Below are positions 1-33,824 of a DNA stretch of 33,824 bases, piece by piece. Origin of the DNA: Planctomycetales bacterium 4572_13 (lineage in GTDB: Bacteria > Planctomycetota > Phycisphaerae > Sedimentisphaerales > Anaerohalosphaeraceae); assembly GCA_002084585.1 (NCBI GenBank), contig NBLM01000006.1, forward strand, positions 1 through 33,824, in the 5' to 3' direction. Numbering within the stretch: position 1 is the first letter of the stretch; each line of letters begins with the position of its first letter. The translations under genes and the position numbers were made by a program. A model generated the notes under the pieces. It saw nothing but the letters and a program-made list of their open reading frames with translations. It did no database searches and was not told where the DNA came from.

Positions 1-60
1 GATTCTCCGTATCAAAGTTTTAAGTTTGAGGAATTGTCGGAGAAATGTCGAGCGGCGTAA
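1..60 (+). CDS. possible 3' end of an upstream gene
   Basis: The first frame is open from base 1 to a TAA at 58-60 and would encode the last 19 residues of a protein ending ...EELSEKCRAA. There are too few codons to recognise a family or to be sure it is coding. The sequence after the stop is C-rich and non-coding in character, which fits the end of a gene here. Confidence 0.3.
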   Translation, partial: DSPYQSFKFEELSEKCRAA

Positions 61-337
61 ATAATAATTTTAACTTTTTTGGTTCCGGCTTGTCCGGGTT
101 AGGAAAACCCAAAAACCCCCAAAATATCAGCCCGAAAAACGCCTAAAAACCCCCCTAACGCCCCCGCCATCCCGCATACTCCCGCTCAATTCCGCTATTT
201 CCCGCTCGATGTCCGTTTGTGCCATATAGCCCATTAGTCTACACCAGGACGGCTGTTCTGTTCTGGCGGTATCAACTCCACAATATGGCATTTTTCAGGT
301 TGGGTAATTATCAAAATCGATACCGATATTTGCATTT
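61..337. other. C-rich non-coding stretch with 10-bp periodic CCCGC units
   Basis: No convincing gene is seen. Between about 90 and 215 the plus strand is strongly C-rich, with runs of five and six C. From 171 to 205 the motif CCCGC (once TCCGC) recurs exactly every 10 bases, at 171, 181, 191 and 201. The complementary strand therefore carries several G runs. Function is unknown. Confidence 0.4.
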
Positions 338-520
338 GACAATATTGCGTGCGGTGAGGGTGTCGATTTTGTTGATTTCGCGTTCTTTGCCAGCCGATGG
401 CTTGAGATTGATTGCGATACGGCAAATAATTGCAGCAATGCCGACTTGGATTTCTCAGCAGATATTGATTGGCCTGATTTACAAATCTTTGCAGAGAACT
501 GGTTAAAAGAAAGCCCATAA
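338..520 (+). pseudogene. remnant of a gene with a dockerin-like C-terminus
   Basis: The frame ending at TAA 518-520 reads two successive motifs of the planctomycete dockerin-like kind: VDFVDFAFFASRWLEIDCD, then NADLDFSADIDWPDLQIFAENWL split by no gap. The pattern is a D-x-D-rich loop, a hydrophobic helix and a terminal W-L. In intact genes such repeats cap large secreted proteins. Here the frame has a stop at 305-307, no usable start codon, and no catalytic or adhesive domain upstream in any frame. It is therefore a decayed or truncated gene end. Reading the DNA in the other frames gives no better protein. The family assignment rests on motif memory only. Confidence 0.5.
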
Positions 521-589
521 AATTAACTTCCCAAAAATCCACATTAATCCGTGTCTGGCTATCTGACCGAACGATATGGATAATCAATA

Positions 590-1387
590 TCAGTGTATTC
601 TAAAAGCTCGTTGTTTTGTATATTCCAAAATACAATCCGTCACTTGCCTAAGCTCATCTGTCTGTGGCAACAAGTCGATGATTGCCTGCAAATACCCACG
701 ATCATGGATTTGTTTTAGCGACCAGTCAAAATAAATATCGTACACCCAGCCGAGCTGCATCAGTTTGGCATCGTTGATGGTTTTGATTTGTTCATAGTGA
801 ATCAGTTTCTGATTTCTCAAAGCATCAATGATTTCAGAATTGCACTCCGGCGAAGTGGAATACTCAATAACCTCTTGGCCAAAGTTTTCCGGATCGGTCA
901 TCATTTGATGAAAATACTTGATAAGCAAATCAAAAATATCAATCTTGTCCGCATCCCGAATCAGCTTTGCAAAGTGCATCGTCCGCTCGACCAGCGTTGG
1001 CAAATCCTTAGCACCATGAAACTCAATGGCCGTTTCGATAATCACCCGTTCATCATCCGGCAAATCCGCCAGCACATCATGTTCAGCTAAAACCTTCAGA
1101 GCCAGCAAGCAATGGTTTTCGCTGTCCTCATCTTTGTAAGTACGATAGACCTGGATCTGCGGAAACCGCCCCACATCATGCAGTAATGCAATGGTCTCGG
1201 CGATCAGTGTATCATTATTACCCATCTTCAACGCCGCAGTTAACTGCCGCATCTCGTTACAGACACGATGCGTATGACATTCCTTAAGCTGAACATGCCG
1301 GTTGATGAAATCATCGTCAGCAGTATAGAAACCGCGAACGAAATCCGTAAACCACTTTTTCAATGTTATAAGCTGAGCGTCCTGCAT
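590..1387 (-). CDS. HD-domain metal-dependent phosphohydrolase
   Basis: This is a 265-residue soluble protein with the HD-superfamily signature. It has a first histidine in ECHTHRVCNEM (about residues 37-45), the metal-binding LLHDVGRF (H70-D71), EFHG (H124) and a late aspartate in IRDADKID (about 145-150). HD proteins of this type hydrolyse phosphate esters of nucleotides or similar small molecules; the substrate cannot be told from sequence. The start is the ATG at 1387 because an AGGGA Shine-Dalgarno lies just upstream. A longer frame adds 16 hydrophobic residues that overlap the promoter area. It is divergent from the cupin gene starting at 1429, leaving only 41 bp for both sets of signals. 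Confidence 0.8.
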   Translation of the reverse strand: MQDAQLITLKKWFTDFVRGFYTADDDFINRHVQLKECHTHRVCNEMRQLTAALKMGNNDTLIAETIALLHDVGRFPQIQVYRTYKDEDSENHCLLALKVLAEHDVLADLPDDERVIIETAIEFHGAKDLPTLVERTMHFAKLIRDADKIDIFDLLIKYFHQMMTDPENFGQEVIEYSTSPECNSEIIDALRNQKLIHYEQIKTINDAKLMQLGWVYDIYFDWSLKQIHDRGYLQAIIDLLPQTDELRQVTDCILEYTKQRAFRIH

Positions 1388-1428
1388 TGATTCCCTGTCA
1401 TTAGGAACGATTATAAGGATAAATGAAA

Positions 1429-1710
1429 ATGCCAACAGTTAATGATATCACGGTGCAAAAACCAACCGAACGGGAAATCACCCATTGCCAAACCTGGCCG
1501 ATCTGGACCTGTGGGGTCAGCGAGTTTGAGTGGGAATACACCCAGACCGAGAAATGCCTGATTATCGAAGGCCGTGTTACCATCAGCGACAATCCCGACT
1601 CCGGGCAGACGGTTTCGTTCGGCCCCGGCGATTTCGTTGTTCTGCCGGACCGGCTCAAATGTTTCTGGAAAGTGACCGAACCAGTCAAAAAACACTATAA
1701 TTTCCAGTAA
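1429..1710 (+). CDS. small cupin-fold protein
   Basis: A 93-residue protein made almost wholly of one cupin barrel. It has a TWPIWTCG...FEWEYTQTEKCLIIEGRVTI first motif and a FGPGDFVVLP second motif, as in the Cupin_3/DUF861 group that includes ureidoglycine-hydrolase-like and EutQ-like small cupins. The usual metal-binding histidines of motif 1 are replaced (E, Y, T, E), as is common in this subgroup. The ligand is unknown. The start at 1429 is chosen over the ATG at 1423 because AAGGA at 1415-1419 sits 9 bases before it, against 3 for the other. Confidence 0.8.
   Translation: MPTVNDITVQKPTEREITHCQTWPIWTCGVSEFEWEYTQTEKCLIIEGRVTISDNPDSGQTVSFGPGDFVVLPDRLKCFWKVTEPVKKHYNFQ
1672..1701 (+). promoter_or_regulatory. 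candidate sigma70-type promoter for the HtrA-like pair
   Basis: GTGACC at 1672-1677, 18 bases, then a perfect TATAAT at 1696-1701. It lies in the last codons of the cupin gene and would start transcription about 60 bases before the HtrA-like gene. The -35 match is partial. Confidence 0.4.
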
Positions 1711-1768
1711 ATGATATACAAAAAACCGTAAATGCCTTAATGCCCCACTACAGATTGAAAGGCTTAAA

Positions 1769-3301
1769 ATGTTTGTGCAAAAGAGGTTAAAGAAATTCGC
1801 GAGCGGCAAAAACTGTCTCGCGACGATGTTAATTTTCGCCTTGGCGGCGGCGTTCTGCGTCCCGCACTGCCTCGCCGAAAAACCGCAGACGCACGAAAAG
1901 TCGGTTGTGATGATCCTGGCGGTACATCAGGAATATGATTTCGCAACCCCGTGGAAAAAGGGATCGATGGGGCAGGGAACCGGCTCCGGCTTTGTCATTG
2001 AAGGCAACCGGATTTTGACCAATGCGCACAATGTTGCCAATCAGCGATATATCGAGGTCAAAAAGCAGAATCTCGCCAAACGCTATCCCGCGCAGGTTCA
2101 GTTTGTCGGCCACGACTGCGATCTGGCACTGATTACGGTAGTTGATCCCGTTTTTTTTTCAGACACTATTCCGCTTTCTTTCGGCCCCCTGCCGCAAGTC
2201 AATACAGCCGTACAAACATGCGGTTTTCCGATGGGCGGACGACAGGTTTCAATCACCAAAGGCATTGTATCTCGTTTAGAAAGAACAACTTACAGCCATA
2301 GTCAGTCGAGCCAGCACCTCGTTGTCCAGACCGACGCCGCCATCAACCCCGGCAACTCCGGCGGACCTGTCCTGCAGGACGGCAAAGTGGTCGGTGTTGC
2401 TTTCCAGGGCCTGACGACAGCAGACAACATCGGCTTTATGATACCAACAACAGTTATCAAGCATTTTTTGGCAGATGTCGAAGACGGCGATTATAATGGT
2501 TTTGGTAAGCTGGGAGTGGCGTTGTACCCTGGGTTGCACAGTCGGCATTATAAAGAATACCTGCGGATCCCCCCTGCTGAGGAGGGTGTGGTCGTTACCG
2601 ATATTCCCCTGAATAGCCCCTCGTTTGGAAAGCTGAAAAAAGGGGATGTTCTGACGAAAATCGGCGATTTTAATATTGATAATGACGGTCAAATCCTTAT
2701 TGACGACCTTTCGCTGGGGTTCAGTGAAGCCATGGATCGCAAACAGATTGGCGAAAAACTCCTACTGGCCTATTACAGAAACGGCGAAAAACAGCAGCTG
2801 GAACTTTCTGTTGTAGCGGACACCCCCGTCATTCCGTGGAATCTCCTTTATGATGTTAAGCCGGACTATCGTGTTTACGCGGGGCTGACATTTGTTCAGT
2901 TGAATCGAAACTTCCTCAGCAGATGGGGCCGAAAGTGGGTTACCGACATTCCGTTCGATCTGAGATACCTCTTTCTTGAACATACCCAGCTCAATAAAAA
3001 CCCGCTTCGCGAAGAATATATTATTATTTCAGAGATTCTTCCCGATGAGGTCAATGCTTATCTGGGGCCTTATAAAAATCATGTCATAGAAAGCATTAAC
3101 GGCATTGCTGTAAATAAGTTAGAAGATATTGACACCGCCCTCGAAACAAATGAAGATGGCTTCTGGATTTTCAAATTTATCGATAATGAGGCCCCGATGA
3201 TTGTCGATGCCAACAAGGCCACACAGCGACGGGACTCTATCATGCAAAAATATCAAATTCCTGTGGAGAAGAAAAAAAATGAAAAGAAATTTTTGTTTTA
3301 G
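1769..3301 (+). CDS. HtrA/DegP-like periplasmic serine protease with PDZ-like C-terminus
   Basis: A 510-residue exported protein. A signal peptide covers about residues 1-36 (basic start, hydrophobic core, HCLA). A trypsin-like S1C domain covers about 44-240 with a complete triad: His87 in TNAHNVA, Asp118 in DCDLALI and Ser197 in PGNSGGP. From about 245 come PDZ-like segments (KLGVALYP, GVVVTDIPLNSPSFGKLKKGDVLTKI split over 270-300) and a second such region towards the end (about 430-470). HtrA proteins degrade or guard misfolded envelope proteins. The start follows GAAAGG at good spacing. Its last 23 bases overlap the start of the next gene, so the two are co-translated. Confidence 0.85.
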   Translation: MFVQKRLKKFASGKNCLATMLIFALAAAFCVPHCLAEKPQTHEKSVVMILAVHQEYDFATPWKKGSMGQGTGSGFVIEGNRILTNAHNVANQRYIEVKKQNLAKRYPAQVQFVGHDCDLALITVVDPVFFSDTIPLSFGPLPQVNTAVQTCGFPMGGRQVSITKGIVSRLERTTYSHSQSSQHLVVQTDAAINPGNSGGPVLQDGKVVGVAFQGLTTADNIGFMIPTTVIKHFLADVEDGDYNGFGKLGVALYPGLHSRHYKEYLRIPPAEEGVVVTDIPLNSPSFGKLKKGDVLTKIGDFNIDNDGQILIDDLSLGFSEAMDRKQIGEKLLLAYYRNGEKQQLELSVVADTPVIPWNLLYDVKPDYRVYAGLTFVQLNRNFLSRWGRKWVTDIPFDLRYLFLEHTQLNKNPLREEYIIISEILPDEVNAYLGPYKNHVIESINGIAVNKLEDIDTALETNEDGFWIFKFIDNEAPMIVDANKATQRRDSIMQKYQIPVEKKKNEKKFLF

Positions 3302-4757
3302 TGCAGGCCTTTTGCTTTGTTTGGCCGCTGCGACAAGCTGTTTTGCCGATACGGTGGATTTAACTGAGAAAATGAAACCGTCATTGGTCTATCTGGAAGT
3401 CTCGACGAGTTCTTATGACCTGTCCCAGCCATGGAAACAAACACCCATCGCAAAGAATGGCGGCTACGGTTGTGCGGTCGGACCGTATGAAATCCTGACA
3501 ACAGCCGAAGTGGTAGCAGACGCAACTCTTATTCAGGTAATGCGTTATGGAAAAAATGCTCGCCTTGGCGCAACCGTTAAAGCCGTCGATTATGAGTGCA
3601 ATCTTTGCCTGTTAACTCTCGACAAAGACGCGGCGGATACACCCCTAATCCCCCTGTCGTTCGAAAAATTGTATCCGAAAGGAAAGCAGCTAACGACTTA
3701 CTGGCTGTCTTCGGGCAACCACCTGACAACGGCTCGTTCAACGCTGGACCGGGCACAGATGAAACGCTCGTTTGTTTCATTTGTCAATAATCTGACTTTT
3801 TTCGTGACGAATGTCTCCCGCCCTTTCGGCGATGGCCAGATATGTTGCTATGGAGAAAATGTCATCGGTATTGCCGGATGGGGAACGGATTCAGAGAGTG
3901 GAATTATTCCGTCTGAAACAATTAGTCGATTCTTAACTTATTGTAATAAAAAGAGTTATGTTGGCTTTGCAACGGCTGGCTTCGTGGCTTCCACCCTGTT
4001 GGACCCTGCCAGAAGAAAGTATCTCAATATCCCGGACAATATTGAATACGGCATTTATGTCAGCGATGTTTTCACCATTGGAACCGGAAGCAGCGAACTA
4101 AAAACCGGCGATGTTATCCTGTCAATCAAAGGGCAGAAGCTAAACGCCTACGGCCGCTATGAGCATCCGGAATACAAACGCATTTCCTTTCACCATATAC
4201 TCTCACAGACTCCCAACGGAGATATAATCCCGTTTGAAATCGTTCGAGACGGCAAGATTACAACGCTTGACATCACAGCCAGAAGCATTAAGTCCGATAA
4301 CATGCTTGTTCCGTATTATACATACGGGAAACAGCCCGAATTCATGGTTGTCGGCGGATACATCTTCCAAAAGCTGAACCGTGACTACCTGACAATGTGG
4401 GGCAGCAATTCAGGCGATAAAGCCCCCCCGCACTTTTATCATTACAAAAGAGACTTTGCCTTTAAGCCGTCTAAGGAGCGAAGGGACATTGTTATCCTGA
4501 GCTTCGTCTTCCCCGCTGAGATCAACCTCGGTTACCAGAAAATATCGCAACTGGTTGTCGATTCGGTAAATGACACAAAGGTTACATCGATGAAAAACTT
4601 CGTCAATCTTGTAAATGAAACCGAAAACGAGTCCATTAAAATCACCTTCGAGATGGACTCCCCCACGCTTATCATCCCAAAATACGAGCTGGCTCTGGCA
4701 AATATGCAGATTGCCAAGTCATATGGGGTAACGAAAATGGTGCATCTCGATGAATAA
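3279..4757 (+). CDS. HtrA-like pseudoprotease, paralogue of the preceding gene
   Basis: A 492-residue exported protein that aligns along its whole length with the gene before it. The signal peptide is about residues 1-23 (MKRNFCFSAGLL...CFA). Shared landmarks include PWK, the ILTTAEVVA block, a DYECNLCLL block, PLSFEKLYP and the C-terminal FxQLNRxxLxxWG motif. All three catalytic positions are lost: His becomes Glu77 (TTAEVVA), Asp becomes Asn108 (ECNLCLL), and the PGNSGGP loop becomes RPFGDGQ (about 171-177). It cannot be a normal serine protease and probably acts as a binding or regulatory partner. The start at 3279 has GTGGAG just upstream. A frame reaching back to 3201 exists but lies wholly inside the first gene. 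Confidence 0.8.
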   Translation: MKRNFCFSAGLLLCLAAATSCFADTVDLTEKMKPSLVYLEVSTSSYDLSQPWKQTPIAKNGGYGCAVGPYEILTTAEVVADATLIQVMRYGKNARLGATVKAVDYECNLCLLTLDKDAADTPLIPLSFEKLYPKGKQLTTYWLSSGNHLTTARSTLDRAQMKRSFVSFVNNLTFFVTNVSRPFGDGQICCYGENVIGIAGWGTDSESGIIPSETISRFLTYCNKKSYVGFATAGFVASTLLDPARRKYLNIPDNIEYGIYVSDVFTIGTGSSELKTGDVILSIKGQKLNAYGRYEHPEYKRISFHHILSQTPNGDIIPFEIVRDGKITTLDITARSIKSDNMLVPYYTYGKQPEFMVVGGYIFQKLNRDYLTMWGSNSGDKAPPHFYHYKRDFAFKPSKERRDIVILSFVFPAEINLGYQKISQLVVDSVNDTKVTSMKNFVNLVNETENESIKITFEMDSPTLIIPKYELALANMQIAKSYGVTKMVHLDE

Positions 4758-4778
4758 CAGCACAGATTAGATTGATTC

Positions 4779-4816
4779 AAAACAGGGGTGTTTCACATGA
4801 AACACCCCTGTTTTTT
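4779..4816 (+). terminator. rho-independent terminator built on a parS palindrome
   Basis: A perfect inverted repeat with 17-bp arms, AAAACAGGGGTGTTTCA at 4779-4795 and its complement at 4798-4814, with a 2-base centre. The T run continues to 4816. It lies 21 bp after the HtrA-like pair and has the GC-rich stem and T tract of an intrinsic terminator. The inner 16 bases are a parS site (separate entry). Confidence 0.7.
4789..4804 (+). promoter_or_regulatory. parS: parS site 1 (ParB binding)
   Basis: TGTTTCACATGAAACA differs from the widely conserved chromosomal parS TGTTTCACGTGAAACA at one central base. It stands 155 bp before the parB start. parS sites load ParB clamps for chromosome segregation and usually lie close to the origin. 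Confidence 0.88.
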
Positions 4817-4845
4817 CCTCCACCCCACCGCCATATCCATAAAAA

Positions 4846-4861
4846 TGTTTCATGTGAAACA
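4846..4861 (-). promoter_or_regulatory. parS: parS site 2 (ParB binding)
   Basis: On the plus strand this reads TGTTTCATGTGAAACA, the exact reverse complement of site 1, so the two sites are inverted with centres 57 bp apart. It is one base from the consensus. It sits in the parB leader, so ParB binding could also influence parB transcription. Confidence 0.88.
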
Positions 4862-4958
4862 GTATTTTTGAATTAGTTCTGGTTTTTTGTAATTATTTTT
4901 GTATAAGTGACTCGATAAGAGAAAGGAATCTATTTAACTTATTTGTATGGAGGCAAAA

Positions 4959-5891
4959 ATGTCGGAAACAAAAAAAATCAAAAAACCCCATCTCGGACGC
5001 GGCTTGGAAGCGTTGCTTGGCCCCATGACAAAACAAACCCCCAACCTGGATAACTCCGAAACTGCATCCAAGTTTCCGACAGACCCAAAGCTTCAGCTTT
5101 TCCAAAGCGAACTTCCGATCGATCAGATTGAAGCCAACCCATACCAGCCAAGAACAGTCTGGGATGAGCAGCAGCTTGATACTCTGATGCAATCCATTAA
5201 GGAAAACGGGATTATCCAGCCAATCATCGTGCGTAAGAATACGGATGGCTATGAGATCATAGCAGGGGAACGGCGTTATCGAGCGGCCTGTATGGCAGGG
5301 CTGGAGAAAGTGCCGGTTCTGGAGCGAAAGGCAACTGACGATGAGATGCTCGAATTGGCATTGGTTGAGAACATCCACCGTACAGACCTGAATCCAATTG
5401 AACGGGCCAAGGCCTATCAGCGATTCATTGACACCTTTAATTTGAGCCAGACGGAGGCCGCGAAACGGCTCGGTGAAGATCGAACAGTTGTAGCTAACCA
5501 CTTGAGGATACTTAACTTACCGACAGACATTAAGAATATGTTATCGGACCAAAGACTCAGTATGGGACATGCAAGGGCGATCCTTGCTTTGCCAAACGAT
5601 GATCTCAGAAGGAAGCTGGCCAATCGTGCGATGGCAGGGCGGTTGAGTGTGCGGGAGGTCGAACGGCTGGTCAGAAAGCACCTCGAGGGCAAGTCAGAAA
5701 AGGTTGTTCATATCAAGGAAAAGGAGGCCCATATTGTTGACTTAGAGCGCCGTTTGCAAACACTGCTCGGCACCAAGGTCAACATCAAGCCCAATAAACG
5801 CAGCAATCGCGGCCGAATCATTATTGATTACCACTCAATCGATGAATTTGACCGGCTAACAGAGCAAATAGGGCTTACAGTAGAGGAGTAA
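4959..5891 (+). CDS. parB: ParB chromosome-partitioning CTPase
   Basis: A 310-residue ParB/Spo0J protein. The N-terminus carries LGRGLEALLG (residues 12-21), the ParA-interacting motif. The CTP-binding domain has IEANPYQPR (about 57-65), GERRYRAA (103-110) and ENIHRTDLNPIE (137-148). The helix-turn-helix follows (LSQTEAAKRLGEDRTVVANHLRIL, split around 152-175) and a C-terminal dimerisation part ends the protein. The start is the ATG at 4959 because GGAGG at 4949-4953 lies 5 bases before it. A longer frame from 4947 would place that ribosome site inside the gene. Two parS sites precede it, and no parA is adjacent, which is unusual. Confidence 0.95.
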   Translation: MSETKKIKKPHLGRGLEALLGPMTKQTPNLDNSETASKFPTDPKLQLFQSELPIDQIEANPYQPRTVWDEQQLDTLMQSIKENGIIQPIIVRKNTDGYEIIAGERRYRAACMAGLEKVPVLERKATDDEMLELALVENIHRTDLNPIERAKAYQRFIDTFNLSQTEAAKRLGEDRTVVANHLRILNLPTDIKNMLSDQRLSMGHARAILALPNDDLRRKLANRAMAGRLSVREVERLVRKHLEGKSEKVVHIKEKEAHIVDLERRLQTLLGTKVNIKPNKRSNRGRIIIDYHSIDEFDRLTEQIGLTVEE

Positions 5892-5911
5892 TCGATCGTT
5901 GCCGGGAAGTG

Positions 5912-5940
5912 TTGGCGCAGACCGTATTTTCTGTTAAGAT
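5912..5940 (+). promoter_or_regulatory. candidate promoter for the GcvT-like gene
   Basis: TTGGCG (5912-5917), 17 bases, TAAGAT (5935-5940). Spacing is ideal and each box has four of six consensus bases. It lies between parB and the next gene, so that gene may have its own transcript. Confidence 0.4.
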
Positions 5941-5984
5941 TCCCCGCTCCACATTGTTGCTCGTAAATGGTTGAGATTAAATTG

Positions 5985-6683
5985 ATGCATAAAAGCCCTT
6001 TTAATGTTGTTCATCAGAAATTAGATGCCAACTTCGGCATCTTTGACGGATGGTCTCTGCCGGCAGATTTCGGTGATACGGGGGCTGAATCAAAAGCTCT
6101 GTCGGAGAGCTGTGCGGTGGTCGATCTGTGCAGTTTTGGACGGATCCAGATTAGCGGCAAAGCCGCCAAAGAAACAATTAACACGCTTTTCAGTGCTGAA
6201 AACGGCAAAATAAGACCAGATAGCTGGGCCTGGGCAAAGCCGATTGACTACAACGGCAAAACTTTATGCCGCATTTTCAGATTAAATGGCGGCTACACGC
6301 TGCTGACACAACCCAGCCAAACGGACTCGCTCTGCCAGTGGGTTCAGTCCGCCGCCGAAGAGGGCGTTTCGGTAACAAATGTTACAAATAAGACAGCGAT
6401 GCTCGGCTTGTACGGACCAAAGGCCTTTGATTCGATGCGAGGGGTGCTGCCCTTTGATATTGACCACCTGGACACTGGGGATGTTGAGAAAATATCGTTT
6501 ATGATGTTGAGTTTCACATTGTTGCGAGGAAGCTGGCTGGACACCGAGGGGCTGGAACTAATCTGCCCGGCCGCAGCCGGGCCGTTAGCTGCTGGCGCCG
6601 TCGCTAAGTATCGCCATAAACACAATATAACGCCCGCCGGGATGGATTCACTCCGCAGGGCAATACAACAGCACCACGAATAA
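5985..6683 (+). CDS. GcvT/YgfZ-like folate-binding protein
   Basis: A 232-residue protein that begins like the T-protein of the glycine cleavage system: SPFNVVHQKLDANFGIFDGWSLP, then a region ESCAVVDLCSFGRIQISG (about 43-60) with the usual 'DLS..G.I.I.G' pattern, and TAMLGLYGPKAFD (about 143-155). True T-proteins are about 360 residues. This one stops after the first two subdomains and lacks the C-terminal barrel, so it resembles the YgfZ/CAF17 group, which use folate in Fe-S cluster maintenance. No gcvH or gcvP is nearby. ATG 5985 is preferred because it aligns with the family start and has GAG upstream; ATG 5967 is an alternative adding six residues. Function is inferred from fold only. Confidence 0.65.
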   Translation: MHKSPFNVVHQKLDANFGIFDGWSLPADFGDTGAESKALSESCAVVDLCSFGRIQISGKAAKETINTLFSAENGKIRPDSWAWAKPIDYNGKTLCRIFRLNGGYTLLTQPSQTDSLCQWVQSAAEEGVSVTNVTNKTAMLGLYGPKAFDSMRGVLPFDIDHLDTGDVEKISFMMLSFTLLRGSWLDTEGLELICPAAAGPLAAGAVAKYRHKHNITPAGMDSLRRAIQQHHE

Positions 6684-6705
6684 CAAAAATGCCCGCCCCT
6701 TTGTA

Positions 6706-6740
6706 TGCTCTAAAAATCCTTGCGCCGGTTTTTTAGAGCA
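6706..6740. other. inverted repeat after the GcvT-like gene
   Basis: TGCTCTAAAAA at 6706-6716 is matched by its exact complement at 6730-6740 around a 13-base loop. The stem is AT-rich and no T run follows, so it is a weak terminator at best. It could instead be a binding site. Confidence 0.4.
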
Positions 6741-6751
6741 TTAAAGTTTCA

Positions 6752-6763
6752 AGCCGGCCGGCT
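6752..6763. promoter_or_regulatory. 12-bp perfect palindrome upstream of the HTH membrane protein
   Basis: AGCCGGCCGGCT at 6752-6763 is a perfect palindrome. It lies just upstream of GATAAT (6773-6778), a possible -10 box, in the leader of a gene that encodes an HTH protein. An operator for that protein is an attractive but untested reading. Confidence 0.35.
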
Positions 6764-6815
6764 ATTTTGTCCGATAATCATAGACAGATGACGACATAAA
6801 TTGAAAGGGCATATC

Positions 6816-7541
6816 ATGAATGAGCGTATTAATGAAGTAGAAGTGGTTGAGCAGGATTTGCTTATGACGGTTGACGATTTTTCCAGACAAGAGGGCGTTA
6901 CACCTCGGACAGTGTACCGTTGGATCGAACTTGGACGGCTTGACACCGTTGAGCGTCTCGGAAAGAAGTATGTCAACGCCTCTATACCCCTAAAAACGGC
7001 CGTCAGTGACATTGACAAAAATGGACATGACATGAAGTCGTCGAGTGTCGGGGCACTGCAAAGCGTCAATGTCTTCGAAGAATACCTAAAAACGCTTCGT
7101 GAAAACAGCAGACGACATGAAAAGTCATGTCGTCGTTGGCAGATGTCTTGTTTTGCGAGCGTCTTCTTGTTTTTTGTCGCTTTATTAGCCGGCACCGCCA
7201 TCAGCTTGTTCTATCATTATGGATATGAGAACCTGTCCGACAAACTGGAAACATCGTCAACAGAACTGGACGAAGTCGAATCCGGCAGGACGGATGCATT
7301 GGCCAGGATCGACATGCTCAACAATCGGATGGGAGCAAAATTAAAACCGTACAAAGACGAAAATATCCGGCTCCAGAAGCGTCTTGACGAGTTAGTTGCC
7401 AGAAATGATGATCTCCGTGATCGGCTCGATGAAACATTCGACCGAAACGCTGTCCTGCTTCAATGGTTCTCAGAGCAAACCATGATTGATGAAGTCGCCT
7501 CGGCTGAGCCATTGGAAACCCCGAACGACACAAAACCTTAA
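6816..7541 (+). CDS. membrane-anchored MerR-like HTH protein with coiled coil
   Basis: A 241-residue protein in three parts. Residues about 16-58 (MTVDDFSRQEGVTPRTVYRW, then IELGRL...GKKYV) match the HTH_17/MerR-type helix-turn-helix used in excisionase-like DNA binding. Residues about 110-133 form one transmembrane helix (SCFASVFLFFVALLAGTAIS...). Residues about 138-215 are charged heptads, likely a coiled coil (ENIRLQKRLDELVARNDDL). The positive residues (RRHEKSCRRW) just before the helix predict the HTH side in the cytoplasm and the coiled coil outside. It may tether DNA to the membrane or act as a one-component regulator. ATG 6816 is chosen because AAAGGG at 6804-6809 lies 6 bases upstream; a TTG at 6801 would precede that site. 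I do not know a named family for this arrangement. Confidence 0.75.
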   Translation: MNERINEVEVVEQDLLMTVDDFSRQEGVTPRTVYRWIELGRLDTVERLGKKYVNASIPLKTAVSDIDKNGHDMKSSSVGALQSVNVFEEYLKTLRENSRRHEKSCRRWQMSCFASVFLFFVALLAGTAISLFYHYGYENLSDKLETSSTELDEVESGRTDALARIDMLNNRMGAKLKPYKDENIRLQKRLDELVARNDDLRDRLDETFDRNAVLLQWFSEQTMIDEVASAEPLETPNDTKP

Positions 7542-7547
7542 GCTGCA

Positions 7548-7640
7548 CCAGGTTCGTTATAGAGGGGCGGTCCATGACCGCTAACCTGCTCTCACCCGTT
7601 CATCAGGGCATCGGAAATCCGCTTTTTTGTCAGCGCCAGG
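7548..7640 (+). other. structured non-coding segment after the HTH protein
   Basis: The 247-bp gap up to 7788 holds no gene that I can support. A nested fold is visible: CAGGTT near 7550 pairs with AACCTG near 7584, enclosing GCGGTC-CAT-GACCGC. Further on, CGGAAATCCG is followed by a run of six T near 7625. This could be a composite terminator or a small RNA. It matches no RNA family that I recognise. Confidence 0.3.
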
Positions 7641-7788
7641 ACCCCATCAAGGCAAATTTGAGGGGTCTGACCTTTCTTAATTCTTAATTTTCATGGAAAC
7701 GCGAGGCAGTTTGTGTTATATGTCGCTTTTGGCCGTTGTTTTTTCATAGCTTGAACTTTCTTCTATTGTGTATATTAGGTAAAAATTT

Positions 7789-8565
7789 ATGTTTGCGATT
7801 ATCAGCGATATTCATTCGAATTTAGAGGCCCTGACGACGGTCTTGGATGATATTGAAAAAAGAGGCATCAAAATGATCTATTGCCTCGGCGATGTGGTGG
7901 GCTATGCGGCCAATCCGAAGGAGTGCCTGGATTTGGTAATTGAGAAGACCGAAAACTGCATTCTTGGCAACCATGATTATGCGGCGATGTATGAGCCGAC
8001 CAATTTTAACTCCGGTGCCGAAGCGGCGGCCTACTGGACCCGTAAAGTGCTGGAAGAGGAGCCGGACCGGAAAAAAAGTGACCAGCGGTGGCGCTATTTG
8101 GGCAACCAAAAGATGCGGTGGACCATGGAAACCCGAATGGCCGGTATAGATGCGACGCTGGATTTCGTACATGCTTCGCCGCGGCGGCCCATCAATGAAT
8201 ATATCTTTCCTGATGATGTTTATACGACCAGCGGCAAGATGACCGCGCTGTTCGAGCGGGTCAAGCATATCTGCTTTATCGGACATACGCATTTGCCGGG
8301 CGTTTTTCTCGAAGACCCGGATTTTTATTCGCCGGATGAGCTGGACGGAGCGTATCCCATCATACCGGACGAAAAGGCCATTATTAATGTTGGATCGGTC
8401 GGCCAGCCGCGCGACCGGGACAACCGCAGCAGCTATGTGTATATCGAAGACAATAATGTAAACTTTGTCCGTCTCGAATATGATTTCAAAGCCGCCGCGG
8501 CAAAGATTTATGAGATTCCAGAACTAGACGACTTCGAAGGCAACCGTCTCGCTGACGGAAGATAG
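7789..8565 (+). CDS. calcineurin-like metallophosphoesterase
   Basis: A 258-residue protein of the YfcE/MJ0936-like phosphodiesterase group. All metal-site motifs are present: SDIHSN at residues 6-11, GDVVGY near 35-40, GNHDYA near 60-65, a histidine in FVHASPRRP, GHTHLPG near 165 and a closing INVGSVGQPRD. Such enzymes hydrolyse phosphodiesters with two metal ions in the cytoplasm. The length is typical for bacterial homologues with an inserted region (about 75-115). The substrate is not deducible. It stands alone in orientation with yidC following after about 80 bp. Confidence 0.88.
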   Translation: MFAIISDIHSNLEALTTVLDDIEKRGIKMIYCLGDVVGYAANPKECLDLVIEKTENCILGNHDYAAMYEPTNFNSGAEAAAYWTRKVLEEEPDRKKSDQRWRYLGNQKMRWTMETRMAGIDATLDFVHASPRRPINEYIFPDDVYTTSGKMTALFERVKHICFIGHTHLPGVFLEDPDFYSPDELDGAYPIIPDEKAIINVGSVGQPRDRDNRSSYVYIEDNNVNFVRLEYDFKAAAAKIYEIPELDDFEGNRLADGR

Positions 8566-8645
8566 CGGCCCGGGGCTTAAAGCACGCCATAAGACAAAAC
8601 GCCCTGAAAGGGCAGAATAAGCTTTAATGTAAAGGCATAAACTCG

Positions 8646-10748
8646 ATGAAAATAAAAACAGCAGGGATTGTGGTTTTATCCGTTTTCTTTTTATTATGTG
8701 GCGGACTGATTATCCATTCGGTTGTGAGCCATCCGCAACAAGCTAAGCGGCTGCTTTCCAAAGTGGTTCCACTGGCCGCCGAACTCGACGAAACCGAAGC
8801 TATCTCCGAAGTGTCCGTGGAAGCACCCGCGGAACCGGTTGCGGAAATCATTACAGCCGCTCCAGTGATTTACCCACAACTTTCGGCAACCAATACCAAC
8901 GAACAAATTATTACGCTCGGTGCGACCTATGACGAAATTGAACGATTTGACGACCGGGACAAATACAAATTTCAAGTCGAATTAACCAGCAAAGGCGCCG
9001 CGGTTAAAACGCTGATGCTCAGTGAGTTTGAGGATCGCAACACCCAAGACCCTGCGCCGCTTGCATTGCTGATGCCGCTGGGTTCTGCTCAAAACATTTA
9101 CTCGCTGGCCAACACCGCCTTAAAGGTAGCACCGGCCGCAGCGGCACAATTCGACAGCAGAGCGTTTCCGCTGAACAAGCTCAACTGGAAACTTATCGAA
9201 ACTGACACCCCGGATGAAGTTCGTTTTGAAGCGGAATTATTTGATGCTGCACCTGCAATCAAGACAGATAAACCGGGAATGGTCGCCGTTCCAATAATGC
9301 TTAAGATCGTCAAGACCTATCGCGTCGAAACCGACAGTTATGATCTGTCGTGTGATATCGCTGTCGAAAATCTTTCCACCGAACCGATCAAAGTGTTGAT
9401 GCAAATCCAGGGCCCCGGCGGAATGGCACGCGAGGGTGTGCGGCAGGATGCACGCAAGATCAAGGCGGCGTACCACTCCGGCGAAACCGGTGTTGCTGTT
9501 GAAGCCCTCGATGTGGCCGCAATGCAAAAAAAGATTCGTAAAAATGATACGGATGCGTTCAAAGTTAAAGACAAAAATGACGAAGATGCTTTGGTTTGGT
9601 CAGCCCTGACAAACAAATACTTCGCGGCTATCGTACGGCCCATACAAACCGAGTCCCAAAACGGTCCGTGGCTGAGATTTACAAAGGCACAATACTATCC
9701 AGCCCCTACTCTAAACGATGACGACAAAGATCTGCAAAACGGTTCTTTCAGCATGACCTCTCAGCCGATCATACTGGCTGCGGCAGGACAGGACAATGCA
9801 CAGCAGTCGTTTTCATTACAGATGTATGTCGGCCCCAAGGACAAAAAAGTATTCAAAAAGAACGCTGTCTATCATTCGCTGCAATACTTCAAGACCATCG
9901 ATTTTCGCGGCTGCTGTTGCCCGCAGTCAGTCATCGCACCGATGGCGTTCGGCATTATGTGGCTGATGAATACGATGTTTACGCTGATGGGACCGCTGGG
10001 CAACTATGGCGTGGTCATTATGGTACTGGTCGCTTTGGTGCGGCTGGCGATGCACCCGGTTACCAAGAAGAGCCAGGTCTCAATGATGAAGATGCAGAAG
10101 CTGGCTCCGAAGATGAAAGAGATTCAGGCCAAGTACGCGGGCAACAAGCAGGAAATGAATAAGCAGGTGATGGCGATGTATCGGGATCACGGTGCTTCAC
10201 CGATTTCAGGGATGCTGCCGATGATGCTGCAGATGCCCATCTGGATCGCCCTGTGGACAGCGGTCTATACGAGCATCGATCTTCGCGGGGCTGGCTTTTT
10301 GCCGATTTGGATTACAGATTTATCGATGCCGGATCAGTTGTTCGCCATTCCCTATGCGGCCAAGATACAAACGCTACCGTATATTGGAAAAATCTTTCCG
10401 GCCTACTTCAATCTATTGCCGCTCCTGATGGGCGTGGTGATGTTCCTCCAGCAAAAGATGATGCCGTCGGCGCAGGCCTCGGCCCAGACCAATCCGCAGA
10501 TGGCTCAGCAGCAAAAGATGATGATGATCATGATGCCGCTGCTGTTCCCAATCATGCTCTACAGCGGCCCGTCCGGCGTAAACCTCTATATTATGTCCAG
10601 CATCAGCGCCGGTGTGATCGAACAAAAAATCATCCGCAACCACCTCAAGGACAAAGAAGAGCAGGACTCCATCGGCAAAGTTCCTGTAACATCCAAAACC
10701 GGCGGCAAACTAAAAAAGAAAAAACCAAAACCGTTTTACAAGGGTTAG
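8646..10748 (+). CDS. yidC: YidC membrane protein insertase
   Basis: A 700-residue insertase of the inner membrane. An N-terminal membrane helix (about residues 6-26, IVVLSVFFLLCGGLIIHSVV) is followed by a large periplasmic domain (about 80-410) as in Gram-negative YidC. The conserved core comes next: helices from about 430, with the hydrophilic-groove arginine in VALVRLAMHPVTKKSQ, the cytoplasmic coil MQKLAPKMKEIQAKYAGNKQEM, and MLPMMLQMPIWIALWTAVY. The tail is rich in lysine, suited to ribosome contact. It inserts proteins alone or with Sec. mnmE follows, as in many origin regions, but rnpA and jag are missing. A short GCCCT-GAA-AGGGC hairpin lies in the leader near 8602. Confidence 0.95.
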   Translation: MKIKTAGIVVLSVFFLLCGGLIIHSVVSHPQQAKRLLSKVVPLAAELDETEAISEVSVEAPAEPVAEIITAAPVIYPQLSATNTNEQIITLGATYDEIERFDDRDKYKFQVELTSKGAAVKTLMLSEFEDRNTQDPAPLALLMPLGSAQNIYSLANTALKVAPAAAAQFDSRAFPLNKLNWKLIETDTPDEVRFEAELFDAAPAIKTDKPGMVAVPIMLKIVKTYRVETDSYDLSCDIAVENLSTEPIKVLMQIQGPGGMAREGVRQDARKIKAAYHSGETGVAVEALDVAAMQKKIRKNDTDAFKVKDKNDEDALVWSALTNKYFAAIVRPIQTESQNGPWLRFTKAQYYPAPTLNDDDKDLQNGSFSMTSQPIILAAAGQDNAQQSFSLQMYVGPKDKKVFKKNAVYHSLQYFKTIDFRGCCCPQSVIAPMAFGIMWLMNTMFTLMGPLGNYGVVIMVLVALVRLAMHPVTKKSQVSMMKMQKLAPKMKEIQAKYAGNKQEMNKQVMAMYRDHGASPISGMLPMMLQMPIWIALWTAVYTSIDLRGAGFLPIWITDLSMPDQLFAIPYAAKIQTLPYIGKIFPAYFNLLPLLMGVVMFLQQKMMPSAQASAQTNPQMAQQQKMMMIMMPLLFPIMLYSGPSGVNLYIMSSISAGVIEQKIIRNHLKDKEEQDSIGKVPVTSKTGGKLKKKKPKPFYKG

Positions 10749-10758
10749 TAAATAATTA

Positions 10759-10872
10759 GGGCACAGAGTTTTTATTTGAAAACCACTGAAGGCACGGAAT
10801 GACACTGGATTAATTTTTCTGTGTACTTCCGTGCTTTCCGTGGTTCTTTTTTTCTCTGAGTTCTCTGTGGCT
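10759..10872. repeat. nested imperfect inverted repeat between yidC and mnmE
   Basis: A 19-bp arm at 10781-10799 (AACCACTGAAGGCACGGAA) matches the complement of 10827-10845 at 17 of 19 positions. An outer pair, CACAGAG at 10762-10768 and CTCTGTG at 10863-10869, extends it. The arms are made of short related units ending in CACGGAA. It is an intergenic composite hairpin of a type seen again downstream of tyrS. Confidence 0.6.
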
Positions 10873-10897
10873 TATTTTTTATTCAATCGGCAAATAT

Positions 10898-12292
10898 ATG
10901 CTGAATATCGACGACACAATCGCGGCGGTGAGTACGGCGACTGTTCCGGCAGGAACGGCGGGGCGGAGCATTATTCGTATTTGCGGCCCGGATGTGTTTG
11001 ATGTGCTGAAAAAAACTGTTACAACTTCCGAATCAATTCAAAGGAATCATATTACTTCCTGCGTGGTTCATGTTGACACTGATCTCGATATAGACGGATG
11101 GCTCTATGCCTTTTTCCAGCCACACTCTTATACGGGGCAGGATTTGGCGGAACTGCATCTGGATGCGTGCGGTGCGGTTATTGAAACCATCCTCGAAAAA
11201 CTCTATCAATCTGTGCGCCCTGCATCACCGGGTGAATTCACCCAGCGGGCGTTCCTCAACGGCAAGATGGATCTCACGCAGGCTGAGGCCGTTGCCGAGA
11301 TTGTATCGGCGGCCAATACCACGCAGCTTGCCGCCGCTGAACGCCTGCTGCATGGGCGATTTTCAGATACAATTGCCCTGCTGCGAAGCCGCATTATCGA
11401 CCTACTGGGCCATCTCGAAGCGGGGCTGGACTTTTCCGAAGAAGACATCGTGTTCATCTCAACTGCCGATGCCCTCAAAGAAGTCGATTCGATCCGGCAG
11501 CAACTGGCCGATCTGCTCGACGGCAGTATCCGTTGCGAGCGCATCATCGATATGGACTCAGTCGGTCTGGCCGGTGTGCCGAACGCAGGCAAGAGTCGCC
11601 TGCTCAATGCCTTGCTCGGTCATTCGCGAAGTATCGTTTCGGGTATCGAAGCCACCACGCGCGATGTCCTGACGGGTCTGCTGCAACTGGAACAGACCGA
11701 CTGCGTCCTGTTTGACTGTGCCGGACTGCTGGATGAAAGCCGGCAGAATACCCGAATCAATCAGTTATCACACGAAGCATCACTGGCCGCACTGAACACC
11801 GCAGCGATTGTGCTGTTCTGCATCGATGCGGGAAAGCAGGATTGCAAAGCAGAAAGACAAATGCGTCAGCAGATCACCGCCGAGACGGTCCTCTTCGTAA
11901 TGACTCAAATCGACACGGTACCACCCGAACAGATGGCCCGGCAACAGGCCCACTTGCAATCGTTATTCAATGCAGAGTTTCTCCCGACCAGCGCCGCGAC
12001 AGAGGAGGGTCTGGAACCGTTAAAAAAACGGATACAGGCAGAACTGCTGCGACTTCGCTCGGCGGATGCCGAATATGAAAGCCGCCATATGATTAACCAG
12101 CGGCACGAACAAAAACTCGCTGAAGCGATCAAACTGCTGGACGAGGCGGGCAAAGAAATCAAAGCCGAATCAACAGAGATCGCGGCGATGCTGTTGCGAC
12201 AGGGGTATGAACGGCTGGGCGGACTGGAAACCGAAGACATCAGCGAAACGATTCTCGATGATATTTTTTCACGGTTTTGTATTGGAAAATAA
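10898..12292 (+). CDS. mnmE: tRNA modification GTPase MnmE
   Basis: A 464-residue protein with the three MnmE parts. The N-terminal tetrahydrofolate-binding domain starts DDTIAAVSTATVPAGTAGRSIIRI. The helical domain carries a G domain with GVPNAGKS (P-loop, about 226-233), TTRDV and DCAGL. The C-terminus ends FCIGK, matching the catalytic C-x-G-K. With MnmG it installs the 5-carboxymethylaminomethyl group on wobble uridine of certain tRNAs. The usual NKxD base-recognition motif reads TQID (about residue 330), a mild departure. Length is normal. mnmG is not in the window. Confidence 0.95.
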   Translation: MLNIDDTIAAVSTATVPAGTAGRSIIRICGPDVFDVLKKTVTTSESIQRNHITSCVVHVDTDLDIDGWLYAFFQPHSYTGQDLAELHLDACGAVIETILEKLYQSVRPASPGEFTQRAFLNGKMDLTQAEAVAEIVSAANTTQLAAAERLLHGRFSDTIALLRSRIIDLLGHLEAGLDFSEEDIVFISTADALKEVDSIRQQLADLLDGSIRCERIIDMDSVGLAGVPNAGKSRLLNALLGHSRSIVSGIEATTRDVLTGLLQLEQTDCVLFDCAGLLDESRQNTRINQLSHEASLAALNTAAIVLFCIDAGKQDCKAERQMRQQITAETVLFVMTQIDTVPPEQMARQQAHLQSLFNAEFLPTSAATEEGLEPLKKRIQAELLRLRSADAEYESRHMINQRHEQKLAEAIKLLDEAGKEIKAESTEIAAMLLRQGYERLGGLETEDISETILDDIFSRFCIGK

Positions 12293-12327
12293 GCTTTTGA
12301 ATAATTCTTGAAATTTGATGAAAACAA

Positions 12328-12341
12328 CAAGCTAAAGCTTG
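12328..12341. repeat. short CAAGC-TAAA-GCTTG hairpin
   Basis: A perfect 5-bp stem around TAAA lies in the 59-bp gap between the convergent mnmE and PH-domain genes. A near copy (CAAGC-TAAC-GCTTG on the minus strand) occurs at 26148-26161, just after another gene end. The elements are probably a small repeat used at gene ends. Confidence 0.4.
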
Positions 12342-12351
12342 AACTCTTGCA

Positions 12352-13062
12352 TTAGTCCAAGTGGACGACACCTTGTTTTCGGTCGGCTTCTAATGAGGCC
12401 TTTTTGAGGATGTCGTAGAGTTGTTTGGGGTTGGCGACCTTTTCGAGTTCGAAGAGCGGGTCGGTGTCGTCTTTGGTTACAAGCGTTACCGAGCCGATGC
12501 CGGTGAGGCAGTCCAGCAGCGAACGGTGCAACTTCAGGTCCACCACGCGGAACATATCGAGATTATCGATCTTGCGGCTGAAGATCCCCCGACCGTACTC
12601 GATGCGGTCCGGGCTGACTTCATAATAAATGCTCTTGAGTTGAGCCGCCCGCAGAATCACCATCAACAGCGTCAATATCCCCAGTGCCATCCCGACATAG
12701 CCGGTATAGCGGTCGATCCGCTGGATGAAATTCTCGTCTAAAACCTTTGGAGTCAGCCCCTGGACAAGATCGCCAATCGGATAGGACAACAAAAACACCG
12801 CGACAACCATAAACATCGCCGCTGTTAAAAAAAATCCAAGCAACCCCCACAGCGATGGGCTGACAGAACACAAGCCGAAATCGTCGGCATTTTCCTCTGG
12901 ATCCGGCTCTGCGGCGTTTCGGCCAAAGCCCCGGCGGGCGTGATGCGAGACAGGCAGGCCGTCGTCATCTTCGAGAAACTCCCGGCAATAGCGGCATTTG
13001 AGTGCTTCGGCGTGAATGACTTCGCCGCAAAATGGGCACTTTTTTGTCGATTCGTGTGGCAT
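12352..13062 (-). CDS. zinc-ribbon, two-helix membrane protein with bacterial PH domain
   Basis: A 236-residue protein. A zinc ribbon opens it (Cys9, Cys12, Cys23, Cys26 in CPFCGEVIHAEALKCRYC). An acidic linker leads to two transmembrane helices, LWGLLGFFLTAAMFMVVAVF (about 72-92) and YVGMALGILTLLMVILRAA (about 122-140). The C-terminus is a bPH2/DUF304-type PH domain (YYEVSPDRIEYGRGIFSRKIDNLDMF...). Similar YdbT/YdbS-like proteins are of unknown function. The start at 13062 is chosen because the preceding 39 codons of the open frame lie in the shared promoter region with der and contain no family sequence. No strong ribosome site is visible. Confidence 0.75.
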   Translation of the reverse strand: MPHESTKKCPFCGEVIHAEALKCRYCREFLEDDDGLPVSHHARRGFGRNAAEPDPEENADDFGLCSVSPSLWGLLGFFLTAAMFMVVAVFLLSYPIGDLVQGLTPKVLDENFIQRIDRYTGYVGMALGILTLLMVILRAAQLKSIYYEVSPDRIEYGRGIFSRKIDNLDMFRVVDLKLHRSLLDCLTGIGSVTLVTKDDTDPLFELEKVANPKQLYDILKKASLEADRKQGVVHLD

Positions 13063-13200
13063 ATCGGACAAGAGTAGGGCAAAATGGGGTTTTTCGCAAG
13101 AAAATTTACTCCCCGATTGAGGGTTCCAAAAACCGGGGTTTGCGGTTATACTATGCCGATTGTGTATGGCTAAAATCAAAAATAGGAAATCAAAAATAAT

Positions 13201-14514
13201 ATGTCGTTACCCGTTGTCGCTATCATAGGTCGCCCGAATGTGGGCAAAAGCAGTTTATTGAATTCGCTCTCAGGTCAGATGATTAGCATTGTCGATCCGA
13301 CCGCCGGGGTGACGCGCGATCGCGTTTCGACGATTATCAACCGGGACGACCGGTATTTTGAACTGGTTGATACCGGCGGCTACGGCATTGTTGACAGCGA
13401 CGCACTGGAAGAACATGTCGAGAATCAGATATTTCAGGCCATCGGCACCGCCGATGTGGTCGTCTTTATGGTCGATATTCGCGAGGGCGTGATGTCGCTG
13501 GATACCCGCATCGCCCAGCTTATTCGCAAGTACGATCTCAACATCATCCTCGTCGCCAACAAGGCCGACAGCCCCAAGCAGATTCCCCATGCCGGCGAAT
13601 TTGTGAAGCTCGGTTTTGGCGAGGCCATCTGTATCTCAGCGAAGAGTTTGGTCAATCGTGCCGAACTCATGGATCGTATTTGCGACGAACTGGACCATCT
13701 GCCCAAGGAAAAACCGGCCAGTGCGGTGATGAAGGTCGCCATCGTCGGCAAACGCAACGCCGGCAAGAGTTCCTTTATCAATTCCGTCGTCGGCTCCGAC
13801 CGGGTTATCGTCAGTGAAGTCCCCGGCACGACGCGCGATGCGGTGGATGTGCGATTTGAAAAGGACGGCCAACAGTTCGTTATCATCGACACCGCCGGCG
13901 TGCGCAAGGTGGCAAAGATGAAGGACGACATCGAATACTACGGCTACACCCGCGCGACCCGCAGCATCCGCCGGGCCGATGTGGTGCTGTTTATGATGGA
14001 CGCGACGACGAAGATTTCGCAGGTCGATAAAAAGCTGTGCCATCTGATTCGGGAGGAATTTAAGCCATGTGTGATCGTGGTCAATAAGTGGGACTTGGCG
14101 AAGAATTTCGCTGATACGCAGGACTATGCCGATTACCTCGACAAAGTGCTGGTTGGCATTCGTTACGCACCCATCGCGTTTACCACCGCGACCGAAGCGA
14201 AAAACACCCAGAGTGTCCTCGACTTGTCGGCGGAACTCTTTAAGCAGGCCAATACGAAAATTACGACTGGCAAGCTGAACAAGGCCATCGAGATTATCGC
14301 TGAAGAAAAGGCCGGCGGCGGCCGCAAGAAGGGCGGGTTCCCGAAGATTTATTACGCCACGCAAGTCGCCACCAACCCGGTGTGTATCCTGATGTTCGTC
14401 AACAACCCCAAGCTATTCGATAACACCTACCAACGCTTCGCCGTCACCCGCCTCAGCGAACTGCTCGGCATCGAAGAAATCCCGATACGACTGATGCTGC
14501 GAAGACGCAGCTAG
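13201..14514 (+). CDS. der: ribosome-assembly GTPase Der (EngA)
   Basis: A 437-residue protein with two GTPase domains in tandem and a C-terminal KH-like domain, the Der architecture. Domain 1 has GRPNVGKS (residues 9-16), DTGG and NKAD. Domain 2 has GKRNAGKS (about 182-189), DTAG and NKWD. The KH domain holds PKIYYATQVATNPVCILMFVNNP. It acts in 50S subunit maturation. The second P-loop has R-N-A where P-N-V is usual, a tolerated change. A TATACT at 13147-13152 is a possible -10 box for it. An AGGAAA lies about 13 bases before the start. Confidence 0.95.
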   Translation: MSLPVVAIIGRPNVGKSSLLNSLSGQMISIVDPTAGVTRDRVSTIINRDDRYFELVDTGGYGIVDSDALEEHVENQIFQAIGTADVVVFMVDIREGVMSLDTRIAQLIRKYDLNIILVANKADSPKQIPHAGEFVKLGFGEAICISAKSLVNRAELMDRICDELDHLPKEKPASAVMKVAIVGKRNAGKSSFINSVVGSDRVIVSEVPGTTRDAVDVRFEKDGQQFVIIDTAGVRKVAKMKDDIEYYGYTRATRSIRRADVVLFMMDATTKISQVDKKLCHLIREEFKPCVIVVNKWDLAKNFADTQDYADYLDKVLVGIRYAPIAFTTATEAKNTQSVLDLSAELFKQANTKITTGKLNKAIEIIAEEKAGGGRKKGGFPKIYYATQVATNPVCILMFVNNPKLFDNTYQRFAVTRLSELLGIEEIPIRLMLRRRS

Positions 14515-14521
14515 TGGGAAC

Positions 14522-14538
14522 GCGGGCATCTCGCCCGC
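14522..14538. repeat. GCGGGC hairpin between der and the nuclease-like gene
   Basis: GCGGGC-ATCTC-GCCCGC is a perfect 6-bp stem with a 5-base loop, placed 8 bp after the der stop. It resembles intergenic GC-rich hairpins scattered in many genomes. No T run follows, so it is not a clear terminator. Confidence 0.45.
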
Positions 14539-14549
14539 AACAGAAAATA

Positions 14550-15587
14550 ATGCGAAGTATTGCCAAAAAAAATGACTGGAATACAAAACCAATGCCCAAG
14601 ACTCATAGGGTTGTCTCAGTTAATATGAGTTTTTCAGCAGAGGAATATAGGGGGCTCTCAAAAGGGATTGTGCCATGTCATATGGAGGATAAATGGTTCA
14701 TCTATTTTGAAAACAATAATCTACATTGTCATCGTAGCTGGACAGGTTATTGCATATTCATCGGAAAGTTCAAGCGAATAAAAGGTGAATATGTTCTCTA
14801 TGAAGTTTTAGTCAATGACAGTAAGCAATATGAGCCTCAAAGCGATTTCCATGAATTAAAGCTATTTTTCACTTTAATCGAAAGCATTGATGACTATCTG
14901 TCATCTAACATTTTAAGAACCGTTGTTGCAAATGATCCATCTGGAATATTAAAAGATGACTTTGAAGATTATTATAGGGAGTTGTCTAATGAGTTGAAAT
15001 GTCATTACAGTGATTTACTCGTTGGGGATAAACTCAGACTGAATAGTAGCGACATCACAAAAGCGATTATTCAACGGCTTAAAACCTACTATGAAACCCA
15101 GGATGAGATTATTGATTTTTTGGGCAAAAGAAGTGTTTCGCCCGCATCTGATTTCTTTGTTGAAACCGTCCTTTTTTATCTAAAGTTGTTAATTGAACAA
15201 CGCAACAAAAAATTGACCGTCAAATCTGAAGTGAGATTTTCTACAATATCTGGTTACATGAAACCAGATATTTCTATCTGGAAAGAGGACGATGTCATAG
15301 CAATCATTGAATGCAAAACAAACCTTGGATTTCGAAGAAAGGAATGGGAGACCGATTTTAAATCAAGGACAAAGGAACTAAAAACAGCATCTCCAAAAGC
15401 AATGGCTTTTTTACTTGTCTTGTCTTCAAAAAACTGGTCTGGTTTTGATAAAGAAGACGATAAGGTTGGTAAGCAGTATTTTGCCCTATCAAATACAAGT
15501 CTTAGGAAAATCAAAGATATCCCATTGGATAATGTTGTTGAAAATAGGATTGAAAAGTTATTCGGGCAGATATTAAAACTTGCTTAA
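14550..15587 (+). CDS. AT-rich gene with PD-(D/E)xK nuclease signature and HRSWTG domain
   Basis: A 345-residue soluble protein of unknown role. Residues about 14-80 form a compact domain with EDKWFIYFENNNLHCHRSWTG split over 46-66; the DKWFIYFE...HRSWTGxCI block looks like a conserved family signature, but I cannot name it. The C-terminal third carries MKPDISIW-x9-IIECKTN: Asp240, Glu254, Lys256, with Glu205 in a helix before it. This is the PD-(D/E)xK nuclease core found in restriction-type and type-IV enzymes. The gene is visibly richer in A+T than der and cstA on either side, suggesting transfer. The start is uncertain: GTG 14514 overlaps the der stop, and ATG 14592 and 14625 are also possible. 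14550 keeps the WNTKPMPKTHR stretch. Confidence 0.6.
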   Translation: MRSIAKKNDWNTKPMPKTHRVVSVNMSFSAEEYRGLSKGIVPCHMEDKWFIYFENNNLHCHRSWTGYCIFIGKFKRIKGEYVLYEVLVNDSKQYEPQSDFHELKLFFTLIESIDDYLSSNILRTVVANDPSGILKDDFEDYYRELSNELKCHYSDLLVGDKLRLNSSDITKAIIQRLKTYYETQDEIIDFLGKRSVSPASDFFVETVLFYLKLLIEQRNKKLTVKSEVRFSTISGYMKPDISIWKEDDVIAIIECKTNLGFRRKEWETDFKSRTKELKTASPKAMAFLLVLSSKNWSGFDKEDDKVGKQYFALSNTSLRKIKDIPLDNVVENRIEKLFGQILKLA

Positions 15588-15636
15588 CTAAACAACGAAA
15601 ATTAGGTAAAACTGCCCCCATTCCAAGGAGTACACG

Positions 15637-17397
15637 ATGGATGCGTTGCTTTTGATGGTTGTTTGTTTTGGTGGGTACATTCTGGCCTATCATACTTATG
15701 GGCGGTTTTTGGCGAGGAGGATTTTTAAGCTGCGTGGTGATGCGCCGGTTCCCAGTCATGAGCGGAATGATGGGGTTGATTTTGTGCCAACGCGCAAGGG
15801 GATTATTTTTGGGCATCATTTTACCTCTATTGCCGGGACGGGTCCGATTGTCGGCCCGGCTATTGGGATTATCTGGGGGTGGCTGCCAGCGTTGTTGTGG
15901 GTGTTTTTCGGTAGTATCTTTATGGGGGCCGTTCACGACTTTGGTTCGCTGGTCGTTTCATTGCGAAATGACGGCAAGAGCATTTCCGAAATTGCCGCCC
16001 GTTATATCAACAAACGAGTACGACTGATCTTTTTTATCATCGTCTTTCTTGCACTGCTAATCATCATCGCCATTTTCGGCATCGTTATCGCCACGGTTTT
16101 TAAACTGTATCCCGAATCGGTCACCGCCGTCTGGCTGGAAATCCCTATCGCGATTATCCTGGGCTGGGCTATTTACAAGAAAAGTGCCAACATCAAGCTG
16201 GCTACGATAGTAGCTGTCGCCGCGATGTATGTCGGCGTTGTTCTGGGTGCATGGTTGGAGCATGTCCATCCCGGTCTGACCAGTTTTCCGGCGGACTTCG
16301 CCATCCCGCCAACGGGCATGTGGACGATTATCCTGCTGATCTACGCGTGGGTCGCCTCGACGCTTCCGGTAACGACGCTGCTGCAGCCGCGAGACTACAT
16401 CAACGCCTGGCAATTGGCGATTATGATGGCTTTGCTGGCCGCCGGGGTGGTCGCCTCGGCCTTGTTTGGTGGCGGCGATTTTAAGATCGTCGCCCCGGCA
16501 ATCAATCAAGTGGGACCGGATATCCCGCCGATGATGCCGATGATGTTTGTAACAATCGCCTGCGGAGCCATCAGTGGATTTCATTCGTTGGTTGCCGGCG
16601 GTACCAGTTCCAAGCAACTCACCGCCGAACCGGATGCACAATTTGTCGGCTACGGCTCGATGCTCACCGAAGGGGCATTGGCGGTATTGGTTATCCTGTG
16701 CATCTGTGCCGGACTGGGCATGGGCCATGAGGGCCAAACCGGCTCGGCAGCGTGGCAGGGCTTTTATAACTCGTGGATGGGAGGTAAAGGTCTGGGCGAC
16801 AAACTCCAGCCGGTTGTGATAGGGGCGTCGAATATGATGGGGTCGCTTGGCATTCCGCAAACGCTGGGCTTTGCGATTATGGGCGTTTTTATTGCATCGT
16901 TCGCCGGAACCACGCTTGATACCGCCGTACGGATTCAGCGATATGTCGTGGGTGAATTGGCCGAGGATTTGAAACTCCCCAAGCTGTCCAACCGGTGGAC
17001 GGCCACAACCATCGCTGTGATAACCGCCGCCGCACTGGCATTCGTCAATACACGGGACGGCAAGATCACATTCGGCGCCAACGCACTGGGGGCGTTAAAA
17101 TTGTGGCCGCTGTTCGGCACGGTCAATCAGCTTCTGGCGGCACTGGCGCTGTTGGTGATAACGATGTACCTGAAGAAGCAAGGCGGCTTGAAATATCTGG
17201 TTGCCGGTATCCCGTGCATTATCATGCTGATCGTTACCGGCGGGGCGATGGTGCTGAACGAACGGACATTTTACGAAGAGAAAAATGTTCTGCTGATCGT
17301 CATCGGCGGGGCGGTTTTTCTGCTGGCGGTCTGGATGACAGCGGAAACGCTGATCCTGTTTTGTCGAAACAAGACTACGGCGTCAAAACCGGATTGA
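15637..17397 (+). CDS. cstA: CstA-family carbon starvation / peptide or pyruvate transporter
   Basis: A 586-residue polytopic inner-membrane protein. The start is typical of CstA: a first helix, YHTYGRFLARRIFKL, then DGVDFVPTRKGIIFGHHFTSIAGTGPIVGPA (about 47-78), the family signature. Many hydrophobic helices follow, with GAVHDFGSL and FIASFAGTTLDTAVRIQRY near residue 430. Family members take up pyruvate or peptides under starvation. AAGGAG lies just upstream of the ATG. Its last 23 bases overlap the 3' end of the convergent cdaR gene, so no room is left for a terminator between them. Confidence 0.92.
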   Translation: MDALLLMVVCFGGYILAYHTYGRFLARRIFKLRGDAPVPSHERNDGVDFVPTRKGIIFGHHFTSIAGTGPIVGPAIGIIWGWLPALLWVFFGSIFMGAVHDFGSLVVSLRNDGKSISEIAARYINKRVRLIFFIIVFLALLIIIAIFGIVIATVFKLYPESVTAVWLEIPIAIILGWAIYKKSANIKLATIVAVAAMYVGVVLGAWLEHVHPGLTSFPADFAIPPTGMWTIILLIYAWVASTLPVTTLLQPRDYINAWQLAIMMALLAAGVVASALFGGGDFKIVAPAINQVGPDIPPMMPMMFVTIACGAISGFHSLVAGGTSSKQLTAEPDAQFVGYGSMLTEGALAVLVILCICAGLGMGHEGQTGSAAWQGFYNSWMGGKGLGDKLQPVVIGASNMMGSLGIPQTLGFAIMGVFIASFAGTTLDTAVRIQRYVVGELAEDLKLPKLSNRWTATTIAVITAAALAFVNTRDGKITFGANALGALKLWPLFGTVNQLLAALALLVITMYLKKQGGLKYLVAGIPCIIMLIVTGGAMVLNERTFYEEKNVLLIVIGGAVFLLAVWMTAETLILFCRNKTTASKPD

Positions 17398-18397
17398 GCG
17401 GTTCGATTTTAATGTTGGCCGACCTTGGAAGTTTTGTTTCGTCCAATTCGATCTGGCCGCTTTTGACATGCTCCAGCGGAAAATTGTATAGAACCGTTTT
17501 CGGCGGGATTTCCGACAAATCTACAACATCGCCGTCTTTGATGACAATGTAAAGCGGATAGGCCACACTCTCGTATGCCCGAAAGGCCTCATCAGTCGCA
17601 TAGATTGTCGTTGTCTTACGCAATTCCTCATCATTCAAAATAGTAACTTTATAGGCATTTTGAATTTCCGGACTCATAAAAATGCCGATCGGTTTCGTCG
17701 TCTGAAATGCACGCGGCTGCAGCAACAGTTTGCTTTGCAGGATTACTTCCACCGGCTCCGTAGATTTCCGTATAACGCCGGCAACGCCCAGATCCACATA
17801 GGGTATCACTAAAACCGGCTGTTGTTTTCGCGCGGTTTCAATCTGCTGCTGTGTCAACGAAACGGTCGCCGATGCGTTGTATCCTTTTCTTACATAGATA
17901 TTCGCAAAGGCCGGGGTAATGACGGCGGTTTTCTTCAACAAACCGTTTTCATCCAGACACTGGATGGGAAGTTTTTTTTCCTCCAGCAGCTCGATTTTCA
18001 CATCAACCTGTTTCGGCGTACAGGATTTCAGCGTCAATGCCAATTCCTGAATCTTGCTTCTTTTCTGTAAATACTCCAGGATATCCAGCATGTAAACGCC
18101 CTCCGCATGCCCCTCTTTGGTCGGATCATAGTAAAAGTCCAAAGGCAACTGATGGCGATTCTGCAACTCAGATAATTTTGAAGGGGCCCCTTTAAGAGCG
18201 ATTGGCGCAAGCGGTATCTTTGTTTGTGGACGACTTCCCGACAATGAAAATGTGACCAGCAGACTCGGGTCCGCTGAGTCCGCGACTTGCAGCGTTCCGG
18301 TGATCTCGTCCGGCATTTCCTGCGACATATAGGCCCATATCCAGACCAGCAGGGTCAAAGACACAACGACCAATAGTTTCTTTAGTGTATCGCTCAT
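17375..18397 (-). CDS. cdaR: YbbR-domain protein, CdaR-like regulator of CdaA
   Basis: A 340-residue protein with one N-terminal membrane helix (LLVVVSLTLLVWIWAYMSQE, about 7-26) and a long extracytoplasmic part of YbbR-like beta repeats. It follows the diadenylate cyclase gene with a gap of only 7 bp, the standard cdaA-cdaR order. YbbR proteins bind CdaA and modulate c-di-AMP synthesis. Sequence identity to known CdaR is not obvious by eye, so the call leans on the operon and topology. The start at 18397 gives the family N-terminus. An upstream frame start would run into cdaA. Confidence 0.75.
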   Translation of the reverse strand: MSDTLKKLLVVVSLTLLVWIWAYMSQEMPDEITGTLQVADSADPSLLVTFSLSGSRPQTKIPLAPIALKGAPSKLSELQNRHQLPLDFYYDPTKEGHAEGVYMLDILEYLQKRSKIQELALTLKSCTPKQVDVKIELLEEKKLPIQCLDENGLLKKTAVITPAFANIYVRKGYNASATVSLTQQQIETARKQQPVLVIPYVDLGVAGVIRKSTEPVEVILQSKLLLQPRAFQTTKPIGIFMSPEIQNAYKVTILNDEELRKTTTIYATDEAFRAYESVAYPLYIVIKDGDVVDLSEIPPKTVLYNFPLEHVKSGQIELDETKLPRSANIKIEPLNPVLTP

Positions 18398-18404
18398 TGT
18401 TTGT

Positions 18405-19259
18405 TTATGATTCTGTGCTTTCTTCTTTGTTTTCGGTTCGTGTGAGTTTGCCCAGTTTTTCAAGAACCGGCGTCGCTTCCACGAGGGCTGTTGTCAGATG
18501 CCGGCGAAGCTGGGCCTCAGAGATGTTGCGGACCAGGGTTCCATCGCTGGCCACCGAGACAATGCCCGTTTCTTCGCTGACAACGATGACCACCGCATCC
18601 GAACTGGCTGTTACGCCAACCGCCGCCCGATGCCTTGAACCCAGTCGGCCAAACCGGCTGCCGGCCTCAGCCAGCGGCAGCTGAACCCGTGCGGCCACAA
18701 TGCGGTCGGCCTGAATGACTATCGCCATATCGTGCAGCACCGTGCCACCGTGAAAGATCGTCCGGATCAATTCACTGGTTACTTTAGCGTCAACCCGAAC
18801 GCCGGTTTCAATAAACTCGCCCAGCGCCACCTGCTGGGGGATCACGATAATAGCGCCGACGCGCTCAGTCGCCATCTGGGAGACGGCGGTGATGATTTCC
18901 TCGACCGAGCGGGAAAGCTGCTGCGGGGAACTTGTAAAAAAACGGGCCTGCCCAATGCGAATCAGGCCGCGACGAATCTCCGGCTGAAACGCAACCACGG
19001 CAATGACCAGAATCGCGATCAAAAAACCATTATACAGGTAGTCGATACGCGACATATCGAAAGTTTTCACCACCAGGTTCAGTACAAGAGAACCGGCAAC
19101 GAGAACAAAGATCATCCCGCGAAATAGTCGTTCGCCGCGAGTGCCTTCGAGAAAGGTGATAATCGCATAGACAAAAAGGCCGATCAATAAAAGCTCGGCA
19201 ACGACAATGAGTCGCTCATAGAGACTGATATTTAGAATATACTCGAGGATTGCGCTCAA
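18405..19259 (-). CDS. cdaA: membrane diadenylate cyclase CdaA (c-di-AMP synthase)
   Basis: A 284-residue protein of the CdaA (YbbP) type. Three N-terminal membrane helices occupy about 17-37, 47-64 and 76-92. The DNA_AC catalytic domain follows from about 105, with FQPEIRRGLIRIG before it. The second active motif is intact (GSRHRAAVG, Arg209-His210-Arg211), as is VSEETG. The first motif, normally LHDGA, reads LHDMA (Asp177, Met178), so the conserved glycine is replaced. The enzyme joins two ATP into c-di-AMP. A TTG start at 19259 is used because no ATG lies before the first helix. It belongs to an operon with a small lipoprotein upstream and cdaR downstream. Confidence 0.9.
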   Translation of the reverse strand: MSAILEYILNISLYERLIVVAELLLIGLFVYAIITFLEGTRGERLFRGMIFVLVAGSLVLNLVVKTFDMSRIDYLYNGFLIAILVIAVVAFQPEIRRGLIRIGQARFFTSSPQQLSRSVEEIITAVSQMATERVGAIIVIPQQVALGEFIETGVRVDAKVTSELIRTIFHGGTVLHDMAIVIQADRIVAARVQLPLAEAGSRFGRLGSRHRAAVGVTASSDAVVIVVSEETGIVSVASDGTLVRNISEAQLRRHLTTALVEATPVLEKLGKLTRTENKEESTES

Positions 19260-19289
19260 GAGTTAGCTTTCTTATCCTTAAGACCTGAA

Positions 19290-19319
19290 AGTATATACAC
19301 CTAACGCCGCTGGGGACAA
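19290..19319 (-). promoter_or_regulatory. possible second promoter directly before cdaA
   Basis: On the minus strand TTGTCC (19319-19314), 18 bases, TATACT (19295-19290). The overlapping TATATA gives a 16-base spacer. It would allow cdaA-cdaR expression without the lipoprotein gene. Support is moderate. Confidence 0.35.
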
Positions 19320-19351
19320 TCCTTTCGGCGCAAGGCAAAAAGAGTCTTTTG

Positions 19352-19582
19352 TTACCGCACTGTCAACCGGTGCATACGCCCGGGACGGTCAAACAGAAAA
19401 AAAGCGTCGATATCGTCCTGCAACTGCCACCAGTCAACCTGAATGGCTTCAACATGTCGTTGGTTCACCTGCTCTTTTGTCAAACCCGGAGCGGCCAATC
19501 CAACGGCTTTTCCATTAGAACAACCCGTCAAAGCAACAACTACCACCAGCAGTAACAATGAAAATACCACCTGTTTTATCAT
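19352..19582 (-). CDS. small lipoprotein upstream of cdaA
   Basis: A 76-residue lipoprotein. The signal peptide MIKQVVFSLLLLVVVVA ends in a clear lipobox LTGC (Cys21), and the mature part is about 55 residues: GLTKEQVNQRHVEAIQ, then DDIDAFFLFDRPGRMHRLTVR. A GGGGC-type ribosome site precedes the ATG. It is the first gene after a good promoter at 19672-19700 and is followed by cdaA after 92 bp, so a link with the c-di-AMP operon is likely. No function can be assigned. Confidence 0.75.
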   Translation of the reverse strand: MIKQVVFSLLLLVVVVALTGCSNGKAVGLAAPGLTKEQVNQRHVEAIQVDWWQLQDDIDAFFLFDRPGRMHRLTVR

Positions 19583-19671
19583 CTTTAAGCCCCTGCAAAA
19601 TATGCTCTTACAATCATTTCATCGGCTATATCCACATTTCAACTGTAAACATAGGTACATTCCTACAGAGG

Positions 19672-19700
19672 ATTGTACCCCCCCACACCCAAAAAGTCAA
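19672..19700 (-). promoter_or_regulatory. sigma70-type promoter of the lipoprotein-cdaA-cdaR operon
   Basis: On the minus strand TTGACT (19700-19695), exactly 17 bases, TACAAT (19677-19672). Both boxes have five of six consensus bases. The leader to the lipoprotein start would be about 80 bases. Confidence 0.6.
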
Positions 19701-19739
19701 CGAAAAAGGCGGAACAATCAAAAAGCTGAACAAAAATTG

Positions 19740-19768
19740 TTGACTTTTCCCAGCCACTCCCTTAGAGT
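19740..19768 (+). promoter_or_regulatory. sigma70-type promoter of pckG
   Basis: TTGACT (19740-19745), exactly 17 bases, TAGAGT (19763-19768). It stands back to back with the cda promoter. Both -35 boxes sit in the same sequence GTTGACTTTT, arranged as an inverted repeat. The leader to pckG is about 80 bases. Confidence 0.55.
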
Positions 19769-19854
19769 TACAGGGCTTTTTGGCTTGTGCTGAAAGCGAA
19801 TGCAATACAGTAAATTATAACTCTAAGAACATCAGAAAAGGACGGTAGAACAAA

Positions 19855-21708
19855 TTGGCTAAAGCAATGGACATTTTGAAGAATAAGCTGGACCCGAAAA
19901 ACCTTGAGAAGCTGGTCGCGATCTCGAATGCAAAGATGCATGCGTTTGTCGCCGAGGCAATCGAGCTGACGAACCCGGCGAGTGTGTGCGTTTTCACCGA
20001 TTCGGCAGAAGATTTGGCTGTTATCCGCGAAAAGGCGAAGAACGGCGGCGGAGAGTGCGTTTTGGCCACCGAAGGGCACACCTCTCACTTTGACGGACCC
20101 AAAGATCAGGCCCGCGATAAGGCCAACACTAAATACCTCCTGCCGGAAGGCATGGAGTTGGGAGCCAGCTTGAACTCCACCGACAAGGCCTCCGGTCTGG
20201 CTGAGGTTCAGGGCTTTTTGAAAGATTCCTATGCCGGCAAGGAAATGCTGGTTTGCTTTTTCTGCTTAGGCCCAACAAAATCGGACTTCTCGATCTCCTG
20301 CGTACAGATTACTGACTCCTATTATGTCGCTCACAGCGAATGCCTGCTGTATCGACCCGGCTATGAGCAGTTTAAGAATGTCGGCGAAAACGAGGAATTC
20401 TTCAAGTTCCTGCACACCCAAGGCAAGCTCAATGAGAGCGGATGCAGTGCGGAAACTGATAAACGCCGTGTGTATATAGATTTAGTTAAAAACACCGTAT
20501 ATTCCACCAACACGCAGTACGCCGGAAACACCGTCGGCCTGAAAAAGTTGGCACTGCGGCTGGCAATCCAGAAAGCCGCCAAAGAGGGCTGGCTCGCCGA
20601 GCATATGTTCATCATGGGCATCAACGGCCCGGCCGGTCGCAAGACCTATTTCGCCGGTGCGTTCCCCTCGGCTTGCGGCAAAACATCGACCGCGATGCTA
20701 CCCGGACAGACGATTGTCGGTGACGACATTGCCTATTTCCGCAAGAAAGACGGCAAGATGATGACCGCCAATGTCGAACAGGGCATCTTCGGTATCATCG
20801 AAAATGTCAATGCGGACGACGATCCAATTATTTTCGAGTCATTGAACAACCCCGGCGAAGTCATCTTCGGCAATGTGCTGATTTCAGACGGCAAGCCGTA
20901 CTGGATGGGCATGGGCGCCGATGTGACCGCAAGCGGTACCAACTATCAAGGCGACTGGAACCCAAGCATGACCGATGTGAATCCGTCGCACAAGAACGCC
21001 CGTTATACCATCCGACTGAATGCGTTGGACAATATGGATCCCGAACTGGAAAACCCAAACGGTGTTGAGACCGGCGGCATCATCTACGGCGGCCGCGACA
21101 GCGATACGCAGGTGCCGGTTGAGCAGGCGTTTGACTGGACCGAGGGTATCATCGCCAAGGGCGCTTCGATTGAATCCGAAACCACCGCCGCAACATTGGG
21201 AGCAGCGGGCGTGCGAACCTTTAACATTATGGCCAATCAGGACTTTGTTTCGATCCCGCTGGGTCAGTACATCCAAAATAATCTGGACTTTGCCAAGGGC
21301 GTGGACAGCGTTCCGCCGATCTTCTCGACGAACTACTTCCTCAAGGAAGACGGCGAATTTCTTAATGGCAAGCTCGACAAGATGGTCTGGCTGCTGTGGG
21401 CCGAGTTGCGAGTCAATGGCGATGTCGAGGCCATCAAGACCCCAACCGGATGGATTCCCAAGTATGAGGATTTAGCTCCGCTGTTCAAGGAAAAACTGAA
21501 CAAGGATTACACTCAGAAAGAGTATATCCAACAATTTACGATCCGCACAGCGAATATGCTGGCCAAGTACGACCGCGTCGAAGCGATCTACAAAGAAAAG
21601 GTCGCCGATACGCCGAAGCTGGTGTACGACACCTTCGCCGCGATCCGCAAACGCTTGAAAGATTTGCAAGCGGCCAAGGGCGATTTCGTCAGCCCACTGG
21701 ATCTATAA
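19855..21708 (+). CDS. pckG: GTP-dependent phosphoenolpyruvate carboxykinase
   Basis: A 617-residue cytoplasmic enzyme that interconverts oxaloacetate plus GTP with PEP plus CO2 plus GDP. The GTP-type family is recognised by the P-loop FPSACGKTSTAML with the hyper-reactive cysteine (about residues 266-278), VGDDIAYFRKKDG, the NVEQGIFGIIENVN block and NPNGVETGGIIYGGRDSDT. Length is typical. A TTG start at 19855 is used because AAGGA (19838-19842) lies 12 bases before it. ATG 19867 would be 24 bases away from that site. It ends in a strong terminator region and has its own promoter divergent from the c-di-AMP operon. Confidence 0.95.
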   Translation: MAKAMDILKNKLDPKNLEKLVAISNAKMHAFVAEAIELTNPASVCVFTDSAEDLAVIREKAKNGGGECVLATEGHTSHFDGPKDQARDKANTKYLLPEGMELGASLNSTDKASGLAEVQGFLKDSYAGKEMLVCFFCLGPTKSDFSISCVQITDSYYVAHSECLLYRPGYEQFKNVGENEEFFKFLHTQGKLNESGCSAETDKRRVYIDLVKNTVYSTNTQYAGNTVGLKKLALRLAIQKAAKEGWLAEHMFIMGINGPAGRKTYFAGAFPSACGKTSTAMLPGQTIVGDDIAYFRKKDGKMMTANVEQGIFGIIENVNADDDPIIFESLNNPGEVIFGNVLISDGKPYWMGMGADVTASGTNYQGDWNPSMTDVNPSHKNARYTIRLNALDNMDPELENPNGVETGGIIYGGRDSDTQVPVEQAFDWTEGIIAKGASIESETTAATLGAAGVRTFNIMANQDFVSIPLGQYIQNNLDFAKGVDSVPPIFSTNYFLKEDGEFLNGKLDKMVWLLWAELRVNGDVEAIKTPTGWIPKYEDLAPLFKEKLNKDYTQKEYIQQFTIRTANMLAKYDRVEAIYKEKVADTPKLVYDTFAAIRKRLKDLQAAKGDFVSPLDL

Positions 21709-21714
21709 CAAAAG

Positions 21715-21784
21715 CGCGTCGGCGCAAGCCGACCGATGATAACGCCAGCGTTTTCAGTAACGCAATCGCGCGGCTCCGCTGTTG
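21715..21784 (-). repeat. REP-like element, copy 1
   Basis: Read on the minus strand this has AGCGGAGC at its start, CGATTGCGTTA, a short A-rich middle, GCTGGCGTTAT, ATCGG, then the hairpin GTCGGC-TTGC-GCCGAC. A second copy with the same order of parts lies on the plus strand at 23636-23728. The hairpin arms differ in sequence but keep pairing, a sign that the folded form matters. Confidence 0.65.
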
Positions 21785-21796
21785 TTAGCAAACCCC

Positions 21797-21828
21797 AAAG
21801 GGACGGCCTCAAAGCCGTCCCTTTTTTT
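21797..21828 (+). terminator. rho-independent terminator after pckG
   Basis: GGGACGGC (21800-21807), loop CTCAAA, GCCGTCCC (21814-21821), followed by seven T. AAA before the stem extends the pairing with the T run. This is a textbook intrinsic terminator, 88 bp after the pckG stop. Confidence 0.88.
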
Positions 21829-21883
21829 ATTTCAACAAGGCCAATAAAACCAAACTTTTATAGGAGCCAAACACGAAGCGAAA

Positions 21884-21908
21884 CACGGCCAAGCACAGCT
21901 TGACCGTG
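21884..21908. promoter_or_regulatory. operator-like inverted repeat over the cupin/waaA -35 box
   Basis: CACGGCCAAG (21884-21893) and CTTGACCGTG (21899-21908) are complementary at 9 of 10 positions around a 5-base centre. The right arm contains the TTGACC -35 box, so a protein bound here would block the promoter. Confidence 0.4.
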
Positions 21909-21928
21909 CCACTTGTTTGGGTTATAAT
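21900..21928 (+). promoter_or_regulatory. strong sigma70-type promoter for cupin and waaA
   Basis: TTGACC (21900-21905), exactly 17 bases, perfect TATAAT (21923-21928). This is the best promoter match in the window. The leader to the cupin ATG would be about 30 bases. Confidence 0.72.
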
Positions 21929-21964
21929 CATATCTTGGTCGCTCGTCGGATTAGGAAGCTATAT

Positions 21965-22302
21965 ATGACAGAGATTACAGCAAAAAGTTTCAATAGTGTT
22001 GAAGACTCACGAATCTTTCTGGATGGCAGTAAAAGGTCTGTAATAGTCTTGGAATCTGTAGCTATTGGGCGAGGGGAATATCTCCCCGGTTGGAGATGGT
22101 CTCTGCATGCATACCCACAGATTGGAAAGAATTCAGAAGCTCATATTGGTTATGTTCTTTCCGGCCAAATGGCAGTTCGGTCGGCTAGCGGAAAAAAATT
22201 ACGGTTGGCCCTGGAATGGCATTTGAGGTGCGGCCTGGACATGATGCTTGGGTCGTGGGCGACGAGCCATGTGTAGCTCTGGACTTTACAGCTTCCCCTT
22301 GA
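21965..22302 (+). pseudogene. cupin-domain protein interrupted by a -1 frame break at an A7 tract
   Basis: From ATG 21965 the frame codes for a cupin (GEYLPGWRWSLHAYP, IGYVLSGQMAVRSASGKK). After seven A at 22192-22198 the zero frame turns into unrelated sequence and stops at 22276. In the -1 frame the cupin continues without a break: ITVGPGMAFEVRPGHDAWVV, then GDEPCVALDF, stopping at 22302, for a full product of about 112 residues. That is the expected second cupin motif, so the frame break is real in the sequence as given. The tract reads A-AAA-AAA in the zero frame, the classic -1 slippery heptamer. Three readings remain open: assembly error in the A run, a true mutation, or programmed frameshifting. 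Small cupins like this bind metals or small ligands. The next gene, waaA, starts 10 bp after the restored stop. Confidence 0.7.
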
Positions 22303-22312
22303 TGGATAATTT

Positions 22313-23611
22313 ATGCGAATATTGATGAATTTACTTTATTGTGTTGGGTTGGTGCTTTACAGCCCGAAGATTTTGTATCGGCGGGCGTTTCATGGACGCT
22401 ATCGTGGCGGGTGGGGTCAGCGGCGGGGGTTTATTTGTCGCAGACATCCCGGTAAACAGTGCATCTGGATTCACGCCGTCAGTGTCGGTGAGGTCAACGC
22501 CGCTCGCACTCTGATCGACCAACTCGCCCAGCAAATGCCCGATTATGAAGTCGTGCTGTCTTCGACGACCGATACCGGTCTGGCCCGCGCCCAAGCATTG
22601 TATGGGCATGACTATTCGGTGTTTTATTTCCCGTTCGATTTTTCGTGGATGATGAACCGCGCGTTTGCCCGGCTCAACCCGGCGATGATCCTGCTGATGG
22701 AACTGGAAATCTGGCCGAATATGGCCTCCATTGCCAACAAAAAAGGTGTGCCGATTGTTGTCGTCAACGGCCGCATCAGCGACCGCAGTTTTCCAAAATA
22801 CAAAAAGATTCGCAGCGTCACAAAAGCGATGTTCCGAAAGGTCTCGCTGGTGCTGGCCCAGACGGATGAATATGCCGAGCGGTTTGTTGATTTGGGCTGC
22901 CAAAAAGACAAGGTCATCGTTACCAGTTCGCTCAAGTACGATACCGCCCAGACCGATGGGGCCGTCGAAGGCGCAGACCGACTGGCCGAGCAAATCCATT
23001 TGCTGAATGAGCGATTGTGGGTCGCCGGCGGAACCGGTCCCGGCGAGGAAAAGATGATCCTGGCCGCCTTTGCCAAGCTCAAAAAACAAGACGGCCTTGA
23101 GAATCTGCGGCTGGCGATTGTACCGCGAAAGCCGGAACGCTTTAACGAAGTGGCAACGCTGATCGATGAAGCGGGCTTCGGGTTCGTGCGATACAGCGCG
23201 CTAAAGGAAAATGACTCGATTACCACCGGCAAGCCCACAGTGATCCTTGGCGATACGATGGGCGATTTGAAAAAGTTTTACTCACTGGCGACCGTCGTCT
23301 TTGTCGGGCGAACGCTCGTACCGATGGGCGGCTCGGACATGATGGAGCCGACCGCACTGGGTAAATGCACCCTGTTCGGCCCGCACACCTTCAACTTCAA
23401 GCAGACTGTCGAGGTCCTGCTAACCGACCAAGGCGCGATCGAGGTAGCCGACGAAGCGGACTTGTTCGACAAAACCCTGCAAACGCTGACCCATCCCGAA
23501 CTTGCCCGCCGCACCGCCACCAACGGCCAAACCGTCATCCGCCAAAACCAAGGCGCCACACAAAAAACCCTCGCAGCGATAAACCAGCTACTGAAACCAT
23601 CCCAAAAGTAG
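22313..23611 (+). CDS. waaA: 3-deoxy-D-manno-octulosonic acid (Kdo) transferase
   Basis: A 432-residue glycosyltransferase of the WaaA/KdtA type. It has an N-terminal membrane anchor (about residues 3-20), HAVSVGEVNAARTLI (about 52-66) with the catalytic glutamate, the ELEIWPN motif (about 125-131), the second Rossmann domain with IVPRKPERF, and GGSDMMEPTALGKCTLFGPHTFNFK split near 342-366. It adds Kdo to lipid A precursor at the inner face of the inner membrane, so the organism makes or made LPS. Length is normal. It is probably transcribed with the cupin from the promoter at 21900. Confidence 0.93.
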   Translation: MRILMNLLYCVGLVLYSPKILYRRAFHGRYRGGWGQRRGFICRRHPGKQCIWIHAVSVGEVNAARTLIDQLAQQMPDYEVVLSSTTDTGLARAQALYGHDYSVFYFPFDFSWMMNRAFARLNPAMILLMELEIWPNMASIANKKGVPIVVVNGRISDRSFPKYKKIRSVTKAMFRKVSLVLAQTDEYAERFVDLGCQKDKVIVTSSLKYDTAQTDGAVEGADRLAEQIHLLNERLWVAGGTGPGEEKMILAAFAKLKKQDGLENLRLAIVPRKPERFNEVATLIDEAGFGFVRYSALKENDSITTGKPTVILGDTMGDLKKFYSLATVVFVGRTLVPMGGSDMMEPTALGKCTLFGPHTFNFKQTVEVLLTDQGAIEVADEADLFDKTLQTLTHPELARRTATNGQTVIRQNQGATQKTLAAINQLLKPSQK

Positions 23612-23635
23612 CTCAAGCGTCCCTGCTTGAGAGCA

Positions 23636-23728
23636 AAAGCGGAGCGGCGCGAGCCGCCCGATTGCGTTATCGAGAAATGCTGGCGTTATAATCGGAGGGC
23701 TTTCGCCCTCGCGATTTTGTTTCCCCGA
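23636..23728 (+). repeat. REP-like element, copy 2
   Basis: The order of parts is AGCGGAGC, hairpin GCGGC-GCGA-GCCGC, CGATTGCGTTA, A-rich middle, GCTGGCGTTAT, AATCGG, hairpin GAGGGC-TTTC-GCCCTC. It matches the element at 21715-21784 in inverted orientation. The two copies flank the cupin-waaA unit. Confidence 0.65.
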
Positions 23729-23785
23729 AGCACGAAGGCTTCGGCTACGATCAATCCCGGATTTTCAGTCGTTATTAAAGGCATC

Positions 23786-23814
23786 TTGCCTGAACTGGGG
23801 TTAGTTGGTATAAT
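23786..23814 (+). promoter_or_regulatory. sigma70-type promoter of tyrS
   Basis: TTGCCT (23786-23791), exactly 17 bases, perfect TATAAT (23809-23814), leaving a leader of about 30 bases before the tyrS ATG. The leader is too short for a T-box. Confidence 0.65.
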
Positions 23815-23850
23815 CGTTGTTTTTGATGCTTTAACTAAAAAATAGAGAGA

Positions 23851-25062
23851 ATGGCACAAATGAACATCGCAGAACAGGTAAGCTTGCTTAAGCGCGGCAC
23901 GGTCGAGGTTTACAGCACCGATGAACTCGCTCAGCGGCTGACCGAAGCCGCCGCCAATGGGTCGCAACTCCGGGCCAAGCTCGGCATGGACCCCACGGCT
24001 CCGGATATTCACCTGGGGCATACAGTTGTACTGCGCAAGCTGCGTCAATTTCAGGACTTAGGACATAAGGCCATTCTGATTATCGGCGATTATACCGCCC
24101 GTATCGGCGACCCGACCGGTCAAAATACCACCCGGCCGATGCTCACGCCGGAGCAGATCAAAGAAAATGCTCAGAGCTATTTCGACCAGGCCGGTAAGAT
24201 TTTGGATATGTCGCCGGAAAAGGTCGAAGTCCGCTACAACAGCGAATGGCTGGCGGATATGAAGCTGGCCGATGTGATCAAGCTGACCGCTTCGATCACG
24301 GTCGCGCGGATGCTGGAGCGGGACACCTTTGACCTCCGTTACAAAAACGGTGACCCCATCGGCGTTCACGAGTTTCTGTATCCATTGATGCAGGGGCATG
24401 ACTCAGTCGCGATCAAGAGCGATGTCGAACTCGGCGGCACCGACCAAACTTATAACAACCTTGTCGGCCGCGACTTACAGCGGGCCGACGGGCAAAAACC
24501 GCAGATCGTCATCACCATGCCGATTTTGGTGGGCCTCGACGGTGTGCAGAAGATGTCCAAGTCCAAGGGCAACTACATCGGCGTTACCGACACACCAACG
24601 GATATGTTCGGTAAAACAATGAGCATCCCCGATAAACTGATGGAAAATTACTTTACCCTGCTGACCAATGTGCCGACTGATGAAATTGCGATTCTGTGCG
24701 ACGGAGCCAAGACACACCCGAAAGAGGCCAAGGTCAAGCTCGCTCAAATCATCATCGAACAGTTTTATGATGCCGCCGCCGCGAAAAAGGCCGCCGCGGA
24801 GTTTGAAAAAGTGTTTGCTCAAAACCAATTGCCAGACGATATGCCGGAGGTTAAAATCGCTGCCGAGCCAATTATGGCCAGTAAACTGCTGACCCATTGC
24901 AACCTCGTCGCTTCCGGCGGCGAAGCCAAACGCATGTGCAAGCAGGGCGGCGTAAAAATCAACGATGAAAAGATCGCCAACCCGTCGCAGGAAATCACCC
25001 CCGCCGCTGGGATGGTGGTGCAGGTCGGAAAACGAAAATTCGCCAAATTAATCATCAAATAA
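23851..25062 (+). CDS. tyrS: tyrosyl-tRNA synthetase
   Basis: A 403-residue class I aminoacyl-tRNA synthetase. The HIGH motif appears as IHLGHTVVLRKL (about residues 51-62), preceded by GMDPTAPD, and KMSKS is intact in VQKMSKSKGNYI (about 231-242). DQTYNNLVGRDLQR is the tyrosine-site helix typical of TyrZ/TyrS. The C-terminus is an S4-like RNA-binding domain (EAKRMCKQGGVKINDEKI). It charges tRNA-Tyr. It is monocistronic, with its own promoter and a composite hairpin after its stop. Confidence 0.95.
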   Translation: MAQMNIAEQVSLLKRGTVEVYSTDELAQRLTEAAANGSQLRAKLGMDPTAPDIHLGHTVVLRKLRQFQDLGHKAILIIGDYTARIGDPTGQNTTRPMLTPEQIKENAQSYFDQAGKILDMSPEKVEVRYNSEWLADMKLADVIKLTASITVARMLERDTFDLRYKNGDPIGVHEFLYPLMQGHDSVAIKSDVELGGTDQTYNNLVGRDLQRADGQKPQIVITMPILVGLDGVQKMSKSKGNYIGVTDTPTDMFGKTMSIPDKLMENYFTLLTNVPTDEIAILCDGAKTHPKEAKVKLAQIIIEQFYDAAAAKKAAAEFEKVFAQNQLPDDMPEVKIAAEPIMASKLLTHCNLVASGGEAKRMCKQGGVKINDEKIANPSQEITPAAGMVVQVGKRKFAKLIIK

Positions 25063-25065
25063 CAA

Positions 25066-25137
25066 ACCATGAAGGACACGAAGGGCATGAAGAAGAAATA
25101 ATTATAAATACTTCATGTACTTCATGCTCTTCATGGT
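25066..25137. repeat. composite 9-bp-period inverted repeat after tyrS
   Basis: The right arm is three exact 9-bp units beginning CTTCATG (25111, 25120, 25129). The left arm from about 25067 has three related units on the other strand (ATGAAGGAC, ACGAAGGGC, ATGAAGAAG). The outer ACCATGAAG and CTTCATGGT pair perfectly. The design is like the element at 10759-10872, with different sequence. Confidence 0.6.
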
Positions 25138-25160
25138 AAAAATAATCTATGGAGAACACA

Positions 25161-25739
25161 ATGAAACTGCCGGAAGTGGAAAACGCAGACAAATATACTG
25201 GGTTGTTCGTGGTTGATTTTGGTAACCATTGCGGCGTGGGGTTTGTTGCCGAAGAGGTCGCCGAGCTTCTGGAAAGCGAGCAATTTGCTGATGTACAGGT
25301 TTATCAGGTTCATCGCGCCAATCCCGATGGAACCATGGAGCTAAAAGGCGTGCATAAAGCAACCTTTCAGCTTGAGGCGGGGATGTTTTTCTATGCCGCT
25401 GATGCCGAAACCGCACAAGGTGATTACCAGCGGCTTTTGGCATGGTCAGATACGCAACTGCCGCCTGCCCGATGCAAAGTACAGCTTGCCGATACTGATA
25501 ATGCCCCTTGGGTCGCACTGATCTACCCGGCGGAGTTTGATGAAGCATTCAGCTGCTGGCTGCTGGACGGCAACTACCGCACCGCCGGAGAGGTCCAAGG
25601 CGGAACCGGTGCGGTGCAGCGATATTACGATTCCAAGCCGAATGTGCTGAAACACCAACAGCTTTGGCCCGCGTCATCGATTGAACATTTACAGGGCGAA
25701 GCATTGCTGGAAGCAACAAGCAGGGCGATCGTGCGATGA
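25161..25739 (+). CDS. conserved-looking protein of unknown function
   Basis: A 192-residue soluble protein without signal peptide or membrane helix. I do not recognise its family. It has a KYTGLFVVDFGNHCGVGFVA start, an acidic middle and a PWVALIYPAEFDEAFSCWLL segment, and it is mixed alpha/beta in character. The start is ATG 25161, because GGAG at 25151-25154 lies 6 bases upstream. A frame from 25149 would include that site. Its stop overlaps the ATG of the next gene (ATGA), so the two are translated together. Confidence 0.65.
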   Translation: MKLPEVENADKYTGLFVVDFGNHCGVGFVAEEVAELLESEQFADVQVYQVHRANPDGTMELKGVHKATFQLEAGMFFYAADAETAQGDYQRLLAWSDTQLPPARCKVQLADTDNAPWVALIYPAEFDEAFSCWLLDGNYRTAGEVQGGTGAVQRYYDSKPNVLKHQQLWPASSIEHLQGEALLEATSRAIVR

Positions 25740-25942
25740 AACCGTCAAAACCGGACATTAAATCGCATCGGCTCGGCTTTGGAGTGGGTTTACTGTTAAA
25801 TCTTTTCAGCAGAAAGCCCCGGCCTCATTCGACCACCGAGTTGTATAAAAAGGATTTTCATCCCAATACGCAAAAAATGGGATTGCATTTTTCGGATCGA
25901 GTGCGTAAAGTATTCCGTCTGCGATGGTTGCGGCTTAAGTAG
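25736..25942 (+). CDS. small basic protein coupled to the preceding gene
   Basis: A 68-residue protein, strongly basic, with a C-terminal MGLHFSDRVRKVFRLRWLRLK-like segment rich in Arg and aromatic residues and a short hydrophobic stretch (GFGVGLLLNLF). Its ATG overlaps the previous stop as ATGA, which argues that it is real and translationally coupled. It may bind nucleic acid or membrane. No family is recognised. Confidence 0.55.
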   Translation: MKPSKPDIKSHRLGFGVGLLLNLFSRKPRPHSTTELYKKDFHPNTQKMGLHFSDRVRKVFRLRWLRLK

Positions 25943-25959
25943 CGAATGAGCATTAAAAT

Positions 25960-26046
25960 GGAGAGGTGTCGGAGTGGCTTATCGAGCTGGTTTCGAAAAC
26001 CAGTGTGCTCGTAAGAGTACCGGGGGTTCGAATCCCCCCCTTTCCG
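25960..26046 (+). tRNA. tRNA-Ser (anticodon CGA)
   Basis: An 87-nt class II tRNA. The acceptor stem GGAGAGG pairs with CCTTTCC (one G-U), with discriminator G at 26046. The anticodon stem-loop is CTGGT-TTCGAAA-ACCAG, giving anticodon CGA for codon UCG. A long variable arm (GTGCTCGTAAGAGTAC) and the T arm GGGGG-TTCGAAT-CCCCC follow. CCA is not encoded. A run of T after the gene may help termination. Confidence 0.95.
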
Positions 26047-26106
26047 TTTTTTTTATTTCCTGCCAAAACACACGCTATAAGTTCTTCTAATCCCACAGGT
26101 TGAAAC

Positions 26107-26167
26107 GGTGTCCTCTGTGAACAATCACCCTTAACGGGTGACACCTTCAAGCGTTAGCTTGTGGGTG
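26107..26167. repeat. two hairpins at the 3' end of the TPR lipoprotein gene
   Basis: First, TCACCC-TTAAC-GGGTGA with an outer GGTGT...ACACC. Second, CACC-tt-CAAGC followed by GTTA and GCTTG-tg-GGTG, ending at the base next to the lipoprotein stop. They may terminate that transcript or stabilise its 3' end. The inner CAAGC/GCTTG unit resembles the hairpin at 12328. Confidence 0.5.
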
Positions 26168-26824
26168 CTATTGAGTCGCGGGGGCCGTTTCGATATCGGT
26201 TGTGCGGGGCAAGCCGATGATTACACCCATACGGCCAAGTTCACCGGCAACATCGGTCTGATAAGGGTCCAGCTCAAAGCTGCGGCGGAGATTTTCCTCA
26301 GCCCGCACCTGGTCATTTTCGCCGAGATAGTAAAACCCAAGCAACTTATAGGGTTCGGGTGATTTCGGCATCAAGCCGGTGGCCTGATAATAACAACTGA
26401 GCGCATACTCACCAAGCCCTTCATTCTGGAACGCCTTACCCAATCGTACCGACGCCGGAGCAGAAACGGCCGCCTGGCTGATATAGAGTTCGGCGATAAT
26501 CTGCGATCGTTCAGTTTGTTTTTGGTCGGCCGCCACTCTAACCACGCCCGCCTGAGCACGGTAATGCACCGGATTGAACCCAAGGGCCACACGATACTCA
26601 AAGTCCGCCTTGTCCAACTGTCCATCGGTATAAGCCAGCTTGCCAAGCTGGTAGTGGGCCTCGGGGTTTTCATACTTGCGGTCGATCTGCTCGAGCAGTT
26701 GGGCCTTGGGGCTTTGTTGAATGGTTGTTTCCTCATTCGCTGAATCCGGGGCCTTGGGAGTGGATTCGCAGCCCGTCCAAACAAGTGCCAACAGCAATGA
26801 TAGAATTGTAACAGTCCGTGTCAT
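26168..26824 (-). CDS. TPR-repeat lipoprotein
   Basis: A 218-residue envelope lipoprotein. The signal peptide MTRTVTILSLLLALVW ends in WTGC (Cys19). After a low-complexity linker come tetratricopeptide repeats: ENPEAHYQLGKLAYTDGQLDKA..., SVRLGKAFQNEGLGEYALSCYYQA and SPEPYKLLGFYYLGENDQVRAEENL. TPRs mediate protein contacts; the partner is unknown. ATG 26824 has GGAGG at good distance. The longer open frame adds 26 unlikely residues. It follows gyrB in the same direction after about 100 bp. Confidence 0.8.
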   Translation of the reverse strand: MTRTVTILSLLLALVWTGCESTPKAPDSANEETTIQQSPKAQLLEQIDRKYENPEAHYQLGKLAYTDGQLDKADFEYRVALGFNPVHYRAQAGVVRVAADQKQTERSQIIAELYISQAAVSAPASVRLGKAFQNEGLGEYALSCYYQATGLMPKSPEPYKLLGFYYLGENDQVRAEENLRRSFELDPYQTDVAGELGRMGVIIGLPRTTDIETAPATQ

Positions 26825-26928
26825 AAGATGCCTCCGTTCATTCAAAAAGTAAAGCTCACACATTATTGTATTTATTGTGAACGCCCTGAAACCATTTTTC
26901 AAGGCAAAACTTAATTTCTTTTCAACCT

Positions 26929-29373
<2,445 letters not shown>

Positions 29374-29730
29374 TTACTCCCTGTTATTATTTCTGATCGG
29401 TACGACCTTGATTTTCTGTATCCCGCAACGGGGAGCCAGTTGTTTTATTTTGTTTAATAATTCACCTGAAAGCATCTGGGCCTGGTGCATATATGGCCCC
29501 GTCGCTGCCTGAAGATAAAGGGTGCTGCCGACCCGTTTATCCAGCCGACAAAACGGTTGCAGTGTCGGCGGAACAACCGCTTCCCAGGCATCCATAATCA
29601 CCGCATTCTTCATAAGGGTGCGATTGTGATATTTCAAATAAGAAAAAACCTCATCCCCTAAACAGGACTCGGTTTGCCGGGGCTTGTGTTGCCAACTCAA
29701 GGCACCTTTTAATCGTCTTTCTTCATCCAT
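29374..29730 (-). CDS. dciA: DUF721/DciA-like helicase-operator protein
   Basis: A 118-residue protein with the DUF721 core: AWEAVVPPTLQPFCRLDKRVGSTLYLQAATGPYMHQAQML (split over about 48-87), LLNKIKQLAP and IKVVPI at the end. DciA helps load the replicative helicase DnaB in bacteria that lack DnaC. Placement between dnaN (6 bp gap) and gyrB (9 bp gap) supports that role. The N-terminal 30 residues are not recognisable. The symbol is by family and context. Confidence 0.8.
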   Translation of the reverse strand: MDEERRLKGALSWQHKPRQTESCLGDEVFSYLKYHNRTLMKNAVIMDAWEAVVPPTLQPFCRLDKRVGSTLYLQAATGPYMHQAQMLSGELLNKIKQLAPRCGIQKIKVVPIRNNNRE

Positions 29731-29736
29731 GACATT

Positions 29737-30834
29737 TTAGAGGTTTACCGGCATTACGATATACAGGAAATTACTGCCGCTCTTGATGAGGCCGGGGCGG
29801 TCTGACTGGCCGAGGTGCAATTCGAAATCATCCGCTTTCAGCACGCGCAGTACATCAACCAAAAATTGTGGATTGAACCCAATCTCAATCGGCTCGGCCT
29901 CATATTCAATCGCCATATCAATCTTTGCGTCGCCCGTTTCCGGTGTCCGACTGGTAAAGACCAGCGTCCCTTTGTCCAGGGCCAACTTGATTCCCTTGCT
30001 GTCTTCATTGGCCAACAGGGCTGCCCGGCGAACGGCGCTCAGAACAGTGTCCCTTGGAAGCGTAATTTTCTTATCGTGGTCCTTCGGGATGATGTCGTCG
30101 TATTTCGGAAAGTTCCCTTCAACCAAATTCGAACTGATCACAACCGTCTCACACGCCAACACAATCTGGTTGTTGACAAACCGCACCTGGACCATCCCGT
30201 CGTCGTGTGCGGGTATCTTATCCAGTAGCGACATCGTCTTGGCCGGTACAATAATTCTATTCTCCGGCAACTTCGCTGTTTTTTCAAGAGCCACCGTCGC
30301 TTTTGCCAGTCGTCGCCCGTCCGTTGCCACCAGCGATAGTTTTTTGCCGGATACTTCCCAGAGAATCCCGTTCAGCGCGTAGCGAGTGCTTTCTCGCGCG
30401 GCTGAAAAGATGGTATATTCAATGCCTTCCTGAAGGGCACTTAACCTGACCTCTAAGTCCGCTTCGCCACCAAATCCCGGGATCGCAGGGTACTGTTGCG
30501 GGTCGTGGCTATAAATCGTAAATCGACTGTCCGAACCGATCAGATGCACCGCCGACTCCGTGGCTTCTAACACAATGACCTCATCAAAACTTTCCCGAAC
30601 GATCGAAGATAACTTGTCCGCAGGCACTATAATATCTCCCGCCTCGCCGATATCCACCTGCGAAATCAGGCAGGTAATCCCCGCTTCCAGATCTGTTGCG
30701 CTAATCCGAACAGCATCCTGCTCTGTAGCAATCCGTAAACACTGCAAAATCGGTTTGGGCGTCCTGCTGGGGATGATGCTGGTGACTAAGTTCAATGCTT
30801 CCTGGAGTGCCGAACGGTTAAATTTCACTTTCAT
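29737..30834 (-). CDS. dnaN: DNA polymerase III sliding clamp (beta subunit)
   Basis: A 365-residue beta clamp. MKVKFNRSALQEALNLVTSIIP is the usual start, then PILQCLRIATEQDAVRISATDLE, ESTRYALNGILWEV (about 155-168), LVATDGRRLAKA (about 175-186) and the ending LYIVMPVNL, which matches the family YxxMPxxL terminus. It holds the replicase on DNA. The start at 30834 has AGAGGCG upstream. A longer frame adds 14 basic residues. It leads the operon and faces the candidate origin. dnaA, usually its neighbour, is missing. Confidence 0.96.
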   Translation of the reverse strand: MKVKFNRSALQEALNLVTSIIPSRTPKPILQCLRIATEQDAVRISATDLEAGITCLISQVDIGEAGDIIVPADKLSSIVRESFDEVIVLEATESAVHLIGSDSRFTIYSHDPQQYPAIPGFGGEADLEVRLSALQEGIEYTIFSAARESTRYALNGILWEVSGKKLSLVATDGRRLAKATVALEKTAKLPENRIIVPAKTMSLLDKIPAHDDGMVQVRFVNNQIVLACETVVISSNLVEGNFPKYDDIIPKDHDKKITLPRDTVLSAVRRAALLANEDSKGIKLALDKGTLVFTSRTPETGDAKIDMAIEYEAEPIEIGFNPQFLVDVLRVLKADDFELHLGQSDRPGLIKSGSNFLYIVMPVNL

Positions 30835-31336
30835 AAATCGCCTCTTTTCTGATTTTGTTCTTGGCCTTCTCTGCATGGTTTTGGATTGCAGTGATCCGAG
30901 CCGATACTATACACGAAAAAAACGGCTTAGGAAAGTGTTTTCAGAACAAAACAAGAGATTTTTGAACAAAACAAAGGTCGCCTAAGAGGGGCGATAGATT
31001 TACACAAAAGAATAACTAATATAATAAGTAAATAAAGACTTATTGGTATTTGTTATATGGTCAGTGAGATTGTGGGGTTTTTGAGCGGCCCGTCTATAAC
31101 TCCTTATTTTATAACAGATTATATAAAATGGAGAAGGTTCGCGGATGTGGACAAGCTGTTAAGAAATGTGGCATTAAACTTGTTACATTCACAAAAACCC
31201 ACAACCCAGCTATCCCCGCCGCAAAACTCACAGTCTGGCACTCACATTCTCTACAGGGGAACTCACAGGTTATCAACAACGCTGTCGGCGGCTTGAGATA
31301 AGTTTCAGGCGGATTTTTGATTATTAAACGACCCTC
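30835..31336. other. oriC: gene-free region, candidate chromosomal origin (oriC)
   Basis: 502 bp without a supportable gene between ftsY and dnaN. It contains DnaA-box-like 9-mers, each one base from TTWTNCACA: ATTTACACA (30998-31006), TTGTCCACA on the minus strand (31154-31146) and TTATCAACA (31270-31278). Two very AT-rich tracts (about 31000-31060 and 31090-31132) could unwind. Two copies of GAACAAAACAA (30944-30954, 30964-30974) stand 20 bp apart. The neighbouring dnaN, dciA and gyrB, and parS in the window, fit an origin. No box is a perfect consensus match, so this is a candidate only. Confidence 0.5.
30906..30934 (-). promoter_or_regulatory. candidate promoter of the dnaN-dciA-gyrB operon
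   Basis: On the minus strand TTTCCT (30934-30929), 17 bases, TATAGT (30911-30906). The -10 box is good and the -35 box weak. It would give a leader of about 65 bases before dnaN. Confidence 0.4.
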
Positions 31337-32260
31337 TTAATTGAACAACGCCTCGATAAATTCGTCCGGGTCGAACTCGGCGATGTCTTCGGGCGTCTCG
31401 CCCAAGCCGACAAACTTGACGGGGATGTCCAGCATATCCTTGATTGCGATGACGATGCCGCCGCGGGCGGTGCCGTCGAGTTTGGCCAAAAAGATCCCCG
31501 TTACATTAATCGCGGCGGTAAACATTTTTGCCTGCACAATCGCGTTTTGGCCCGTTGTGCCGTCCACCACAAGGAGTACCTCGTGCGGCGCTTCGGGGAT
31601 GATCTTCGTAATCACCTTGCGGATCTTCGACAATTCGTCCATTAAATGTTTTTGCGTATGCAACCGCCCGGCGGTATCCATAATCAGATAATCCACATCT
31701 CTCGCCACCGCCGCCTGACAGGCATCATAGGCCACTGCCGCCGGGTCGGCCCCGGACTTATGCTTGACGATCTGGACGCCGATGCGTGCGGCCCAGATGG
31801 TCAACTGCTCCACCGCTGCGGCACGGAAGGTATCACAGGCCGCAACGATCACACGGCTGCCGGCCTTGTTCAAAGCATAAGCCAGCTTGGCAATGCTGGT
31901 GGTCTTGCCGGAACCGTTGATGCCCGCCACTAGAATCACTGTTGGACCGGAAGCGGCTTTATTTAGTTGGCGGCCCTGCTCGGGCCAATAACCCTTCATG
32001 TGTTCTTTTAAAAACGGCAGGATGTCATCGGTTTTTTTGATGGCTCCCGTTTTATAGGCCCCTCGAAGATCATCTATCAACTGCGAGGTGGTTTCCACGC
32101 CGATGTCATCACTAATGAGCGTTTCTTCAAGTTGCTCCAAAAGCGCGTCGTCAATATTCCGTCCCATCGTCAAAATCGAAGACAACCCTGACGATATCTT
32201 CCGCCGGGTTTTGCCCAGTCGTTCCTGTAAGTATTGAACTGTTTTTGTAAAGATACCCAT
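31337..32260 (-). CDS. ftsY: signal recognition particle receptor FtsY
   Basis: A 307-residue SRP GTPase. A short N helical bundle (LGKTRRKISSGLSSIL, about 14-29) is followed by the G domain: GINGSGKTTSIAKLA (P-loop, about 118-132), DTFRAAAVEQL, DTAGRLHT and AKLDGTARGG. The C-terminus has KFVGLGETPEDIAEFDPDEFIEALF, the hallmark of FtsY. The acidic A domain of the E. coli protein is absent, as in many bacteria. It docks SRP-bound ribosomes at the membrane. ATG 32260 follows AAAGGT; a longer frame from 32305 is not supported. It follows aroG by 68 bp. Confidence 0.95.
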   Translation of the reverse strand: MGIFTKTVQYLQERLGKTRRKISSGLSSILTMGRNIDDALLEQLEETLISDDIGVETTSQLIDDLRGAYKTGAIKKTDDILPFLKEHMKGYWPEQGRQLNKAASGPTVILVAGINGSGKTTSIAKLAYALNKAGSRVIVAACDTFRAAAVEQLTIWAARIGVQIVKHKSGADPAAVAYDACQAAVARDVDYLIMDTAGRLHTQKHLMDELSKIRKVITKIIPEAPHEVLLVVDGTTGQNAIVQAKMFTAAINVTGIFLAKLDGTARGGIVIAIKDMLDIPVKFVGLGETPEDIAEFDPDEFIEALFN

Positions 32261-32328
32261 ATATACCTTTATCTCAAAAAATCCGCGTTCATCTGTGAAA
32301 TCCACGGTTTCATTCTTTTTAGTTGCAG

Positions 32329-33378
32329 TCAGCCACTGGCTTTAACGGCTTCCGCCAACCGCCCGATCAATTCTTCAGTCTCGTCCCAGCCGATACAGCC
32401 GTCAGTCAGCGAAATTCCGTATTTCAAGCCGCCCGCAGCGCCGATATTCTGCTTTCCTTCTTTAATAAAACTTTCAATCATCACCCCGGCGATACTGGTG
32501 TTGCCTAACTGAATCTGGTCGGCAATGTCGAGCAGTGCCCGTCCTTGGCGTTTATGATTTTTAGCTGAATTGGCGTGGCTGCAATCCACCACCATTCCAT
32601 TACTCAGATTGGCTTTGCTTAACAGGACTTCGGCAAATGCTACGAACTCGCTGGAGTAATTCGGTCTGTTTGTGCCCCCGCGCATCACCAAATGCCCGTA
32701 TTTGTTTCCCCTGGTTTCGGCGACGATCACCTGGCCCTTACGATTAATTCCCAAAAACGAGTGGGGATTTGAGGCCGCTTTGATTGCATCCATCGCAACC
32801 GCTATATTGCCGTCGGTGGCGTTCTTGAAACCAATCGGCATTGACAGCCCACTGGCCATTTGGCGGTGGATCTGTGATTCGGCGGTGCGCGCCCCGATGG
32901 CGGCCCAGCTAATCAGGTCTGCCAGATACTGCGGCACGATCGGATCCAAAAACTCCGTCGCACACGGCATGCCGATTTCGGCAATCTCGCATAACAGCTT
33001 CCGGCTCGTCCGAATGCCAAAATCCAGATCGTATGAGCCGTCCAGATGTGGGTCATACAATATTCCCTTCCAGCCCAGCGTGGTTCTCGGTTTTTCAAAA
33101 TAAGCCCGCATGAGAATCAGCACCTGCCCGCTATAACTCTTTTGCACCTTAAAAAGGCGTCTCGCGTAGTCGAGTGTCGCCTCTTCGTCATGTAGACTGC
33201 AAGGCCCCACGATGATCATTCGTCGCTTATCGTTCCGGCGGAGTATCCGCTCGACCTGACGGCGCGATTCGGCCACCAAATGAGCCGCTGCTTCTGTTTC
33301 CGGAAAGTCGGCTTTGAGTTTTTCCGGTGTCGTCAGCGGCTTAAACTGCTCTATATTTAGATTGTCGGTGAGTTCCAT
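32329..33378 (-). CDS. aroG: DAHP synthase, type I (AroG class)
   Basis: A 349-residue 3-deoxy-7-phosphoheptulonate synthase, the first enzyme of the shikimate pathway (PEP plus erythrose 4-phosphate). Motifs include VGPCSLHD (about 59-66), LMRAYFEKPRTTLGWKG (metal and PEP site), ATEFLDP, GARTAESQIHRQMASGLS, GFKNATDG and DCSHANSAKNH. The length and ending (LTDGCIGWDETEELI) match the E. coli AroF/G/H type that is inhibited by aromatic amino acids. Which amino acid applies here is not visible. ATG 33378 has AAGGGA upstream. The longer frame to 33450 is not supported. Confidence 0.93.
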   Translation of the reverse strand: MELTDNLNIEQFKPLTTPEKLKADFPETEAAAHLVAESRRQVERILRRNDKRRMIIVGPCSLHDEEATLDYARRLFKVQKSYSGQVLILMRAYFEKPRTTLGWKGILYDPHLDGSYDLDFGIRTSRKLLCEIAEIGMPCATEFLDPIVPQYLADLISWAAIGARTAESQIHRQMASGLSMPIGFKNATDGNIAVAMDAIKAASNPHSFLGINRKGQVIVAETRGNKYGHLVMRGGTNRPNYSSEFVAFAEVLLSKANLSNGMVVDCSHANSAKNHKRQGRALLDIADQIQLGNTSIAGVMIESFIKEGKQNIGAAGGLKYGISLTDGCIGWDETEELIGRLAEAVKASG

Positions 33379-33619
33379 TGCAATTCCCTTTATCATCGAA
33401 AATATCACACAAGAGCCACTATACATACTCTGTTTCGGTCCAAAAAGCAAGAAGCGACGGTATCACTTCTCGCTGAGCAAAAGCGCCGGCATCCGGACAC
33501 CGCAACGAAAAATCGGAAATTACGAATAGAAAATCTCTCAAAAGGCCCTTTTGGCTGTTAAGAGGGCGGGATTTGGAGTCGATATGATGGGTGAAAAGAT
33601 TCTTATTCTATGAAAAAAT
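33379..33619. other. intergenic region at the right end
   Basis: Nothing certain is seen. A TATAGT on the minus strand (33421-33416 area) may be a -10 box of aroG. A short palindrome CAAAAGG-C-CCTTTTG lies at 33539-33553. Confidence 0.3.
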
Positions 33620-33793
33620 ATGATTAAACAATTACTCGAAAAATGGTTCAAACCGCACGATCCAATAGAAGATGTTAACCACAATATATGGGTCTATCCA
33701 AGCCATAAAAGCTGTGTAAAACACAATATGAGCCAAGTCAAGCCCGAACAGATGCCGCCCCTGATGGTCCGAAAAGCTGCTTGGCGGCGTTAA
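33620..33793 (+). CDS. possible 57-residue small protein
   Basis: An ATG at 33620 opens 57 codons to TAA at 33791. The product starts MIKQLLEKWFKPHDPIED and has a YPSHKSCVKHN middle and a basic tail. Residue use looks protein-like, but no clear ribosome site is present and no family is recognised. It could be a real small gene or chance. Confidence 0.35.
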   Translation: MIKQLLEKWFKPHDPIEDVNHNIWVYPSHKSCVKHNMSQVKPEQMPPLMVRKAAWRR

Positions 33794-33824
33794 CTAACGG
33801 TATATAGACTCATCGTGGCGTTTA

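Follow-up and report, generated by a model that had tools for sequence, protein, structure and literature searches.

A predicted chromosomal replication origin beside dnaN, and apart from dnaA, in a Sedimentisphaerales bacterium

Introduction

Where would a chromosome begin to replicate when dnaN stands without dnaA at its side? The question is raised by a gap of 502 bp (positions 30835-31336) in the window, the stretch of 33,824 nucleotides analyzed here, which makes up the entire contig C52; the genome itself is fragmented, with 119 contigs totalling 1.81 Mb and a completeness of 83%. The gap is bounded by ftsY and by dnaN-dciA-gyrB, all of these genes being on the minus strand, and the description of the gap, genes and strands in the initial annotation, which proposed a candidate replication origin at this site, was confirmed. 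The proposal is supported by a fixed geometry of sequence elements, their conservation, linkage to parS, the GC skew of one complete relative and dnaA-linked copies of the element in sister orders. Judged from these comparisons of sequence, the gap is almost certainly the chromosomal oriC of this Sedimentisphaerales bacterium.

Gene neighborhood of the gap

The features of the window are collected in Table 1. The dnaN product is up to 92% identical to uncultured Planctomycetota proteins labelled Phycisphaerae and Sedimentisphaerales, and the gene order dnaN-dciA-gyrB is retained in nearly all compared relatives. The conserved promoter-like block in the dnaN-proximal part of the gap probably serves dnaN. 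On the ftsY side the contig ends about 2.5 kb from the gap. The parS sites and parB lie about 25 kb away, and yidC and mnmE, which are frequent neighbours of origins, are also encoded in the window. Immediately before parS are two successive HtrA/Deg-like genes with PDZ_3 domains (positions 1769-4757), the second of which gave no trypsin-domain match in the domain search.

Table 1. Genes and predicted origin features of the window (positions are those of the whole stretch)
Feature	Position	Strand	Basis or remark
parS site	4789..4804	.	one mismatch
parS site	4846..4861	.	one mismatch
parB (chromosome partition)	4947..5891	+	PF17762, PF02195, PF23552; 55% identity to G042 ParB
gyrB	26929..29364	-	Pfam
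dciA (helicase operator/loader)	29374..29730	-	PF05258
dnaN (sliding clamp)	29737..30834	-	TIGR00663, 260 bits
Promoter-like block TTTTTTTCGTGTATAGTAT	30904..30922	-	conserved in alignments; putative function
AT-rich unwinding region (predicted)	30994..31059	.	contains the window's most AT-rich 50-mer
oriC core element (R1 model; from box 1 as far as the beginning of the unwinding region)	31030..31279	-	124 bits, E 5e-36, in its own genome, which supplied one of the 32 training sequences of R1
DnaA-trio-like run, six triplets (ATA TAA CAA ATA CCA ATA)	31041..31058	-	NTA phase test
Degenerate tandem box block CACAATCTCAC, immediately preceding the trios	31064..31074	-	conserved columns, alignment A1
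Predicted DnaA box 2, TTGTCCACA, in the opposite orientation to box 1	31146..31154	-	
Phased weak half-sites following box 1	31240..31269	-	TGT at +11, +23, +32
Predicted DnaA box 1, TTATCAACA (TTATCCACA in most relatives)	31270..31278	+	
ftsY, the other border of the gap	31337..32305	-	TIGR00064

Anatomy of the conserved element

The near-consensus DnaA boxes first noted on both strands of the gap are present as TTATCAACA (31270, +) and TTGTCCACA (31146, -), each differing from TTATCCACA at a single position. Taken alone they are weak evidence, as two such boxes in 502 bp are only mildly unusual; 11 matches of this quality occur across the whole 33.8-kb window, and counting boxes in the window alone was set aside as evidence of an origin. 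The strength of the box evidence lies instead in conservation across relatives. Across 33 regions upstream of dnaN, from 33 species of the order, 21 perfect TTATCCACA boxes were observed, where shuffled sequences would give 0.25; when one mismatch was allowed the count rose to 60, compared with 5.6 expected. The positions of the boxes are also constrained. The inverted pair TGTGGATAACCTGT ... ACAGGTTATCCACA is spaced by 122-126 bp in 27 of the 32 sequences and by 111-113 bp in the other five, two classes that differ by about one helical turn, and TGT half-sites are found at +11, +23 and +32 from box 1 in 28, 23 and 18 of the 32, respectively. A direct repeat of 20 bp, noted as part of the same candidate, does occur (30933-30952 and 30953-30972, 80%), but it is not maintained as a repeat in the genus alignment and is therefore regarded as incidental.

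On the side of the unwinding region, the aligned blocks run in the order CTCACAATnTCACnG then CATATGACAAATACTAATAA and end in phased triplets; box 2 and the trio block are separated by 96-100 bp in 32 of 32 sequences. The triplets read NTA, which is complementary to the motif of the DnaA-trios (3'-GAT-5', central A conserved; PMC8287927). Counted whether or not they are consecutive, at least three NTA triplets fall in one phase in every one of the 32 sequences and none reaches three in the other phases; the mean count is 3.9 of 6 against a shuffle maximum of 1.5, with triplets 2 and 3 often deviating. A basal unwinding system (BUS) is expected to have at least three consecutive DnaA-trios with the central A conserved. 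It is also expected to have, no more than 16 bp from the trios, a DnaA box with two mismatches or fewer (PMC8287927), and such a box was not found in the 32 sequences: the closest strong box is the one 96-100 bp away, and the tandem block beside the trios (CTCACAATnTCAC) is about four mismatches from the box consensus. AT-rich DNA had also been claimed for the gap, and the 50-mers starting at 30994-31014 do include the AT maximum of the window (84%). Among relatives, the 50-mer of lowest stability upstream of dnaN begins no more than 13 bp from the first base of the trios in 27 of 29 species; an AT-rich unwinding element adjoining the boxes, one of the tests of an oriC, is found both in the window and across these species. 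As predicted from these features, the boxes, the trios and the unwinding site follow one another ahead of dnaN in the arrangement that a working origin has.

Occurrence and linkage in relatives

The element was described by R1, a sequence model of 255 positions whose training set includes the complete genome G037 and excludes two others, G042 and G046. A single strong copy was detected in 57 of 59 relatives, and in all of the 34 good genomes. Of 55 informative genomes, 49 have the element upstream of dnaN (our own count), and it is unlinked from that gene in G022, G037, G042, G044, G046 and G048. In three complete genomes of the order, the dnaN-element distance is 14 kb in G037, 303 kb in G046 and 793 kb in G042, and a profile built solely from dnaN-linked copies recovers the G037 element, 13.7 kb from dnaN, with an E value of 7e-18. 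G161, of another order, has 1.17 Mb between the element and dnaN, and 78 kb between the element and parS.

Sites of parS and par operons are normally within the origin-proximal fifth of the chromosome (PMC7022226), and nearness to parS/parB was a further test of an oriC. The element is 2.6 kb from parS in G042 and 2.2 kb in G046, in both cases beside parB, and within 2-29 kb of parS/parB when G037 is included. In five of six complete genomes the element-parS distance is 2-78 kb, the exception being G095 at 324 kb; in the window it is 25 kb. Over five genera, proximity to parS exceeds chance most clearly for the element (combined p 1e-5), as compared with dnaN (0.002) and the two dnaA genes (0.28 and 0.04).

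Outside the order, the R1 element is found 0.1-0.3 kb 3' of the DnaA C-terminal domain, on the same strand as dnaA, in eight genomes (G063, G069, G074, G081, G091, G098, G106 and G132), and beside dnaN in G095. The R1 search gave no significant match in a family having dnaA adjoining dnaN (G060, G087, G151), and R1 was undetected in several further families of the class. The simplest history suggested by these positions would begin with an ancestral cluster of dnaA-oriC-dnaN-dciA-gyrB; in the order of the window, dnaA would then have left it while oriC stayed with dnaN.

GC skew

The initial annotation proposed GC skew as a check, with a distant minimum counting against an origin at the gap, and the check was carried out in relatives. 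Complete genome G037 has two skew arms, with a negative-to-positive switch at 3.12-3.16 Mb and the opposite switch near 1.0 Mb; the profile was drawn from forty samples of 10-20 kb, denser near dnaN, of which the first twenty already gave the same pattern. The element, at 3.160 Mb, is among the best 0.3% of positions (permutation p 0.002), so that the minimum is not far from it. Both dnaA genes of this genome are off the origin-type switch, one being mid-arm and the other (dnaA2) near the terminus-type switch. The skew of G042 agrees weakly with the element (best 5% of positions, pattern p 0.30). That of G015 (complete, 4.25 Mb; loci L083-L102) is scrambled, flipping between about -0.27 and +0.32 from one 20-kb sample to the next, as though many inversions of the chromosome had occurred recently. 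Skew was also scrambled, or did not point to dnaN, in G172 and G083, neither of which has a detectable element. Skew rises from upstream to downstream of dnaN (+/-20 kb) in the nine genomes having both flanks, with a change of sign in only part of them; local skew, whether in the window or within 20 kb of dnaN, has gene strand as a confounder and was rejected as origin evidence.

The two dnaA genes

As first observed, dnaA is absent beside the gap. The genome has a pair of dnaA genes, arranged in tandem on a separate contig, G000:C17 (L003:13716-15155 and L003:15280-16584), and both products pass NCBI's DnaA model. Two dnaA genes are likewise found in nearly all relatives, and at least two in 145 of 148 genomes of the class Phycisphaerae. 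In none of the searched relatives of the order does dnaA adjoin dnaN, the closest being 8 kb away in G040; dnaN without an adjacent dnaA is a trait of the order. The tandem arrangement of dnaA1 and dnaA2 is seen only in the genome of the window, the two genes being apart in relatives. A putative transposase-like gene (L003:17129-18175; our own reading) is located just past the tandem pair, where the contig ends. The DNA-reading helix is GKNHATV in DnaA1 and GRDH[ST]TV in both DnaA2 and E. coli DnaA, and DnaA1 may accordingly read DNA differently. No box enrichment was found upstream of dnaA2 in the genus, and that region was ruled out as an origin.

Alternative readings of the gap

Could the gap be only a long regulatory region, in which DnaA acts as a transcription factor for the dnaN-dciA-gyrB operon? 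The promoter-like block near dnaN and the position of the element upstream of dnaN in 49 of the 55 informative genomes would be accounted for in this way. However, the element is kept 14, 303 and 793 kb from dnaN in the three complete genomes in which the dnaN-upstream regions are themselves without boxes, which argues for an origin and not a dnaN promoter; in other orders it follows dnaA, and trios with an unwinding site are not features of promoters. A purely regulatory role is, on this evidence, extremely improbable.

Better boxes beside dnaA had been named as evidence that would count against the gap, and the region upstream of dnaA1 (L003:13222-13715) does contain a pair that is locally better: TTATCCACA and TTTTCCACA, inverted, with a separation of exactly 90 bp in the majority of ten genomes and with flanks that are conserved. 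As several complete genome records also begin at dnaA1, the true origin could be sought there, leaving the gap as a secondary DnaA-binding locus. Against this, the region matches R1 only partially (17.6 bits), parS and dnaA1 are 0.3-2.9 Mb apart in complete genomes, and G037 has no skew switch at dnaA1, while its dnaA2 is near the terminus-type switch. An origin at dnaA1 is thus very unlikely, if marginally less so than a purely regulatory gap, and the boxes upstream of dnaA1 probably provide for regulation of that gene by DnaA.

Proposed mechanism and significance

In the reading of the gap as oriC, DnaA binding, unwinding, actual initiation and the identity of the acting DnaA are predictions. 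DnaA-ATP would bind the two inverted high-affinity boxes and then fill the phased weak sites between them, reaching the degenerate tandem box. From there it would polymerize along the DnaA-trios and open the adjacent AT-rich DNA, which would admit the helicase, with DciA as its probable loader. A broader and decidedly tentative proposal, which we consider possible but doubtful, is that Phycisphaerae combine one rigid origin with two specialized DnaAs: the canonical DnaA2 would bind the origin, the altered DnaA1 would serve as co-initiator or regulator, and such a division might have allowed the origin to separate first from dnaA and afterwards from dnaN.

The predicted element provides a base-level, testable oriC for a large and mostly uncultured planctomycete order. 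Within one class, the same element is found next to dnaA, next to dnaN, or close to parS alone, a natural series by which the parts of an origin can be distinguished from the promoters of neighbouring genes. A caution also follows for complete genome records rotated to dnaA, which do not begin at the origin here. No published origin for the order, and no account of the arrangement described here, was found among the open-access papers searched on origins of Planctomycetes or Phycisphaerae and on paired dnaA genes.

Comparison with known origins

An origin beside dnaN after dnaA has moved elsewhere is unusual, with precedents; an origin unlinked from dnaA is already a known kind, given those of Synechococcus elongatus and E. 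coli. In S. elongatus PCC 7942, oriC is near dnaN at the skew switch and dnaA is encoded separately (PMC7198777), much as found here, although the lineage is unrelated, and in Phycisphaerae there are two dnaA genes and the element can also leave dnaN. The Bacillus subtilis BUS, with DnaA boxes 6/7 and DnaA-trios (PMC8287927), resembles the present element in its boxes, phased trios, unwinding DNA and position on the dnaN side; here, however, the trio-adjacent box is degenerate, the strong boxes are at least 96-100 bp off, and dnaA is not alongside. In E. coli, oriC is separated from dnaA (PMC8287927), and strong boxes flank weak 9-bp sites that are 2 bp apart, giving an 11-bp pitch (PMC6070618). 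The predicted Sedimentisphaerales origin likewise has strong boxes flanking weak sites at a pitch of about 11 bp, an unwinding element on one side and no dnaA beside it, but is shorter and has fewer recognisable sites.
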